Below are positions 1 to 64,000 of a DNA stretch of 64,000 nucleotides, in pieces. A program made the position numbers and the translations under genes. Every line of letters begins with the position of its first letter. The stretch's first letter is position 1. The notes beneath the pieces are model-generated. The model ran no database searches and had not been told where the DNA came from. It saw only the letters and a program-made list of their open reading frames with translations. Source of the DNA: Dehalococcoidia bacterium (GTDB taxonomy: Bacteria; Chloroflexota; Dehalococcoidia; DSTF01; JACRBR01); NCBI GenBank assembly GCA_040902535.1, contig JBBDXD010000003.1, positions 94,118 through 158,117 on the forward strand, given 5' to 3'.

Positions 1-87
1 CCTCCCGCGCACAGGTCGATCGTCCCTCTCCGCCTGACGGAGAGGGATAAGAGGGGAAGGGTTCGCGGCCAACGAGCCAGACGCCGC
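1..87. repeat. 86-bp direct repeat with hairpin, copy 1
   Basis: First copy of an imperfect direct repeat; the second is at 217-302 and the two differ at only a few bases. Each copy contains a hairpin (CCCTCTCCG / CGGAGAGGG with a 5-base loop, 24-46 here). The same hairpin heads the three tandem units at 7541-7885. The sequence between the copies has no frame with a start codon that I can support, so 1-393 is read as intergenic. Confidence 0.85.
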
Positions 88-216
88 CACAAAAGAGGCC
101 CTCCTCGAAGCCGCCCGCCGAGAAGAACAAAACGCCAAAACCCTCGCGGGCTAACCCCGATCAACAACTCCGCAGATCTCGAAGAGGACTGGGCGCCTGG
201 TTCGCGCCGCACGCGA

Positions 217-302
217 CCTCCCGCGCACAGGTCGATCGTCCCTCTCCGCCTGACGGAGAGGGATAAGAGGGTGAGGTTCGCCGCCAACGAACCAGACGCC
301 GC
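217..302. repeat. 86-bp direct repeat with hairpin, copy 2
   Basis: Second copy of the repeat at 1-87, with its hairpin at 240-262. It lies just upstream of fakA. The fakA frame stays open through it, which could mislead start calling, but the repeat is not part of the protein. Bases 308-344 that follow carry a further degenerate motif (CAGCATCC / CCGCATCC), seen in reverse complement near 39870. Confidence 0.85.
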
Positions 303-393
303 GACTAACGGCTCCCAGCATCCAGCATCCCGCATCCCGCTTCCAATACGGTACGATCCTCCAGAACGCGCACGCACACCAAACAGGGGGAAC

Positions 394-2058
394 ATGGGCA
401 ATCCCCTCATCCGACGACTCCACCACAACGCGCGCAACCCGCGCATCACCGGCCTCACCATCGATGGCGCAACCCTCGCCCGCATGTTCCGCGCCGGCGC
501 CGCCGCCCTCCGCGCCCAGGCCGACGCCATCAACGCCATCAACGTCTTCCCCGTCCCCGACGGCGACACCGGCACCAACTTGTCGCTGACCATGCAGGCC
601 GCGGCGGGCGCCATCACACTCGACGACGAACGCAGTGCCGAAGTCGTCGCGACGGCCGCCGCGAAGGCCGCACTCATGGGCGCCAAAGGCAACTCCGGCG
701 TCATCCTGTCGCAGATCCTCGCCGGCTTCGCGGCCATGCCCGATCACGACGCCGCGCTCGACGGCGCATCACTCGCCCGCGCCTTCGCCCGCGCCCGAGA
801 CGCCGCGTATAAGGTCGTCTCGCAGCCGAAGGAGGGCACCATCCTCACCGCCATCGCTGCCGCCGCCGACGCCGCGGCGCTCGCCGGCAACGCGTCGACC
901 GTCATCGTGCTCGACGCCGTCGTCACCGCCACGCGTGAAGCCGTCGATCGCACGCCGGACTTGCTGCCGGTGCTGAAGGAAGCCGGCGTCGTCGATGCCG
1001 GCGCCCAGGGCCTCTACGTCCTGCTCGATGGCATGTTGCGCGGCCTCCGCGGCGAAGAAGGCGCTACCGCCGCCGCCGATCTCGGCGCCATCGACCCGGC
1101 ATGGCTCGCCGCCACCGTACGCACGCACGCGCACGGCGACGCACAGTCCGGCTTCTGCACCGAGTTCGTCGTCACCGGCGCTGCGATCGACGCCGACGCG
1201 CTGCGCACCCGCATGCACGCGCTCGGCAACAGCGTGCTCGTCGTCGGCGGCGATGACGTCGTGCGCGTCCACGTCCACACGCACGTCCCCGACGACGCGC
1301 TCGCGCACGCCCGCACCCTCGGCGACGTCTCGCACGAAAAAGTCGACGACATGGAGGCGCAGTTCCGCGCCCTCGCCGCATCTTCTCCATCCGTCGCGCC
1401 GACGGAAGGCATCGCCGTCGTCGCCGTCGCGCTCGGCGACGGCATCGCCGAACTCTTCGAGTCGATGGGCGCGCGCGTCGTCCGCGGCGGCCAGACGATG
1501 AATCCGTCAGCGGGCGACATCCGCGCCGCCATCGAGGCCACCGGCGCGTCCGAAGTCATCGTCCTGCCCGACAACAAGAACGTCGTCATGGCCGCCAAAC
1601 TCGCCGCCGAAGGCCTTGCGACGCTCGTCGCCGTCGTCGAGACCCGCAGCATCCCGCAGGGAGTCGCCGCCCTCGTCGCGCTCAACACCGAAGCGCCGTT
1701 CGACGAAAACGTCGCCGCCATGAACGACGCCATCGCATCCGTCACGACCGCCGAGATCACGCTCGCCGCCCGCCCGACGCGCATCCACGACATCGACGTC
1801 CGCGCAGGCCAGCCGATCGGCCTCATCGATGGCGATCTCGCCGTCGCCGCCGAGACGATCGCCGAGGCCGCGCATCAATGCGTCGCGCGCATCCTCGCCG
1901 CGCGCGACGCGTCGCTCATCACGCTGTACGTCGGCGAAGGCGAGACCGAAGACGCGGCGAACGCCATCGCCGACGGTCTGCGCGAGCGTCACGGCCTCGA
2001 TGTAGACGTCGTGCACGGCGGCCAGCCGCACTACCCGTACTTCGTGGGCGTCGAATGA
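394..2058 (+). CDS. fakA: Fatty acid kinase catalytic subunit, DAK2/DhaL family (YloV/FakA-like)
   Basis: Likely the ATP-dependent kinase that phosphorylates exogenous fatty acids held by a FakB partner, feeding them into phospholipid synthesis. The 554-aa product has an N-terminal DhaL-type domain with the motif NVFPVPDGDTGTN (residues 50-62), whose Asp residues bind Mg-ATP in this family, and a long C-terminal part typical of the YloV fusion family. The ATG at 394 is chosen because AGGGGG lies just before it and the family begins here; the frame is open further upstream only through repeat DNA. The stop overlaps the next start (ATGA at 2055-2058), so it is coupled to the fakB-like gene. Confidence 0.9.
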   Translation: MGNPLIRRLHHNARNPRITGLTIDGATLARMFRAGAAALRAQADAINAINVFPVPDGDTGTNLSLTMQAAAGAITLDDERSAEVVATAAAKAALMGAKGNSGVILSQILAGFAAMPDHDAALDGASLARAFARARDAAYKVVSQPKEGTILTAIAAAADAAALAGNASTVIVLDAVVTATREAVDRTPDLLPVLKEAGVVDAGAQGLYVLLDGMLRGLRGEEGATAAADLGAIDPAWLAATVRTHAHGDAQSGFCTEFVVTGAAIDADALRTRMHALGNSVLVVGGDDVVRVHVHTHVPDDALAHARTLGDVSHEKVDDMEAQFRALAASSPSVAPTEGIAVVAVALGDGIAELFESMGARVVRGGQTMNPSAGDIRAAIEATGASEVIVLPDNKNVVMAAKLAAEGLATLVAVVETRSIPQGVAALVALNTEAPFDENVAAMNDAIASVTTAEITLAARPTRIHDIDVRAGQPIGLIDGDLAVAAETIAEAAHQCVARILAARDASLITLYVGEGETEDAANAIADGLRERHGLDVDVVHGGQPHYPYFVGVE

Positions 2059-2900
2059 CCGTCACTCCGCAGGCGTGCCGCATCGTCACCGACAGCACGT
2101 CCGATATCTCGAAGCCCCTCGCCGGCGAGTTCGGCATCACCGTCGTGCCGCTCACCGTGCAGTTCGGCGCCCAGTCCTTTCGCGACGGCATCGACCTCAC
2201 CGCCGATGACTTCTACCAGCGCCTGTCGTCGACGAAAGAACTGCCGCAGACGTCGCAACCGCCGCCCGCGCTGTTCGAGCACGCGTACCGCCACCTGATC
2301 ACCCGGGGCGATGTCGTCTCCGTGCACCTCTCGCACAAGTTCAGCGGCACCGTCGAGACCGCGCGCTCAGTCGCCGCCGAAGTCGCACCCGAAAGAATCA
2401 CCGTCGTCGACTCCGGCAGCGTGTCGATGGGCCTCGGCATGTGCGTGCTCGCCGCCGCCCGCGCCGCGCAGTCAGGCGCGTCGATGCAGGAGTGCGCCGC
2501 CGCCGCGCAGTCGGTCGCGGAACGCGTGCACGTCGCCGTCGCCTTCGAGACGCTCGAGTACCTGCGACGCGGCGGTCGCATCGGCCGCGCCAGCGCCTTT
2601 CTCGGCGGCCTGCTGCGCCTCAAGCCCGTCCTCACCGTGAAAGACGGCGAAGCGTTTCCCGTCACCCGCGCCCGCTCGCGCCGGAAAGCCATCGACGAGA
2701 TCTGCGACCTGATCACGAAATTCGATCGCGTCACCGACGTCGCGATCGCCCACACCACCACCCCCGAAGACGCCGCGATGCTCGCCCAGCGCGCCCGCAC
2801 CCTCGCCCCAGCAGCCACCCTCCACGAGGTCCGCTTCGGCCCCGTCCTCGGCACCCACGGCGGCCCCGGCATGCTCGGCGTCGCCGTCGTCGAGGGGTGA
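2055..2900 (+). CDS. DegV family fatty acid-binding protein (FakB-like)
   Basis: A 281-aa DegV protein, the family that binds a fatty acid and presents its carboxylate to FakA. Visible hallmarks are TDSTSDI at residues 12-18, the SHKFSGT loop at 93-99 that contacts the carboxylate in characterised FakB proteins, and a late GPVLGTHGGPG segment that also lines the head-group pocket. The start codon overlaps the fakA stop by four bases, so the two are translated together as a kinase plus carrier pair. The symbol is left empty because several fakB paralogues can exist per genome. Confidence 0.9.
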   Translation: MTVTPQACRIVTDSTSDISKPLAGEFGITVVPLTVQFGAQSFRDGIDLTADDFYQRLSSTKELPQTSQPPPALFEHAYRHLITRGDVVSVHLSHKFSGTVETARSVAAEVAPERITVVDSGSVSMGLGMCVLAAARAAQSGASMQECAAAAQSVAERVHVAVAFETLEYLRRGGRIGRASAFLGGLLRLKPVLTVKDGEAFPVTRARSRRKAIDEICDLITKFDRVTDVAIAHTTTPEDAAMLAQRARTLAPAATLHEVRFGPVLGTHGGPGMLGVAVVEG

Positions 2901-2905
2901 CGTCG

Positions 2906-3436
2906 TTAGTCGCTGAACACCGAAGACAACGGACGAGTCTCCACCAGCGCTAGCTGTCCGGGACGAACGCGAGGCTCGAACACCGCGATAACGTTCCCGA
3001 TGCCCGTCGACGATGGAGCAAGCACACCCTGGTAGATCAAGTAGTGCGCCGTCTCGCCGACGGCCTGGCATGCACGCCGGTCCGACGACTCGATGTCCGC
3101 GAGTGAGAGGCCAACCGCCTCGAGCGAGCCGGGCGCGGTGAGATCGAGCAACTCGATGTTTGTGAGCTGGAACGTGTGTATCGAGCGCGGAGCGAACGAC
3201 GAAGCTCCTCTGGCTTGGGTTTCGGCGACCTTTAGGAACTCCGCCACGCATGTCTCTTCAGGGAACGCCAAATAGACGGTCGAAACGACGTCCGGCGGAT
3301 TCCACCGCCCTCCGAACAGCAGTGCTCCGCGGCCCGACATGGGATCGCGACCGGTAGATGTGTGCCGATATGCGACACCAGACCAACGGGTCGAACCAAG
3401 GTCGCTGACCTGCTGTAGAAGATCCCGCGCCGGCAA
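2906..3436 (-). CDS. RES domain toxin
   Basis: A 176-aa protein with the RES pattern: an early Arg (YRHTS, about residue 24), GGRWNPP at 42-48, a conserved Glu in CVAEF, and a late Ser in APSSTG. Characterised RES toxins (ParT, MbcT) destroy NAD+ or modify a PRPP synthase by an ART-like fold; which of these applies here cannot be told from sequence. The TTG start abuts the stop of the Xre gene with no gap, and GGAG lies about a dozen bases upstream inside that gene, so the pair is co-translated. Base composition is clearly AT-richer than in fakB or the patatin gene, which points to horizontal transfer. Confidence 0.85.
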   Translation of the reverse strand: MPARDLLQQVSDLGSTRWSGVAYRHTSTGRDPMSGRGALLFGGRWNPPDVVSTVYLAFPEETCVAEFLKVAETQARGASSFAPRSIHTFQLTNIELLDLTAPGSLEAVGLSLADIESSDRRACQAVGETAHYLIYQGVLAPSSTGIGNVIAVFEPRVRPGQLALVETRPLSSVFSD

Positions 3437-3775
3437 CTAAGCGACGACTCCGTCCGCAAGCGCCTCGATCAGTGCGAGAACAGTCTTGTAGTCACCGCGG
3501 TGAATGCGTGCCGCGGGAGTGTCACCATCCAGCAGTGCGTTTGGAGAAAAGATCCATACGTTAGCGTCTTCAGGTCGCAAGACACTTGCGAGTTGTTCTC
3601 CAATGAACGCGAGCTCAAGAAGCCGCTGTTTGGTTAGCTTTTGGGGGCGAACGTCACCCGCTGACCATCGTCCTACGGCGCGAGGAGACGAACCGACGAT
3701 TTGCGCCACTTCCTCCTGTGTGAGAGAGAGGTGGTCTGAGAGATAGCGCACTTTTTCTGCAATTGCCGTTGGCAA
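3437..3775 (-). CDS. Xre/MbcA/ParS-type antitoxin
   Basis: A 112-aa antitoxin for the adjacent RES toxin. Residues 15-45 form a helix-turn-helix (LTQEEVAQIVGSSPRAVGRW) and the C-terminal half ends in the toxin-binding part with the family signature of a terminal 'G-x(3)-V-L-x-L-I-E-A-L-A-x-G' stretch (YKTVLALIEALADGVVA). This family represses its own operon and occludes the toxin active site. It starts 16 bases after the stop of the broken upstream gene, so all three genes probably share the promoter at 5021-5050. Confidence 0.85.
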   Translation of the reverse strand: MPTAIAEKVRYLSDHLSLTQEEVAQIVGSSPRAVGRWSAGDVRPQKLTKQRLLELAFIGEQLASVLRPEDANVWIFSPNALLDGDTPAARIHRGDYKTVLALIEALADGVVA

Positions 3776-3791
3776 TGTATTCCTCTCGGTT

Positions 3792-4580
3792 CTAAGCTGA
3801 CTTGGATGCGTCGATTCGTCGGTCTACCTGAGTGAGTAGAGCGTTCATCGTTCGAGTGCCAATCTTCTCTTGCGTCTTAAATTTACGAGTGTATGTCGGA
3901 AGTTGGTGCGCGTTTAGCCTCTCGCGGAACTCGATCGCGGTACGCAAGCGGTCGCGTTCGTGGCTCGGTCGCCACGCCGGCGGATACCTGAGGATCTCCT
4001 CGACCCGAGAGGCCCGGGAATGCAAGTAATGTGCCCGAGGATCGTTCACTGGCGCGTCGATCTGTTTTGCACACCCACCGAGGTCACAGGCCAAACGAGT
4101 GCGAATGGACTCATCAGAGTAGAGTGCTTGCGCCAATCTTCTCGGCACAGTTCCTTCCGCGAGCGGTAGAAAGACACCGGCTGTGGGACCGCCCGAGGGC
4201 TTGGCCTGTCCGGTCAGGCGGCGTTGTCGGCTCATTACACCGGAGTGGTCGAATCGTTCGCGATAGCCGATGCCGGTTGAGTACGCATCAACCACGTTGA
4301 GCGCCAGCGCTGTTTGGCCGATGTCGCCTTGAAACCCGAGCGAGACGCGAATACCTGCTAGCTTGAACGCTTCAAGGATCTCGAACACCGTTGCGACCTT
4401 CCTCGGCCCTTCCTCATCCCCACCGACGGGCGACAGCCGGAGATCAACTGATTCGAGCCCAAGTCGCGAGTATTGGCGGACAGCCGACGCAAGTCGCTCT
4501 GCGTTCCTCAAGGTCGCGAGCGGCGCCGAAAGTATCGCCCTGACAGGTATCCCCTTGCTTCGGAATGCCTGAACAGTCAT
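3792..4580 (-). CDS. C-terminal part of an unrecognised cassette protein (broken by frameshift)
   Basis: A 262-aa frame without a family I recognise. It starts by ATGA overlap with the stop of the frame at 4577-4969, but its frame stays open and protein-like upstream of this ATG back to about 4652 (residues THFY-type text such as VAPHFYAESDGLIEVNQEL). That means the ATG is internal to one longer gene split by a -1 frameshift near 4650-4656. Alternating short beta-like and helical segments (RAILSAPLATL, VDLRLSP, IRVSLGFQGDIG) suggest a TIM-barrel-like fold, then a basic C-terminal tail. It is the first gene of the RES/Xre cassette and shares its low G+C. Confidence 0.65.
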   Translation of the reverse strand: MTVQAFRSKGIPVRAILSAPLATLRNAERLASAVRQYSRLGLESVDLRLSPVGGDEEGPRKVATVFEILEAFKLAGIRVSLGFQGDIGQTALALNVVDAYSTGIGYRERFDHSGVMSRQRRLTGQAKPSGGPTAGVFLPLAEGTVPRRLAQALYSDESIRTRLACDLGGCAKQIDAPVNDPRAHYLHSRASRVEEILRYPPAWRPSHERDRLRTAIEFRERLNAHQLPTYTRKFKTQEKIGTRTMNALLTQVDRRIDASKSA

Positions 4581-4969
4581 TCCAGCGAGTTCTTGGTTAA
4601 CCTCGATGAGGCCGTCCGATTCCGCGTAAAAGTGAGGTGCGACGAGGGTGTTGCGTGTTCAATCTGCGGTCCGACAACCCGCTCTACAAGTTCCACCTGT
4701 TTCGAGGGCTTCGTGAACTCAAAGGGATCAATGGGAAGGGCGTCCCAGTAGTCAAGATTTCCGCCCCTGAAACCAAGTTCAACGAGACGTTCTGTAAGTG
4801 GCTCGACGAGAACCCCGATCCCCTTCGCTCGCGCCGCATCGATGACGACGGAGTGACGCCGGAGGTGGTTCGCGTCAACGATGAACGCGTCGATCCCAAC
4901 GGGCTCGGATGAGATGAACTCATCCGTTACCTTGTGGTCGTCCCTACCCAGGCGGATTTCGAGCCCCAT
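4577..4969 (-). CDS. N-terminal part of the same unrecognised cassette protein
   Basis: The first 106 or so codons read as a normal protein (AFIVDANHLRRHSVVIDA, GIGVLVEPLTERL); after about base 4652 the frame turns into Ser/Thr/Arg-rich shadow text and stops at 4577. Joining codons up to 4652 to the frame of 3792-4580 gives a continuous product of about 392 aa. The ATG at 4969 is preceded by GGGAGA at a good distance; a TTG at 5005 in the same frame is less likely. No classical slippery heptamer lies at the junction, so a true one-base deletion or a sequencing error is more likely than programmed frameshifting. Confidence 0.65.
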   Translation of the reverse strand: MGLEIRLGRDDHKVTDEFISSEPVGIDAFIVDANHLRRHSVVIDAARAKGIGVLVEPLTERLVELGFRGGNLDYWDALPIDPFEFTKPSKQVELVERVVGPQIEHATPSSHLTFTRNRTASSRLTKNSLE

Positions 4970-5020
4970 TAGATCTCTCCCGACATAATGACAGACGATT
5001 AACAAGTCGTTTCAGGCGCC

Positions 5021-5050
5021 ATTGTACAGGACAGAACCACCGCCAGTCAA
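5021..5050 (-). promoter_or_regulatory. Promoter of the RES/Xre cassette
   Basis: On the minus strand TTGACT (5050-5045) and TACAAT (5026-5021) are separated by 18 bases. Transcription would start near 5014 and leave about 45 bases of leader before the ATG at 4969. It is the only good promoter match upstream of the three-gene cassette. MbcA/ParS-type antitoxins normally repress such a promoter, but I see no clear palindrome over it. Confidence 0.65.
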
Positions 5051-5190
5051 CAGCACCCCTTGACACCCACCCCACCCCGATACCCAATCGACACTTGACC
5101 ACCCCGGCCCGCAACCCCCACACTCGCCCGTACGTTATCTTATGTATGGAACAGGAGTGGACTCGGGACCCCGCCGGTAGGGAGCACCAC

Positions 5191-6081
5191 ATGCCCAGGC
5201 AACTCAAGCTCGGTCTCGCCCTCGGCGCCGGCGGCACCAAGGGCGCCGCCCACGTCGGCGTCCTCCGCGTCCTCGAACACGCCGGCATCCGCCCCGATGT
5301 CATCGCCGGCACCAGCGTCGGCAGCCTCTACGGCGGCGCCTTCGCCGTCGGGCGCACCGCCGCCGAGATGGAAGACGGCATCCGCACCTGCCCCCCCAAC
5401 GACGTCATCCAGTTCTTCCGCCACCGCCTCAAGATCCGCCACCGCAACCGCCTCGCCCGACGCTTCTACGAGGCGCTCGCCGGCTGGAACATCGAAGACC
5501 TGCCGATTAAATACGCCGCCACCGCCTCCGACATTGTCGAGCGCGGCCCCGTCGCCATCGACCGCGGCCCCATCATCGATGCCATCGAAGCCAGCATCGC
5601 CATCCCCGTGATCGCCCGCCCCGTGCTCTACCAGGGCCGCTACCTGCTCGACGGCGGGTTCTGGGACAGCGCCCCCGTCGACGCCGCCGTCGGCCTCGGC
5701 GCCGATGTCGTCGTCGCGGTTGAACTCGGCAAGCCCCTCAGCCTGCCCGAAGTCTGTCACCGGCCCGCCGCCTGGATCGCCGGGCGCCTCGCCAAGGCCG
5801 CACTGCACCGCACGATCGCCGGCGTGCCCTTCACACTCCATGCCGCGACGACGCCGCTCAAGCCGGGACGCACCGCCCAGCTCGTCATCCGCCCGCGTGG
5901 CATCTCGCGCATTCGCGGCAACTCGCCCTTCCACATGGTCGACGTGCTCGAAGCCGGCATCGCCGCCGCCGAAGCCGCGCTGCCCTCGATCAAGGCGCTG
6001 CTCGCCGGCGAGCCGCTACCCGCCGAAGCGACCGAACTCATCGCCAACCCCAAGCTAGCCACCGACCTCGGCGCCACCTAA
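5191..6081 (+). CDS. Patatin-like phospholipase (RssA/YlbK type)
   Basis: A 296-aa soluble lipid acyl hydrolase of the patatin fold. Visible residues are the glycine-rich oxyanion motif GAGGTKG (12-18), the nucleophile elbow GTSVG with Ser42, and the catalytic dyad Asp154 in DGGFWDSAP. There is no signal peptide or membrane segment, as in bacterial single-domain patatins of the RssA group. GGAG at 5180-5183 supports the ATG at 5191; the upstream in-frame start at 5095 would add a proline-rich non-conserved stretch. It is monocistronic, divergent from the RES/Xre cassette. The substrate is not known. Confidence 0.88.
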   Translation: MPRQLKLGLALGAGGTKGAAHVGVLRVLEHAGIRPDVIAGTSVGSLYGGAFAVGRTAAEMEDGIRTCPPNDVIQFFRHRLKIRHRNRLARRFYEALAGWNIEDLPIKYAATASDIVERGPVAIDRGPIIDAIEASIAIPVIARPVLYQGRYLLDGGFWDSAPVDAAVGLGADVVVAVELGKPLSLPEVCHRPAAWIAGRLAKAALHRTIAGVPFTLHAATTPLKPGRTAQLVIRPRGISRIRGNSPFHMVDVLEAGIAAAEAALPSIKALLAGEPLPAEATELIANPKLATDLGAT

Positions 6082-6321
6082 CCGGCACTACGTAGCCCCG
6101 GAGCGTCAACTCCGCCCCGGCGATGCGCAGCATCGCCACCCCTGCCAAAGACCTCTGCGTCTCTGCGGCTCTGCGGTGAACATCAAGCCCGTTAGACTTC
6201 TGCGAACGGTCAAACGAAAAAGACGTAGCTGCGGAGCTTCAGTTCCGCCCCGGCGCGCAGCATCGCCATCTTTAAAGAAAACGTCTCTGTGTCTCTGTGC
6301 CTCTGTGGTTCCTCACCCGCC
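6082..6321. repeat. Intergenic spacer with two repeat families, two copies each
   Basis: Between convergent genes. Family F, 'ACGTAG-x-CGGAGC-TTCA-CTCCGCCCCGGCG...GCAGCATCGCCA', occurs at 6090-6138 and 6223-6268; its core can fold (CGGAG/CTCCG). Family C, a run of CTCTGCG/CTCTGTG triplet-like units ending in GGTGAA or GGTT, follows each copy at 6151-6180 and 6282-6311. So the spacer looks like a duplicated F+C block. No gene is supported here. Confidence 0.8.
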
Positions 6322-7482
6322 TCACTCCGCCTCAAACTCGTACGCAGCACCCTCAAGCGACGGCAGCGTCTCCTGCAAAAACCGCAGCGACGCTTCGTCG
6401 TCCCGAAGATACGCGTCGAAGAACGGCGTCGCGTACAGCCGCAGTTCGCGGTTTTGCTCCTCGAGCGTCAGCTTCGGCGCACCGAGCGGGTTGGCCGCGT
6501 CGCCGCACGCACGGTCGCCGTCATCGACGCCTTGGCCATCGCCGGGCGTTGCATCGCCGCCGCGTCCGGTGAGATTGAGCACGCCCTGCGCGACCACCGC
6601 ATCGTCGATGTCCGCGAACGAGAAGCGCACGTGGTTCGCGCCCCTCACCTCCACCCAGTAGCGCGGCGCCGCCGCCAAATCGTACGCCCTGCGGTTGCCG
6701 GCGCGCGGCACGATCAGGTCCTCAGAACCCGTCAGGAACATCATCGGGATCGCGACGTCGGTCTCCGTGTTCTCGTCGTACACGCACCCGCTCGCCGAGA
6801 TCGTCAGCCCCGCGTCGATCCGCTCGTCGCGTTCGACGCCGTACACCTCGTACAGGCCGATCAGCGCCGTGAAGCCGCCGAGCGAATGCCCCGTCAGCGC
6901 GATGCGCTCGCCATCGACCGCGCCTTGCAGCAGGTGTCCCTGCGTTTCGTTGAAGCTCAGCATGGTGTCCACGACGTACGACACGTCGCCCGGCTGGTTG
7001 ACGACGTCCATGAAGCGCACGCCGCCCGGCGTGCCGATGCGCGTCAGCGGGAAGTCCGGCGCCGCCACGACGTAGCCGTGGCTCGCCAGGTGACGCGTGT
7101 AGTCCGGCGAAAACAACCGCGACGAACTGAGCCCGTGCGCGAAGATGATCAGCGGATACGGCGCGCCGCTCTCGTCGACGAGCAGTTCGCGGCCGTCTGG
7201 CTTCGCAGCGTCGGCGACCGCCGGATACCACACCTCCGTCGGCAGACGACGCTCGTCCGTGCCGGGGACGTCGCCGCTCGCCGACGTCGGCCGCGTCGTA
7301 TCCACCAGCTCGTACGTCGCGACGCCCACCGCGTACGGCCCTGGCGCCGTCACATCCTCAACCGTCAGCGCCTCGACCGACGCCTCGGCCGTCACCTGCG
7401 CGCCGTCGCCGCCGTCATCAGAGCACGCGGCCAGCAGCACCACCGCCGCCAGCCACAGCGCCATCCACCGCATCCGCCGCAT
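6322..7482 (-). CDS. Lipoprotein alpha/beta hydrolase, PAF-acetylhydrolase-like
   Basis: A 386-aa exported esterase-like enzyme. The N-terminus is a lipoprotein signal (hydrophobic stretch ending LLAAC, lipidated Cys20), followed by a short acidic linker. The catalytic triad is visible as Ser200 in GHSLGG, Asp255 in SEDLIVP and His284 in ANHVRF, and HGLSS at 116-120 forms the oxyanion region, an arrangement like PAF acetylhydrolases and chlorophyllase-type hydrolases. The ATG at 7482 is chosen because it begins the signal peptide; another ATG nine bases on is possible. Upstream in-frame codons fall in repeat DNA. Substrate unknown. Confidence 0.85.
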   Translation of the reverse strand: MRRMRWMALWLAAVVLLAACSDDGGDGAQVTAEASVEALTVEDVTAPGPYAVGVATYELVDTTRPTSASGDVPGTDERRLPTEVWYPAVADAAKPDGRELLVDESGAPYPLIIFAHGLSSSRLFSPDYTRHLASHGYVVAAPDFPLTRIGTPGGVRFMDVVNQPGDVSYVVDTMLSFNETQGHLLQGAVDGERIALTGHSLGGFTALIGLYEVYGVERDERIDAGLTISASGCVYDENTETDVAIPMMFLTGSEDLIVPRAGNRRAYDLAAAPRYWVEVRGANHVRFSFADIDDAVVAQGVLNLTGRGGDATPGDGQGVDDGDRACGDAANPLGAPKLTLEEQNRELRLYATPFFDAYLRDDEASLRFLQETLPSLEGAAYEFEAE

Positions 7483-7540
7483 CGCAATCACCACTAGACG
7501 GTACCCACCACATCGAGCGGTGGAAAGAGTCATTCGGGTC

Positions 7541-7885
7541 TCCCCCTCTCCGCCCGACGGAGAGGGGGCCGGGGGGTGAGGTCCCCCGTCATTCAGAGCG
7601 AAGCGAAGAATCTCCCAGCACGACAACCATCAACCCACGCACCACCCTCGCACCCGAAACCGACACTCACTCACCAAGCTCCCCCTCTCCGCCTGACGGA
7701 GAGGGGGCCGGGGGGTGAGGCTCCCCGTCATTCAGAGCGAAGCGAAGAATCTCCTAGCACGACAACCACGTCGCACCCGAAGCCGACACTCACTCAAGCT
7801 CCCCCTCTCCGCCCGACGGAGAGGGGGCCGGGGGGTGAGGCTCCCCGTCATTCAGAGCGAAGCGAAGAATCTCCCAGCACGACAC
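7541..7885. repeat. Tandem array of three 120-140 bp intergenic repeat units
   Basis: Units begin at 7541, 7681 and 7801. Each starts with the hairpin CCCCTCTCCG/CGGAGAGGGG, continues with GGCCGGGGGGTGAGG, and then carries a GTCATTCAGAGCGAAGCGA element followed by AATCTCC and a less conserved tail. The third unit is truncated. Spacing is irregular (140, 120 and about 85 bp) and nearly all of each unit is repeat, unlike a CRISPR. The hairpin is shared with 24-46 and 240-262. Confidence 0.9.
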
Positions 7886-7915
7886 TCTCGACCCGCGCAC
7901 CAACCGCCGCATAAC

Positions 7916-8053
7916 CGTCATCCTGAGCAAAGCGAAGGATCCCGCCTTCGCAGACGCACCGCGGCCAGCCGCTACCACGCTCCCCAAAACCTCTGTGCCT
8001 CTGTGCCCTCTGTGGTGAAAGCAACCCCAACCGCTCTGCGCCTCTGCGGTGAA
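7916..8053. repeat. Further dispersed repeats downstream of the kinase-like gene
   Basis: Bases 7916-7965 carry a GTCATCCTGAGCAAAGCGA variant followed by AGGATCCCGC and TTCGCAGACGCACCG; nearly the same 50 bp recur at 8839-8885. Two family C runs follow at 7989-8019 and 8033-8053, ending about 20 bases before the stop of the gene at 8074. The spacer 7483-8073 therefore consists almost wholly of repeats and holds no supported gene. Confidence 0.8.
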
Positions 8054-8073
8054 CACACCTCCAGCATCGCACG

Positions 8074-8694
8074 CTATCGCTTCGCGATCTCCGCGAACGC
8101 CGTCCCGGGTGCGCCATCGCGCAGCCGCCCCCGGATCACCTCCGCGCACTCCTGCGCGCTCATGACCGACGTGTCGACTTCCAGGTCGTAGACGCTGTGC
8201 GCGTGTACCGCGTCCTGCCATCGCAGCACGGGCGCCGGCACCGGATCCCCGGCGCTGCCTTTCACGTACGGGCCTTCGCCCATGTTCCGACGCTCCATGA
8301 TCGCCTCGATCGGACAACGCACGCCGACGAACAGCACTGGCAAACCCGCGAGCAGCCGCGCGCACGCGCCGATCACGTCGTCGCCGTACGAATCGTGGTG
8401 CCCGACGTCCGTAACGACGTTCAGCCCGAGCCTGCTATGCGCCGCGATCGACGCATACATCGCCGCGTAGAACACCGGCACCATCGGTTCCGCCGCATGC
8501 CCCGTCTCGCCCGGACGCAGCCCGATCCCCGGCTGAAACTCCCGCGGCGTCACGTGACGCGAGAATGCATCGACGCCAATGTTCATCCACGCACCCTCGA
8601 ACGTATCCTGGATCACCCGCGCAATGCTCGTCTTCCCCGACCGCGGCACACCATTCAGGATCACAATCTGCCCCGGCTGTCCTTCATCTGCCAC
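8074..8694 (-). CDS. Chloramphenicol phosphotransferase-like P-loop kinase
   Basis: A 206-aa protein of the CPT family. A Walker A motif lies at residues 15-23 (GVPRSGKTS) and the DVGHHD segment (about residue 96) sits where the family has its catalytic Asp; a RCPIEAIMERR segment resembles the lid. Characterised CPT from Streptomyces phosphorylates the 3-hydroxyl of chloramphenicol, but most relatives have unknown substrates, so resistance should not be assumed. The GTG at 8694 has GGGAG eight bases upstream; a TTG at 8709 is the alternative. Monocistronic. Confidence 0.8.
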   Translation of the reverse strand: MADEGQPGQIVILNGVPRSGKTSIARVIQDTFEGAWMNIGVDAFSRHVTPREFQPGIGLRPGETGHAAEPMVPVFYAAMYASIAAHSRLGLNVVTDVGHHDSYGDDVIGACARLLAGLPVLFVGVRCPIEAIMERRNMGEGPYVKGSAGDPVPAPVLRWQDAVHAHSVYDLEVDTSVMSAQECAEVIRGRLRDGAPGTAFAEIAKR

Positions 8695-8773
8695 AATCAA
8701 AACTCCCAACGTTTGCCCGCATCAAATCTACTACCTGTCCTCGCGTGCCCGAGCGCCTCTGCGCCCGAACACC

Positions 8774-8996
8774 CGAGCGCGGGCTGGAAGCCCCGCGCGG
8801 CTCCCGCACCGCGCCACGAACCCGAAGCGTCGCACAACCGTCATCCTGAGCAACGCGAAGGATCCCGCATTCGCAGACGCACCGCCGCCAACGGACGCCC
8901 ATCACCACCCACCCGAGCGCGGGCTGAAAGTCCGCGCGGCACCGACATCCCCGCCCCACCCCCTTAACCTCTGCGTCTCTGCGCCTCTGCGGTGAA
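8774..8996. repeat. Hairpin and triplet-like repeats upstream of the kinase-like gene
   Basis: Family D hairpins (CGAGCGCGGGCT ... CCGCGCGG) lie at 8774-8800 and 8914-8939, a GTCATCCTGAGCA element at 8839-8866, and a family C run at 8968-8996. A third family D copy is at 53311-53335. Together with parS and the pdxS terminator they fill the 660 bases between 8694 and 9354, where I find no gene. Confidence 0.8.
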
Positions 8997-9238
8997 CGTC
9001 CCCCCGTGCCACGCAACGCTTCGAGATCCGCCGCCCGCCGCCGTACCATCCGTGCGGGAGACCACATGCCAGCTCCGAACTCGCTGCGTCCTCGTGTGCG
9101 CCGGCCGCACGCCAATCCAACCGCCAGCACGCGCCGACGCACACTCAATCAAAACGGACAATCAAGATGCGAATCCCCCGGAGCCAAATCGCAATCCCGA
9201 ACATGCGATCAATCGAGATCTACAGCCACCACACTCAA

Positions 9239-9254
9239 TGTTTCACGTGAAACA
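9239..9254. promoter_or_regulatory. parS centromere-like site
   Basis: The 16-bp palindrome TGTTTCACGTGAAACA matches the conserved bacterial ParB-binding site parS exactly. Such sites nucleate ParB spreading and are usually found near the replication origin. No parA, parB, dnaA, gidA or other origin-linked gene lies in this window, and I saw no second copy. Confidence 0.85.
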
Positions 9255-9282
9255 TTAGTTCTAACGGCGCCGGCAAAGAGGA

Positions 9283-9309
9283 GGGAGCGGACGCATTCCG
9301 CCCGCTCCC
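9283..9309. terminator. Hairpin downstream of pdxS
   Basis: GGGAGCGG (9283-9290) pairs perfectly with CCGCTCCC (9302-9309) across an 11-base loop and lies about 45 bases beyond the pdxS stop. Flanking AAAGAGG and CCCCTTT extend the stem weakly. The bases after it (TTTGCTGTTTGCTGTGTGCTG) form a short degenerate T/G/C repeat. Confidence 0.6.
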
Positions 9310-9353
9310 CTTTGCTGTTTGCTGTGTGCTGCTTGCTGTGCGCGCCGCAGGCG

Positions 9354-10268
9354 CTACCAGCCGCGCTTCGCCAGGATCTCGTGCTCCGGGATCGTCCCGA
9401 TCTCCAACCCCCGCATCGGCACCCCCGTCCCCCGCGACACCTCCGCGATGATCGCCGGGTCCTGGTAATGCGTCGTCGCCTTCACGATCGCCTTCGCCAT
9501 CTTCTCCGGGTCCTCCGACTTGAAGATGCCCGACCCAACGAATACGCCCTCGGCCCCCAGGTGCATCATCAGCGCCGCGTCCGCCGGCGTCGCGATCCCG
9601 CCCGCCGCGAAGTTCACGACCGGCAGCTTGCCCAGCGCAGCCACTTCCTTCACCAGTTCGTGCGGCGCGCCCAGGTTCTTCGCCTCCGCGAACAACTCGT
9701 CTTCGCGCATCGACTGGATGCGGCGGATGTCCGACCAGAGTTGCCTCATGTGCCGCACCGCCTCGACGACGTTGCCCGTGCCCGCCTCGCCCTTCGTGCG
9801 GATCATCGCCGCGCCCTCGGAGATGCGACGCAGTGCCTCGCCGAGGTCCCGGCAGCCGCAGACGAACGGCACCTTGAAGCCGTGCTTGTCGACGTGGTTC
9901 GCCTCATCGGCCGGCGTCAGCACCTCCGACTCGTCGATGTAGTCGACGCCCAGCGCCTCCAGCACCTGCGCCTCCACGAAGTGCCCGATGCGCGCCTTCG
10001 CCATCACCGGGATCGTCACCGCCTCGACGATCGCCGTGATGATGTCCGGGTCCGACATCCGCGCGACGCCGCCGTCCGCCCGAATGTCCGATGGCACGCG
10101 CTCCAGCGCCATCACGGCGCAGGCGCCCGCTTCCTCGGCGATCTTCGCCTGGTCCGCCGTCACGACGTCCATGATGACGCCGCCCTTCAGCATCTGTGCC
10201 AGGCCCTTCTTGACCGCCCACGTGCCTGTGGTGGCGCTGCCGTTGACGCGATCGTTCGTTGCAACCAT
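9354..10268 (-). CDS. pdxS: Pyridoxal 5'-phosphate synthase, PdxS subunit
   Basis: The synthase subunit of the DXP-independent vitamin B6 pathway: it condenses ribose 5-phosphate, glyceraldehyde 3-phosphate and ammonia from PdxT into PLP. The 304-aa length is normal for the family. Lys91 in VMAKARIGH is the equivalent of the lysine that binds ribose 5-phosphate, and GGVIMDVV carries the conserved Asp. GGAGGAG precedes the ATG. A TACACT -10-like box is at 10300-10295. It is transcribed away from pdxT, whereas the two usually form one operon. Confidence 0.96.
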
Positions 10269-10410
10269 GGTGCTCCTCCGTTCGTGAGAGCATCAGTGTA
10301 TCGAATGCGGCGGCGCTGATTGAGGGCCAATTGACGGATTCCGATTGGATCCACGCGATGAGTCCGCTGCGGCCCGAGTCGGCCCTCGATATCGGCGATA
10401 TCATGGATCG

Positions 10411-11019
10411 ATGGAGAAGCCAGTCGTCGGCGTCCTCGCCCTGCAGGGCGACTTCGCCGAGCACATCGCCATGCTGGAGAAGCTCGGCCTCGAAGCTGTC
10501 GAGGTGCGGCTGCCGTCCCAGCTCGCATCGCTCGATGCGCTGATCATCCCGGGCGGCGAAAGCACGACGATCACGCGCCTCCTGGACATCTACGAGATGC
10601 GCGAGCCGATCAAGCGCCTCGGGCGGCAGGGACTGCCGATCTGGGGCACCTGCGCCGGCGCCATCGTCCTGGCGAAGCATGCCACCGACCTCGATCGCCC
10701 CAACCTGGAACTCATGGACATCGACGTGCGGCGCAACGCCTTTGGCCGCCAGGTCGACAGCTTCGAGGCGGAGCTTGCGGTCGCGGGACTCGGCGATCGG
10801 CCGTTCCACGCTGTCTTCATCCGCGCGCCCAGCATCGACCGTGCGGGGCCGGCCGTCGAGCCGCTCGCCACACTCGATGACGGCATCATCGTCGCCGCCC
10901 GGGAGGGGCGCCTGCTGGCAACCGTCTTTCACCCGGAGCTGACCCATGACGATCGATTCCACCGGCTGCTGGCCGAACTGGCGGAGGCGCACCGTCGCGA
11001 ACGCAGCGCCCCGAAGTAG
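10411..11019 (+). CDS. pdxT: Pyridoxal 5'-phosphate synthase, glutaminase subunit PdxT
   Basis: A 202-aa class I glutaminase that hydrolyses glutamine and channels ammonia to PdxS. The triad is visible as Cys81 (GTCAGAIVLA) with His174 and Glu176 (FHPEL), and GGEST at 48-52 is the family signature. The ATG at 10411 begins the conserved KPVVGVLALQGDF; a start at 10345 would add a non-conserved tail. It is divergent from pdxS with about 140 bases between start codons. Confidence 0.96.
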   Translation: MEKPVVGVLALQGDFAEHIAMLEKLGLEAVEVRLPSQLASLDALIIPGGESTTITRLLDIYEMREPIKRLGRQGLPIWGTCAGAIVLAKHATDLDRPNLELMDIDVRRNAFGRQVDSFEAELAVAGLGDRPFHAVFIRAPSIDRAGPAVEPLATLDDGIIVAAREGRLLATVFHPELTHDDRFHRLLAELAEAHRRERSAPK

Positions 11020-11135
11020 CCATCTTGACGCTCGTGGATGCTGTTATGAGAGATCTGCGCCGCCGAATTAGCAACACAGGGTGCTCCAATCCGCGCTACA
11101 ATTGAGTCCGTAGCGTACAGGAGCGTGGACGTCTA

Positions 11136-12071
11136 TTGACCCCCACCGCGCGTACCGTCCTTCCGACTGACCTCGTTGCACTGGTCTCTTACGACGGTCG
11201 CGTCTACGCGAACGAGGCAATGACGCTCGACCGGATCGGAACGCAGGACTCGCCGCACCCGCTTGAGACAGCGTTCGAGCAGTGGTTCAGCTTCGCCACC
11301 GGGCGCCACACCTGGATCAGCGTGAAAGGGCCGACGCTGCGCGGACTCGTTTCGGCGCGCAAGCGCGGCTCGAAGCTCGCCTGGGAGATCGACTGTCTCA
11401 TCGATGCCGAGCCGGACGATGATGGCGTGCTGCTGAGCCTGGTCGACCAGGTGACGGAGGCGGCGGGCAGGTCGGGCGCGCTGCGGATCTTCATCCGCGT
11501 GCCCGGGGCGAGCCACCTCGAAGCGGCGATTATTCGATGCGGCTTCGGCGCGTACGCGCGTGAGACCGTGTACTGGTCAAGCAGCGAACCGCTTGCGGCG
11601 CATCGGCGTAACGTCGAAGGTCTCGAGCGGCGCACGAAGGAGGACGCGTACCGCGTGTTCCAGCTCTACAACGACCTTGTGCCGGAGTCGGTCCGCCGCT
11701 TCGAGGCGATGACGTTCACCGAATGGACCGCGGCGCAGGAACGGCTCGGGCGCACCTCGCAGTGGGTGTTGCGGGACGGCGGCAAGCTCTCGGGCTGGCT
11801 GCGCGTCGCCGGCGACGGCGAGATCGGTCGCTTCGAGGTGCTCGGCACGCACGACGCCCTGGATGATCTGATCGGAGCGGCGCTTCACAAGGTCGCCAAC
11901 CGCGAGCGCGCGTATACGCTGGTGCCGGAGCATCAATGGGCGGTAGCTGAGCGCCTCGCCGGCATCGGATTCGAAGAAGGCGAATCGTACGCCGTGCTCT
12001 CGCGGCGCACGGTGCGGCCCGTGAAGGTCGCACAAAGAGTGCCCGCCGTCGCGCGGACGACGATGGTCTAG
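11136..12071 (+). CDS. GNAT-like two-part protein of unknown substrate
   Basis: A 311-aa protein whose two halves each resemble the GNAT acetyltransferase fold in general pattern ([23 protein letters not shown] in the first; [23 protein letters not shown] in the second), but without a clear Q/RxxGxG/A acetyl-CoA loop, so catalysis is doubtful. It begins with TTG at 11136 after a GGAG; a TACAAT box lies at 11097-11102. It ends one base before the ATG of the R3H ATPase, so the two are likely co-expressed and may work together. Confidence 0.6.
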
Positions 12072-12072
12072 A

Positions 12073-13668
12073 ATGACGAACAACTTGCAACGCGTGATCA
12101 CCGACGACCTCGATCTGCTGCTCGATGCGCTGCCGCCGCACATCTGCGGCCCGCTGAAGCTGCGCGACGACAACTTCGAGTTGCTCGAGATCGTGATGGA
12201 CCTGGGCCGCCGCCCCGAAGCGCGCTATCCCGGCCGCGAAGTGATGCTCTCCGACGCGGAAGTGACGCCCGAAGACATCGATTACGCGGTCTCGCGCATT
12301 GGCGAGTTCGGCGATGACAACCGCGCCGGAATCGAACGCACGCTGCACCGCATCTCGTGCATCCGCAACCGGCGCGGCCGGATCGTGGGATTGACGTGTC
12401 GCGTTGGCCGAGCGGTCTACGGCACGATCCACGTCATCGAGGACCTGATCAAGACGGGGAAGAGCACGCTGATGCTCGGCCGTCCGGGCGTCGGCAAGAC
12501 GACGATGCTGCGCGAAGTCGCGCGCGTGCTCGCCGACGACTTGAACAAGCGCGTCGTCATCGTCGACACATCGAACGAGATCGCCGGTGACGGCGACATC
12601 CCCCACCCCGCTATCGGCACGTCGCGACGCATGCAGGTGCCGACGCCGGCGTTGCAGCACGCTGTGATGATCGAGGCGGTCGAGAACCACATGCCCGAGG
12701 TCATCGTCATCGACGAGATCGGTACGGAACTCGAGGCTGCAGCGGCGCGCACCATCGCCGAGCGCGGCGTGCAGCTCGTGGCGACCGCGCATGGCAACGA
12801 ACTCGAAAACCTGATCCTGAACCCGACGCTCGCTGACCTCATCGGCGGCATCCAGTCCGTGACGCTCGGCGACGAAGAAGCGCGCCGTCGCGGTACGCAG
12901 AAATCGATCCTCGAGCGCAAGGCGCCGCCCACGTTCGACGTCGTCGTCGAAATCCAGAGCTGGGACCGCGTGGCCGTACACGGCGACGTAGCGGAGACGA
13001 TCGACTCGCTCCTGCGCGGCTACAAGATTCCCGCCGAAGTGCGCGAACTCGATGAGGACGGCGATGTCCGCGTGCTAGCAGCGCCGCGCTCGATCCAGTC
13101 GCTTGGCGGCGGACAGCCTGCGGAGCGTCGTGGTATCCGCGAACGCCGCCCGACGCCGTTCCGCGAGCGTGTACCAGAGGAAGTGGTGGCACAAGATGCG
13201 GCCGTGCGGCGCGTCTACCCGTTCGGCATCTCCCGCAAGCGCCTGGAGCAGGCTGTCCGCGAGACGGCGGCCCGCGTCGCGATCGCGGACGAACTGGGCG
13301 ATGCCGACAGCGTCATGACGCTCCGCACGTACTTCCGGCGAAAGCCGCAGGCGCTCCGCGACGCGGAGTCTCGCGGCATCCCCATTTACGTCCTGAAGAC
13401 CAACACGGTCGTGCAGATGGAGCAGAGCCTGCTCTCGATGGCGGAGCGGGGCAGTGGCGGCGACGTGTCAACGGCGATGCAGGAAACGGAAGATGCGATC
13501 ACCGGCGTCCTCAACGGCGAGTCCGGTGCCGTTGAGCTGACGCCGCAGAACGCCTACATTCGCCGTCTCCAGCACCAGATGGCGCAACAGTACAATCTCA
13601 CGTCACGCAGCGAAGGCCGGGAACCGTATCGCCGCGTCATGATCGGCCGCGACGAGGTCCGCTACTAA
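12073..13668 (+). CDS. R3H domain AAA ATPase (Ycf45 family)
   Basis: A 531-aa cytoplasmic ATPase related to SpoIIIAA-like and chloroplast Ycf45 proteins. Walker A is GRPGVGKTT (136-144) and Walker B is [10 protein letters not shown] with Asp214/Glu215; [10 protein letters not shown] follows as sensor region. The last 40 residues ([19 protein letters not shown] and EPYRRVMI) form the R3H single-stranded nucleic-acid-binding domain. A basic, Arg-rich linker near 360-400 joins the parts. The molecular role is not established; nucleic-acid binding is inferred from R3H. It follows the previous gene by one base. Confidence 0.88.
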
Positions 13669-13690
13669 GCCTTACGTTGGACAGGAGAAG

Positions 13691-13717
13691 GGGGCGGCCG
13701 CTTCGGTCGCCCCGTTT
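13691..13717 (+). terminator. Rho-independent terminator after the R3H ATPase
   Basis: GGGGCGGCC (13691-13699) pairs with GGTCGCCCC (13705-13713), one G-U pair, loop of 5, followed by GTTT. It starts 22 bases after the stop codon and also lies downstream of the convergent gene at 13741, so it may serve both. Confidence 0.75.
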
Positions 13718-13740
13718 CCATACAGGTGGAATCTGCGGCT

Positions 13741-14091
13741 TCAATCCACGGTATCTTCGTTCTCGAAGTCGTCGGAGTTCATCGCTGCGTCATCTCGCTG
13801 GCGCGATTCGGTCGGCTCGCGCGTCGATCCGGCATCATCGCGCGGAACCGTGCGACGGGTAGCTTCGCTGCCGGGAACTTGCCGGTCGCGGTCCCCGATT
13901 TCGCCCGTGAACCCCTGGCTATTGTCCGCGTTCAAGTCGTCTCGTTCTCCGGGGATGTTTTCGCGGATCTCCGCATGCTCCATCCTGTCGGACTTGTTCG
14001 GGGCATCTGCATCGCGCTCACCCGTGCTTTCCGGGCGCTGCGCATCTCCCAGCGTGGCGGCGTCGCGCTGCTGTTTGCGATCTCGTGCCAT
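13741..14091 (-). CDS. Small hydrophilic, disordered protein
   Basis: A 116-aa product made almost only of charged and small residues (Asp, Glu, Arg, Ser, Thr), with no hydrophobic core, no Cys and a very acidic C-terminus ending NSDDFENEDTVD. This composition recalls small stress or desiccation proteins, but no named repeat is visible and I do not assign a family. It is judged real because GAGAGGGA sits at the right distance before the ATG and the frame is bounded by a terminator at 13691-13717. The opposite-strand frames are less protein-like. Confidence 0.55.
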   Translation of the reverse strand: MARDRKQQRDAATLGDAQRPESTGERDADAPNKSDRMEHAEIRENIPGERDDLNADNSQGFTGEIGDRDRQVPGSEATRRTVPRDDAGSTREPTESRQRDDAAMNSDDFENEDTVD

Positions 14092-14293
14092 GCTGTCCCT
14101 CTCGTCGCCCTTGACCCTTCAGCCTAGCGTTCGACGGGTTGCCGGAGGCGAACGCTGCTTTCGCGACCAGATCAAGCGCGCGTGGCGACTCGCAAATGCA
14201 AGACGGTGCAGGACTGACGCAGAGCGCGGCGACCCCCTGCACGTGAGCACACAGGCCCGATGTGGCAGAGGCGCACCGACGCACGCGGGTCGC

Positions 14294-14896
14294 TCAGGAG
14301 ATCGCGATCGATCCGGTCATCTGCTGCGGGTGGAGCGAGCACTTGAAGAAGTGATTGCCCGGCCCGGATGCCGTGAACGTCGCTGACTGTTGCGCCGGCC
14401 CCGCGAACATCGCCGTCTGTGCCGCGATGGCGCCCGCGGGCGTGTAGATGATGATGTCGTGCACGACGCCGGCATCCTGGTTGTCGAGCGTCACCGTGAT
14501 TGCTGAAGCCGCGCTCGCCGTGAGTTGCGTCGGCGCAAACGTCGTGCGATTGGCGACGATCCTGAGCGACTGGGGCTGCACCGACGGCGGGGGCGGCGGT
14601 GGCGGAATCGGCGTACTTGTGGGGGCGGGCGCCTGCGGCGGAGGAGGCGGCGCCGTGGCCGGCGTCGCAGCGCTGTTGACGGGCGGCGGAGCTTCGGGCG
14701 TGGCCGTTGCTGCGGCCTCGGGCGTCGCCGTCGCGTTGTCGGCGGTGGCGGAGGCTGCGGGCCGGGTTGCCCGCGCCGTCGCGCTTGCTCGCGGCGTCGC
14801 ATCATCGTCCGAAGCATCGTCGTCGTTGCCACCACATGCGGCGAGCAACGCGGTGACGGCCAGTGTGCCGAGTGCGAGGTAATGTAGCGTCTTCAT
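14294..14896 (-). CDS. Cupredoxin-domain lipoprotein
   Basis: A 200-aa exported blue-copper-type protein. The lipoprotein signal ends at Cys21 (TALLAAC). Residues 25-105 are a Thr/Pro/Ala-rich linker including a long proline run. The C-terminal 95 residues form a plastocyanin-like domain whose type 1 copper ligands are all present: His146, Cys186, His189 and Met193 (CSLHPQQM). A role in electron transfer or copper handling on the outer face of the membrane is inferred from these ligands. It is upstream-neighboured on the same strand by the ScyD-like genes but separated by a strong hairpin at 14938-14971. Confidence 0.85.
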   Translation of the reverse strand: MKTLHYLALGTLAVTALLAACGGNDDDASDDDATPRASATARATRPAASATADNATATPEAAATATPEAPPPVNSAATPATAPPPPPQAPAPTSTPIPPPPPPPSVQPQSLRIVANRTTFAPTQLTASAASAITVTLDNQDAGVVHDIIIYTPAGAIAAQTAMFAGPAQQSATFTASGPGNHFFKCSLHPQQMTGSIAIS

Positions 14897-14937
14897 GATG
14901 TTCTTTCTCGCTATCTAATCTGATATCTGTCTGTTTT

Positions 14938-14971
14938 CGAGGAGGAGCCGGAACATTCCGGCCCCTCCTCG
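14938..14971 (-). terminator. Strong hairpin after the first ScyD-like gene
   Basis: CGAGGAGG-A-GCCGG pairs with CCGGC-C-CCTCCTCG around AACATT, a 13-14 bp stem with one mismatch. It lies 16 bases beyond the stop of the gene at 14987 and upstream of the cupredoxin gene, so it can end the ScyD-like transcript. No U-tract follows on the minus strand. Confidence 0.6.
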
Positions 14972-14986
14972 GAGTTGCTGTTGTCG

Positions 14987-16261
14987 CTAGCGCCGCTTCC
15001 ATGCGAGCGCCGCCAACCCGCTCGCCGCCGCGGCGGCTACTGCGAGCGCGATCGCGACGACAATCGTGGTCGCGCCGCCGCTACTGTCCGTGTATCCGCC
15101 GCTGCCGGTATCCGGAGCGGTGACGCCGGTACCCACGGTCGGCGTTGGCGCGGGCGCGCCTTGCGTGGGTGCTGCGGTCGGAGCCGGCGCGGGCGGCTGC
15201 ACCGCCGAGAAGTTCTCGATGGCGATCAGTTCGCCGGGGCCGAGCGCGCTCAGCCCGTCGTCGGTGACGTACAGCGTGTCGCCGATGAAGATCATGTCGG
15301 TCGCGAACGTGAGCCCGGCGACGATGGTCGTCATGGTGCCGTCGGCGTTGATGCGCTGCACGCTGCCCGTGAACGGCGCGAATCCGTCGGCGAACGACAG
15401 CGCGTAGCGCTGACCGCCCGTACCGACCTCGACGTCGGTGATCATCGGCACGCCGCGCGCGATCTCGGTGATCGTGCCGGCCGGCGAAACGCTCACGACC
15501 CTGCCGTCGTCCGGCAGGAACGGACCGCGGCCCAGGTAACCCACGAGGAAGGGACCGCTAGTCGTCTGGGCGATGCCGGTGCTTACGGGGTGGTCCGGGA
15601 ACTCGACGATCTCCGAGACGTCACCGCCAGTAGTCACTTCCAACAGGCGGTTGTGGTTGCCGTCCGAGACGTAGAACTGGCCGTCGCGGACGATCATGCT
15701 GTACGGATTGCCGCCCACCTCGACATCGGGTTGCGCGCCGCTGCCGATCGCGGCTACGGGGTTGTCGATGTTGAACTGGCCGATATCGGCGACAAGGTCA
15801 ACGGTGCCGTTGCTTTGCACGCGGTAGATGCCCGTCGGGTTGTCGGGGAATCCGTAGTGCTCACCACCGTGCGTCTGGAGGTAGTAGAGCGCGCTGCCGA
15901 TGAACGCGACGTCCGCCGGGCCTATCTGGTCGCCCATTTCTAGGCGCTGCGAAGGAAGGCCTTCGGCGAGGGTCGTGCGCTCGCCCGTCTCCGGATCGAT
16001 CGACGAGATGCGGCCCGTGAAGCCGTTGTTGACCGTCTCTCCGCTGGGCGTCACGAACTCCGTGTCGCCGCCAGTGCCCGCTTCTGCGACGTAGATGAGG
16101 CCATCCGGCCCAACCACCATCCCTCGTGGCGCGATCAAGTCACTTACCAACACGGTGCCGGCGCTCGGCCCGGGTGGGCCATCCTGCGCGGATGCCATCC
16201 CGGCGAACACGGTCAGCGTGGCCAACGCGGCCAACCCTACGACGATGAATCTCAAACTCAA
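14987..16261 (-). CDS. ScyD/ScyE-like secreted beta-propeller protein, copy 1
   Basis: A 424-aa exported protein. A signal peptide (FIVVGLAALATLTVFAGMASAQ) is followed by a domain of repeating GPDG-x-YVAE, NP-x-G-x-YRV and FYVSDGNHNRLLEV-type blades, matching the ScyD/ScyE family (NHL-like propellers first named from the scytonemin cluster of cyanobacteria; function outside it unknown). After a Pro/Thr linker comes GVTAPDTGSGG, a single TM helix and the tail WKRR. The TTG at 16261 is chosen for the AGAAGGAGA just upstream. It is a tandem paralogue of 16441-17697, sharing the C-terminal anchor. Confidence 0.8.
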   Translation of the reverse strand: MSLRFIVVGLAALATLTVFAGMASAQDGPPGPSAGTVLVSDLIAPRGMVVGPDGLIYVAEAGTGGDTEFVTPSGETVNNGFTGRISSIDPETGERTTLAEGLPSQRLEMGDQIGPADVAFIGSALYYLQTHGGEHYGFPDNPTGIYRVQSNGTVDLVADIGQFNIDNPVAAIGSGAQPDVEVGGNPYSMIVRDGQFYVSDGNHNRLLEVTTGGDVSEIVEFPDHPVSTGIAQTTSGPFLVGYLGRGPFLPDDGRVVSVSPAGTITEIARGVPMITDVEVGTGGQRYALSFADGFAPFTGSVQRINADGTMTTIVAGLTFATDMIFIGDTLYVTDDGLSALGPGELIAIENFSAVQPPAPAPTAAPTQGAPAPTPTVGTGVTAPDTGSGGYTDSSGGATTIVVAIALAVAAAAASGLAALAWKRR

Positions 16262-16440
16262 GGCTGTCTCCTTCTCCCCCAAATCCACATTGTGTGCGAG
16301 AAATGCCCTCCGTCCGGCAAGAATGTAGCGTCGATGAGTCACAGCGTCAGCGTCGCAGCGGCGGAGACCGGTCTACGACTTTCGGCGGAGGCTCTCAGCG
16401 CCGAAGCGGGGCGACGAGCCGCCCTGCCCCTCGTCACAAC

Positions 16441-17697
16441 TTACGCGCGCCTGGTCGCAACGGCGACCGCACCCGTTGCCATGCCAATCGCGCCGATCGC
16501 CAGGGCGACGAGCAGCATGACGTTGTGATTGCCACCGCCAGGGCCCGTGCCCGTGTCCGGCGCCGTCACGCCGGTGCGAGGCGTTGCCGTAGGCGCCACG
16601 CCGGGCTCGACCGGAACGACGGGTGTCGGCTGGACGGCCGGCGGCGGCTCGACGGTCGAGAAGTCCTCGATCTGCCAGACCTCCCCGAGCAGCGTCGTCA
16701 CGTAGGCGGTGTCGCCGCTGAAGTCCAGTGACGTCGGCAACATGAAGCCCGTCACGAGCGGCGTCAGCGTGCTGCCCGCGAGCGTCAGGATCTTGCCGCT
16801 GAACGGGTCGCCGTCAGGACTGGTGTCCGTGCTCCCGAACTGAAGTGCGTACGTACCGCCCGGCCCGTTCTCAACATCGATCAGTTGCGCGAATCCACTC
16901 GCGACGTTCGTCGCGTTGCCGGTCGGCAGGGCGACTGATACCACGAAACTGTTCGCGGCCGTCTGCGGGAACGCGCCGAACTGGGTCATGAGGATCGGCC
17001 CGCTCGAGCCGGTCTCCAGGCCCGTCGGCACGACGTTATCGAACGTCGTGACGATGCTGGCCGCGCCGGCCGTCGTCGCCCGGAGCACGCGGTTGTGGTT
17101 ACCGTCTGTGACGTAGAACTCGGTGCCGCGGACGTCGATGGCGAACGGATTGCCGCCCGGTCCTGCGTCCGGGAAGTCGACCGGATTATCGCGATTGAAT
17201 TCGCCGATGTTTGCGATCAGTTCGACGTCGGAGCCCGCGACCCGGTAAATGCCGTTGGGCCATTCTTCCTGCCCGAACTCGTCGGCGTCGCCGGTCGTCA
17301 GCACGTACATGGTGCTGCCCATGAACGCGACGTCGACCGCTCCACCGGCGCCTTCCTCGCCACCGATCGATGGCAGCCCGGAGCCGGCAGTCGTCACCTC
17401 GCCGGTCGCGGGATCGATGCGCGCGACGGTGCCGGTCAGGCCGAATGTCGGTACCGGCTCATCCGGCGGAAAGTCGTCCGGTGGCGTCACTTCGGTGTCG
17501 CCGCCGGTCCCTGACAGCGTGACGTACAGCGCGCCGTCCGGCCCGATCGCCGCGCCCTGCGAGCCGGCCAGTCCTTCGGCGATCTTCGTGCCGGCGCTCG
17601 GCGGCGGTCCTTCCTCCTGCGCCGAGACGGATTGGGCCATCAGCCATGCTGCTGCGACCAGCAGCGCGGCTGTGGCCAGAATGAACTGCGGTTTCAC
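16441..17697 (-). CDS. ScyD/ScyE-like secreted beta-propeller protein, copy 2
   Basis: A 418-aa paralogue of the protein at 14987-16261, with the same layout: signal peptide (MKPQFILATAALLVAAAWLM), propeller repeats including EFYVTDGNHNRVLRA, a Pro/Val linker, GVTAPDTGTGPGG, a TM helix and a basic end (ATRRA). The shared APDTG plus TM plus Arg/Lys tail looks like a cell-wall or membrane sorting signal of sortase type, although no sortase gene lies in this window. About 180 bases separate the two genes, with inverted repeats near 16379-16406 and 16413-16435 that could be a terminator. Substrate or partner unknown. Confidence 0.8.
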   Translation of the reverse strand: MKPQFILATAALLVAAAWLMAQSVSAQEEGPPPSAGTKIAEGLAGSQGAAIGPDGALYVTLSGTGGDTEVTPPDDFPPDEPVPTFGLTGTVARIDPATGEVTTAGSGLPSIGGEEGAGGAVDVAFMGSTMYVLTTGDADEFGQEEWPNGIYRVAGSDVELIANIGEFNRDNPVDFPDAGPGGNPFAIDVRGTEFYVTDGNHNRVLRATTAGAASIVTTFDNVVPTGLETGSSGPILMTQFGAFPQTAANSFVVSVALPTGNATNVASGFAQLIDVENGPGGTYALQFGSTDTSPDGDPFSGKILTLAGSTLTPLVTGFMLPTSLDFSGDTAYVTTLLGEVWQIEDFSTVEPPPAVQPTPVVPVEPGVAPTATPRTGVTAPDTGTGPGGGNHNVMLLVALAIGAIGMATGAVAVATRRA

Positions 17698-17853
17698 AAG
17701 AACCCTCCTCCTTGCTCCGGATTCGTCCCGGGAACGGCGCCAATTCTCGTCTTATGGAGCACTGAAAGCAACTACTGTCCGGCGGCGGCGCACGCGTTGT
17801 TACGCCCGCGTCATGCGCCGACGCCCATTCCGGACGGATGCGTTAGTGATTCG

Positions 17854-18321
17854 TCAGGCGGTACCAGCGTCGGCCCAGAGAGTCTGATACCTGTCGCCGC
17901 GAATGGCGTCGCGGTTGGCGGCGTACTCGCGCTGATAGAGATCACGCAACGCGGCATCGCAGGTCTCGCCGGCGCCGGCGAATCCCGATGCGACGACGCG
18001 TTCACGGATGGTGGCCCACACGCCGCATTCTTCGAGATAGCGGATGCTGTGGGGCCAGAAGAAGAACTGGAAGTGCTTCGGCGTGCCGAGCGCCGGCCGC
18101 TGCTGGCCCAACCAGAAGTAGCGCTCCTGCAACGTCGCAACAGGATCGACGATCGCGAGCATCGGCATCCCGCACGGGCCGTCCGGGTCTGTCGCGTCGT
18201 GACGCGTATCGACCAGGATGCGTTCGGGGAAGAGCCGAAACGCCGCGGCGAACACGTCGGCGTTCCTGACGATGTGGTTGATCTCTCTCAGGTCCACGAG
18301 CAGTCCGTTCTCTGTGTACAT
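17854..18321 (-). CDS. Conserved-looking protein of unknown function
   Basis: A 155-aa soluble protein that I do not recognise. It has no signal peptide or TM helix. Text such as FRLFPERILVDTRHDATDPDGPCGMPMLAIVDP and WLGQQRPALGTPKHFQFFFWPHS is rich in aromatic and Pro residues and looks like a folded domain; two Cys occur, not in a CxxC. AGGGGATG before the ATG supports the start. It stands between the ScyD-like genes and groEL on the same strand, but a perfect hairpin separates it from groEL. Confidence 0.6.
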   Translation of the reverse strand: MYTENGLLVDLREINHIVRNADVFAAAFRLFPERILVDTRHDATDPDGPCGMPMLAIVDPVATLQERYFWLGQQRPALGTPKHFQFFFWPHSIRYLEECGVWATIRERVVASGFAGAGETCDAALRDLYQREYAANRDAIRGDRYQTLWADAGTA

Positions 18322-18346
18322 GTGTCATCCCCTGCGCGATCGAAGA

Positions 18347-18375
18347 ACCGGGCACGGCGCTTCTCCGTGCCCGGT
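18347..18375 (-). terminator. Terminator hairpin after groEL
   Basis: ACCGGGCACGG (18347-18357) pairs perfectly with CCGTGCCCGGT (18365-18375) around a 7-base loop, 22 bases past the groEL stop. No clear U-tract follows. Confidence 0.7.
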
Positions 18376-18396
18376 CCGCGAATGCGATGTCGTACG

Positions 18397-20131
<1,735 letters not shown>

Positions 20132-20170
20132 GACGGGCATCGAGCCTAGATTGGCCCCGGAGAGCAAACC

Positions 20171-21196
20171 GTGCCTGACGCCCACAACCTGCGAGACTTT
20201 GAGGAACTGGCACGGGCCTGCATGGAGCCTGGCCAGTTCGCCTATTACGCCGGCGGCTCCGGCGACGAAGTCACCCTCCGCGACAACGAGTCCGCGTTCG
20301 CCCGGCGCCGCCTGCGCCCCCGCGTACTCGTGGACGTCTCGCAGATCGACACGGCGACCACGCTGCTCGGACAAGCGGTGACCATGCCGGTCGGCATCGC
20401 GCCGACTGCACAGCACGGGCTGGCGCACCCTGAAGGCGAGTGCGCCACCGTCCGTGCGGCCAGCCGCGCAGGCGCGCTCTATGTGGCGTCCACCCAGTCC
20501 ACGCGTCCGATCGAGGAGATCGGCGCTGCTGACGGCGGGCCGTTCTGGTTCCAACTCTACGTGCAGGACAACACCGGACCGCGCACCGAAGCGCTGATTC
20601 GCCGCGCCGAATCGGCCGGATGTACCGCCATCGCGCTGACTGTCGACCTCGCCGTGCCCGGCCGGCGCGAACGCGAGCTGCGCGCTCTCCTGGATACGTC
20701 TGTCCTGCGGCCTGGCAACTTCCCGGATGCGCCCGCCGCGGCGCCGCCGCCCGTCACGTTGACGTGGAGCGACGTGACCTGGCTCCGCGCCACGACGAAG
20801 CTCCCCATCATCCTCAAGGGCATCATGACGGGCGAGGATGCGCGACTCGCCGTCGAGCACGGCGTGGACGCCGTGTGGGTGTCGAACCATGGCGGCCGCC
20901 AGCTCGATCGCGCATCCGCATCGATCGATGTGCTCGAAGAGATCGTGGATGCCGTCGCCGGTAATGCAGAGGTCTATCTCGATGGCGGCGTGCGCCGCGG
21001 CAGCGATGTCGTGACCGCGCTGGCGCTCGGCGCGCGTGCCGTCTTTGTTGGCCGGCCAATTCTGTACGCGCTCGCCTGCGGCGGCCAGGAGGGCGTCACG
21101 CTCGCGCTCGACCTGATGGCCGCCGAAGTGCGCTACTCCATGTCACTGCTAGGGACGCCGTCGATCTCAGACATCACTCGCGCCCACGTCGTGTGA
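20171..21196 (+). CDS. FMN-dependent alpha-hydroxy acid dehydrogenase/oxidase
   Basis: A 341-aa flavoenzyme of the lactate oxidase, glycolate oxidase and mandelate dehydrogenase family, which oxidises 2-hydroxy acids to 2-oxo acids. The catalytic His240 and substrate-binding Arg243 are in SNHGGRQLD; LPIILKGIM (Lys216 region) and VYLDGGVRRGSDVV are the FMN phosphate and barrel motifs. No TM segment is seen, so it is probably a soluble oxidase type. GTG at 20171 has GGAGAG upstream. Its 3' end overlaps the convergent gene by 30 bases. The exact substrate cannot be told. Confidence 0.88.
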   Translation: MPDAHNLRDFEELARACMEPGQFAYYAGGSGDEVTLRDNESAFARRRLRPRVLVDVSQIDTATTLLGQAVTMPVGIAPTAQHGLAHPEGECATVRAASRAGALYVASTQSTRPIEEIGAADGGPFWFQLYVQDNTGPRTEALIRRAESAGCTAIALTVDLAVPGRRERELRALLDTSVLRPGNFPDAPAAAPPPVTLTWSDVTWLRATTKLPIILKGIMTGEDARLAVEHGVDAVWVSNHGGRQLDRASASIDVLEEIVDAVAGNAEVYLDGGVRRGSDVVTALALGARAVFVGRPILYALACGGQEGVTLALDLMAAEVRYSMSLLGTPSISDITRAHVV

Positions 21197-21904
21197 GCGC
21201 CGCGCGACGGGCGGCCGCCGCCTCGCGCCGAGGCGGTACACGATCGCGGACGATGCGACGAACAGGAGCGAGCCGCCGGAGAACGTCAGCACGTGCGCCG
21301 GGTTCAATGCATCGGTGTGGTTGTGCGCGTGACCGCCGGCAAAGTGCAGGTAGTACTCGCCATACGCGCCGGCGATCAGCATCGTGACGCCGATCGTGAA
21401 CGCTGCGGCAACGCCGGTCGCTGCGACGTCCGTCATCCGCCAGTCGCGGACGCGCGGCGCTGCGAAGTATGACGCCGCGAGGAGCGTCGCGCCCGCAATG
21501 ACGACGTAGAGCCCCGGTCCCTGGCCGGGCACGTAGAACGCCGCGGCCGGGTTGTCGGTCAGTGCGTAGAGGTTGCGCAGGTCACGCACCGCGAAGGCGG
21601 CGATCGCGACGCCAAAGATCGGCGTCAGCGAGCGCAGCGGCGCAAGCCCGCGCATCGACGAGAGCGCGCTCGCGATGAGCGCGCCGACCGCGAGCGCGAT
21701 GAAGTATTTGCCGTGGCCGGGCACGCCGTTGCGCTCGATGAGCCCTGCGTAGAACGTCGCCCAGGGCAGGTACGCGCCGACGATCACCGTTACCGCGCCG
21801 GTCGCCGCCAGGAGGTGGAAGATCCGTTCCTTCCACCTCCCCGACGGCCGCGAGGCACCGATCGCGACGGCGTGTCGTTGGAGAGTCACCGAGGAAATTG
21901 CCAT
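21167..21904 (-). CDS. Polytopic membrane protein with a His-rich loop
   Basis: A 245-aa integral membrane protein with about six hydrophobic segments (near 31-50, 68-84, 92-107, 133-149, 163-182, 206-224). Between the last two, His187, His192, His194, His196 and His204 cluster (HFAGGHAHNHTDALNPAH), a likely metal-binding loop. I know no family name. The ATG at 21904 is preceded by GGAG; a TTG at 21928 is an alternative. It begins 24 bases after the stop of a secreted lipoprotein that also has clustered His and Cys, so the two probably form an operon. Confidence 0.7.
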   Translation of the reverse strand: MAISSVTLQRHAVAIGASRPSGRWKERIFHLLAATGAVTVIVGAYLPWATFYAGLIERNGVPGHGKYFIALAVGALIASALSSMRGLAPLRSLTPIFGVAIAAFAVRDLRNLYALTDNPAAAFYVPGQGPGLYVVIAGATLLAASYFAAPRVRDWRMTDVAATGVAAAFTIGVTMLIAGAYGEYYLHFAGGHAHNHTDALNPAHVLTFSGGSLLFVASSAIVYRLGARRRPPVARRSHDVGASDV

Positions 21905-21928
21905 CGCGGTCGCTCCGTTCGCGTTCAA

Positions 21929-22621
21929 TTACCGCACACCGAAGAACAGGATCAGGTTCGACGGGATGTCCGCCGTCGCCGACGTGTCGCCCATCGCCTG
22001 CACTTCGCGCAGCGTGTCGATCGACTTGCCCGCCTCGAGCATGTCCCATGCTTCGCGGCTGTTGACGCCGACCACGACGACCTTCCACGGCGTCTCGCCC
22101 GCCGCGCTGAAGCCCGCCTCATTGGGGTCGATGATGTGGCTGTGCGGCGGCAGCGGGATCACGTCACCGAGACCGATCGCGCTGACGTCCAGCTCCGTCG
22201 GATGCGTCGGGCACATGCCTTCTGTGTTGCAGTGGAACGTCAGGCCTTCGGTCTCCGTGAACAGCGGCACCAGCACCCAGACCGATGGCACCGGATCCGT
22301 CACGTCCTGCGGGTTCATGCCCGCTTCGCCGACGACGCACGGCTCGCTGTTGCAGAAGAAGGGCCTGGTGTAGAACACCGTGCCTTCCTGCCCTGCGGCC
22401 CATCCCGGCGTTTCGCCCAGGTCGTCCGCGCCGCCCTGCTCCGGCGTGCTCGCGTCTTCGGTGGGTTCCGCCGCGGGTTGCGTCGCCATCGCGGCGGGCT
22501 GCGTCGGCGTCGTGTCGTCGTCATCGTCATCATCGCCGCATGCTGCGCCGAAGACCGCAGCGGAGATGATGACCAGACCGGCGCCGGCCAGCGACGCCCT
22601 CTTCCAGAATCCATGCTTCAT
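21929..22621 (-). CDS. Cys/His-containing lipoprotein of unknown function
   Basis: A 230-aa lipoprotein (hydrophobic N-terminus, lipidated Cys28 in FGAACGDD, then an Asp run and a Thr/Pro/Ala linker). The folded part carries two Cys pairs (FFCNSEPC and HCNTEGMC), HPTELD and PPHSHII, so disulfides or a metal site are possible. AGGAGG lies about ten bases before the ATG; an in-frame start at 22657 is less likely. The partner gene at 21167 follows with 24 bases between. Metal handling outside the membrane is only an inference from residue content. Confidence 0.7.
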   Translation of the reverse strand: MKHGFWKRASLAGAGLVIISAAVFGAACGDDDDDDDTTPTQPAAMATQPAAEPTEDASTPEQGGADDLGETPGWAAGQEGTVFYTRPFFCNSEPCVVGEAGMNPQDVTDPVPSVWVLVPLFTETEGLTFHCNTEGMCPTHPTELDVSAIGLGDVIPLPPHSHIIDPNEAGFSAAGETPWKVVVVGVNSREAWDMLEAGKSIDTLREVQAMGDTSATADIPSNLILFFGVR

Positions 22622-22816
22622 GCTTGCCTGTGTCCTCCTCTGTAGATTTTGTTGCAATGCGATGGCGGCCAGTGCGTCGCCGCGTCACCGTACGCGTGCT
22701 ACGAGTCTCATTCGCACGCGGCGGGCGGACGGATCACGCTATCCCGGCGTCCGCGGTAAGATTCCGCTCAACCTCTTCCGATCCGGCGACTACGCCGGGC
22801 ATGTAAAGGGACTGGC

Positions 22817-23257
22817 ATGAGATGTCCACGCTGCAAAACGTCACTCGAAGGAGAGACGGCTGACGGGATAGCGGTCGAGCGGTGCCCGAACTGCAATGGC
22901 CGCTGGCTCGACCACAACGAACTCACGCAACTTGAGGCAACGGTCGAGTCCGATGAGGCGTGGCGCGCGGGCATGATCGAGTGGGCGAAGGCGCCGAGTA
23001 ACCTACTGTGTCCCGCCTGCGGCAAGCCGATGACCACGTTCGACTACCGCGGCGAGGGCGTCCACCTCGACGTGTGCCGCGCCCAACACGGCTATTGGCT
23101 CGATCGCGGCGAGGCGAGTGACGTGCGCGACGCCATGGACGAGCGTGTCGAGGATCTGGAGCGTGCGAATAAGGCGGAGGTGGAGTGGGGCGCGCTCATG
23201 TACAAGATGCGGAACCCATCCTGGCTAGATCGCCTGATGGAATTCTTGCGGGGGTGA
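22817..23257 (+). CDS. Double zinc-ribbon protein (zf-TFIIB type)
   Basis: A 146-aa cytoplasmic protein with two copies of the short CPxCxGxWLDxxEL pattern: CPRCKTSLE ... CPNCNGRWLDHNEL at residues 3-37, and CPACGKPM ... CRAQHGYWLDRGE at 58-92, the second with one ligand apparently changed to His. The C-terminal 50 residues are charged and helical. Such proteins are widespread and uncharacterised. The gene stands alone between two minus-strand groups. Confidence 0.8.
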   Translation: MRCPRCKTSLEGETADGIAVERCPNCNGRWLDHNELTQLEATVESDEAWRAGMIEWAKAPSNLLCPACGKPMTTFDYRGEGVHLDVCRAQHGYWLDRGEASDVRDAMDERVEDLERANKAEVEWGALMYKMRNPSWLDRLMEFLRG

Positions 23258-23351
23258 GGCCGACGACTTCGCGCCGGCTATCCCTCACCGGCAACAAGAG
23301 AACGACCTACGACATCTGTCAATCTCAGTCAGGCTGTCGTGATAGCTTAAT

Positions 23352-24722
23352 TTAATTACGCGTCGTACCGGGGATCCCGATCGCGACGTTCGCCCGCACG
23401 AACACCGCGATGTCCTGGATGCGGCCGCCGTGCCCGATGCCGCGGATCGTCACGACCGCCGCGTCGCTGCCGAGCACCTTGTCCGGATCCACGGAGATGC
23501 GCAGCGTCGCGGCACGATCGCACGGCGACGACGACAGGCACGGCAGATTCGCACCGACGGCGATGCCGGCGACCTGCGAGACGGTGACCCACGATCTGTT
23601 CGCGGTGACGCGCCACGCAACGATGCCGCTGCCGGTGTTCGAGATGTGTACTTCGCCGGGCGTGGCCGATTCGCCCGGACGCACGTTGACGAGCACGATC
23701 GGCGGGTCGACCACCATGTTCGGAATGCCGAGCACGGCGAAACGATGTACCAGCGTCGGCTTCGGCGTCGGGTCCTGGTGCGAGGGCTGCGCCGTCGGCA
23801 TGTCCATCGCGCTGTACGGATAGCGGAAGTTCGCGAGATCGAGCGGTCTGCGCCAGTAAGGGTTGTTGAGATCCGGCAGCGATGCATCGAGCGGCTTCCA
23901 GAGCTGATTGCCCTGCACGGTCGGCGGATGCGCCATGCACCCGTACACCAACTCCTGGTAGGGGAACAGCGAGCGGTTGTGGCTCAGGCCGTCGTTAGCG
24001 GGGCCGCAGCTGTACGGCGTCCGTGGCCAGGCGCCGTACAGCGGGTCGAGCGGGTGATTGCTGCGATTGGCGCCGGGGCCGGTGAATCCGTTGTAGCTCC
24101 AGATCGCGTAATACCAGTTCTCGACGAGCTTCGGATCGCTGTTTGTGTCGATGCCCGAGACGGGACGCGCTTCCGGCGCCGAGTTCCACTTGTCGGCGAG
24201 GATCGCCGCCCCGCGGCCAATGTTGTACGCGAAGTGCGTCGCGGTGAGCGCCTGTTCGTCGGTGACGTCGCCGCCCTCGCCGAGCGGCGCCGTCATGCCG
24301 CTCGTCACCTGCGCGACGCCGTAGCCGCAGTCGAACGACACCAGCGCTGGTCCGATGGCGCCGAACGGCAGGTCCGGCGCTCCTTGCGTGGCGACGCTTT
24401 CGATCCAGCTGATCGCCTTTAGCAACGTCGGCGGGATGTACAGCTCGCCCGGGACGCGATTGTTGCGCGTGCCCACTTCCAGGTGTGCCTGCGAGAAGAA
24501 CTTGTCCTTGGGGAACAGCATGTCGTTGCCGGCGAGGTCCATAGCCGCCATGTACAACGATCGATCCTCAAGCCCTTCGTACGTGGTCGGCGGCGTGGCG
24601 AACGCGCACGCCTGCACGACGCGCGTATCGTCGCGCGGCACGATCGGCGAGATCACGGCGACCATTAAGAAGATGCCCAGGACGGGAAGCAGCCGGCGCA
24701 GTCCGCGGATCACTCGATCCAC
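23352..24722 (-). CDS. Secreted lytic-transglycosylase-like protein with Ig-like domain
   Basis: A 456-aa exported protein. The N-terminus is a signal anchor (LLPVLGIFLMVAVISPIV). Residues 95-215 resemble an SLT lysozyme-like domain, with the candidate catalytic Glu in AISWIES and GYGVAQVTSGM as the second signature. A segment of Trp/Tyr/Pro-rich text follows, and the last 110 residues (HISNTGSGIVAWRVTANRSWVTVSQVAG) look like a BACON or Ig-like domain. Peptidoglycan cleavage is inferred. The GTG start overlaps the TolB-like gene upstream; a GTG at 24713 giving a 4-base overlap is an alternative. Confidence 0.7.
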   Translation of the reverse strand: MDRVIRGLRRLLPVLGIFLMVAVISPIVPRDDTRVVQACAFATPPTTYEGLEDRSLYMAAMDLAGNDMLFPKDKFFSQAHLEVGTRNNRVPGELYIPPTLLKAISWIESVATQGAPDLPFGAIGPALVSFDCGYGVAQVTSGMTAPLGEGGDVTDEQALTATHFAYNIGRGAAILADKWNSAPEARPVSGIDTNSDPKLVENWYYAIWSYNGFTGPGANRSNHPLDPLYGAWPRTPYSCGPANDGLSHNRSLFPYQELVYGCMAHPPTVQGNQLWKPLDASLPDLNNPYWRRPLDLANFRYPYSAMDMPTAQPSHQDPTPKPTLVHRFAVLGIPNMVVDPPIVLVNVRPGESATPGEVHISNTGSGIVAWRVTANRSWVTVSQVAGIAVGANLPCLSSSPCDRAATLRISVDPDKVLGSDAAVVTIRGIGHGGRIQDIAVFVRANVAIGIPGTTRN

Positions 24723-25852
24723 CCCACGATCAGCACGTCTGCCGAATCGGAGACGCGGTCGCGGGCGCCACCCGGCGTCAAGAACTCGACATAACTAGTT
24801 GCTGTGTCCGACGCGGATTCGCCTTCGACGGTGCGAACGGCGAGCGTCGAATCGTCCGGCGACCACGCCAGCGGCACGTCGATCGAGTCGTCGTTTCTGC
24901 TCAGCGGCCAGACGCCGCCGCGAGCATCCACCGAAACGGCGTCGCTTCCGCCTTCAGGCTTGACGGAGCTGATCGTCAACTCGTCGTCGCCGTTCCACGC
25001 CGGGTTGAATTCCATGCGGTCCTCGCTCGACGTCACGCGCTCCGCTTCCCCCGACGCGAGGTCGAGCGTCTTGGTGACCACGCGCGGTGTGAGGCCGCTT
25101 TCGGCGACCGTATACGCGAGCGTCGTACCGTCAGGCGAGAGCCGCCAGTCGCGCGCGATCTCATCGCTCAGGTGCGCGATCAGCGTCTCATCTGCGCCGT
25201 CCGGCGCCACGCGGTAGAGGTCTGTGCCGCGCTCGTTGAGCGTCGCGAAGTAGAGGGTCGAACCGTCCGGCGCGAAGGCAATAGGAAAGACCGCGGCGTT
25301 CGACCACGCGGTGACCGTCGCGCGCGATCCGTCGATCGCGAGCGCAATCAGTTCAAACGACCCGGCGCCGTCGTCCTCCGGCACATTCTTGCGCACGACG
25401 ATGGATTCGCTGTCGGGCGACCAGACGGGCGGCACGAGGAGGTCAACGTCATCGGCGAGCAGCGCCACGTCGCCGTCGCCGTCGACGATCGCGGCGTGCG
25501 CCGCCGCATCCGGCGAAGGTTGCGCGCTGTCGGACGGCAATGCCGTGTAGGCGATCGCTTCGCCGTCGGGTGAGAGTGTCGCGAAGATGCCGTAGCCGGG
25601 GGCGTGATCGATCGTCGCGATCTCCGTGCGGGCAGCGGCATCGGCGGGATCGACGGCGACGATCGTATCGGCGTCCTCGCCGAACTCGCTGATCAGGAGC
25701 CGCTGTCCTTGCGACTGGACTTGTTGGAACGGGCTGACGCCGTCGTCGTGCCAGCGCTCGTAGCCGATGTACGAGCCGGCGACCGTTACGGTGAGCGTTC
25801 CGCCGACGAGCGCCGGTTTGGCGAGCGCGGCAATGACGCGGACGAGCATCAT
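24710..25852 (-). CDS. TolB-like WD40 (PD40) beta-propeller, membrane-anchored
   Basis: A 380-aa protein with an N-terminal hydrophobic anchor (LAKPALVGGTLTVTVAGSYIGY) and a six- or seven-bladed propeller of the PD40 type; blades show LSPDGEAIAYTA, WSPDSESIVVR, FAPDGSTLYFAT, LSPDGTTLAYTV and WSPDDSTLAVRT. No peptidase domain follows, so it is a binding or scaffold protein, not a prolyl oligopeptidase. It overlaps the transglycosylase-like gene by 13 bases and probably forms its operon. A very good promoter lies 290 bases upstream at 26139-26167. Confidence 0.8.
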   Translation of the reverse strand: MMLVRVIAALAKPALVGGTLTVTVAGSYIGYERWHDDGVSPFQQVQSQGQRLLISEFGEDADTIVAVDPADAAARTEIATIDHAPGYGIFATLSPDGEAIAYTALPSDSAQPSPDAAAHAAIVDGDGDVALLADDVDLLVPPVWSPDSESIVVRKNVPEDDGAGSFELIALAIDGSRATVTAWSNAAVFPIAFAPDGSTLYFATLNERGTDLYRVAPDGADETLIAHLSDEIARDWRLSPDGTTLAYTVAESGLTPRVVTKTLDLASGEAERVTSSEDRMEFNPAWNGDDELTISSVKPEGGSDAVSVDARGGVWPLSRNDDSIDVPLAWSPDDSTLAVRTVEGESASDTATSYVEFLTPGGARDRVSDSADVLIVGWIE

Positions 25853-26215
25853 AGGCCCTTGACTCTCCCTGTCAGGAGGCTCTTGCGAGCCAGCCTATTC
25901 ATGCGTTCGCGCCGGCACCCCGCCAGGGCCGGAGCAACTCTTTGCGCATGCCGTTGACTCCCGCACACGCGTGCCCGCATAACAGTAGCAGACGCGTGCA
26001 AATGCGAGTCTCAGGAAGAATCCGCGGGGTATCGAGCGTGAGGGGCGTTCAGGGCTTCAACCTTCGAGTTATGTTCCACCGCACTGCCTCACCACAACCG
26101 CCGATTCGCCCGATCTTGCCCTGCTCGAATCGAGGCAGAGTCTAGTTGCGCCGCGCGATCCTGTCAACTAGGCCCGGCCTGGCGCTGCCGGTTCGATCGA
26201 GAAAGATAAGAAGAA
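25853..26215. other. 363-bp spacer with a promoter, no gene
   Basis: Between two minus-strand genes. No frame with convincing start and codon use is visible on either strand. It holds the promoter at 26139-26167, giving the gene at 24710-25852 a leader of about 280 bases, and a small hairpin GGCTC/GAGCC near 25880. Local composition is more AT-rich than the genes. A structured leader or small RNA is possible but not shown. Confidence 0.5.
26139..26167 (-). promoter_or_regulatory. Consensus-like promoter upstream of the TolB-like gene
   Basis: TTGACA (26167-26162), 17-base spacer, TAGACT (26144-26139) on the minus strand. This is the best -35/-10 match in the window. It lies just past the stop of the diguanylate cyclase gene (26216) and points toward 24710-25852. 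Confidence 0.75.
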
Positions 26216-27361
26216 TCAGGCGGCACGTGCGACGGCGACGCGCGCCTTGCCGCTGTGCTTCGCTTCGAGCAGCGCCGCGTCGGCGGCGGCTACCGCCGCC
26301 TCGAGCGTCCGCGCCGTCAGCGGGAACACCGCGATGCCCGCGCTGAGCGTGACGCCGCACCGCTCGCGCACGAGTGTCAGGCTGCGCTCTCCCATCGACG
26401 CGGCTTCGCTCGCTGATTGCACGTGCGCCAGCACGATGATCTCGTCGCCGCCGTACCGCGCTACGACGTCTGCATCGCGGAAGCAGTGGCGCAGTTCCGC
26501 GGCGATCGCCACGAGCACGGTATCGGCCTCGAGGTGGCCGCGCGTCTCGTTGATCTGTTTGAAGTTGTCGACGTCGTACATCAGCACGGCCAGCGGACGC
26601 ATCTCCGGCGCCAGGTGCGCGTCGAGCACCTGGCGGAACATGCGGCGGTTCGCCAGTCCCGTGAGCGGGTCAGTCAACGATGCTTCCCGGACCATCGCGC
26701 GCAGCTTGCGGTTGCTCGTGCCGATGATGTCCGCGTTCATCGCGGTGAATACGGCCATGAACGAGATGATGGTCGCCATCGGCCAGCTCACGCCCGCCCG
26801 TCCCGTCACATCGAGCACCGCGAAGCCTGCGACGCAGTTGGCGATGCTCCACACCGCGAATCCGAGCAGGAAGCGCGTGCTGTGAAAGTTCGCCAGCGAC
26901 GGGATGATCAGGAAGTAGCCCGCCCAGATCGGATATTCGGGCCTCGCGAGCGCAACGATGCAGAGCGTGACGATCAGCGTGTCGGTGTACGGCGACATGG
27001 TTTGGTGATACGCGCGCAGCAAGCCGACCCGCACGTACGTGGCGTACATCGCCAGGCTGTAGACGAGGAACGCACCGCCGCTAATTCCCAACCACAGGTC
27101 CGACATCGGCAGCAGTCCGATGGCCGCGAGCACGAGGTAACAGACGGCGATGAGGAGGCGCAGCCCGATGGCGCGCGGCCAGTAACCAGGGTCGACAGCT
27201 TCCTGGAACGGCTCCTGCGTGCCGTGCCGGGACGGGTGCGCCGCCGGGATCTTCGCTGCGCTCTCGATATGCGTATGCGTGGACGGTTCGAGCATGGTAA
27301 TCGTGCCGTCGGCCGTGCTGCCCGCACTGCAGGCTCTATCTGTCAGGATCAGGTTCGGCAT
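26216..27361 (-). CDS. Membrane diguanylate cyclase (GGDEF)
   Basis: A 381-aa inner-membrane enzyme predicted to make cyclic di-GMP from GTP. Residues 64-205 contain about six TM helices acting as sensor region without a named domain. The GGDEF domain starts near 226 (SLTDPLTGLANRR), with substrate Asp in MYDVDNFKQIN, the active-site loop GGDEI at 304-308 (Ile in place of Phe, tolerated in some active enzymes) and an intact inhibitory I-site RDAD at 295-298 five residues before it. Start choice is uncertain: ATG at 27361 or at 27295, neither with a good ribosome site. Confidence 0.87.
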   Translation of the reverse strand: MPNLILTDRACSAGSTADGTITMLEPSTHTHIESAAKIPAAHPSRHGTQEPFQEAVDPGYWPRAIGLRLLIAVCYLVLAAIGLLPMSDLWLGISGGAFLVYSLAMYATYVRVGLLRAYHQTMSPYTDTLIVTLCIVALARPEYPIWAGYFLIIPSLANFHSTRFLLGFAVWSIANCVAGFAVLDVTGRAGVSWPMATIISFMAVFTAMNADIIGTSNRKLRAMVREASLTDPLTGLANRRMFRQVLDAHLAPEMRPLAVLMYDVDNFKQINETRGHLEADTVLVAIAAELRHCFRDADVVARYGGDEIIVLAHVQSASEAASMGERSLTLVRERCGVTLSAGIAVFPLTARTLEAAVAAADAALLEAKHSGKARVAVARAA

Positions 27362-27483
27362 TGAGCGGTGATCGTTTGAGACTCGTTAGTACGTTGATTT
27401 TCGCTTGAACGGCGCGCCAAGGGGCATGAAGATGGGTGCCAGCACCCCCGGCCGGGATGGGCGGATCGGAGGCGAACGCCAGC

Positions 27484-27975
27484 ATGTCTGCTGTCGAAAC
27501 CAGTGAGTCCGTGGCCGCCACGCCACAAGAGTTCTTCGACGCGACGTTAGCGACAAGCCAGATCGCGGGCTACGGGGAGTGGCACCCGGCATTCATCGGC
27601 GCCGGGCTGCGCATCGTGCGCCTGACGGAGGGCGCCGGCACCGCCTTCGAGTTCGCGCTGCAGGGCACCGGTGCGACGGCGCGCGCGGAAGTGCTCGAAT
27701 GCACGCCGGCGCGGTACGTCGCGCGCATGCAGGGCGGAATCTTCGCAGAGGGCACCGTCACGTGGACCGCGGTGCCGCGCGGCGCTTCTTGCACCGTTAC
27801 GTACCGTTTCGACTACCGCGTCCGATATGCCCCGTTCGGCTACGTGATCGACGCGTTCATGGTGCGTCCGCGGCTTCGGCGCCTCGCCCGCGAGCAGGTG
27901 AACGCCTGCAAGCATCGCGCCGAGGAATTCGCCGCGCGGGCGGACGCCGCGCCTGCATCGAGCGACGCGATTTAG
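27484..27975 (+). CDS. SRPBCC (START-like) domain protein
   Basis: A 163-aa small-ligand-binding protein of the polyketide-cyclase/SRPBCC superfamily: a helix-grip fold is suggested by VAATPQEFFDATLATSQIAGYGEWHPAF at the start, alternating strands in the middle (TARAEVLEC, GGIFAEGTVTWTAVP, CTVTYRFDYRVRY) and a long C-terminal helix (RPRLRRLAREQVNACKHRAEEF). Function is not predictable. ATG 27484 with GGAGG upstream is preferred over 27436. It precedes the M16 protease gene by 90 bases. Confidence 0.75.
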   Translation: MSAVETSESVAATPQEFFDATLATSQIAGYGEWHPAFIGAGLRIVRLTEGAGTAFEFALQGTGATARAEVLECTPARYVARMQGGIFAEGTVTWTAVPRGASCTVTYRFDYRVRYAPFGYVIDAFMVRPRLRRLAREQVNACKHRAEEFAARADAAPASSDAI

Positions 27976-28064
27976 CCTCGGCGGCCGCACCACAAGACCC
28001 CCGCTATACTCTTGTATCCAACGTACAATTCAGGGCGCACTCGCCCTCCCGGAAGGATGTCCTC

Positions 28065-29342
28065 TTGCCCATCGAATGGCAGATCTCGCGGCTGGACAAC
28101 GGGCTGCGCGTCGTGACGACGCCGGTGCCGACGGCCCAGTCGGTCAGCGTCAACGTGTTCGTCGGCATCGGCTCGCGCGGCGAGGACCGGCGCACCAACG
28201 GTCTCTCGCACTACATGGAGCACATGCTCTTCAAGGGCACGGAGCGCCGTCCCGACGCGATCATGATCGCCGAGGCGATCGAGGGGGCCGGCGGCGTGCT
28301 CAACGCCTATACCACGCGCGAGTTGACCTGCTACTGGAACCAGGTCCCCTTCGACAAACTCGGTCAGGCGATGGACGTGCTTGCCGACATGTACCGCAAC
28401 TCGAAACTGGAGCAGCAGGAGATCGACCGCGAGCGCACCGTCGTCCAGCAGGAGATCCGTCGCTCGTTCGACCAGCCCGGCGCATGGGCATCGGAGTTGC
28501 TGTCGCGCGCGACGTTTGGCGACCAGCCGATCGGATGGCCGGTCGCCGGTACGCTCGAGACGGTGGAGGCCATGGCTCACGAAGACTTCGTGGAGCACGT
28601 CGCGCAGTATTACGTGCCGTCGAACACCGTCCTCAGCGTCGCCGGTAACACCACGCACGACGAAGTCATGACGCTGACTGAGCAGCTCTACGGCGACATC
28701 CCTGCGGCCGACATCGCGCCGCCGCCGGCCGCCGTGATGCAGTTCGCGCCTGAGCGCGTCGTCGTCGAGAAGCGGGAGATCGCGCAGTGCAACATGGGCA
28801 TCGCGCTGCACGGGGTGGCGCGCCGCGACCCGGAGCGCTACCCGCAGATGGTGATGAACACCGTCCTGGGACGCGGCATGAGTTCGCGCCTGTTCAAGGA
28901 GGTGCGGGAACGTCGCGGCCTGGCGTATTCCGTCGGCTCGGGCATGGCGCGGTACACCGATGTCGGCGTCATGAACGTGTCGGCCGGCGTCACGCTGGAG
29001 CATCTCGAAGAAGCAACGCGCGTCATCCGCGAGCAACTCTTTTTGCTGGCGACCGATCCGGCGCCGGAGGAGGAAGTGACGAAGGCGCGCGACTTCTCTG
29101 TGGGCAACTTTCGCCTCGGGCTCGAGTCGACGATGGCGCTGGCGCAGCGCGCGGGCGAATCGCTGCTGATGAACGGCGAGATCGAGTCGATCGACGATGT
29201 CGTGAACGCGATCAACGCCGTGACGCCGTCCGAGGTGCAGCACGTCGCACAGCGGCTCTTCAAGCCGGGCGGCTTCTCGATGGCCGTCGTCGGACCCGGC
29301 GGCGATGCCGACCTCCTGCAGGAGATCCTCGACGCGGCGTGA
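28065..29342 (+). CDS. M16 family zinc metallopeptidase (processing peptidase-like)
   Basis: A 425-aa pitrilysin-family protease, similar in length to YmxG and mitochondrial beta-MPP. The inverted zinc motif HYMEH is at residues 49-53, with the third ligand Glu130 in ERTVVQQEI. RERRGLAYSVGSG in the C-terminal half is the conserved substrate-binding segment. No signal peptide. The TTG at 28065 is chosen because GGAAGGA precedes it and the conserved protein begins here; the frame is open far upstream only as a shadow of the SRPBCC gene. A TACAAT -10-like box is at 28024-28029. Confidence 0.92.
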   Translation: MPIEWQISRLDNGLRVVTTPVPTAQSVSVNVFVGIGSRGEDRRTNGLSHYMEHMLFKGTERRPDAIMIAEAIEGAGGVLNAYTTRELTCYWNQVPFDKLGQAMDVLADMYRNSKLEQQEIDRERTVVQQEIRRSFDQPGAWASELLSRATFGDQPIGWPVAGTLETVEAMAHEDFVEHVAQYYVPSNTVLSVAGNTTHDEVMTLTEQLYGDIPAADIAPPPAAVMQFAPERVVVEKREIAQCNMGIALHGVARRDPERYPQMVMNTVLGRGMSSRLFKEVRERRGLAYSVGSGMARYTDVGVMNVSAGVTLEHLEEATRVIREQLFLLATDPAPEEEVTKARDFSVGNFRLGLESTMALAQRAGESLLMNGEIESIDDVVNAINAVTPSEVQHVAQRLFKPGGFSMAVVGPGGDADLLQEILDAA

Positions 29343-29412
29343 TCTGCTCTGGCGTCCAAAACCGGATGGTTTGCATGCGTCGGCCCTACTACCTTAGGTT
29401 CGGAGGTGGCAC

Positions 29413-30546
29413 ATGAGCACAGTGCTTGACCAAAGGACAACAACCGTACGGACTGCCCACCGCATGACCGTCGACGACGCGCGTTGGCAGGCGGTAGTCG
29501 ACAAGGATCTGAACGCCGACGGCACCTTCGTCGTGGCGGTCCACTCGACGAAGATCTACTGCCGTCCTTCGTGCCCGTCGCGCCTGCCGCGCCGCCACGG
29601 GGTGTCGTTCTTCGCGACAACGGAGATCGCGCGCGATGCGGGCTACCGCGCCTGCCTGCGCTGCCGGCCCGATGCCGGGCCTGAGCGCGACATCCGCGTC
29701 CTCGTGCGGCGCGCCTGCGAATTGCTGGACGACGCAGGCGGCGAGCCTGTGACGCTCGCTGAACTCTCCGCAAGCCTCGGCATCGGCGAGCGCGTTTTGC
29801 ATCGCGCATTCAAGCGTGTGCTGGGTGTCTCTCCGAAGCAGTACGCCGGCTCGCGCCGCGTGTGGCGTCTCAAAGACGGCCTGCGCGCCGGGGGCGGCGT
29901 CACGCGCGTCCTCTACGACGCAGGCTACGGTTCGTCGAGCCGCCTGTACGAAGGCGCCGGCGAACACCTCGGCATGACGCCTGCCACGTACGGCCGCAAG
30001 GGCCGCGGCGCCGAGATCGCCTACAGCATCGTCCCGTCGCCGCTCGGCAGGCTGCTTGTCGCGGCAACCGCGACCGGCGTGTGCTCGATCATCATCGGCG
30101 ACAGCGACGGCGGTCTCGAAGCATCGCTGCACAACGAGTTCAGCGCCGCGAAGACGATCACGCGCGACGACGAGAGCATCGGCGAGTGGGTGGCGAACGT
30201 GCTGGCGCGGCTCGATCGGCCATCACGCCGCCTTGCGTCGAGCCCGCTGCCGATCGATATTCGCGGGACGGCGTTCCAGCGCCTTGTCTGGCAGGAGTTG
30301 ATGCGTGTGCCCGCCGGCACGACCCGCACGTACACGCAGATCGCAGAGGCAGTCGCGCGTCCCACGTCGCGGCGCGCCGTTGCTCGCGCCTGCGCCACGA
30401 ATCCCATCGCGATCGTCGTCCCGTGCCACCGCATCGTCCGTAGCGACGGCGGTCTTGGCGGCTACGCGTACGGTCTCGAGCGCAAGCGCAAGCTCCTGGA
30501 GATCGAACAAAGGCCGCAGGTCGCCATCAGGAAGTCGAATCGCTAG
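29413..30546 (+). CDS. ada: Bifunctional Ada: DNA alkylation regulator and O6-alkylguanine methyltransferase
   Basis: A 377-aa Ada protein with three parts: an N-terminal zinc domain that accepts methyl groups from phosphotriesters (Cys50, Cys54, Cys81, Cys84), an AraC-type helix-turn-helix region (about 95-195), and a C-terminal methyltransferase with the acceptor Cys338 in VVPCHRI and the preceding RAVARACATNP loop. It repairs and activates the alkylation response. GGAGG precedes the ATG at 29413. A Nudix hydrolase gene begins immediately after the stop, so both may be induced together. Confidence 0.93.
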   Translation: MSTVLDQRTTTVRTAHRMTVDDARWQAVVDKDLNADGTFVVAVHSTKIYCRPSCPSRLPRRHGVSFFATTEIARDAGYRACLRCRPDAGPERDIRVLVRRACELLDDAGGEPVTLAELSASLGIGERVLHRAFKRVLGVSPKQYAGSRRVWRLKDGLRAGGGVTRVLYDAGYGSSSRLYEGAGEHLGMTPATYGRKGRGAEIAYSIVPSPLGRLLVAATATGVCSIIIGDSDGGLEASLHNEFSAAKTITRDDESIGEWVANVLARLDRPSRRLASSPLPIDIRGTAFQRLVWQELMRVPAGTTRTYTQIAEAVARPTSRRAVARACATNPIAIVVPCHRIVRSDGGLGGYAYGLERKRKLLEIEQRPQVAIRKSNR

Positions 30547-31017
30547 ATGCAGCGACACTTCACCGTGACGGGCTTCCTCGTCGATGGCGACCGGGCCGCG
30601 CTCCACTGGCACCGCAAGAACGGCATGTGGTTGCCGGCCGGCGGCCACATCGAATCGGATGAAGACCCGGTGCAGGCCGTCGTGCGCGAGGTGCGTGAAG
30701 AGACGGGCATCGATGCAGAAGTCGTATCGCCGACGACTATGTACGCCTTCACCAGGCCCGCCCAACTGCCGCCGCCGATGCTCATCCTCGTCGAGGACAT
30801 CGCCGACGGGCCGCACCAGCACATCGACATGATCTACGCGCTGCGTCCTGTCGTGCCGGGTGCCGCGCTTGCTGCCGGGTTCGTGTGGGTCCCCGAAGAG
30901 CAACTCCGCGCCGGCGAACCGATAGCGCTCGCATCATGCGGCGTCGACACGCCGGTGGCCGAAGACGTGCGCGTGCTCGCGCTGGAAGCGATCACGATCG
31001 TGCGAGAAGCAGGCTAA
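30547..31017 (+). CDS. Nudix hydrolase
   Basis: A 156-aa Nudix enzyme that cleaves a nucleoside diphosphate linked to another moiety. The Nudix box is complete: Gly33, Glu39, then REVREETGI at 47-55 (GX5EX7REUXEEXGU). It directly abuts the Ada gene with no spacer, so a role in clearing damaged nucleotides is plausible but unproven. It ends in a 4-base overlap with the convergent membrane-protein gene. Confidence 0.88.
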   Translation: MQRHFTVTGFLVDGDRAALHWHRKNGMWLPAGGHIESDEDPVQAVVREVREETGIDAEVVSPTTMYAFTRPAQLPPPMLILVEDIADGPHQHIDMIYALRPVVPGAALAAGFVWVPEEQLRAGEPIALASCGVDTPVAEDVRVLALEAITIVREAG

Positions 31018-31763
31018 GCGGCGGTCGCCGCCCGGTCGTCGCTGCGGCGCAGCAACGCGACGAACGCGCTCGAGGTCAGCATCGACGCGAGTCCCGCCGG
31101 CAACCAGGTGTTCCATCCGGACTCGGGACCGAACGCGTACTTCAATGTGCCGCCCGCCAGGAATAGCACCGCCGCGATGCCGAAGAGGTACGCGCCGGTG
31201 ACCAGCGTGCGCCGCGAAGGCCCGCCAAAGGCGTAACGCGCGCCGAGCACGTGCGCACTGGCGATCATCGCGCCCAGCAAGGTCGCCGCGGCGCCAAAGC
31301 CGAACGCGCGCACCACGAAGAAGTCGTCCCACGCTTGCTGACATTCGCTCAAGGCGAAGTCGCGGTTCGAACAGAAACGCGCCGGCGCCTTCCACTGGCC
31401 CTCGGGCCCGTAGAGGAAGTCCGCACCCAGCACCGAATGGACGGGCAGCGTGATCATCGCGGCGAGTCCAATCGTGATCAGCAATGTTGCGAACAGCGTC
31501 GCCGCCGTGAAGTAAAGACGCGCGAAGCGGCGTCCGGCGGTTTCCGGCGGGAACGCCGCCGCGATCTCCTGCGCGCCGCCGAAGCGGGCGATGGCGAGCC
31601 GCGCCGCATCGTCCGGCGCAACGCCCTCATCGACATAACGCTCCCACGACTCCCACAGGTGATCTTCGATCTCCGCGACGATGCGGTCGCGTTCGCGTCC
31701 GTCGGCCTGGAGGGCGCTTCGCAGTTCGTAGAGATATGCGTCGATCAGTTCGTCGGCGCCCAT
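31014..31763 (-). CDS. HAAS-domain membrane protein, partner of PadR
   Basis: A 249-aa protein starting with the permease-prefix/HAAS signature (ELIDAYLYELRSAL ... RIVAEIEDHLWES, residues 4-40, then ARLAIARFGGAQEIAAAF), which in many bacteria is encoded next to a PadR regulator. Four TM helices follow (near 84-106, 148-168, 180-200, 212-232) with two Cys in the loop between. The ATG lies inside the end of the PadR gene (19-base overlap) with AAGGAGAAGG before it. Export, stress or membrane signalling has been proposed for such pairs; nothing specific is visible. Confidence 0.8.
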   Translation of the reverse strand: MGADELIDAYLYELRSALQADGRERDRIVAEIEDHLWESWERYVDEGVAPDDAARLAIARFGGAQEIAAAFPPETAGRRFARLYFTAATLFATLLITIGLAAMITLPVHSVLGADFLYGPEGQWKAPARFCSNRDFALSECQQAWDDFFVVRAFGFGAAATLLGAMIASAHVLGARYAFGGPSRRTLVTGAYLFGIAAVLFLAGGTLKYAFGPESGWNTWLPAGLASMLTSSAFVALLRRSDDRAATAA

Positions 31764-32083
31764 GCCTTCTCCTTCATCACCGAGCGGACCGCGCGCGAAA
31801 ACGCGCTCCACTGCCGCTCGCGCCCGCGTAGTTCGGCGGCGCCCTTCATCGTAATCTCGTACAGACGTCGTTTGCGCGCCGCGGCCGTCGACCAGCGACT
31901 CTCCAAGAGTCCCTGCTTCTCCAGGCGGTGCAGCGCCGGGTACACCGTGCCCTCCGGCAGGTCGAACGCCCCGCCGCTCTGCCTGCGCAGATCCTCGATG
32001 ACCGCGTAGCCATGCGCCGGCGCCCGCGCGACGACCGCAAGGAGCATCATCTCCAGGTTGCCCTTGAGCATGTCTGGATTCAT
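31745..32083 (-). CDS. PadR family transcriptional regulator
   Basis: A 112-aa winged-helix repressor (MLLAVVARAPAHGYAVIEDL and GTVYPALHRLEKQGLLESRW are the PadR DNA-binding core). It lacks the long C-terminal dimerisation arm and ends in a basic stretch, the small-PadR class. It is the first gene of a two-gene operon with the HAAS protein. Its promoter and start codon are covered by an inverted repeat (32081-32103), so autoregulation is likely, and the mRNA appears leaderless. Confidence 0.9.
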   Translation of the reverse strand: MNPDMLKGNLEMMLLAVVARAPAHGYAVIEDLRRQSGGAFDLPEGTVYPALHRLEKQGLLESRWSTAAARKRRLYEITMKGAAELRGRERQWSAFSRAVRSVMKEKAWAPTN

Positions 32084-32103
32084 ACCCAGACAGCCTAGGT
32101 ATG
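32081..32103. promoter_or_regulatory. Inverted repeat, probable PadR operator
   Basis: CATACC (32081-32086) and its exact complement GGTATG (32098-32103) with 11 bases between. It spans the padR start codon and -10 box; binding there would block transcription of the PadR/HAAS operon. PadR operators are often imperfect palindromes of this kind near their own promoter. Confidence 0.55.
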
Positions 32104-32120
32104 TGAGGCGCGGCTGTCAA
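32092..32120 (-). promoter_or_regulatory. PadR operon promoter, apparently leaderless
   Basis: TTGACA (32120-32115), 17-base spacer, TAGGCT (32097-32092) on the minus strand. Only eight bases separate the -10 box from the ATG at 32083, so transcription would start at or next to the start codon. Confidence 0.65.
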
Positions 32121-32195
32121 GCGCTGCAACAGAACCGATACCTTCCTGCGGCGAACCTCGTGAGAGTCGTCGCTGCTCTCCGCCTAAGGTGGGTT

Positions 32196-33242
32196 GTGAG
32201 CATTCTTCCGTTCAGTTCGAACGACGGAGCCGCATCACGGCGCGTCGTCGTCATCACCGGCGCGTCCGCCGGCGTCGGGCGTGCCTGCGTCCGCCTGTTT
32301 GCCGATGACGGCTGCGACGTCGGCCTGCTCGCCCGGGACGGCGGGCGCCTCGAAGCGGCGAAGCGCGAGGTCGAGGCGTGCGGCGGCCGCGCTTCGATCT
32401 TCGCGGGCGATGTTGCCGATACGCAGGCGGTGGAGGACGCAGCGGAGCACTTTGAGCGCGAGTTGGGGCCGATCGACGTCTGGGTCAACAACGCGATGAC
32501 GTCGGTCTTCTCGCCGGCGCTCGAAATGACACCGGAAGAGTATCGACGCGTGACCGAAGTAACGTACCTGGGCTACGTTTACGGGACGCTCGCCGCCCTG
32601 CGTCGGATGGCGCCCCGGGACCGCGGCACGATCGTGCAGGTCGGGTCAGCGCTGGCCTATCGCGGCATTCCGCTTCAGTCGGCGTACTGCGGTGCAAAGC
32701 ACGCCATCCAGGGCTTCACCGAGTCGGTGCGTTCCGAGCTCTACCACGACCACAGCGCCGTCTGGATCACGAGCGTGCAGATGCCGGCGCTGAACACGCC
32801 CCAGTTCTCGTGGGTGCGCAGCCGCCTTCCGCGCAAGGCGCAGCCCGTGCCGCCGATCTATCAGCCGGAGGTGGCCGCGCGTGCCATCGTCTGGGCCTCG
32901 AAGCACCGCCGTCGCGAAGTCGTGCCCGCCTGGTCGGTGCTCAAGGTCATCGTCGCCAACCGCATCATGCCGGGCGTCCTCGACCGGCTCGCGGCCAGCG
33001 CGTACGAATCGCAGCAGTACGACGGCGCAGCCGATCCCGATCGTGTCGATAACCTCTTCGAAACCGTGCCCGGCAACTATGCGGCGCACGGCGACTTCGA
33101 TGCGCGCGCCAGCGACACGAGCACGCTGCTCGTGCTGGAGATGCACCGAAACAACATCGCCGTCGCGGGCGCCGTCGGCGTCATCGGCCTGGCCGCTGCG
33201 CTGCTCGCGCGTCGCGCCTCATGCGGGGAGAAACCACGATGA
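32196..33242 (+). CDS. Short-chain dehydrogenase/reductase with C-terminal TM segment
   Basis: A 348-aa SDR oxidoreductase. The NAD(P) motif TGASAGVG is at 21-28, NNA at 98-100, and the catalytic Ser151, Tyr164 and Lys168 (SAYCGAKHA) are intact. A C-terminal extension of about 90 residues ends in a hydrophobic helix (IAVAGAVGVIGLAAALLARRAS), unusual for classic SDRs and suggesting membrane attachment. GTG 32196 follows AAGGTGG. Its stop overlaps the next start (ATGA), beginning a four-gene coupled group. Substrate unknown. Confidence 0.85.
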   Translation: MSILPFSSNDGAASRRVVVITGASAGVGRACVRLFADDGCDVGLLARDGGRLEAAKREVEACGGRASIFAGDVADTQAVEDAAEHFERELGPIDVWVNNAMTSVFSPALEMTPEEYRRVTEVTYLGYVYGTLAALRRMAPRDRGTIVQVGSALAYRGIPLQSAYCGAKHAIQGFTESVRSELYHDHSAVWITSVQMPALNTPQFSWVRSRLPRKAQPVPPIYQPEVAARAIVWASKHRRREVVPAWSVLKVIVANRIMPGVLDRLAASAYESQQYDGAADPDRVDNLFETVPGNYAAHGDFDARASDTSTLLVLEMHRNNIAVAGAVGVIGLAAALLARRASCGEKPR

Positions 33243-33715
33243 GCCTTATTGCGCCCATGATCGCCGGTAGCGTCAGCGGCCTCGTCGCCACGGCGCCGAT
33301 GACGCTCGCGATGGCCGTGCTGCACGGCCGCTCGCCGTGGAATGCGCGCGATCCCCTGCCGCCGCGCGAGATCACCGAAGAACTCGCCGAACGCACCGGA
33401 CTCGCCGAATCCATGGACGAAAGGGAAGTCCGCGCGGTGACGACCGCGAATCACTTCGCGTACGGCGCAGCCACCGGATCGTTGTACGGCGTGCTTGCCG
33501 ACCGTGTCGCCGTCCCGCGCGTCGTCTCAGGCTTGCTGTTCGCCTTGAGCGTCTGGACGATCAGCTATATGGGCTGGTTGCCGGCATTGCGCATCATGCC
33601 GCCCGCGACCCAGCAGCCTGCCGACCGCAATGCCGTCATGATCGCCGCGCACGTCGTCTGGGGCATATCGATGGGCCTCGTGCTCTCCGCGATCCGCCGC
33701 GACCGCAACGCATGA
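33239..33715 (+). CDS. DUF1440/YagU-like membrane protein
   Basis: A 158-aa protein with about four hydrophobic stretches (near 5-25, 80-100, 105-125, 138-155) and the family-like text ANHFAYGAATGSLYGVL and HVVWGISMGLVL. YagU of E. coli is linked to acid resistance, but function here is open. It overlaps the SDR stop and the VKOR-like start by four bases each, so the three are translationally coupled. Confidence 0.75.
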   Translation: MSLIAPMIAGSVSGLVATAPMTLAMAVLHGRSPWNARDPLPPREITEELAERTGLAESMDEREVRAVTTANHFAYGAATGSLYGVLADRVAVPRVVSGLLFALSVWTISYMGWLPALRIMPPATQQPADRNAVMIAAHVVWGISMGLVLSAIRRDRNA

Positions 33716-34269
33716 CGGCCGCCACCGATGCGGCGGCGCACTCCGCCGTACCTCCGGGCTGGGATACCAATCCATCCTCCTGGTCGCAGCGTTTGCCGAT
33801 CGCCGCGATCGCCTTCGCCGGATTTCTCATCGCCGGCTATCTTTCGCTCTGCCAACTCGAGGTTGTCGACGATGTGTGGGAACCGTTCTTCGGCGAAGGC
33901 AGCAGCGAGATCCTGAACTCGCGCGTGTCCCGCGCCTTGCCCGTCCCCGACGCCGCGCTCGGCGCGTTCGGCTACCTGGTCGATGTCGTTTCAGGCGTCG
34001 TCGGTGGCACACAACGCTGGCGCAAGATGCCTTGGATCGTCGTGCTGTTCGGCGTCGCCGTCGGGCCGCTGGGCGTCGTAAGCGTCATGCTCGTCGTGTT
34101 CCAACCAGTGCTTTTCGACGCGTGGTGCACGCTCTGCCTGGCTTCCGCCGCGGCCTCGCTGATCATGATCGGTCCGGCGATGGACGAGGTGCTGGCGAGC
34201 CTGCAATATCTTCGACGCGAGCGCGATCGTGGAGCCTCGGTGTGGCGTCGATTCTGGGGGCTGAGTTGA
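33712..34269 (+). CDS. Vitamin K epoxide reductase-like protein without shuttle cysteines
   Basis: A 185-aa VKOR-family membrane protein. The membrane-embedded redox motif WCTLC (Cys139, Cys142) is present, and the Ser-rich ILNSRVSRALPV loop matches the family. In VKOR enzymes a first pair of loop cysteines relays electrons; here the corresponding stretch VDDVWEPFFGEGSSEILNS has none, and the only other Cys is Cys47 inside the first helix. So a thioredoxin-partner relay or a non-redox role is likely. Four to five TM helices. It is coupled to the DUF1440 gene. Confidence 0.82.
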   Translation: MTAATDAAAHSAVPPGWDTNPSSWSQRLPIAAIAFAGFLIAGYLSLCQLEVVDDVWEPFFGEGSSEILNSRVSRALPVPDAALGAFGYLVDVVSGVVGGTQRWRKMPWIVVLFGVAVGPLGVVSVMLVVFQPVLFDAWCTLCLASAAASLIMIGPAMDEVLASLQYLRRERDRGASVWRRFWGLS

Positions 34270-34282
34270 ATACGGAGGTTCC

Positions 34283-34687
34283 GTGGATCTGCGCGTGACC
34301 TCGGCCTCGTTCTGGATCCAGGCCGTTGCCGTCGCGGTCGGCATCTGGATCACCGTAGCGCCGGCGGTGCTCGATCTCGATGGCGCCGCGCCCACCAACG
34401 GCCACATTGCCGGACCCGTCGTCGTGAGCTTCGCGACGATCGCGCTGTGGGAATGCCTACGAGGCGTTCGACTCGCGTGCGTGATCATCGGGCTCTGGCT
34501 TGTGCTGGCGCCCTGGCTGCTTCGCTACGACAGCGCGAGCGGCATCGCCAGCGACATGGCATCCGGTCTCCTCCTCACCGTCGCCGTCCTGCTGTCGGGA
34601 AGGACCGTCGCGCGGTTCGGGGGCGGCTGGGCCGCGCTCATCGCACCGCGCGACGACGTGCTACGCCTCCGAGACGAAAAATCGTAA
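34283..34687 (+). CDS. SPW repeat membrane protein
   Basis: A 134-aa protein with four short TM helices and two SPW-type units: FWIQAVAVAVGIWITVAPAVL and LACVIIGLWLVLAPWLLRY. SPW proteins are frequent beside VKOR-like genes; their role is unknown. GTG 34283 with CGGAGG upstream, 13 bases after the VKOR-like stop. It ends nine bases before serS, so serS may be read from the same transcript. Confidence 0.8.
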   Translation: MDLRVTSASFWIQAVAVAVGIWITVAPAVLDLDGAAPTNGHIAGPVVVSFATIALWECLRGVRLACVIIGLWLVLAPWLLRYDSASGIASDMASGLLLTVAVLLSGRTVARFGGGWAALIAPRDDVLRLRDEKS

Positions 34688-34696
34688 TCTTCCGGC

Positions 34697-35971
34697 ATGC
34701 TCAGCCTGCAGTTCATCCGTGAGCAGACCGACGTCGTCCGCAAGGCGCTCGAAGCGCGCCACACGGCGGCGCCGCTGGACGATGTGCTCGCGCTCGACGA
34801 GCGGCGCCGCGCACTGTTGACGGAGATTGAAGGGCTCCGCGCCGAACAGAACGCCGTCGGCAAGAAGATCGGCGCCGAGAAAGACCCCGACGAGCGCCAG
34901 CGCATGATCGGCGAGATGAAATCCGTCGCTGATCGCATCGATGAACTGACGCCGCAACTGCGCGACGTGGATGAACGGCTCAACGCGCTCCTCATGGAGA
35001 TCCCCAACATCCCCGACCCGGCGACGCCCTATGGCGGCGGCGAGGAGGACAACCGCATCGAGCAGCAACACGGCGAGGAGTACAGCGACCCCTGGCGCAA
35101 GCCGCACTACGATCTCGGCGAAGCGTTGGGCATCATCGATTTCGAGCGCGGCGTGAAGATGTCCGGGAGCCGCTTCTACGTGCTCACGGGCGCCGGCGCT
35201 CGCCTCCAGCGCGCGCTGATCGCGTTCATGCTGGAGATGCACATCGATAAGCACGGCTACACGGAGATGTACCTGCCTTCGATGGTTAAAGAAGAAGCGA
35301 TGTGGAAGTCGGGCCAGCTGCCGAAGTTCCGCGACAATCTCTATCGCGACGCCGAGGAAGACTACTGGTTCGTGCCGACGGCGGAAGTGCCGCTCACCAA
35401 CCTCCACAGCGACGAGATCCTGGAGCCCGGCACTCTCCCGAAGCACTACGTCGCGTGGACCCCGTGCTTTCGCCGCGAAAAGATGAGCGCCGGCCGCGAC
35501 GTGCGCGGCATCAAGCGCGTGCACCAGTTCGACAAGGTCGAGATGTACAAGTTCTGCGAGCCGGAGAAGTCAGCCGAGGAACTGGAGAGCATGCTCGACG
35601 ACGCGCTCGACGTCTGCCGCGCGCTCGACCTGCGGTATCGCGTCGTCAGCATCTGCACCGGCGACCTCGGCTTCAATGCAGCGCGCACGTTCGATGTAGA
35701 GGCGTGGGCGCCGGGCGTCGGCGAGTGGCTCGAGATCAGTTCCGTCAGCAACTGCACCGGCTTCCAGGCGCGGCGTGCGAACATCCGCTTCCGCCGCGCG
35801 GCAGGCGCAAAGCCCGAGTTCCCGCACACGCTCAACGGCTCCGGGCTCGCGCTCCCACGCACGATGATCGCGATCGTCGAGAACTATCAGCAGGAAGACG
35901 GCTCGATCGTCGTCCCGGAAGTCCTGCGCAAGTTCATGGGCGGCATGGAACGCATCACCGCAGCCATCTGA
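34697..35971 (+). CDS. serS: Serine--tRNA ligase
   Basis: A 424-aa class II aminoacyl-tRNA synthetase that charges tRNA-Ser (and tRNA-Sec). The N-terminal coiled coil that grips the long variable arm spans about residues 30-110 ([21 protein letters not shown]). Class II motifs follow: [37 protein letters not shown] (motif 2) and [19 protein letters not shown] (motif 3). Length is standard. Encoded right behind the SDR/DUF1440/VKOR/SPW group. Confidence 0.97.
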
Positions 35972-36018
35972 GCGGACGGTGCTTGCCGCACCTATCCCGT
36001 CCCGAAATACTGACCTTG

Positions 36019-36471
36019 ATGTCTAACGCCCAACCGCTGACGCCCAAAGCAGTTCGCCTCCAAATGGATCCTGCGCACATCGAACGCTCATGGCCGCTGC
36101 TCTGCGCGCCGCTCGTCGCCGTCCTCGCCGGTGTTGCGGCGGAATGGTTGGACGTCCGCGCGCTGCGGTATCCGCTGCTCCTGATGGTCGGCGGCGGCGT
36201 GCTGGCGACCGCGCTCGCGCTCTTCGGGCGGGATCGCGGAACCCGCGCATTCCTTCTCACCGTGGTGCTCGGGGCTGCGACGTGGGCCGCCGCGGAAACG
36301 CTCTACGTCATCATCCACGCCGCGCGCGGCGGATCGTTCGATGCAGAGCGCTTCGGGCCGCAGTGGGCGCTGGCGTTCGGTTTGATCGGCGTCCACGCGC
36401 TCTTCCTCGGCGTCCCGACGGGACTTGCGGCCGCGACGTTACGGGACCTCGTCGTGCGCTACCGTACGTGA
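36019..36471 (+). CDS. Small membrane protein of unknown function
   Basis: A 150-aa protein with four hydrophobic segments (about 26-45, 50-67, 76-95, 113-135) and no recognisable motif. It starts at ATG 36019; a second ATG at 36064 is possible, and neither has a strong ribosome site. The next gene, also a small membrane protein, starts 12 bases later, so they form an operon. Text is Ala/Leu-rich as in many Chloroflexota membrane proteins. Confidence 0.6.
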   Translation: MSNAQPLTPKAVRLQMDPAHIERSWPLLCAPLVAVLAGVAAEWLDVRALRYPLLLMVGGGVLATALALFGRDRGTRAFLLTVVLGAATWAAAETLYVIIHAARGGSFDAERFGPQWALAFGLIGVHALFLGVPTGLAAATLRDLVVRYRT

Positions 36472-36483
36472 AGAAGTGACGAC

Positions 36484-36939
36484 GTGACGCTCGACGACCG
36501 CCCGCAGCTTCCGCTCACCGCACGCAAGAAGGCGCTCGTCGCGGCGGGCGTCGCTCTTTTCGCTGTCCAGGTGGCGGGAGCGCTCGCGATCGCGCCCTAC
36601 ATCACGGGGCCAGGAGACGCGAACTTCGGGGCGCTGGTCTCTCTCTGGGGAGTCGCCACGTTGTCGTCCGTCGTCGTCGCGCTGCTCCTTGTCCGACAGG
36701 CGGATCTGCCCGACGTCGCCACCGCCTCGATGCTCGTGACGATCGCTACGTTCGCCGCGTTCACGCTGTCCGCGGCCTACGACGTGCGGGGCAGCGATGA
36801 TGAGGTCAACATGGTGGATGCGCTGTTCCTCGGGGTCACGTCCGGCGCCCTCACCGCCATGGTCGTCTGGGGCATCGCGATGCTTGCGGCGCGCGTGTTG
36901 CGGCTGCCGACCACGGCGGCGCTCCACGATCGGAAATGA
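36484..36939 (+). CDS. Small membrane protein of unknown function
   Basis: A 151-aa protein with four TM helices (near 15-38, 45-66, 75-93, 112-136) and a polar loop after the third (YDVRGSDDEVNMVD). GTG start at 36484 after GAAG. It pairs with the gene at 36019 (12-base gap) and ends 7 bases from the convergent GNAT gene. Not similar to a family I can name. Confidence 0.6.
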   Translation: MTLDDRPQLPLTARKKALVAAGVALFAVQVAGALAIAPYITGPGDANFGALVSLWGVATLSSVVVALLLVRQADLPDVATASMLVTIATFAAFTLSAAYDVRGSDDEVNMVDALFLGVTSGALTAMVVWGIAMLAARVLRLPTTAALHDRK

Positions 36940-36946
36940 GCGAGCC

Positions 36947-37675
36947 TCAACTCCGAAAGTGTACGGCCATCGTCTCCACCCACGGCTCGTAGCCGAGCGC
37001 GCGGCCGATCCGAAGCGACGGGACATTCGAGAATAACGTCTGCCACTGCATGATGCCGCCCTCGCCGAGGCCGTGCGCCGTCAGGGCGCTCGCGACGGCC
37101 GCGCCGTAGCCCTTACCGCGGTGGCCCGGGTGCGTGATCACGCCGGCATGCCGCAGGTACTCGCCCTGGTAGTCGTACGACGCCGCCGCGACGATCGCGC
37201 CATCGACGTACAGAGCGAAGGTCGGGTGCTGCGCGGGACTGATGGCGCCGCCATGGTTCCACTCGAGCGGATCACAAGCTTCGCGAAACTCGATCATCGC
37301 CTCCGCGTCCTCGCGCGTCAGTAGCCGCTCGCCCATCGGCGTCGCGGGCCTGAAGACCTCCTCATCGGCGTAGGCGATCGTCGATGGGCCGATCGCTACG
37401 TCGGCGGCGTCGCCGAAGATTGCGCTCAGCGTCTGCACGTCGAACACGCTGGCAGCGGGGACGTCTCGGACGGCCTTCGTCGCGCGCTCGAGCCACTCCG
37501 GCAGCACGGTCAACAAGTAGCCATGAGGCGTGCGCAATAGCTGCGCGCCTGCGTACTCGGCGTAGATCTGTGGATGCGCCCGCACCAGCACGCGCTCCAG
37601 CGACAGCGCACGCGGGGAGACTTCGAAGTTTTCGGCGAACGCTCGCTCGATCTTTTCAATGGTCTCGCTCTTCAC
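36947..37675 (-). CDS. GNAT family N-acetyltransferase
   Basis: A 242-aa acetyltransferase. The acetyl-CoA loop is HPGHRGKGYGAAVASAL (R/QxxGxG/A, about residues 186-202), followed by LFSNVPSLRIGRALGYEPW, the usual C-terminal beta-bulge and helix. An N-terminal domain of about 110 residues precedes it, as in GCN5-related proteins of the GNAT-like/DUF4081 sort. GTG at 37675 with GAGGTG upstream is preferred; the frame is open further up only as Arg/Ser-rich shadow text. Acceptor substrate unknown. Confidence 0.82.
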   Translation of the reverse strand: MKSETIEKIERAFAENFEVSPRALSLERVLVRAHPQIYAEYAGAQLLRTPHGYLLTVLPEWLERATKAVRDVPAASVFDVQTLSAIFGDAADVAIGPSTIAYADEEVFRPATPMGERLLTREDAEAMIEFREACDPLEWNHGGAISPAQHPTFALYVDGAIVAAASYDYQGEYLRHAGVITHPGHRGKGYGAAVASALTAHGLGEGGIMQWQTLFSNVPSLRIGRALGYEPWVETMAVHFRS

Positions 37676-37706
37676 GCGAGCGCACCTCGTTTCAGTGTGG
37701 CTGTAG

Positions 37707-38141
37707 CTAACTCGGCGGCTCCGCGAGCGGCGTAATCTGCGCTGTGCAGAATGCGCAGCGGGTGGCGTCCGCGACGATCGGTGACTTGCACTCGGGGCAT
37801 TCGCGCATGCCGTCGTCGTCATCGGCTGCCGCGAGTTCAGCGGCAGTTGGCCGTATGAATAGCGTCCAGGCAATGAGTACAACGAACGCAAACGTCAGCA
37901 GGTCCATGAGCGGCGCCCCGTAGAAGATGAGCGCATCGCCGATGTAGAAGTCGAGGTCGGCGAACCCGCCGCCGAACGACCTGTCGTCGTCTCCCAACGG
38001 CGTCTCAGCAAGTAGTGGCGTGAGCACATAGAAGAAGGTTGTCTGCAGCAGGGACGTAAGCGCCAGTCCGATGACGACGCCGACGGGGATCGTGATGCCG
38101 ATGTGCTCGTTGCGGAAGAAGTCGCGCAGGCGGTCGATCAT
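37707..38141 (-). CDS. MscL-like channel with C-terminal zinc ribbon
   Basis: A 144-aa protein. The first part follows the MscL plan: an N-terminal amphipathic helix (DRLRDFFRNEHIG), TM1 (ITIPVGVVIGLALTSLLQTT), a loop, and TM2 (YGAPLMDLLTFAFVVLIAWTLF). Identity to the canonical GNVVDLAVGVIIG signature is weak. After an acidic linker the C-terminus carries CPECKS ... CAFC, a zinc ribbon instead of the helical bundle of classical MscL. Gating by osmotic tension is inferred from the fold only. Confidence 0.7.
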   Translation of the reverse strand: MIDRLRDFFRNEHIGITIPVGVVIGLALTSLLQTTFFYVLTPLLAETPLGDDDRSFGGGFADLDFYIGDALIFYGAPLMDLLTFAFVVLIAWTLFIRPTAAELAAADDDDGMRECPECKSPIVADATRCAFCTAQITPLAEPPS

Positions 38142-38203
38142 GGTGGTCGCTCCCCTTCGTTGATCGTTCGTTAGCGCGGAGTGTAGTCGGTCTGGACGAC
38201 GCC

Positions 38204-38356
38204 TTGCAACGGATCACGCGTGCGGAGAGGGCGATCGCCGAACACGTACCGTCACCGCGTATACCGGAACTGCACGCGCTTGTACTCGACGGCGAGCGCG
38301 CAAGTGCGGCGGTGTTCGTTGCAGGCGGCGTGGGAGTCATCGGTCGTCGATTGTGA
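38204..38356 (+). CDS. Possible 50-aa protein in the MscL upstream spacer
   Basis: A TTG-started frame that reads as normal protein (QRITRAERAIAEHVPSPRIP, LHALVLDGERASAAVFVAGG, then GVGVIGRRL). The frame is open and protein-like also upstream, to about 38150, so it may be the tail of a gene whose start was lost, or chance. It lies between two minus-strand genes. No ribosome site is convincing. Confidence 0.25.
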   Translation: MQRITRAERAIAEHVPSPRIPELHALVLDGERASAAVFVAGGVGVIGRRL

Positions 38357-38401
38357 GAACATGCGGGTGCGGCGTGCCGACGCTGGCGTGGCTATCGCTG
38401 G

Positions 38402-38779
38402 CTACCGCTTCGAGCCGAGCGCCGCCTTCACGGTCTGCAGGTCCTCAAGCAGGTCGTCGATCTCGACCTCGCCAGCCAGCTCCAGCAGCGCCGCTTTGTC
38501 ATCGGCCTCGATGGTCGTGGTCTGGAACATGCTCAGCAGGTCGGGGCCGCCTGCGAGCGGATCGGCCGCCGGTGCAGGCTCAGGCGCCGGCTCGATGGCG
38601 GCGATGTTATCGGCAGGCGCTTCGTCCAGCGCCGGCGCGTCGGCGTCATCCGGTGCGGCGGCACTCGATGCGAACATCTCGCCGTCGAGCGCCGCGCCCG
38701 CTTCGAGTGCCGGCTCAGGCGCGACGAGCACGCCGGCCGCCGGTTCCTCGTCCTTCGCCTTCTTCTTCCCGAACGCCAT
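38402..38779 (-). CDS. Acidic, disordered small protein
   Basis: A 125-aa protein: a basic start (MAFGKKKAKDEEP), a long Ala/Pro/Asp/Glu linker, and a C-terminal helical part (ADDKAALLELAGEVEIDDLLEDLQTVKAAL). No Cys, no hydrophobic core until the end. GGGAGCG precedes the ATG. Long overlapping frames exist on the other strand, but they lack helical or motif logic. Function unknown; adaptor-like features are only a guess. Confidence 0.55.
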   Translation of the reverse strand: MAFGKKKAKDEEPAAGVLVAPEPALEAGAALDGEMFASSAAAPDDADAPALDEAPADNIAAIEPAPEPAPAADPLAGGPDLLSMFQTTTIEADDKAALLELAGEVEIDDLLEDLQTVKAALGSKR

Positions 38780-38852
38780 CGAACGCTCCCGAGGCGCGAG
38801 CCACCGCCCGCCTCCTTCGACGAAGTATCGGCACCCCTAGGCGGAGCCCGTA

Positions 38853-38978
38853 GGGGAAGCGGGAAGTCGGAAGTGGGAAGTCAGAAGTCGGAAATGGGAG
38901 GTCGAGTGGCAATAGCGCTCGCGGCGCAGACGCCGAGCTCCCCCTCAGCTTCCAACCTCTCGCTTCCCGCTTCCCGTG
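38853..38978. repeat. GGAAG-type degenerate repeat cluster
   Basis: Bases 38858-38899 are a run of GGGAAG(C/T)(C/G)GG units on the plus strand; 38953-38978 carries the reverse (CTTCCC/CTTCCAAC). The same motif, with TGTTGGATGCTGG, recurs at 39865-39935, and in reverse at 308-344. These are dispersed intergenic repeats with no coding content. Confidence 0.65.
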
Positions 38979-38980
38979 TC

Positions 38981-39832
38981 CTACGTCCCCCGCCCCGGCC
39001 ACTCCGCCGCCCACGAAGGCGACTTCTCCGTCACCGGCGACTGGCCGTTGAAGTCCGCGATCTCCCGCATACCGCGCCCCCGCTGCCACTCGACGAGCCG
39101 CCCGTCCTGCGCCATCACGAGCCGCCCGCGATGGTCGAAGTCGGCCCACGTCGCGCGTCCCAGCACCTCCACCTCGCCGTCCGCGAACTGGAGCGCGTAG
39201 CTATCGACGTGGCGGCCGCCGTCCGACGCAACGTCGACATCGAGTGCCGGGGCGCGGACCAGCGTGATGTCGCCGGCGGGCTGCCGTCGCTCCCACGTCG
39301 TCTTCGGCTCATCGATTGGGCCCGCCGGCGTCCAGCCGTCGCGCAGCAGTCGATTGAAGTGCACCGTCTGGTCCGTCCACTCCGGCGTGCGCGAGATGTG
39401 TGGCAACTCCTTCGTCATCTTGAGCCACGATGGCAGCGCGCCGATGTCTGGCTGCTCATCGGTGATCCAGCTCATGAACAACGTGTCGTTGTCGATGAAC
39501 AGGCCGCCCGCGAAGTACGTCGTGCCGACCGCCCACAGCGCGAGCGACGTGAAGAACGGCGGCCGGCTCACCGCCGCCCACGAATCGACGCTCACGTCGG
39601 GGCCGCCGGTCGCCTTGTGGATGAAGTACGCGAACAACGACCCGTCCGGCGAGACGTCGCAGCGACGCGGATACACGCGCCCGTGCCACTGTCCGTGCTC
39701 GAACGTGTCGCTTTCGGTGTGCCACAGGCTCAGGCGCGACCAGGCGCTGGGCCCGCGACGCAGCACGACCGCCACCGGCGCCTGCGACGCCATGTACACG
39801 TAGAGCCGGCAGGGCGATTCTGTGTCAGGCAT
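38981..39832 (-). CDS. Uncharacterised WD-like/propeller protein
   Basis: A 283-aa cytoplasmic protein that I do not recognise. Segments such as CDVSPDGSLFAYFIHKATGG, LWAVGTTYFAGGLFIDNDTLFMSW, YALQFADGEVEVLGRATWADFDHRGRLVMAQDGRLVEW resemble beta-propeller blades. One Cys-containing start (MPDTESPCR). GGAGGAGCAGG precedes the ATG at 39832; upstream codons of the frame belong to repeat DNA. It is divergent from the monooxygenase gene. Confidence 0.6.
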   Translation of the reverse strand: MPDTESPCRLYVYMASQAPVAVVLRRGPSAWSRLSLWHTESDTFEHGQWHGRVYPRRCDVSPDGSLFAYFIHKATGGPDVSVDSWAAVSRPPFFTSLALWAVGTTYFAGGLFIDNDTLFMSWITDEQPDIGALPSWLKMTKELPHISRTPEWTDQTVHFNRLLRDGWTPAGPIDEPKTTWERRQPAGDITLVRAPALDVDVASDGGRHVDSYALQFADGEVEVLGRATWADFDHRGRLVMAQDGRLVEWQRGRGMREIADFNGQSPVTEKSPSWAAEWPGRGT

Positions 39833-39864
39833 CCTGCTCCTCCATCGGGAAGTATCGGCTACTG

Positions 39865-39935
39865 CGCGATGGAAGCGGGAAGCGGGAGGCGGGATGTTGG
39901 ATGCTGGAAGGTTCTCGCTTCTTTCGCTTCCAACC
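39865..39935. repeat. GGAAGCGGG / GGATGCTGG degenerate repeat
   Basis: A run of GGAAGCGGGA, GGCGGGATG and TGGATGCTGG followed by CTTCTTTCGCTTCCAACC, partly self-complementary. Related runs are at 308-344 (reverse complement) and 38858-38899. It lies directly before the monooxygenase gene, whose ORF is open through it but should start further down. Confidence 0.6.
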
Positions 39936-40083
39936 TCTACCGCCGCCATGCTCACCTTCTGGGAACGGGACCGCGGCCGCACCGCTGGCGGCGAGATCGC
40001 CGGGGTGCGTTCGCTTCGCGTTAGGGCGCCTGGCAATTACACTTTCCCAGCGGTGGGATGCGGAGCGGCGAGGAGTCGGCAAG

Positions 40084-42000
40084 GTGGCTATTTCTGGTGC
40101 GGTCGAGCCGATCGTCGCGAGCGATGACGTGATCCGCCGGTCGCTCGACGATGCGTTTTTGCCGGCGCTGCTGCCGGCGCTGGCGCACGCGACGGGCGAT
40201 CTGTCGTTGATGCGCGAGGGGCTGTTGCCGCAGACGTTGGCGCCCGGTGCGCCACAGGGCGGCATGACCGAGGAGCAGCAGGCGACGGCGAAGGATCTGG
40301 CGCTCGACGCGCTGCGTCATCTGCGCGACGGCGACGTCGAGGCGGCGGACGGACGCGATGAAGAGCGCGTGCTCGCGATCATCAAGTGGATGACGGGCAA
40401 TAAGGCGACGGAGGAGTACATCCCGCTGCTGTTGGAGGAACTGGCGCCATCCGGCGAAGATCCGCGGGCGCCGCAATGGCGGATGCCGGCGGGGACCGCG
40501 TTTAAGGTCGCGATCGTCGGGGCGGGGATGTCGGGGATCCTTGCGGGCATCCGGCTCAAGCAGGCGGGTGTGCCGTTTACGATCATCGAGAAGAACGTCG
40601 ATGTCGGCGGCACGTGGTTCGAGAACACGTATCCGGGCGCGCGCGTCGATGTGGGCAGCGCGTTCTACAGCTATTCGTTCGCACAGAAGACCGACTGGCC
40701 GAAGTTCTTCTCACCGCAGGGGACGCTGCTCGACTACTTCCGCGGCGTCGTCGACGCGTACGGCATCCGCGAGCACATTCGCTTCAACACGGAAGTGCTC
40801 TCCGCGACGTTCGACGAGGGCTCGGCGCACTGGTCGCTGCGGCTCCGCACGCCGGACGGCGAGGAGACGTTCGAGGCGCAGGCGATGATCAGCGCCGTGG
40901 GGCAACTCAACCGCCCGAACATCCCCGAAATCGCGGGCCGCGAGACGTTCGCCGGGCCGGCGTTTCACTCGGCCCGTTGGGGCCACAGCGTCGACGTAAA
41001 GGGGAAGCGCGTCGCGGTGATCGGCACGGGCGCCAGCGCCGCGCAGTTCATCCCGGCGATCGCGGCGGAAGTTGCGGAGCTGTACGTGTACCAGCGCACG
41101 CCGAACTGGTTCGTGCCGGTGCCGACCTATCACGATGACGTGCCGGAGGGGCTGCAGTGGCTGTTTCGGCACGTGCCGTATTACGCGCACTGGTACCGCT
41201 TCTGGATGTTCTGGATGACGACGGAGGGGCTGCTGCCGGCGGCGATCGTCGATGATGCGTGGCCGAACATGGAGCGCTCGGTGAGCATGGAAAACGACGT
41301 GCTGCGCATGTTGCTCACGGGGTACATCCAGGCGCAGTTCGCGGATCGGCCCGACCTGATGGAGAAGGTGCTGCCCGCGTATCCGCCCGCGGCGAAGCGC
41401 ATGATCCTGGACAACGGCATCTGGGCCGAGACGTTGAAGCGCGACAACGTGCGTCTGATCACGGAGCCGATCGCGCGGATCACAACGTCGGGTGTGGTGA
41501 CGACGGATGGAGTCGAGCGCGCGGTCGACGTGATCATCTACGGCACGGGGTTCACGGCGTCGCAGTTCCTGGTGCCGATGCGCGTCATCGGGCGCCAGGG
41601 CGTCGACCTGAACGAACAGTGGGGCGGCGACGCGCGGGCGTATATGGGCCTGGTCGTGCCGAACTTCCCGAACTTCTACATGCTCTACGGACCGAACACG
41701 AACATTGTCGTCAACGGCAGCATCATCTACTTCTCGGAGTGCGAAGTGCAGTACGTGATGGGCTGCATGCGGCTGCTCATCGAGGGTGAGGCGCGGGCGC
41801 TGGACTGCCGGCAGGACGTACACGACGCGTACAACCGGCGCATCGATGAGGCGAACAAGAAGCGCACATGGGGCGCGAGCGGCGTCAACAGCTGGTACAA
41901 GAACAAGTTCGGGCGCGTGTCGCAGAACTGGCCGTTCAACGCGATCGAGTACTGGCAGCAGACGCGGGAGCCCGATCCGGCGGACTTCGTCGCGTTGTAG
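40084..42000 (+). CDS. Baeyer-Villiger-type flavin monooxygenase
   Basis: A 638-aa class B flavoprotein monooxygenase that uses NADPH and O2 to insert oxygen beside a ketone. FAD motif GAGMSG at 146-151, NADPH motif GTGASA at 314-319, and the BVMO fingerprint FxGxxxHxxxW at 289-299 (FAGPAFHSARW) are intact. The first 135 residues are an extra helical domain as in large-ketone (cyclododecanone and steroid type) enzymes. GTG 40084 has GAGGAG upstream; earlier in-frame codons overlap repeats. The natural substrate is unknown. Confidence 0.92.
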   Translation: MAISGAVEPIVASDDVIRRSLDDAFLPALLPALAHATGDLSLMREGLLPQTLAPGAPQGGMTEEQQATAKDLALDALRHLRDGDVEAADGRDEERVLAIIKWMTGNKATEEYIPLLLEELAPSGEDPRAPQWRMPAGTAFKVAIVGAGMSGILAGIRLKQAGVPFTIIEKNVDVGGTWFENTYPGARVDVGSAFYSYSFAQKTDWPKFFSPQGTLLDYFRGVVDAYGIREHIRFNTEVLSATFDEGSAHWSLRLRTPDGEETFEAQAMISAVGQLNRPNIPEIAGRETFAGPAFHSARWGHSVDVKGKRVAVIGTGASAAQFIPAIAAEVAELYVYQRTPNWFVPVPTYHDDVPEGLQWLFRHVPYYAHWYRFWMFWMTTEGLLPAAIVDDAWPNMERSVSMENDVLRMLLTGYIQAQFADRPDLMEKVLPAYPPAAKRMILDNGIWAETLKRDNVRLITEPIARITTSGVVTTDGVERAVDVIIYGTGFTASQFLVPMRVIGRQGVDLNEQWGGDARAYMGLVVPNFPNFYMLYGPNTNIVVNGSIIYFSECEVQYVMGCMRLLIEGEARALDCRQDVHDAYNRRIDEANKKRTWGASGVNSWYKNKFGRVSQNWPFNAIEYWQQTREPDPADFVAL

Positions 42001-42003
42001 CGG

Positions 42004-42801
42004 TCAGTAGGCATCTGCGTACTGGCCGGATGGACCGTCGCGCGCGCCGGACCATGCAAGCCATAAGCCGACGCCGGCGACTGCCGCACCCGCCACGGCA
42101 TCGATGATGTAGTGATTCGCGGTGAGCACGATGGCGAGGAACATGATCGGGGGTATCACCGCGCCCACGAGCTTCACCCATCGCGAGCGCGCGGCAGTGA
42201 CAATGGCGATGCCCAAGAGCATGTTCCAGCCAAAATGCAGGCTGGGGACCGCGGCGTACTGGTTGACGAGGCCCGGCGGTTGCAGGACGCGGTACGAGTT
42301 GGAGTGAAGCGTCACGGTGTCAATGACCTCGATGTCGCCGGCAAGACGGGGCGGCGCGACGGGGAAGGTCGCGAAGATCACGAGGCCGATCGCGCCGGAG
42401 AAGAGAAACGCGTTCCGGTAGAGCCGGTAGAGGTCGGGCCGGGACATGAAGAGCCAGGTCGCGACGGTGATAATCACGGGCCAATGGCCCCAGACGTAGA
42501 TCCAGTTGAAGAAGTCAACGAGCAACGGATGCGGGAGAATCGCGGCCTGCCACGCCGGCTCCCAGAGGATGCCCAACTTGCGTTCGAAGGCGACGACCCG
42601 GTCTGCGTTGATCAGCGCCTGCGCTTCGGCGCCCTGGGTGACGCCGCGCACGGCGAAATAGGCGAAGTAGGCGAAGACGACGAGCGAAATTTCGCGGCCG
42701 AACCCGACGCGATCGAGGGTCGCTCGATTTCTATAGATGATGAAGGCAAAGATCCCTGCGACGAGCGTCCAGCGCACACTCTTGAGAAGGAGTGCATCCA
42801 T
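42004..42801 (-). CDS. PAP2-superfamily membrane protein (AUR1-like)
   Basis: A 265-aa integral membrane protein with six TM helices and PAP2 motifs: PSLHFGWN (C2, about 189-196, with His) and HYIIDAVAG (C3, about 237-245). The first motif KxxxxxxRP is not clear. Such proteins act as phosphatases or transferases on lipid or inositol phosphates (Aur1/Ipt1-like). It is convergent with the monooxygenase gene, three bases apart. Substrate unknown. Confidence 0.85.
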   Translation of the reverse strand: MDALLLKSVRWTLVAGIFAFIIYRNRATLDRVGFGREISLVVFAYFAYFAVRGVTQGAEAQALINADRVVAFERKLGILWEPAWQAAILPHPLLVDFFNWIYVWGHWPVIITVATWLFMSRPDLYRLYRNAFLFSGAIGLVIFATFPVAPPRLAGDIEVIDTVTLHSNSYRVLQPPGLVNQYAAVPSLHFGWNMLLGIAIVTAARSRWVKLVGAVIPPIMFLAIVLTANHYIIDAVAGAAVAGVGLWLAWSGARDGPSGQYADAY

Positions 42802-42937
42802 CGCTACGATCGCTTCCTTGAACTTGGCCGGACGATCCTAACACGAAGCACGTTATTTGGGGATAGTGCGATTGAACTACGAATTGCGCCGATGCCGTCT
42901 TCCCGGCGCTCGCGTCGGACGGACCGTCGGAGCGCGA

Positions 42938-43351
42938 CTAGTCCTTATAACTGCGGATGCGCGCGGGGCTCATCGAGAGGACGCGGAGGTTGGGAGCCGC
43001 CTCCCTCCATGAGTCGACGGTCGCGCGGCGTTCCTGCTGCTCAATATCCCAGTAACGGTGCGCCATGCGCTCGGCGAGTTCGAACACAACGGAGTCCGAG
43101 ATCGTCACGGTGCCATCGAACGCGACCCACGCCTCCGGCTCGCTGATGTGATTGGCGGCGAGGAGTGTCGCTCGGGGATCGCGAGTGATCCTGCGCACCT
43201 TCGCGGAATCGGCGCTGACGAAGACGCGCACCACCGACCCGTCCCACTCGAACCAGACGGGGACCGTCACAGGCGATCCGTCCTTGCGGAGCGTGGTGAA
43301 CATGCCGAGGCGCGTCTCGGCGAGGAACTGCTCGATCTCGGGTTCCGTCAT
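42938..43351 (-). CDS. PPOX-class (pyridoxamine oxidase-like, F420/FMN) protein
   Basis: A 137-aa split-barrel flavin or F420-binding protein. Family text: FLAETRLGMFTTLRKDGSPVTVPVWFEWDGSVVRVFVS, then SAKVRRITRDPRATLLAAN. Actinobacterial and Chloroflexota relatives reduce quinones or dyes with F420H2. No signal peptide. It stands alone on the minus strand before the DUF35/thiolase pair. Confidence 0.82.
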   Translation of the reverse strand: MTEPEIEQFLAETRLGMFTTLRKDGSPVTVPVWFEWDGSVVRVFVSADSAKVRRITRDPRATLLAANHISEPEAWVAFDGTVTISDSVVFELAERMAHRYWDIEQQERRATVDSWREAAPNLRVLSMSPARIRSYKD

Positions 43352-43551
43352 GTCACTGGCCGTCGCGTGCCTCCTTCATCCTCATTTTAGAGCACGAGGA
43401 CGTTCCTGGCGGCCTCGATGACTCCCGCGATGGGTTTCTTCGCCGACGGTACTTTTCGGAAGGCGCCTGTCGTTCTTCGACGATTTCCACCGCGGACCGG
43501 GCGATTGATTGCCCTTTCGCTAACGAATCCGCGTTGGCATACTCCCGGTCG

Positions 43552-43968
43552 ATGCCCAAACGACCTCTTCCCGAACCGACGCCTGAGACACGCGAGTACT
43601 GGGAGGGCACGAAGCGCGGAGAACTACGCATCCAGCGCTGCCGCTCGTGCTCGAAGGCGTACTTCTATCCGCGGCCGTTCTGCCCGTGGTGCGCATCTAA
43701 GGACGTCGAGTGGTTCACGGCGAGCGGGAAGGGCAAGCTGTATTCGTACGTCATCAGCCATCGCCCCGCCCACGGGTTCCAGGACTGGACGCCGTACGTC
43801 ATCGCGATCGTGGAGCTCGATGAAGGGCCGCGGATGATGACGAACATCATCGGCGTGGAACCGGCGCCGGAGAACCTGCCCGTCGACATGCCCGTCGAGG
43901 TGACGTTCGAACAACAGAGCGACGACATCACGGTGCCGCTGTTCCGTCCGGCGGGATCACGCGCATGA
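43552..43968 (+). CDS. DUF35/OB-fold zinc-ribbon protein, thiolase partner
   Basis: A 138-aa protein with a rubredoxin-like zinc ribbon (CRSC ... CPWC, residues 30-47) and an OB-fold (KGKLYSYVISHRPAHGF, YVIAIVELDEG). DUF35 proteins bind acyl-CoA and pair with thiolase-like proteins; here the stop overlaps the thiolase start by four bases (ATGA). ATG 43552 is used; an earlier TTG at 43534 is possible. A role in acyl-CoA C-C bond chemistry is inferred from the partner. Confidence 0.87.
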   Translation: MPKRPLPEPTPETREYWEGTKRGELRIQRCRSCSKAYFYPRPFCPWCASKDVEWFTASGKGKLYSYVISHRPAHGFQDWTPYVIAIVELDEGPRMMTNIIGVEPAPENLPVDMPVEVTFEQQSDDITVPLFRPAGSRA

Positions 43969-45113
43969 GCCTCCGGATGACGACGGCCATCGTCGGGGCG
44001 GCGGAGACCGACGAAATTGGCGTGTTGCCCGGCAAGTCGGCGATCCAGCTTCACGCGGAAGCGGCGTTGAACGCGCTGGACGACGCGGGGCTGACGAAGG
44101 ACGACATCGACGCGGTGCTCTGCGCGGGCCAGTCGCCGGTGGCGGTGGCCGAGTACCTGAACATTGTGCCGAACTACCTGGACGGAACGAGCGTCGGCGG
44201 CTGCTCGTTCATGATGCACGTGCGGCACGCATCGGCGGCGATCCGGGCGGGGCTTTGCACGACGGCGCTGATCACGCACGGCGAGAGCGGCCGGTCCCGC
44301 GTCGGGATGGGGGGCTGGGGCGGTGCTCGCCAGATGCTACAGGCGCAGTTCGAGGAGCCGTACGGCGTCGCCGGGCCGCCGACGCGCTTTACGATCCCGA
44401 TCCTGCGCCACATGCACGAATACGGCACGACGCACGAGCAGATGGCGTCGGTTGCCGTCGCGACGCGTCGCTGGGCGGAGCAGAACCCGCGGGCGATGAT
44501 GCGGGAGCCGATCACCGTCGAGGATGTGCTCAATTCGCGTGTGATCGCGTGGCCGGTGCACCTGTTGGAGTGCTGCCTGGTGACGGATGGCGGCGGCGCC
44601 TTAGTCGTGGTCGCGGCGGAGCGTGCGAAGGACTTCCCGAAGAAGCCGGCGTACGTCCTGGGCACCGGCGAGTCGAGCGAACACTCGATGATCAGCCAGA
44701 TGATCGACATGACGGAGTCGCGCGCGTTCAAGGTGTCCGGAGACCTGGCGTTCAACGAGGCCGGAATCTCCCGCAAGGACATCGACCACGCGATGTTCTA
44801 CGACGCCTTTGCGCACACGCCGATGTTCGCGCTGGAAGCCCTGGGCTTCGTCGGGAAGGGCGAAAGCGGCCCGTTCTTCGAGGAGATGCGGACGGCGCCG
44901 GGCGGCGACTTTCCCCTGAACACGAACGGCGGCGGCCTGAGCTACACGCACACCGGCATGTACGGCATGTTCGCGATCCAGGAGTCCGTGCGTCAATTGC
45001 GGGGCGAGGCGGCAGTACAGGTGGCGGGCGTCAAGACGAGCATCGCGCACGGGGTCGGCGGCATGTTCCACGCCGCCGGGACGCTGATTTTGACAAACGA
45101 CGAGCGGGCCTGA
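43965..45113 (+). CDS. Thiolase-like protein (SCP-x/acetyl-CoA acetyltransferase family)
   Basis: A 382-aa thiolase-superfamily protein. It has the N- and C-terminal halves of the fold (ALDDAGLTKDDIDAVLCAGQ; SYTHTGMYGMFAIQESVRQLRGE) with Cys88 in VGGCSFMMHV in the usual acyl-binding place, and a C-terminal GVGGMFHAAGTL instead of the canonical CxG motif. Without the second Cys/His set it may act only with its DUF35 partner, as in steroid side-chain Ltp2-like retro-aldolases. Neighbouring BVMO and SDR genes fit ketone or sterol-like catabolism, but no pathway is shown. Confidence 0.85.
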   Translation: MSLRMTTAIVGAAETDEIGVLPGKSAIQLHAEAALNALDDAGLTKDDIDAVLCAGQSPVAVAEYLNIVPNYLDGTSVGGCSFMMHVRHASAAIRAGLCTTALITHGESGRSRVGMGGWGGARQMLQAQFEEPYGVAGPPTRFTIPILRHMHEYGTTHEQMASVAVATRRWAEQNPRAMMREPITVEDVLNSRVIAWPVHLLECCLVTDGGGALVVVAAERAKDFPKKPAYVLGTGESSEHSMISQMIDMTESRAFKVSGDLAFNEAGISRKDIDHAMFYDAFAHTPMFALEALGFVGKGESGPFFEEMRTAPGGDFPLNTNGGGLSYTHTGMYGMFAIQESVRQLRGEAAVQVAGVKTSIAHGVGGMFHAAGTLILTNDERA

Positions 45114-45241
45114 GAGCCGGCCAGCCGCCCGGAATCGAACGAAGACCCGCCTCCGACCTAGTTTCCGAAAAACTTACGACGCATGCTTCACGGCGGGGCT
45201 TCGCCGCTGTACCCTTATGTTCTCGCGCGAAGGAGCGAAGG

Positions 45242-45619
45242 ATGCCCCTGGAGACGTGGGATGTGTGGTATCCGGACGCGGCGGCCGCCGGACTTTCGTT
45301 CGCACTCGGTTGCATGGAGCGTGCGGACGCCATCATGATCCACGCGGCGCCGAACTCGCTGCGGATAGAAGTTCGAGACGAGGCGGGCGAACGGGTGGCA
45401 TTCGTCGATCGCCTCAAGCGGGAAGGCCGGCACTTCCCGATGACGCGCATCCGGCGGCGCGGCGAGACGCTGGTGCGCGAGGACGAATGGCCACAGGACG
45501 AGGACATCGGCCGTCCGGTGCTGCTGCCCGGAGGAGAGGTGGGGATCCTCAAGCAGTGGTGGAACGCGGAGGACGGCAGCGAGTGGCGCTGGACCGTCGA
45601 GTTCTATAACCACCGGTAA
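45242..45619 (+). CDS. Small protein of unknown function
   Basis: A 125-aa soluble protein. It reads as two short beta-rich halves (IEVRDEAGERVAFVDRLKREG; TLVREDEWPQDEDIGRPVLLPGGEVGILKQWWNAED) and ends with SEWRWTVEFYNHR. No motif recognised. GGAG and GAAGG precede the ATG. It lies 128 bases after the thiolase and 18 bases before the VWA/FHA gene, with which it may be co-transcribed. Confidence 0.6.
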   Translation: MPLETWDVWYPDAAAAGLSFALGCMERADAIMIHAAPNSLRIEVRDEAGERVAFVDRLKREGRHFPMTRIRRRGETLVREDEWPQDEDIGRPVLLPGGEVGILKQWWNAEDGSEWRWTVEFYNHR

Positions 45620-45637
45620 GGCGGGGAGCAGGCAGGG

Positions 45638-47317
45638 ATGCGGCGGGGGCGCAGAGTGCCGCGAATGCATTCAATGATCTTCCTCACCATGGCGGCGCTC
45701 TTCGGCGGCGTCCTCTTCGCCATGCCTTCGTCCGGGCGCGCGCAAGAGCCGCCGCCCACGTTGCAGATTCACCAGGTCGACGGCCTCGCGTATCCCAGGA
45801 TCCGCGCCGTCGTCAGCGCGCTCGATGCGGACGGAGCGCCGATCCCCGGCCTGAGCGCCGCTTCCTTCCAACCGTTCGAAGGTGAAACGCCGATCACGCT
45901 GACCGGAGTGACGGCTGCCTCGGACCCATCGCAGAGGCTCGGCGTTGCGCTGGTCATCGACGTGTCCGCGAGCATGCGCGGCGCGCCGCTCGACGCGGCG
46001 AAGCTGGCGTCGATTGCGTTCGTGCAGGGTTTTGGACCGGCGGACGAGGCTGCCGTGTTCGCGTTCAACGACAACGTGAAGACGGTGGTGCCATTCACAC
46101 TCGACAGGGACGCGCTCGTCGCCGGGATTGCCGGGCTGGAGGCCAGTGGCGGGTCCGCGTTGCACCAGGCGGCGCAGGCTGGCTCGTTTGCGGCCGGTGC
46201 GACGACGACCGAGCGCAAAGCCATTGTGCTGCTCGCGGCGAGTGGCAGCACATCGCCGGATGTCACCGCCGGTGCGGCGCTCGGCGTGGCGCAGACCGTC
46301 GCGGCGCCCGTCTTTACGGTCGCGCTCGGGCCGGCGAGTGATGGCACATTCCTCGAGGGGCTCGCCGCCGTAACAATGGGACAGCACCGCGTTGCGGAAG
46401 CGAGCGGCGCCGCCGGGGCGCTGAGCGACATCGCGAGCGTGCTGCGCGGTCAGTACGTGCTCACCATGACGGGGTCGGGAACAGCGGCCGCGAACGGAAG
46501 AGCGGGCGAACTGCGGTTGATCGCCGACATAGACGGGACGCCCGCGGGGGCGGTGGCGGGATTCCGTCGCGGACTGGATCCGGCGGAGGCGTTCGGCCAC
46601 CCGGACGACGATACGGCCACAACCGAGTTCGCACGGACGGCGCTCTTTGCGCTGCTGGCGCTGATCGGCGCCGGGATCATCGCCGGTGCAGCCTACTGGG
46701 CAATTGCGACGCTGCGGCAGATGCGTGTAGAGCACCACCAGCGCGAATGGGTGGCGCCGAATCAGCAACGCGCCGCCGCACAGCCGTTGCCCCGGCCGGC
46801 GGGCCCCCTCCGGACGGCGGCGGTAATGTCCGGCCCCCCCACGCTGGCGCCATCGATGGGGCCATCCGCGGCGCCGGAGCCCGCCTCCGTGCCGGAGCCG
46901 GCTCCCATGCCGGAGCGCATGAGCGTTCCCGCGCCGACGATCGTGGTGTCCGCGACCGTTCCGGTGGAGGTCGCCAGCGCATCGCGGACGCGGGCGGGCG
47001 GGCGGTTCGTCGAAAGGACGCCGCGTGGGCGAGGAGAGACGTACGAACTGGGCGCCGGGCCGATCGTGATCGGATCATCGCCGCGAGAGTCCACGATCGT
47101 GTTGCCGGCCAGCGTCGATGTCGCGCCCGCGCACGTGCGGATCTGGTTGCGCGACGGGAAGTACGTCATGCACCACGCCGGCGGGTTCCGGCGCCGGACG
47201 CTCGTCGGCGGGCAGCCGACGGACTGGTGCGTGCTGGAGCACGGCGACGAGGTACAGATCGGGCCGCACAAGCTCGTGTACGTCGAAGAAGGTAACGAGC
47301 GGCCGCTCCGCTTCTAG
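45638..47317 (+). CDS. VWA-TM-FHA signalling/adhesion protein
   Basis: A 559-aa exported-then-membrane protein: signal peptide (IFLTMAALFGGVLFAMPSS), a beta-rich N-part, a von Willebrand A domain (about 105-290) with the MIDAS start DVSAS, a TM helix (about 334-356, FALLALIGAGIIAGAAYW), a Pro/Ala linker, and a cytoplasmic FHA domain (about 470-550; IVIGSSPRESTIVLP). This topology links an outside ligand to a phosphothreonine-binding module inside. ATG 45638 with GGAG upstream. No Ser/Thr kinase lies in the window. Not identical to a named system. Confidence 0.8.
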   Translation: MRRGRRVPRMHSMIFLTMAALFGGVLFAMPSSGRAQEPPPTLQIHQVDGLAYPRIRAVVSALDADGAPIPGLSAASFQPFEGETPITLTGVTAASDPSQRLGVALVIDVSASMRGAPLDAAKLASIAFVQGFGPADEAAVFAFNDNVKTVVPFTLDRDALVAGIAGLEASGGSALHQAAQAGSFAAGATTTERKAIVLLAASGSTSPDVTAGAALGVAQTVAAPVFTVALGPASDGTFLEGLAAVTMGQHRVAEASGAAGALSDIASVLRGQYVLTMTGSGTAAANGRAGELRLIADIDGTPAGAVAGFRRGLDPAEAFGHPDDDTATTEFARTALFALLALIGAGIIAGAAYWAIATLRQMRVEHHQREWVAPNQQRAAAQPLPRPAGPLRTAAVMSGPPTLAPSMGPSAAPEPASVPEPAPMPERMSVPAPTIVVSATVPVEVASASRTRAGGRFVERTPRGRGETYELGAGPIVIGSSPRESTIVLPASVDVAPAHVRIWLRDGKYVMHHAGGFRRRTLVGGQPTDWCVLEHGDEVQIGPHKLVYVEEGNERPLRF

Positions 47318-47737
47318 ATCTCCGCCAGCGACGACCCCCGGCAGGCTGAACGGCGCGAGCAGCGCGATCTATGCTTATCGGGCAGTTCGCACGCATGTCG
47401 CCAGAATTCGGAACAGCGGAGATGCTCGGCGCGGATACGTCTCAAGACGTTCGAGAAGCTCCCGATCGAGAATCCCTTCAATCAGTACTTCGCCGCCCGG
47501 AAGTTACGGGTGATCGCAGCGAATAACAGGAGGGCAGGGCGCCGCAAGGCGCTCCGCCCTTCGCGCTGTGGCGGCGGCGCGGCAACCCGCTCCCATTCGG
47601 TGACAAGTATGGGCTGTCGTCGCGCGTTTCGGGCCCTGTTATGCTCTCGAAATGCAAGGACCGCCGCCTGTCACGGATGCGTCATCTTCGGGCCGTGATA
47701 CTCATCCTGCTGGCAGCGCGCTGTTGCGCCCGGCGGC
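47318..47737. other. 420-bp spacer with hairpin and possible leader ORF
   Basis: Between the VWA/FHA gene and the first histidine kinase. Two short open stretches (about 47394-47520) read as protein in alternate frames, for example KTFEKLPIENPFNQYF, which hints at a decayed gene, but no complete one is supported. A strong hairpin is at 47531-47560, and a leader ORF at 47652-47747. Confidence 0.4.
47531..47560. terminator. Hairpin in spacer before histidine kinase 1
   Basis: AGGGCAGGGCGCC pairs with GGCGCTCCGCCCT (one mismatch, one G-U) around GCAA. It may end transcription from the VWA/FHA gene. No U-tract follows. Confidence 0.55.
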
Positions 47738-47747
47738 ATGCTCATGA
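47652..47747 (+). CDS. Possible 31-aa leader ORF coupled to histidine kinase 1
   Basis: An extended -10 box TGTTATGCT (47637-47645) is followed by six bases and ATG, a spacing that again suggests a leaderless start. The 31-codon frame (MQGPPPVTDASSSGRDTHPA...) ends with TGA at 47745-47747 that overlaps an ATG of the kinase frame at 47744 (ATGA). The peptide has no domain. If real, it would couple kinase translation; codon bias evidence is weak. Confidence 0.35.
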   Translation: MQGPPPVTDASSSGRDTHPAGSALLRPAACS

Positions 47748-49606
47748 TCGAACCTGAAACACCAGCGAGATCGGATGCCGGCGACCTGCTGGCGTCGCGG
47801 CAACACGCCCTGGCCGAAAGCCGCCTGATGCTGCTCGTCGAGGCGGCGGGCCAGCTCATCGAATCACTGGAGCTGAAGGATGTGCTGCCGCGCATCCTTC
47901 GCCTGTCGACGCAGCTCATCAACGCCGACGCGTACGCGCTATGGAACTTCGATGCCCGCGCGAACGCCTGGGAAGTGCTGTCGTCGCAGGGGCTTTCTGC
48001 CGCGTACCTCGCGAACGCCACGATCGCGGTGACGCCCGAGACGCCGCGGCTCACCGGGCCGATGGTGATCCCCGACGTCGACGTGGAAGAACTGCTTGAA
48101 GGCCGGCGGGACGGCTACGGCCCCGAGGGCATCCGCTCGCTGATGGTCATGCCCTTGCGCATGGCAGGCGAGAACCACGGCACGCTCACCTTCTACTATC
48201 GAAGCCCGCACGTCACGAGTGATGGCGACGTGCGCGTCGCGGAGGCGCTCGCGAGCCTCGCGTCCGCAGCGATTACATCGTCGCGGCTGCACGAAGAGAC
48301 CCGGCGCGCGAACGAAGAACTGGCGGATGCGAACCGCCGCCTCGCCATGCTCTCCGAGGCCTCCTCGGTGCTCAGCGCCACGCTCGACGCATCGCAGGTG
48401 AATGGCGATGCCGGCGAACACGCGCCGACGCTGGCAGCGCTCGCGCGCTTACTCGTACCGGCGTTCGCGGACATCTGCGTGATAGACGTGTTTGAAGGCC
48501 GAGACCAGGTCCGGCGCCTGGAAGCGGCAACGGTGAAAGGCGTCGACGCGCGCGCGTTATCGCGGATCCATCTTCGCGACTGGCTGACGGCGCCGGGATC
48601 GGATCAGACCGTCAGCGAAGCCGTCGCCGAGGGTCAGACCTTCGTCGTCGAGGACGTCACGAAGGGGTGGCTGCAGGCATGCACGCCCAATCGCGAACAA
48701 CTCGACGCGGCGCGTGGCATCGCCGCCCGTTCCATCATCATGGCGCCGATGCGCGTGCGCGGCCAGACGATCGGCACGTTGACGGCGGTTGCGGACCGCA
48801 CGTACCGCTTGAAGGACGTCCAGCTCATCGAGGAAGTGACGCGTCGCGCCGCGATCGCGCTCGATGGCGTGCGCCTGTTCGCCTCCGCGCGCCGCGTCGC
48901 GGACGAGCTACGCGACGCCAACGCGGCGAAGGACGAGTTCCTGGGTCTTGTCTCGCACGAATTGAAGACGCCGATCACGACCATTCTCGGGAACGCGGAA
49001 GTGCTCGATCGCCGGTTTGATGCGATCGCCGATGCAGACCGGATCGAAGCGCTGGCAGATATCCGCGCCGAAGCGGAACGCCTGCACCGCATCATCGATA
49101 ACCTGCTGGTGCTCGCGCGGCTGGAACAGGGAAGCTCGATCGAACGCGAGCCGATGCTCGTGCGCAGGATCGTCCAGCAGATCGTGACGTCACACGGCAG
49201 GTCATTTCCGGGCCGCGTGATCGACGTCCGATGGGACCTCGACCCGGCGCCGGTCCTGGGTTCGCCGCCGTACCTGGAGCAGACGCTGCGCAATCTGATC
49301 AGCAACGCCGAGAAGTACAGTCCGCAGGATAGACAGATCCGTATTGAGGCGAGCCGCGCCGACAACGAGTTGATCGTCCGCGTGCTCGACGAGGGGCCGG
49401 GCGTGCGTGAGGACGAATTGGACGTCATCTTCACACCGTTCTACCGGTCGAGTACGACGGCGAGCCTGGCGCAGGGCGTCGGCATCGGCCTGGCCGTCTG
49501 TCGCAGGCTGATTGAAGCGCAGGGCGGACGCATCTGGGCTGCACGGCGGAGCGCCGAAGGCGGCAGCGAGTTCGGCTTCGCGCTTCCGATCATCGAAGAC
49601 GAATAG
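47738..49606 (+). CDS. Soluble sensor histidine kinase with two GAF domains
   Basis: A 622-aa hybrid-type sensor without TM helices: GAF-like domain 1 about residues 40-180, GAF-like domain 2 about 225-375, a coiled linker, then the HisKA phosphoacceptor His407 (LVSHELKTP), N box NLISNAEKYS, and G boxes DEGPGV and GVGIGLAV. It senses a soluble or redox/small-molecule signal and phosphorylates an unknown response regulator; none is adjacent. Start at 47738 or 47744, neither with a ribosome site, perhaps coupled to the leader ORF. Confidence 0.88.
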   Translation: MLMIEPETPARSDAGDLLASRQHALAESRLMLLVEAAGQLIESLELKDVLPRILRLSTQLINADAYALWNFDARANAWEVLSSQGLSAAYLANATIAVTPETPRLTGPMVIPDVDVEELLEGRRDGYGPEGIRSLMVMPLRMAGENHGTLTFYYRSPHVTSDGDVRVAEALASLASAAITSSRLHEETRRANEELADANRRLAMLSEASSVLSATLDASQVNGDAGEHAPTLAALARLLVPAFADICVIDVFEGRDQVRRLEAATVKGVDARALSRIHLRDWLTAPGSDQTVSEAVAEGQTFVVEDVTKGWLQACTPNREQLDAARGIAARSIIMAPMRVRGQTIGTLTAVADRTYRLKDVQLIEEVTRRAAIALDGVRLFASARRVADELRDANAAKDEFLGLVSHELKTPITTILGNAEVLDRRFDAIADADRIEALADIRAEAERLHRIIDNLLVLARLEQGSSIEREPMLVRRIVQQIVTSHGRSFPGRVIDVRWDLDPAPVLGSPPYLEQTLRNLISNAEKYSPQDRQIRIEASRADNELIVRVLDEGPGVREDELDVIFTPFYRSSTTASLAQGVGIGLAVCRRLIEAQGGRIWAARRSAEGGSEFGFALPIIEDE

Positions 49607-49768
49607 CCGGGCCCAGCGCTGAACGCGCCGCAATGGCGCCACGTGACTAGATGGTATTGAGATGCGAATACAACGGGCCGCGCTGCTACAATTTCTCGCA
49701 TACGGAACGCGCGCAGCCGCTTCCCGCAGCGCTCACGCTGTCACGACGCACCGGTTGAAAGAGGAAAC

Positions 49769-51283
49769 GTGGTACTCGAACGCCTGAAACGACCGAAGGG
49801 CCGCGAGAACGGCGCCAACGCCGCGCCTTACGCGTCGCCGGATTTCCTTGAAGCGCTGGGTGTCGCCGTCTACACGACGGACGCAAACGGGATTATCACG
49901 TCGTTCAATGACGCCGCCTTCCAGCTCTGGGGCCGCAAACCGGAACTCGGGAAGGACCAGTGGTGCGGCTCATGGAAAATCTACCGGACTGACGGCACGC
50001 CCTTACCGCATGACCAGTGTCCCATGGGCGTGTGTCTCAAGGAGGACCGCATCGTGCGCGGCGAGGAAGCCATCGCCGAGCGGCCCGACGGAACGCGCGT
50101 CTGGTTTGTCCCGTATCCGACACCGCTGCATGATGCCGAAGGCAACCTCATCGGCGCGGTGAACGTGCTTGTTGACGTCACTGAGAGGAGACGGGCGGAG
50201 GAAGTCGCGTCGTATTTCAACGCGATCGTCGCGTCATCCGATGATGCCATTGTCAGCAAGGACTTGAACGGAACGATAACGTCCTGGAACGATGGAGCCG
50301 AGCGGCTCTTCGGGTTCAAGGCTGATGAAGTGATTGGCCATTCCATCTACGTCATCATTCCCGCCGACCGCCGGGATGAGGAACATAGCGTGCTCACCCG
50401 CGTGCGGCGTGGCGAGCGCGTGGAACACTTCGAGACGTTGAGGCGCACGAAAGATGGCACTCACGTTCCGATCTCTCTTACCGTCTCACCAGTACGCGAT
50501 CGCGATGGCAGGATTATCGGCGCATCGAAGGTGGCTCGCGATATCTCCGAGCGTAAGCGATGGGAAGCCGCCGTTGCCGAAGCGCTCGCCATCAAGGACG
50601 AGTTCATCAGCCTGGTGTCGCACGAATTGCGCACGCCGCTGACGACCATCCTCGGCAATGCCGCGATCCTTCGCCGAAGGATCGCTGATCTGCCGGAAGA
50701 TGTCGTGCGCTCCTCGCTCTCCGACATTCACGGCGACGCCGAGCGGCTGGCGCGCGTCATCGACGACATGCTCGCGCTTGCGCGGCTCGATCGCGGCCAC
50801 CCGCCGGAACTCGAGCCGACTGTACTCACGCCGATCATCGCGCAGGCGGCGACGCACCACCGCGAACGGTATCCGGAGCGCAACGTCCACGTGGACGCCG
50901 AAGAGCATCTGCCGCTGGCCGAAGCGAGCGCGGACTTCGTCGACCAGATCCTCGAGAACCTGTTGACGAACGCGGAAAAGTACGGCGATCCGGACGCACC
51001 CATCGACATTTCGATTGCGTCGGGCAGTGGCGAGGTCATTGTGTCGGTGACGGATCGGGGCACGGGGATCACCCCAGAGGATGTGAAACGCCTCTTCGAG
51101 CCCTTCTATCGCAGCAGTACCGGTCACCGCTCAGGCGGCCTCGGGCTCGGTCTTACGGTATGCAAGCGCCTCGTCGAGGCGCAGCGCGGCCGTATCTGGT
51201 GCGAATCACGCGTCGGCGGCGGCACGACGTTCGCGTTCAGCGTGCCGGTCATTGCGAGCGAGTTCGGCGCAAGCCGCCCCTGA
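49769..51283 (+). CDS. Soluble PAS-domain sensor histidine kinase
   Basis: A 504-aa kinase: PAS 1 (about 25-140, YTTDANGIITSFNDAAFQLWG), PAS 2 (about 145-265, IVSKDLNGTITSWNDGAERLFG), then HisKA with His285 (LVSHELRTP), N box NLLTNAEKYG, and G boxes DRGTGI and GLGLGLTV. No TM segment, so a cytosolic signal is sensed. It has no receiver domain or adjacent response regulator. GTG at 49769 with GAGGAAA upstream; TACAAT is at 49687-49692. Its kinase core is a close paralogue of the kinase just before it. Confidence 0.9.
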   Translation: MVLERLKRPKGRENGANAAPYASPDFLEALGVAVYTTDANGIITSFNDAAFQLWGRKPELGKDQWCGSWKIYRTDGTPLPHDQCPMGVCLKEDRIVRGEEAIAERPDGTRVWFVPYPTPLHDAEGNLIGAVNVLVDVTERRRAEEVASYFNAIVASSDDAIVSKDLNGTITSWNDGAERLFGFKADEVIGHSIYVIIPADRRDEEHSVLTRVRRGERVEHFETLRRTKDGTHVPISLTVSPVRDRDGRIIGASKVARDISERKRWEAAVAEALAIKDEFISLVSHELRTPLTTILGNAAILRRRIADLPEDVVRSSLSDIHGDAERLARVIDDMLALARLDRGHPPELEPTVLTPIIAQAATHHRERYPERNVHVDAEEHLPLAEASADFVDQILENLLTNAEKYGDPDAPIDISIASGSGEVIVSVTDRGTGITPEDVKRLFEPFYRSSTGHRSGGLGLGLTVCKRLVEAQRGRIWCESRVGGGTTFAFSVPVIASEFGASRP

Positions 51284-51978
51284 CCTCAAGCGCCTGATCG
51301 ATCACGTCATCCGGCGAGCGTGGCCGGGGCCAAAGCCTGCTGCCACGTGCGCTCCTCACGCCGCGCAGGCGCCGCCCGCAACGGGCCGTACACCGCCACG
51401 CGGAACGGCGCTCGCTGGCCGGCGCCCTGCCATGGGCTTGCGCTGAGGCTGAATTCCTCCGGCAATTGCTCTCGTGAGGCTTGCGCCACCATGAGGTCCA
51501 ACGCTCGCGACTTGTCGAGTATCAGCATGGGCGTAGGTGTCGCACGCCGCGCCGCTCGTAGCGATGAGGGTTTTCGACAAGAGTCGCGCGGCTAACACCC
51601 TGACAAGCGCTGCGGGGACGCCCGATTCGATGGTTTGCGGCGTTCCTGCCGGCGCACGCATGACGTGCGTTTCATGCGGGATCGCACCTAGGGAGATGCC
51701 GCGAGGCGAGCTACGCGAGCGCCGCCGCCGTATCGAGCGAGATGATGTGGACGTGTTTCAACCCGCTCTTGCCTTTCAGCGCGATGGAGTCATGGCGGGC
51801 ATGCGGATAGTCGCCGCTGACAACCTCGAACACGCGCGACGACATGACGATATCGCCGGCCTGCGCCGCGCCGTAGTTTGTCAACGCCGAGGGCAGTGAC
51901 GAAACGCACGCGATCATAGGGGGATCCCGCACAGGCCGTGAGCGCCGGGCGGCCGATACCTCAGCCGGGAGCCGCACG
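51284..51978. other. 700-bp region without a supported intact gene
   Basis: Between histidine kinase 2 and glutamate dehydrogenase. On the minus strand 51711-51917 resembles the end of a class III cyclase (see next entry); other minus-strand pieces (around 51307-51528 and 51356-51661) read like protein but in two different frames without starts. Mixed frames and lack of ribosome sites suggest decayed DNA. Confidence 0.45.
51711..51917 (-). pseudogene. Remnant resembling the C-terminus of a class III adenylate cyclase
   Basis: A 68-aa frame, AAQAGDIVMSSRVFEVV then ALKGKSGLKHVHIISLD, matches the pattern at the end of class III nucleotide cyclases (GEILVS-x-VYE...ELKGK-x-G-x-V-x-VY). The catalytic domain proper is missing upstream and there is no ribosome site, so it looks like a gene fragment. 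It may be a short intact gene of unrelated kind. Confidence 0.4.
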
Positions 51979-53274
51979 ATGCCTCGAACCCCTGTCCGCA
52001 GCAGCGCGCCATTCCTCGCCGCCGTCCCGACGGCGCGGGCGTCATCGCCGTGGCAGGATGCGCAACAGCAATTCCTGCGCGCCGCCGCCCACCTGGCCCT
52101 GGAAGACGACGTCGTCAAGCTGCTGCGCGCGCCGTTTCGCGAGATGCACGTCGAGGTGCCGGTGCGGATGGACGACGGCGGCCTCGAAGTGTTTTCCGGC
52201 TTCCGTGTCCAGCACAACGGCGCTCGCGGGCCGTATAAGGGCGGCATCCGCTTCCACCCCGACGTCCACCTGGACGAGGTGCGGGCGCTGGCGGCGTTGA
52301 TGACGTGGAAGTGCGCACTCGTCGATGTGCCGTTCGGCGGCGCGAAGGGCGGCGTGCAGTGCGATCCCTCGCGGATGACCGAAGGCGAGTTGAACCGCCT
52401 TTCGCGGCGCTACATGCAGAACATTTCGCACATTCTCGGCGTCAGCCGCGATATTCCCGCGCCCGACATGGGCACGAACGCGCGCACCATGGCGTGGATG
52501 ATGGACGCCTACGGCTCGGCGCATGGCTACGCGCCGGCGATCGTCACGGGCAAGCCGGTCGAGCTGGGCGGGTCGTATGGACGCGAGTCCGCGACCGGAC
52601 GCGGCGTCATGCTGGTGACGCGCGCCTTCTGCGCCGATGCCGGCATGGACCCGCGCGATGTCACGGTCGTCGTGCAGGGTTTCGGCAACGTCGGATCGTG
52701 GACGGCGCTGCTCGCGCACGCGTGGGGCTTTCGCGTCACCGGCGTCGGCGACCTGCGCGGCGCCATCGCCGACGCGCGCGGCATCGACGTGCCGGCGCTC
52801 GTCGCGCATCTCGATGCCGGTTCGCCGATAACGTCGTTTCCGGGCGCAGAGCCTATCGAAGACGCGTCGGCGCTGCTCGCGTTGCCGTGTGACGTGCTGA
52901 TCCCCGCCGCGACCGGCGAGGTCATCGACGCGGCGAACGCCGGCGATGTGCGGGCGCGCCTGATCGTCGAGGCGGCAAACCACCCGATCACGCTCGACGG
53001 CGACGCTGTCCTCGCCGAGCGCGGCATCACGGTCATTCCGGACATCCTGGCGAACGCGGGCGGCGTCATCGTGTCGTACTTCGAGTGGACGCAGAACATC
53101 CAGCAGTTCCGCTGGACGGAAACGCGCGTGAACGAAGAACTCGAGCAGCGCATCGTCGCGGCGTACGGCCAGGTGCGCGATGCCGCTTCGAACGGGACTT
53201 CGTGGCGCGATGCGGCGTTCGCGATCGCCGTCGAGCGCGTCGCGCGCGCGATTCGCCTGCGCGCGTTCGTGTAG
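51979..53274 (+). CDS. Glutamate dehydrogenase family (Glu/Leu/Phe/Val dehydrogenase)
   Basis: A 431-aa NAD(P)-dependent amino acid dehydrogenase linking 2-oxoglutarate and glutamate (or a branched-chain analogue). Substrate and catalytic lysines: Lys87 (GPYKGGIRFHP), Lys111 (TWKCALVDVP) and Lys123 (PFGGAKGG). The Rossmann motif is GFGNVG (about 231-236). The end AFAIAVERVARAIRLRAFV is normal for hexameric GDH. Coenzyme and exact substrate are not decided by sequence alone, so no symbol is given. Confidence 0.92.
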   Translation: MPRTPVRSSAPFLAAVPTARASSPWQDAQQQFLRAAAHLALEDDVVKLLRAPFREMHVEVPVRMDDGGLEVFSGFRVQHNGARGPYKGGIRFHPDVHLDEVRALAALMTWKCALVDVPFGGAKGGVQCDPSRMTEGELNRLSRRYMQNISHILGVSRDIPAPDMGTNARTMAWMMDAYGSAHGYAPAIVTGKPVELGGSYGRESATGRGVMLVTRAFCADAGMDPRDVTVVVQGFGNVGSWTALLAHAWGFRVTGVGDLRGAIADARGIDVPALVAHLDAGSPITSFPGAEPIEDASALLALPCDVLIPAATGEVIDAANAGDVRARLIVEAANHPITLDGDAVLAERGITVIPDILANAGGVIVSYFEWTQNIQQFRWTETRVNEELEQRIVAAYGQVRDAASNGTSWRDAAFAIAVERVARAIRLRAFV

Positions 53275-53310
53275 CGTCCGCCGCACGGCCCGCACCGTAG
53301 AGACGTTTAT

Positions 53311-53382
53311 CGAGCGCGGGCTTCAGCCCGCGGGGCGCAGAAGCACACAGTACGGTAGGGGCGCACAGCTCTGCGCCCCTAC
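53311..53382. repeat. Two adjacent palindromic repeats
   Basis: Family D hairpin CGAGCGCGGGCTTCAGCCCGCG at 53311-53332 (also at 8774 and 8914), then a perfect 11-bp stem GTAGGGGCGCA/TGCGCCCCTAC with a 6-base loop at 53355-53382. Both sit in the 136-bp spacer between convergent genes. They could also act as terminators. Confidence 0.75.
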
Positions 53383-53410
53383 ATTTGCATTTCACGTATG
53401 CGTGCGGTGG

Positions 53411-53770
53411 CTACTCGTCGAGCGGTGGCGGTTCGCGTCCGGCGTCCTTCAGGTGCGTCGCCAGGTGATTGTAGATGGCTTTGCGCTCGCGCTTGTCGAT
53501 GTCCGCGCCGCCTCGGCCGCCGTTCAAGATGCCGACGCCGGACGTGAGCGCCCTGACGTTCGCAGCGCCGACCTTGCCGCTGTCCGTCACCTCGTGGTGC
53601 GGAAACTTCGCGCCGGTCTTGCGCTCCGGCGACTCCGGGTCGACGTACGCGTACTCCTGGCGGAATGCCTTGACATCGTCGTCTCCGAGCGTGCGCTCGA
53701 CCGCGTCGGCGTCCCACTCGCCGTCTTTCACATCGGTGTGGTGCGGTGCAATTGCGCCCTTGCCTGCCAT
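53411..53770 (-). CDS. Small conserved-type protein of unknown function
   Basis: A 119-aa soluble protein with MAGKGAIAPHHTDVKDGEWD at the start, AYVDPESPERKTGAKFPHHEV in the middle and ADIDKRERKAIYNHLATHLKDAGREPPPL at the end. The last segment resembles text seen in some phage-head-associated proteins, but no phage genes are near, so no function is claimed. AAGGAGG precedes the ATG. Real gene on the basis of ribosome site and codon use. Confidence 0.65.
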   Translation of the reverse strand: MAGKGAIAPHHTDVKDGEWDADAVERTLGDDDVKAFRQEYAYVDPESPERKTGAKFPHHEVTDSGKVGAANVRALTSGVGILNGGRGGADIDKRERKAIYNHLATHLKDAGREPPPLDE

Positions 53771-53994
53771 GGCGTCCTCCTTTGATGACTGTCTCCTGCT
53801 TCTCAGGACACCATAGGACGCCCGCGCCGCCGATCCCAACGCGCGCAGGCGGCACGCGCGACGTGCAACAGCATCGACACGCGATTGCTACGGCGCTGCA
53901 AGTCGGTGAATGGCGTGCCAGTTTAGTTGTGACACGCGTTTGCGTGCGCGACGGGATCGCGCCGGGCGTCACAAGCGGTGCTTGCGTCAGGGGG

Positions 53995-54378
53995 TTACAG
54001 GTCGACGCGTGAGATCGACGTTCGCTGGTGGTCCGGGGAGAACGCCTTCCACACATCGCGCGCCAGCAGGTCGAGATCGCCCAACTCGCCGAACACGTAT
54101 CCGTCGCCGATGTGCAGCCGGACATCGATCTGCGCGATGATCCAGTCGCCGTTGGCGGTCCACCACGCGGCGGGGATGTCGGTCCACTTGTGACCGCGGC
54201 CGCGGACGTATGGGCTCGCCTGCATCGCGTACTTTGCGAAGTCGAGCGGGTCGCCCTGCTCGAACGCCCAGCGCACGTGCGGGCAGTGATTGCCGGGGCC
54301 GTCGCCGCGCCCGCAGACGGGGCAGCGGACCGCTGCTTGCTGTTCTTTGCCTTCTACCTGGTCGATGATGGTACCCAT
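53995..54378 (-). CDS. Small zinc-knuckle-like protein of unknown function
   Basis: A 127-aa protein with CPVCGRGDGPGNHCPHVRW (residues 19-37), a compact CxxC...CxH cluster likely to bind zinc, followed by a globular part rich in Trp/Asp (AAWWTANGDWIIAQIDVRLHIGDGYVFGELGD). GGAGG lies before the ATG at 54378. Adjacent to the gene at 53411 but 220 bases apart. No family recognised. Confidence 0.6.
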   Translation of the reverse strand: MGTIIDQVEGKEQQAAVRCPVCGRGDGPGNHCPHVRWAFEQGDPLDFAKYAMQASPYVRGRGHKWTDIPAAWWTANGDWIIAQIDVRLHIGDGYVFGELGDLDLLARDVWKAFSPDHQRTSISRVDL

Positions 54379-54552
54379 CGTGTCGTGGCCTCCGATTCCT
54401 GCGAAGCCTGATCGTCACAAAGAACAACGAAGGCGATGAGGCGCTGATTTCAGGAGGATGCGGCAGGCGTCAAGAAGCCCGGCCGGTTGCGCTACCCCGC
54501 GTGGGAAGTTGACGCCCATGCCAACCTGCGAGTTCCCCGCGGGGAGCGGTCG

Positions 54553-55446
54553 CTACGCCTGCAGCGTCTGGAGGTGCTTCGCGGCGAACGACTCGATGAG
54601 CGGCACCGCCTCGGCCATGAGCCGCGGATGCACGCCCAGGATCGCGTGGCGGATGCCCATCTCCTTCAGCCGGCCAAGCTGCTCAGCCGTCTGCTCCTGG
54701 TGGTCCGCGTCCAGCATTCCCGCGCCCTCGATCGAGATGGATAGCTTCGAGAGATCGCGTCCGGCCCGCTCCGCCGCCTCGCGGGCGATCGCGAAGTCGT
54801 CCTGCAGGGTGGGCAGCGACTTCGCCGTCGCCAGCCATCCGTCGGCGTACCTGCCGACGCGCTGGAGCTGGCCGCGGCTCTCGCCGCCGAGCCAGATGGG
54901 GATGCCGCCTGCCTGCACGGGCTTGGGGTTGCAGGTCCAGTCCTTGGCCTCGTAGTACTCGCCGTCGAAGTTGACCCATTCGTCGGTCCAGAGCGAGCGC
55001 ACGAGCTGCAGGCACTCGTCCATGCGCTTGCCGCGCCGCTCGAACGGCACGGAGAGCACTTCGTACTCCTGCTCCCACCAGCCGACGCCCGCGCCCAGCA
55101 CGAAGCGCCCGCCGGAGAGGAAGTCGATCGTGGCCATGATCTTCGCGTGCAGCACCGGCTGCCGCATCGGCAGCACGAGCACCGACGTGCCGAGCCGGGC
55201 ACACTTTGTGAAGCCGGCGAGGTACGTGAGCAGCGTCAGCGGCTCGAGGAAGTTCATCGTCGGCGGAAAGCCCATGTTGCCGTCGGCGGAGTAGGGGTAC
55301 TTCGACTGCTGCTCCTTTTGGAGCACGACGTGGTCGAACACCCACAGGCCATCGAAGCCCGCGTCGTCGGCGCTTTTCGCGAATGCGGTGATGTTCGCGA
55401 TGTTCGCATTCGGGCCGACCTGCGGCACGTGTAATCCGACTTCCAT
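54553..55446 (-). CDS. LLM-class F420-dependent oxidoreductase
   Basis: A 297-aa luciferase-like (beta/alpha)8 barrel enzyme using F420 or FMN. Family text: GFDGLWVFDHVVL near the start, LSGGRFVLGAGVGWWEQEYEVL, GIPIWLGGESRGQLQRVGRYADGW, and PRLMAEAVPLIESFAAKHL at the end. Many Chloroflexota and Actinobacteria have large numbers of these enzymes. AGGGAGGAT precedes ATG 55446; a start 33 bases earlier is less likely. Substrate unknown. Confidence 0.9.
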   Translation of the reverse strand: MEVGLHVPQVGPNANIANITAFAKSADDAGFDGLWVFDHVVLQKEQQSKYPYSADGNMGFPPTMNFLEPLTLLTYLAGFTKCARLGTSVLVLPMRQPVLHAKIMATIDFLSGGRFVLGAGVGWWEQEYEVLSVPFERRGKRMDECLQLVRSLWTDEWVNFDGEYYEAKDWTCNPKPVQAGGIPIWLGGESRGQLQRVGRYADGWLATAKSLPTLQDDFAIAREAAERAGRDLSKLSISIEGAGMLDADHQEQTAEQLGRLKEMGIRHAILGVHPRLMAEAVPLIESFAAKHLQTLQA

Positions 55447-55571
55447 ACGATCCTCCCTGTGGCTCGAACGGCGCCTCACGCCGCAGAATCATCGATTGCG
55501 CGGCGGTCTGGAGCAAGGCAGGCGCTGGCATCCGCAGCGCGCGGCCACTTAGATATTGGTCGCCGCGACGA

Positions 55572-55607
55572 GATCCTTCGCCGCGCTTCGCTTGCTCAGG
55601 ATGACGG
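55572..55607. repeat. Dispersed repeat (reverse of the GTCATCCTGAGC element)
   Basis: GATCCTTCGC ... GCTTGCTCAGGATGACGG is the reverse complement of the element at 7916-7943 and 8839-8866. Only copy of this family on the right side of the window, in the spacer between the LLM and hydrolase genes. Confidence 0.75.
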
Positions 55608-55699
55608 GTGGAGGAGACTTGATCCGCGCCAGACGCGACCCTTGCATCTCCGCACGATACAATCGACCTGGTCCGGGCCAGCACTGGGAGGACGATTCG

Positions 55700-56515
55700 A
55701 TGCCGCATCTTGCCGTGAACGGTGTCAACATCTACTACGAAACGCACGGCGAGAGCGGCGAGCCGCTCGTGCTTATCCACGGCTATACCGGCGACATCAC
55801 GGACTGGCGTCACCAGCTCCCGGTGTTCTCGAAGACGCACCGCGTGCTCGTGATGGACCATCGCGGCCACGGCAAGTCCGACGCACCGGCGGACCGCGCG
55901 TGTTACACAATCGACGCCCTCGCGGACGACGTCGAGGCTGTGGTTGCGCACGCGGGCTTCGAGCGGTTCCATCTGCTCGGCCACTCGATGGGCGGCGCCG
56001 TGGTGCAGGAGATTGCGCTGCGCAGTCCGCAGAGGCTGATCTCGCTGACGCTGCACGACACGAGTTATCGCTTCGCCGCCACGCGCAGCGAAGCGGTGAA
56101 GAACTGGATCGCCGCGCGCAACCTGATCGCCGCACGGCAGGGCATGGCGGCGGTCGCCAGCCTGCCGGGCATCACGAAGCCGCCGCCGCACATGTCCGCC
56201 GAACGCAAGGCCGAAGAGAAGGAGCGCCTCGCGCGGATGTCCGTCGATGGCTTCCTGGGGTGCGGGTCTGCGCTTGCCACGTGGGAAGGCGTAAAGGAGC
56301 GCGCGCATCAGGTGGCGGCGCCGACGCTCGTCATCTACGGCGCGCTCGATATAGCGCTGGTCGAGGCGTCGAAGCGGCTCGCGGCGACCATTCCGAACGC
56401 GACGCTGGTCGAGGTCCCGGAAGCGGGGCATTCGCCGCAGTACGAGCGCCCGGAGTTGTTCAACGCCGCGCTGCGGGCGCATCTCGAGCGTCATGCGCTC
56501 GCGCCGGCGAAGTAG
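55700..56515 (+). CDS. Alpha/beta hydrolase
   Basis: A 271-aa cytosolic hydrolase. Oxyanion HGYTG (27-31), nucleophile Ser96 in GHSMGG, Asp217 in YGALDIAL and His244 in AGHSPQYERP. The pattern and length fit the MhpC/3-oxoadipate enol-lactonase type. GGGAGGA before the ATG; TACAAT at 55658-55663 is a possible -10. A dispersed repeat is upstream at 55572-55607. Substrate unknown. Confidence 0.9.
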   Translation: MPHLAVNGVNIYYETHGESGEPLVLIHGYTGDITDWRHQLPVFSKTHRVLVMDHRGHGKSDAPADRACYTIDALADDVEAVVAHAGFERFHLLGHSMGGAVVQEIALRSPQRLISLTLHDTSYRFAATRSEAVKNWIAARNLIAARQGMAAVASLPGITKPPPHMSAERKAEEKERLARMSVDGFLGCGSALATWEGVKERAHQVAAPTLVIYGALDIALVEASKRLAATIPNATLVEVPEAGHSPQYERPELFNAALRAHLERHALAPAK

Positions 56516-56534
56516 CATCACCCGGACGACGCGC

Positions 56535-57239
56535 CTACGCCATCTCCAGCGCCGCCGACGCGAACAGCACGGCGAAGTCCCTGCACCAGACGATCGCGTA
56601 GCGATACGACGCCGGATCGACGTCCGCCGGGATCTCGTAGTTGAAGTTGCCGTCCGTCGCCTTCAAGTCGCCGAGGTTCACGGCGTCCGAGACGTCGTCA
56701 GGGTCGTTGGAGAGATAGACGAACAGATCGGGGCCGTTGCGCACGGAGAAGTTCTCGAAGCGCAGCGTGAACGTCTGCGGCGACGTCTCGATGAGGATCG
56801 CATCGCCGCGGCCGAAGTGAAAGTCGTCGGCGCCCTGGAACATGCCATGGTGCGTGACGCGCGCCATGAACGTGGCACTCCCGCCGGCGGGCATCGAACC
56901 GCCGTCGCCGGGTGGTGTGGCCGCCGCGGCCGGCGTGGCGCCCGCGGTGGCGGCGGCGACCGTCGGCGCGCTCGCGAGCGGGCTCGCCTCGTCGAGGCGC
57001 GAGCGTTCCCAGAGCGGCGGCAGCGTGTACGTGCCGAACAGCGCCGCCGCTACGAAGAGCGGCACCGCGACTGCCGCCGTCAACACGCGATGCTCCCACA
57101 GCGCGCGATGCCATCGCATGCGCAGTGCGAGCGCGACGACCGCTGCCGCGAACGCGACCGCGGCGATCGAGATCGGCCATCGATAGGGGTACAGGTCGCC
57201 GGCGATCTCTTCGAACTCGCCGAGGAACTCAAACATCAT
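56535..57239 (-). CDS. DM13-domain membrane protein
   Basis: A 234-aa protein: one or two TM helices (about 20-40 and 53-74), a Ala/Thr/Pro linker, and a C-terminal DM13 domain (about 120-230) with FHFGRGDAILIE, LRFENFSVRNGPDLFVYLS, NLGDLKATDGNFNYEIP and the conserved Cys in VWCRDFAVLFASA. DM13 domains are proposed electron-transfer or redox modules. Convergent with the hydrolase gene. Function otherwise unknown. Confidence 0.85.
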   Translation of the reverse strand: MMFEFLGEFEEIAGDLYPYRWPISIAAVAFAAAVVALALRMRWHRALWEHRVLTAAVAVPLFVAAALFGTYTLPPLWERSRLDEASPLASAPTVAAATAGATPAAAATPPGDGGSMPAGGSATFMARVTHHGMFQGADDFHFGRGDAILIETSPQTFTLRFENFSVRNGPDLFVYLSNDPDDVSDAVNLGDLKATDGNFNYEIPADVDPASYRYAIVWCRDFAVLFASAALEMA

Positions 57240-57317
57240 CCCCGCCTCTCACGCCAGATTAGGCCGCTCCAGCCCCTGGAATAATCACCCTCTACTGTGC
57301 GGGAGCGGCGCCAGACG

Positions 57318-57653
57318 TTACGTCTCAAATACGCGCCTGGCCGCCGATGCGATCTGCGCTCGGTGGCGCGCCAGGCGGTCGGGGCCGAGCGCTTCACGCA
57401 TCTCCTGGCCGATATCCTCGTCGCCCGGGACGTAGAGCAGCGGGTGGCCGGCGCGCTTCACCAGCCCCAGCTCAACGACCTCCTGCAGCACCTCGGTCAT
57501 CGTCTCTTCGCTGACACGCAGGAGGTGGCGCATGACGTTGTAGTGGACGGGTTCTTCGGCCGCCGCGATGAGGTCGACGAGCCGGCGTCCGGCGCTCGAC
57601 ATCGTCAGCAGTTGCTCGGCGCGCGGGCGTGAGTCCATAGCGTGAGTGTACAT
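57318..57653 (-). CDS. Winged-helix regulator-like protein
   Basis: A 111-aa small DNA-binding-type protein: AGRRLVDLIAAAEEPVHYNVMRHLLRVSEETMTEVLQEVVELGLVKRAGHPLLYVP has the pattern of a winged helix (recognition helix about 48-62, wing about 70-76). It may be a transcription factor or a component of a stress response. Only 25 bases separate its start codon from the divergent ispD start, so one promoter region must serve both. ATG at 57653 or at 57638. Confidence 0.65.
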   Translation of the reverse strand: MYTHAMDSRPRAEQLLTMSSAGRRLVDLIAAAEEPVHYNVMRHLLRVSEETMTEVLQEVVELGLVKRAGHPLLYVPGDEDIGQEMREALGPDRLARHRAQIASAARRVFET

Positions 57654-57678
57654 CCGTCATGGCGTACCATGCCGTTGC

Positions 57679-58380
57679 ATGGCGATCGATGGCCCCGCAT
57701 ACGGCATCGTCGTCGCCGCCGGGCGCAGCGAGCGCATGAACGGCGTCGACAAGGTCTTCACCGAGTTGGTGGGGCGTCCGCTCGTCGCGTGGGCGCTGGC
57801 CGCATTCAAGAACACCGCGGCGATTGAAGGCGTCGTCATCGTCGCGGCGCCCGAAAACATCAGCCGCATGCGCGACCTCGTCGTAGAGTGGCGATTCACG
57901 AACGTCATCAACGTCGTGCCGGGCGGAGAGCGCCGGCAGGACTCGGTCCGCGCCGGCATCGAAGCGGCGAACGGCGCGACGATCGTCGCGATCCACGATG
58001 CGGCGCGGCCGCTCGTCAGTTCGGACCTGATCTCCGAAGGCGTGGCGCTCGCGCGCGAAGCCGGCGCGACGATCTGCGCCGTGCCGGCGCGCGACACCGT
58101 GAAGGAAGTCGACGGCGATCCGCCCGTCGTGCGCGAGACGCGTGACCGCGCGCGCGTGTGGCTGGCACAGACGCCGCAGGTCTTCGACCGAACGCTGCTG
58201 TTGCGCGCGCACCTGGAAGCAACGTCTGATGCCACGGACGACGCTTCGTTGGTCGAAGCGGCAGGGCATGAGGTGCGTGTCTACGAGGGCGACGCTCGCA
58301 ACATCAAGATCACCACGCGCGACGACCTGCTGATCGCGGAAACGCTGCTGCGGCGGCGGTTCGAGGAAGACGGCATCTAA
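57679..58380 (+). CDS. ispD: 2-C-methyl-D-erythritol 4-phosphate cytidylyltransferase
   Basis: A 233-aa MEP-pathway enzyme that couples CTP to methylerythritol phosphate on the way to isoprenoids. CTP-binding loop VVAAGRSERMNGVDKVF (11-27) and the DAARP segment (IHDAARPLVSSDL) are intact, with a late KITTRDDLLIAETLL. The conserved K/R of the loop is Lys25. Length is normal. ispF is not adjacent. ATG 57679 begins the conserved part; no ribosome site precedes it, and it could be leaderless. Confidence 0.93.
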   Translation: MAIDGPAYGIVVAAGRSERMNGVDKVFTELVGRPLVAWALAAFKNTAAIEGVVIVAAPENISRMRDLVVEWRFTNVINVVPGGERRQDSVRAGIEAANGATIVAIHDAARPLVSSDLISEGVALAREAGATICAVPARDTVKEVDGDPPVVRETRDRARVWLAQTPQVFDRTLLLRAHLEATSDATDDASLVEAAGHEVRVYEGDARNIKITTRDDLLIAETLLRRRFEEDGI

Positions 58381-58403
58381 CGGCGAGAGATCTCGCTGCG
58401 CCG

Positions 58404-59045
58404 CTAGCCGCCCTCCGGCGCCGCCGCGGGCGGGATGATCAGCACCTGGCCCACCTGCAGGCTGTTTGGATTGACGCCGGGATTCGCGGCGAGCAACTGC
58501 GCCGTGGTGATGCCGAACTGCGCGGCGATCGTCTCCGGGATGTCGCCTGACTGCACGACGTACGTCTGTCCGATCGACGATGGCGTCGGCGTCGGCGCCG
58601 GCGGCTCGGGCGTGCTCGTCGGTTCTTCAACCGGCGGCGGCGCCTCGGTCGGCGTCTGTTCCTCGCTTGCTGCGGGCGTCTCGGTGGGCGCAGCGGGCTC
58701 CGTACCCTCCGGCAACCGCACGACGTCGCCGACGGAAAGTTGCGCGGGGTCGAGCACCGGATTTGCGGCGCGCAGGTCGTCGAGGCTCAGGTTGAAGCGA
58801 GCGGCGATGCCGGCAAGCGTGTCGCCCGACTGCACCGTGTACGTCGGGCCGCCCGTGGTGGACACGTTGCCCAGGCCGATGAGGATCGGTTCCGGCAATT
58901 CCGCCGGCAGCGTCGCCGTCGCGACCTTGCTGAGGTCCGGCGGCTCGCCGGCGTCGGAGCCTTCGCCGCCGCATGCCGCGCCCGCGATGCTTGCGATTGC
59001 CAGCGCGCCAAGCGCGACGGACCATGCCCGGCGTCGAAGCCTCAA
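58404..59045 (-). CDS. LysM-domain lipoprotein
   Basis: A 213-aa cell-envelope protein with a lipoprotein signal (AIASIAGAAC), a first LysM (TYTVQSGDTLAGIAARFNLS...LSVGDVVRLP), a Pro/Thr/Glu linker and a second LysM at the end (TYVVQSGDIPETIAAQFGIT...LQVGQVLIIP). LysM binds peptidoglycan or related glycans. The TTG at 59045 is chosen for the AGGAGG just before it; upstream ATGs in the frame would add an unlikely prefix. It is convergent with ispD. Confidence 0.85.
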   Translation of the reverse strand: MRLRRRAWSVALGALAIASIAGAACGGEGSDAGEPPDLSKVATATLPAELPEPILIGLGNVSTTGGPTYTVQSGDTLAGIAARFNLSLDDLRAANPVLDPAQLSVGDVVRLPEGTEPAAPTETPAASEEQTPTEAPPPVEEPTSTPEPPAPTPTPSSIGQTYVVQSGDIPETIAAQFGITTAQLLAANPGVNPNSLQVGQVLIIPPAAAPEGG

Positions 59046-59409
59046 CCGTCCCCTCCTGCCAGCCCTCGGGAAGCCAGCGGCCATCGTAGCGGACGGCCCT
59101 TCGGGCGGCAAAAGGTGCACCGCTCAGCACGAAGTTCGAAGCTGGATCCTGCTTATGGCGGCGATCACCGGACGCCTCACGTAGCGCCCGCCCCCGGCGG
59201 GTTGTGGTGGTTGCGCCCACCGAAGACACGCGTCATCGAGCCCGGACACGCGTCACGTTGCGTCTTTTGTTTGAGCGGGCTGCAGGACAACTGCGGGCGT
59301 TCCCTTATTCCTGCGCCCGATCGCGCACCCCATCATTGATAGAAGACTTCGATCGGGGAAACGCCGCCGTTCGATTGAAAATGCGGATCGCAGAAACTAG
59401 TATCGACCT
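59046..59409. other. 360-bp spacer without a gene
   Basis: Between divergent genes. No convincing frame on either strand. It holds the promoter at 59375-59403 at its right end. Otherwise I see nothing recognisable. Confidence 0.45.
59375..59403 (+). promoter_or_regulatory. Promoter of the small membrane protein, leaderless
   Basis: TTGAAA (59375-59380), 17-base spacer, TAGTAT (59398-59403). The ATG at 59410 follows the -10 box by six bases, so the transcript likely starts at the start codon and has no ribosome site. Confidence 0.7.
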
Positions 59410-59571
59410 ATGAGCGATTGGTTACGATCGTTGCGTCGCAACTGGGACGCGCTGCTCGCTTTCACGCTCGTCTTCGGCGCCGTCGGCCTTTACTTCGGAC
59501 CCGGCTATTACTTTCTTCTCTGGTACGTGGTTGGTTGCGCGTACTTCATACAGGTCGCGCTGAAACGCTGA
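59410..59571 (+). CDS. 53-aa single-TM membrane protein
   Basis: A short gene: MSDWLRSLRRNWDALLAF then TLVFGAVGLYFGPGYYFLLW and YVVGCAYFIQVALKR, with one or two TM helices and a basic N-terminus. It starts with ATG immediately after a good promoter and lies ten bases before the DUF192 gene, so the two form an operon. Function unknown. The small size makes it easy to miss. Confidence 0.6.
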   Translation: MSDWLRSLRRNWDALLAFTLVFGAVGLYFGPGYYFLLWYVVGCAYFIQVALKR

Positions 59572-59581
59572 TCGGAGATCC

Positions 59582-59965
59582 ATGCCGACAACGCTGACAA
59601 CCTTCTCGGTGCGTAACGCCGATCGCGGCACCATCCTCGCCACCAACGGTCAGCGTGCGTCTTCGTACTGGGCGCGCTTCTGGGGACTGATGTTCAAGAA
59701 GCGTGTGCCTGAAGGCGGCGGCATCCTGCTCACCAGGAGCAACTCCATCCACTCGTGCTTCATGCGCTTTCGCTTCGACGCGATCTTCCTCGATAAAGAC
59801 GATCGCGTCGTCAAGATCGTCCCGTCGATGCGGCAGTGGTGGCTCGCGTTCGGCGGGCGCGGCGCAAAGGACACGCTCGAGCTTCCGGCAGGCGTCGCCG
59901 AACGCACGAACACACAGAAGGGCGACCTGCTGGTGTTCGAAGAAGTGAACGCGCCTTCGTCGTAA
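59582..59965 (+). CDS. DUF192 protein
   Basis: A 127-aa protein of the DUF192 family: ARFWGLMFKKRVPEGGGILL, the NSIHSCFMRFRFDAIFLD core, VVKIVPSMRQWW and LELPAG. Family members are small beta-rich domains found in archaea and bacteria, with no settled function; the usual signal peptide is absent here. GGAG precedes the ATG. Encoded right behind the 53-aa membrane protein. Confidence 0.88.
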   Translation: MPTTLTTFSVRNADRGTILATNGQRASSYWARFWGLMFKKRVPEGGGILLTRSNSIHSCFMRFRFDAIFLDKDDRVVKIVPSMRQWWLAFGGRGAKDTLELPAGVAERTNTQKGDLLVFEEVNAPSS

Positions 59966-60089
59966 TCGGCGCTGTCATGCGCCGCCGCACTACCGGTCGA
60001 TGATCAGTGATCCGCGCGCACGGCGGCGCGTACCCCGTCCGCTCGCGGACAGAGGTACGCGCGCCGTGAACATCGCGACGGGCGAACTA

Positions 60090-60680
60090 CTACGGTCGCG
60101 CGCGCGTGACGATCTCGTCGAGCCGTTCGCTGAGCGTGGCGAGCGCCGCGTCCGCGCCCGCCTGGTCGATGCGCCCGTCCGCCACGAGTGCCGCGAGCCG
60201 CGCTTCGGCGTCCGCGATGATCCGCGCCTTCACGTCGTCGATGCTGACGCCGCGCTCCGTGGCGACGTCCGCGATCGACGCGCCCGCGCGTAGTTCGGCG
60301 CGCAATTCATCCGCCGTGATCCCGAGCGCCCCAGCGGCCGACTCGATGATCGCACGTCGCGCCTGGAGCACGGCGTGCGCGCGCACGACGCCCAGCGGCG
60401 GCTTCCCCTGCTCGATGCGCTCGCGGGCGTTCGCCGCTTGCTCTTCGTTGATGCGCCCGTTGGCGAGCGCCTCCGAGACGGCATCGAGCTGCGGGTCCTT
60501 GAACGCGCTCCGCAGTTGCTCCTCGCCGATTCCGAGTTTCTCCGCGACGCGCGCCATGATGCCGGTACGCCCGCCAGCTGCGTCGCCGTCCTGCGCGCCG
60601 GCTCCCGAGGCGAACACCAGTCCGCCGGCGGCTACGAGTGCCGCCGCGACCGCCGCGATGCACCAGGTCTTGATGTTCAT
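60090..60680 (-). CDS. Secreted helical-repeat protein
   Basis: A 196-aa exported protein: signal peptide (IAAVAAALVAAGGLVFASGAGA), then repeating helical hairpins of similar design (LGIGEEQLRSAFKDP, LGITADELRAELRAG, RGVSIDDVKARIIADA) each followed by a Gly/Arg-rich helix. Such tandem 'LGI-EEL' units occur in small secreted proteins of Chloroflexota and Firmicutes with unknown function. AAGGCGAG before the ATG at 60680. Confidence 0.65.
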   Translation of the reverse strand: MNIKTWCIAAVAAALVAAGGLVFASGAGAQDGDAAGGRTGIMARVAEKLGIGEEQLRSAFKDPQLDAVSEALANGRINEEQAANARERIEQGKPPLGVVRAHAVLQARRAIIESAAGALGITADELRAELRAGASIADVATERGVSIDDVKARIIADAEARLAALVADGRIDQAGADAALATLSERLDEIVTRARP

Positions 60681-60926
60681 GTTCTCGCCTTCCCTTTCAA
60701 CCAGCCGGGGGGTCACGTACCCCGCTTCACACAACGAGAGCCTAGCCCGTGTACCTGCACGTCTCGTGCAACGCCGGGTAATCTCTCCGTAAATCTCGTC
60801 CCAGAGGCTGTCGTCGACCCGCGCGTTGATTCTGCGCCTGCCCTGCGGGCGGCGTCTTGGCGGCTCGCGTTTCCAACCGGCGTCCCGAGGGCTACAATTC
60901 AGGGCACCGTCCTGGAGACGCGCCGC
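60681..60926. other. Divergent spacer with possible -10 box
   Basis: Between the helical-repeat gene and the next plus-strand gene. TACAAT lies at 60893-60898, followed by TCAGGGC; the same TACAATTCAGGGC string is found at 28024-28036 upstream of the M16 gene. No other gene is seen. Confidence 0.4.
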
Positions 60927-61382
60927 ATGCCACAGCAGAATCCTCCCGACAAAGTCCAGCGCGAGATCGAGGAACTCCTCGGCAAGCTGGACACGTTCGT
61001 CCCCGAAGAACGCCTCGCCGCCAAGATCCGGAACCGCCGCAAAGACGTGCGGCGCGAGGACAGCGGCCCGACCTTCTTCGAGCGCGCGAAGCGTCGCCTG
61101 TCGCAGATCTCGCTCGGCCAGCTCATGCTCGCCGGACTCGCCCTGATGCTCATCGGCTGGCTGTTCGACGACGCCCTGGGCGCCTGGAGCACGTGGGTCA
61201 CGCTCGGCGGCCTTGCGCTCACGATCCTCGCGTTCGTGCTTTCGCTCATGACGGGCGGCGCCCGTACGACGGTCGGCGCGCGTCACGTCCAGAAGAGCTG
61301 GCGCGGCCAGGTCATCGAATACAGCGAGCCTTCGCGCATGGACCGGATCAAGGAGTGGTTCCGGCGAAGGGGGCGCTCGTAA
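60927..61382 (+). CDS. Small membrane protein with amphipathic N-terminus
   Basis: A 151-aa protein: a charged helical start (KVQREIEELLGKLDTFVPEERLAAKIRNRRKD), two TM helices (about 73-88 and 97-114), and a basic tail ending in EWFRRRGRS. Nothing recognisable as a domain. ATG 60927 has GGAG upstream. It overlaps nothing and is 38 bases before the M28 peptidase gene. Confidence 0.6.
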   Translation: MPQQNPPDKVQREIEELLGKLDTFVPEERLAAKIRNRRKDVRREDSGPTFFERAKRRLSQISLGQLMLAGLALMLIGWLFDDALGAWSTWVTLGGLALTILAFVLSLMTGGARTTVGARHVQKSWRGQVIEYSEPSRMDRIKEWFRRRGRS

Positions 61383-61420
61383 TCGACCCATCGCGTCTCC
61401 GCCGGCTCGCCCACGCGCCG

Positions 61421-62710
61421 ATGGCCCGCCTCTTGATCCTCGTGCTGGTCGCGTGTGTCCTGACCACCTTGGGCGCCGCCTGCCGCTCGGGCGATGACGA
61501 CGAACCCACGCCGATGGCGTCTGCATCGGCGACGGCCGCTGCCGCGACGCCTGCGGCGTCCGCCACGCCCGACCCGCTCTTGGACCCCGAGGCCTCCGGC
61601 GAGCGTGCGCTGGAACACGTGCGCGCGCTCAGCGTCGATATCGGCCCGCGCGTCGCCGGCACCGAGGGCGAACGACTCGGCGTCGAGTACATCCGTGCCG
61701 AACTTGCCCGTTACGGCTACGACGTCACGGTCGAGGAGTTCGCGTTCGATGCCAGCGCCTTCCTCCCGGCGCGCGTCGATGCGCAGGGCCAAGCGCATCC
61801 GGGGTTCGCCTTCAACGGATCTGCCGAGGGCGTCGCGACGGGCGCGCTGGTGTTTGCCGGCATCGGCCGTCCTGAGGAGTTCCCGGCCGGCGGGCTCAAC
61901 GGCGGCATCGCGCTGATCGAGCGTGGTGAACTGACGTTCCAGCAGAAGGTCGAGAACGCTGTCGCTGCCGGCGCGGCGGGGGCGATCATCTACAACAACG
62001 AGGAGGGCAGCCTGCTCGCCGAAGCAAATACCAGCGTGCAAGTCATCGGCCTGCGGCCCGAAGCAGGCGAAGCGTTGCGTGCGCTGGCCGCCGGCGGTGC
62101 GGTGGAAGCGACGATCACCGTGAGCCCGCGGCGTGGCACCGCATACAACGTAGTCGCGAAGCCTCCCGGCGCCGGTGCCTGCGAGACGGTCAGCGGCGGC
62201 CACCACGACAGCGTCGCTGTGACGGGCGGCGCCGATGACAACGCCTCGGGCACGGCCGCGGTGCTGGAACTTGCGCGCGTCGTCGCTGCGAACGACAGGC
62301 TGGACGCCAACTGCTTCGTCCTGTTCGGCGCCGAAGAGTTCGGATTATTCGGAAGCAAGGAATACGTCCGGCAGTTAGACGACGAAGCACGAGACGCGCT
62401 GCGGGCCATGCTTAACCTCGACGTCGTCGGTCTCGATAGCGACCTCGTGTTGATTGGCAGCGACGACGTGATCGACACGGCGCGAATCGCCGGAGAAGAG
62501 ATCGGCATCGAGGCGCGCCGTGGTGAAGTGCCGAACGGCGCCGGCAGCGATCACGCCAGCTTCATCGAGGCGGGGATCCCGGCGGTGTTCTTCTACCGCA
62601 ACGACACGTTGATCCATACGCCGCAGGACAGCGTCGAGCGCATACGGCCCGAATCGCTGGAAGAGACGATCCGCATCGCCTACGCGACGTTGGTGGCGCT
62701 GACGACCTGA
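61421..62710 (+). CDS. Lipoprotein M28 zinc aminopeptidase with PA domain
   Basis: A 429-aa exported peptidase. The signal (LILVLVACVLTTLGAAC) ends with a lipidated Cys. Two-zinc ligands follow the M28 order: His and Asp in GGHHDSV and GGADDNASG, Glu-Glu in GAEEFG, Asp in LNLDVVG and His in LIHTPQDS. A PA (protease-associated) insert spans about 115-230 (GLNGGIALIERGELTF ... GAAGAIIYNNEE). It probably trims peptides outside the cell for uptake. Start at ATG 61421 lacks a clear ribosome site. Confidence 0.88.
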   Translation: MARLLILVLVACVLTTLGAACRSGDDDEPTPMASASATAAAATPAASATPDPLLDPEASGERALEHVRALSVDIGPRVAGTEGERLGVEYIRAELARYGYDVTVEEFAFDASAFLPARVDAQGQAHPGFAFNGSAEGVATGALVFAGIGRPEEFPAGGLNGGIALIERGELTFQQKVENAVAAGAAGAIIYNNEEGSLLAEANTSVQVIGLRPEAGEALRALAAGGAVEATITVSPRRGTAYNVVAKPPGAGACETVSGGHHDSVAVTGGADDNASGTAAVLELARVVAANDRLDANCFVLFGAEEFGLFGSKEYVRQLDDEARDALRAMLNLDVVGLDSDLVLIGSDDVIDTARIAGEEIGIEARRGEVPNGAGSDHASFIEAGIPAVFFYRNDTLIHTPQDSVERIRPESLEETIRIAYATLVALTT

Positions 62711-62734
62711 GCCTGCGTCGCGGTGGCCGGAAGC

Positions 62735-63850
62735 TTAGCGACGCGGCGCGTTGAGGAACGTCAGCCGATATTCGTTGATGTCGACGATGTCGGCGTCTTC
62801 GAGCAGGACGACGGCCAGCATCGGCTCGACGCCGTTGACCCGCACCTGGCCGCGGCCCGTCACCCGCAGCGCGAAGCTGTCGCCATGCGGCCACATGCGC
62901 GCCTGCTCCGGCGCGACGCGCTTTCCGGGCAGAATGATGTCGTTTTCTTCGGAGGAGCCGATCGTGATCGTCCGAGGCGGAAGCGGCACGCGCTCTTCGC
63001 CCAGCGGGCCCCTGACGGAGAGCACTGCCATGGGCGGTTGCTCGGGCGCGGGGGGCCGCCGCATCGCGCCGGCGAGCACTTCTGCGCCAAACGGCCGAAG
63101 TTCCAACAGCCGGTCGCCCCTGGCGGTCTCTTCGGCGACCTTCGTCGTCGGCGGCGCCGGCAGGCGGTTGTCGCGCCGCACACTTCCGTCCACCGGCCTC
63201 TTCTCGCGCTTCTCGAACAGGCCGAACATGCCGCGTTTCCTGCGCGGCGCGCTCTCGGGGTCTCCGCCTCGCGGCTTGTTCTTCTTCGAAAGGAAGTCCG
63301 GCACGCCGGGCGCGGCCCCCGTGCCCTCGGCTGGCTCCGGCATCGCGACGTAACCGTTCGAGGACCGCGCGACGGCGAGCGTGGCATCGTACTGCGCCCG
63401 CGCCTGCGGATCAGACAGCGTCTGGAACGCATCTGTGAGCTGTTCGCGCATCAGTACCAGCTCGGGCCGGTATCCCGCCGCCCGTCGCATGCCAATGCGG
63501 TACGAAAGCTCGATGACATCGACGTCAGCTTCGGCTGAAACGGCGAGCAGCGTGTAGTGGTCGGGCGCCGCCTTCGCACCGTTCTTGCCGTCCTTGTGCT
63601 TCTTTTTGTCTGGCGGCGGTAGTTCTTCCTGCACGTATCTGTGTACGAGGTCGTATTCGGCGCGGCGTTCGGCCGTGGTCAGCAGCTCATATGCGGCATT
63701 GAGCGCGCGGATCGCCGCGTCGTTGCCGTGCGACTTGGCGCGCGCCACGAGCGTCCAGTACGACTCGACGATGAGATCGCGCGCGGCATGCGGCTGCAGT
63801 TGCAGGATCCGGTACGGGTCGAAAGAGCGCGGTCCTTGCGGCTGCGGCAT
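62735..63850 (-). CDS. Protein with two J-like domains and a C-terminal FHA domain
   Basis: A 371-aa cytosolic protein. Residues 11-67 (DPYRILQLQPHAARDLIVESYWTLV ... LNAAYELLTTAERRAEYD) and about 97-160 (HYTLLAVSAEADVDVIELSYRIG ... TDAFQTLSDPQARAQYD) both have the helical layout of J domains but lack the HPD triplet, so they are not Hsp70 activators. A basic linker leads to a C-terminal FHA domain (about 275-368, ITIGSSEENDIIL, VNGVEPMLAVVLL). It follows the TadC-like gene by 12 bases, which suggests a role tied to Tad pilus or secretion regulation by phosphorylation. Confidence 0.75.
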   Translation of the reverse strand: MPQPQGPRSFDPYRILQLQPHAARDLIVESYWTLVARAKSHGNDAAIRALNAAYELLTTAERRAEYDLVHRYVQEELPPPDKKKHKDGKNGAKAAPDHYTLLAVSAEADVDVIELSYRIGMRRAAGYRPELVLMREQLTDAFQTLSDPQARAQYDATLAVARSSNGYVAMPEPAEGTGAAPGVPDFLSKKNKPRGGDPESAPRRKRGMFGLFEKREKRPVDGSVRRDNRLPAPPTTKVAEETARGDRLLELRPFGAEVLAGAMRRPPAPEQPPMAVLSVRGPLGEERVPLPPRTITIGSSEENDIILPGKRVAPEQARMWPHGDSFALRVTGRGQVRVNGVEPMLAVVLLEDADIVDINEYRLTFLNAPRR

Positions 63851-63862
63851 GAAGGCGCCCCG

Positions 63863-64000
63863 CTATCGGCTTCCCACGACGTCCAGCGCATTGATCACGA
63901 TCGGACCAAGCACGACGATGAATAACGACGGCAGGACGAAGAATACCAGCGGGAACACCATCTTGGGCGCCGCCTGGCGTGCCACCTGTTCGGCGCGCTG
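63863..64000 (-). CDS. End of a type II secretion F-family (TadC-like) gene
   Basis: The last 45 codons of a gene entering from the right edge. The text QRAEQVARQAAPKMVFPLVFF and VLPSLFIVVLGPIVINAL is typical of the C-terminal helix of TadC and related GspF proteins. TadB and other Tad genes are expected beyond the edge. It is co-directional with the J/FHA gene with a 12-base gap. Confidence 0.75.
   Translation of the reverse strand, partial: QRAEQVARQAAPKMVFPLVFFVLPSLFIVVLGPIVINALDVVGSR

Follow-up and report, generated by a model that had tools for sequence, protein, structure and literature searches.

RES toxins of the RES/Xre class are NAD+ phosphorylases that are neutralised by an Xre-type antitoxin (PMC11535050 and works cited there). 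These type II systems, known as MbcTA, ParTS, NatRT or COG5654-COG5642, are two-gene modules in the publications consulted (PMC2701414, PMC11535050, PMC12457610), and the early survey of RES/Xre likewise describes a pair (PMC2701414). According to the NatRT study, the mechanisms that control RES/Xre activity are still not known (PMC11535050). Toxin-antitoxin pairs joined by a third conserved gene have been described for other families, namely SpoIISABC (PMC4926146) and HipBST (PMC6581861). The third gene of SpoIISABC encodes a second antitoxin (PMC4926146), and the proteins of both systems are unrelated to those of the cassette analysed here.

Here we analyse a locus in a 64,000-nucleotide stretch of the genome of a Dehalococcoidia bacterium (the window). 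This locus and its relatives resemble the described RES/Xre systems in the adjacency of a RES gene and an Xre/MbcA/ParS gene, in being often plasmid-borne, and in the retention of the conserved RES residues. The difference is that those published systems consist of two genes, whereas here the pair is accompanied by a third protein of about 385-445 amino acids, the gene of which is broken in the window. It is very likely that the window contains an acquired three-gene cassette, the first gene of which is split, and that the third protein is a co-evolving partner of Xre and RES. In the literature searched, beyond which further papers may exist, we found no account of RES/Xre with an additional gene. 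The third partner appears to be undescribed; the gene break itself is ordinary.

Two open reading frames derived from one gene

On the minus strand, the cassette consists, in this order, of the third gene, the Xre antitoxin gene and the RES toxin gene (Table 1). Two overlapping frames cover the third gene. Frame A runs from the ATG at 4969 to a stop codon at 4577-4579 and encodes family protein up to residue 106, that is, base 4652; the codons past this base are still open, yet do not encode family protein. Frame B runs from the ATG at 4580 to a stop codon at 3792-3794, and the family protein that it encodes begins at base 4652, 24 codons ahead of the first possible start. Upstream of ATG 4580, this frame is open to about base 4660, and ATG, GTG and TTG are all absent between the upstream stop and that ATG.

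Table 1. Features of the third-gene RES/Xre cassette in the window
Feature	Position	Strand	Remarks
Cassette as insertion	2901..5190		flanked by DegV-family gene (2055-2900, +) and patatin-like gene (5191-6081, +)
RES-domain toxin (NAD+ phosphorylase family), 176 aa, intact	2906..3436	-	PF08808, E = 2e-17, 64 bits (cut-off 23.2 bits)
Xre/MbcA/ParS-type antitoxin, 112 aa, intact	3437..3775	-	TTG start with AGAGGA ahead
Third gene, 3' part (286 codons and stop)	3792..4652	-	profile positions 111-393, E = 1.4e-99
ATGA overlap of frame A stop and first frame B ATG	4577..4580	-	relatives without Met at this position
-1 frame junction	4650..4664	-	bounded by the last upstream stop of frame B and the loss of homology in frame A
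Third gene, 5' part (residues 1-106 of the joined protein)	4652..4969	-	ATG at 4969; profile positions 1-110, E = 3.6e-31
Shine-Dalgarno-like GGGAGAG	4975..4981	-	five bases before ATG 4969; read from the sequence
Putative sigma-70-like promoter, TTGACT - 18 - TACAAT	5021..5050	-	upstream of the third gene; suggestive only (1 found, 0.6 expected by shuffling)

A profile of 11 family rows, one of which is the joined window protein, matched the window in two pieces, 4652-4969 (profile positions 1-110) and 3798-4652 (positions 111-393), with base 4652 common to both. With relatives only, frame A (E = 5e-15) and frame B (E = 2e-64) matched adjoining parts of the same intact proteins. The joined window protein could be aligned with its Mycolicibacterium relative across the junction (E = 5e-81), and a tblastn query consisting of both frames with an X at the junction retrieved plasmid-borne, full-length relatives from Mycolicibacterium, Mycobacterium avium, Clavibacter, Gordonia, Rhodococcus and Rhizobiales. 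Finally, a Viterbi model of codon usage, which was blind to relatives and had long ORFs of the same genome as its only training data, placed a same-strand frame switch at base 4655. Because the matches to relatives, the profile pieces that share a base and the codon model agree, the two ORFs are almost certainly a single gene of the third-protein family that was split by a -1 change, the only defect in the joined frame of 392 codons.

The original prediction, made from the sequence alone, is borne out in its main points. It had read the frame from 4969 as normal protein to about 4652 and as shadow text thereafter, and it is at 4652 that the first profile piece ends, with the codon model switching at 4655. 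It had also placed the beginning of the protein in the frame of 3792-4580 at about 4652, ahead of the ATG of that frame, where the second piece starts in a region that is free of start codons. The proposed -1 junction at about 4650-4656, with a product of about 392 residues, coincides with the base at which the two pieces meet. The check that it suggested, a search for full-length homologues, yielded relatives that align over the junction as one protein, none of them ending or beginning at the two frames. The constant association of the gene with the RES/Xre pair and the lack of a name for its family were not part of this prediction.

The ATGA overlap had been taken for an accidental resemblance to translational coupling, and we concur because the relatives have no Met at this position. 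It is far from probable that the locus is a split gene that yields two functional half proteins coupled through this overlap. The ATGA at 4577-4580 and the in-frame ATG of frame B would fit such an arrangement, but frame B has no start before 4580, ATG 4580 is neither conserved nor preceded by a clear Shine-Dalgarno sequence, and no relative is divided here. In addition, the 3' part of the gene encodes predicted strands beta-4 to beta-8, a Cys-x4-Cys...His stretch and the C-terminal helices, and the codons for predicted beta-4 (residues 109-111 in the Mycolicibacterium protein) lie in frame B ahead of the first start of this frame. This strand would be missing from both halves, which makes two working halves unlikely. 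Production of the full protein from the two overlapping frames by programmed -1 frameshifting is the least probable explanation. Both frames are under coding constraint and stand in the right mutual relation; however, an X XXY YYZ slippery heptamer was not found anywhere in frame A, the uninterrupted relatives all consist of one frame, and the site is not conserved among relatives.

The RES/Xre pair and acquisition of the cassette

The window RES protein retains the conserved Arg, Tyr, Glu and Ser of the RES alignment. The Xre protein matched Pfam families PF09722 (E = 4e-4) and PF20432 (E = 9e-4) under the gathering score and NCBIfam model NF049845 (E = 5e-8) under the cut-off, and is homologous over the full length to annotated Xre antitoxins of other cassettes. 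The genome contains one RES gene and one copy of the third gene. The locus thus combines a RES-domain toxin with an adjacent Xre/MbcA/ParS gene, the composition of a RES/Xre system. The two-gene description, which is not a strict requirement, does not apply to this subtype: the third gene is present in 30 of its 30 loci, and we therefore refer to it as a variant of RES/Xre.

The cassette is a horizontally acquired three-gene toxin-antitoxin module. It has a G+C content of 59%, versus 70-71% in the flanking genes, and in two relatives of the same family (loci L043 and L048), the gene order DAK-DegV-patatin is present without the cassette, representing the empty site. A search of the 98 nearest other genomes did not find the third gene, and among 400 genomes of the phylum, nearly all lack it. 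The region upstream of the gene was also searched for an inverted-repeat operator and contained nothing beyond 6-base palindromes.

The third-protein family

The 30 relatives that were examined come from Chloroflexota, Actinomycetota and Alphaproteobacteria. They are encoded by single open frames of about 385-445 codons, with the lone exception of a gene interrupted by an insertion sequence (see below), and in a profile search of the phylum, every strong match besides the window was also one open frame. Two gene arrangements were observed. In most Actinomycetota (mycobacteria, Clavibacter, Rhodococcus and Gordonia bronchialis), the arrangement is divergent, whereas in Chloroflexota, Alphaproteobacteria, Gordonia sp. 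SMJS1 and the window, the third gene, Xre and RES are co-directional. Although the third protein of the window has its nearest relatives in the mycobacterial subfamily, the cassette shows the co-directional order of Chloroflexota and Proteobacteria and not the divergent one of mycobacteria. At least one change of arrangement has occurred in the family.

None of the curated family models in Pfam, NCBIfam, PHROG and PADLOC matched a member of the family above the cut-off or consistently, and a sequence search of the PDB gave no match to the third protein, which appears to represent an undescribed family. Six scans of viral contigs, for which the queries were the joined window protein plus five members or alignments, detected no relative, nor was any found in a phage collection, so that the family looks plasmid- and chromosome-borne. 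A profile scan of genome contigs with the closer family set recovered mycobacterial loci only. Weak matches to 339-aa ORFs (E about 7e-4) of three further Chloroflexota genomes, and one in genome G374, were set aside as probably due to chance.

The partnership of the three genes is constant: Xre and RES are found beside the third gene in all 30 loci carrying it, across three phyla. In the reciprocal search with the window RES, the best 20 plasmid records all carry the third gene, and the two weaker RES matches that were examined (Labrenzia and Sphingomonas) are RES/Xre pairs without it. Pairwise distances are strongly correlated between the third protein and RES (0.966), the third protein and Xre (0.966), and Xre and RES (0.971), compared with 0.46 for the largest of 2000 permutations; these correlations reflect linkage, not contact, and host phylogeny and joint transfer contribute to them. 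It could be argued that the third gene is a passenger that accompanies RES/Xre by chance or through the same mobile elements, given that many cassettes are plasmid-borne and adjoin integrases and partition genes. We consider this improbable, since the association is complete in 30 loci, three phyla and two gene arrangements, RES of this clade and the third gene are found together in 20 plasmid records, and the neighbours outside the three genes are mostly not shared. The third-protein family is likely to be a functional third component of a RES/Xre subtype. As a strictly co-inherited protein that was missed by the family libraries searched, it is a direct candidate for the control of RES/Xre activity.

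Cause of the break and an independent loss

The longest homopolymer at the junction is three bases. With neither a slippery heptamer nor a run of more than three bases, the site does not point to programmed slippage or to the usual kind of homopolymer error. A broken-frame signature, defined as an upstream frame open for at least 30 bases and a downstream frame without ATG or GTG for at least 30 bases after the switch, was detected at three sites in 365 kb of the assembly, one of them that in the window. The two others are located on different contigs of the same genome (L059:4490 on C1 and L064:11545 on C4). With so few signatures per 365 kb, the assembly is not rich in indels.

An assembly or sequencing error, in which case the gene would be intact in the organism and one base would be missing from the contig, is consistent with a single defect in a 392-codon frame that is otherwise perfectly open, with the draft status of the genome (28 contigs), and with the lack of a second copy for comparison. 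This explanation is not favoured, given that the site has no homopolymer longer than three bases, that the signature occurs at only three sites in 365 kb, and that the same gene was broken independently on another replicon. On account of the homopolymer and signature data, we lean towards a real, recent mutation, with an assembly error less likely; with one defect per 392 codons, a mutation, if real, would be recent. Thus, of the three options left by the original prediction, a newly broken gene is favoured over the loss of one base in assembly, and two half proteins are disfavoured. The third gene in the window would then have undergone a recent loss-of-function mutation.

The independent break is found in Mycolicibacterium rufum plasmid NZ_CP103313.1 (L041:896-3627), where an IS256 element splits the third gene near residue 205, leaving two pieces with an overlap of approximately 3 residues, as expected from target-site duplication; the Xre gene there is complete, and the annotated RES has 188 aa. 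This plasmid and the window are two cases of a broken third gene beside a retained pair, and they speak against the third protein as the essential antitoxin of the toxin. In this respect, the cassette differs from SpoIISABC. Such natural loci are ready-made comparisons for the function of the third gene.

Predicted fold of the third protein

AlphaFold2 models of the Mycolicibacterium member were obtained with a shallow alignment of close relatives and are weak, with mean pLDDT of 54 and 60. In the better model, the first 230 residues have pLDDT mostly between 65 and 94 and show a predicted (beta-alpha)8 pattern, in agreement with the TIM-barrel-like pattern noticed in the original prediction. 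In structural alignment, the top match of this model (pLDDT 60) was the tRNA-guanine transglycosylase (TGT) of Zymomonas (Z = 14.5, 203 residues, rmsd 3.4), followed within 1 Z unit by unrelated TIM barrels such as CutC (Z = 13.8); TGT is over-represented in the PDB.

In TGT, the Zn site follows the barrel. Most members of the third-protein family contain a Cys-x4-C(C)...His stretch after the predicted barrel, and the best hhalign path between the family and TGT is collinear, with the Cys...Cys stretch of the family falling on the TGT zinc site; this alignment is not significant (E = 0.13, probability 0.5%). The TGT motif is CxCxxC, whereas the Cys spacing in the family differs, and the cysteines are absent in some members from Rhodobacterales: the branch of the family on plasmids of this order (L038-L040) lacks the Cys-x4-Cys stretch, and its sequence neighbour from Shinella retains a Cys-rich stretch. 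Sequence does not support membership in the TGT family (PF01702), given the lack of a PF01702 match in any member, the hhalign E-value of 0.13 and the lack of the CxCxxC...H zinc site. A relationship of the third protein to TGT is doubtful, and the modelled likeness is regarded as a lead at the fold level only.

The TIM barrels of NAD salvage, nicotinate/nicotinamide phosphoribosyltransferases, were also considered and rejected, with no Pfam match and an hhalign E-value of 0.62 against PF04095 in a comparison of two members only. Divergent TGT paralogues were observed in two Chloroflexota genomes (L074 and L075), the latter of which has a CPCPAC motif and scores weakly in Pfam.

Possible role of the third protein

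From gene neighbourhood and co-evolution only, we infer that the third component may control RES/Xre activity. We envisage a TIM-barrel accessory that would tune or trigger the NAD+-degrading toxin rather than serve as the primary antitoxin; a function as sensor or switch is suggested tentatively. Considering the TGT-like fold of the model and the Cys-x4-Cys...His stretch after the barrel, our leading guess is that the protein might be a base- or nucleotide-handling sensor or enzyme.

In the window, the cassette would have dropped back to a two-gene RES/Xre module. The remaining pair is predicted to be probably still functional because Xre has its own start signal and because the M. rufum plasmid, which lost the same gene, retains Xre in complete form, with RES full-length in the annotation. 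The most speculative reading combines these elements in a tripartite RES/Xre system in which a TGT-fold protein would sense or modify nucleic acid or a nucleotide and thereby control a toxin that destroys NAD+, and single copies could shed the TGT-fold protein and revert to the two-gene module. If this tripartite reading, which we hold with little confidence, is true, the third protein could serve, for example, as a sensor of invaders or as a mark of self.

Annotation and neighbours of plasmid cassettes

Some of the plasmid cassettes are incompletely annotated. In Gordonia bronchialis pGBRO01, RES (L011:3011-3514) is unannotated, and its place is taken in the annotation by a hypothetical protein on the opposite strand. 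The Shinella oryzae record NZ_CP132315.1 is nearly unannotated and contains a complete three-gene cassette (L036:3001-5234). In a Celeribacter ethanolicus plasmid (L040:2950-6810), the cassette is directly followed by qatA of the Qat anti-phage system, and in another Rhodobacterales plasmid (L038), a restriction endonuclease gene follows the cassette.
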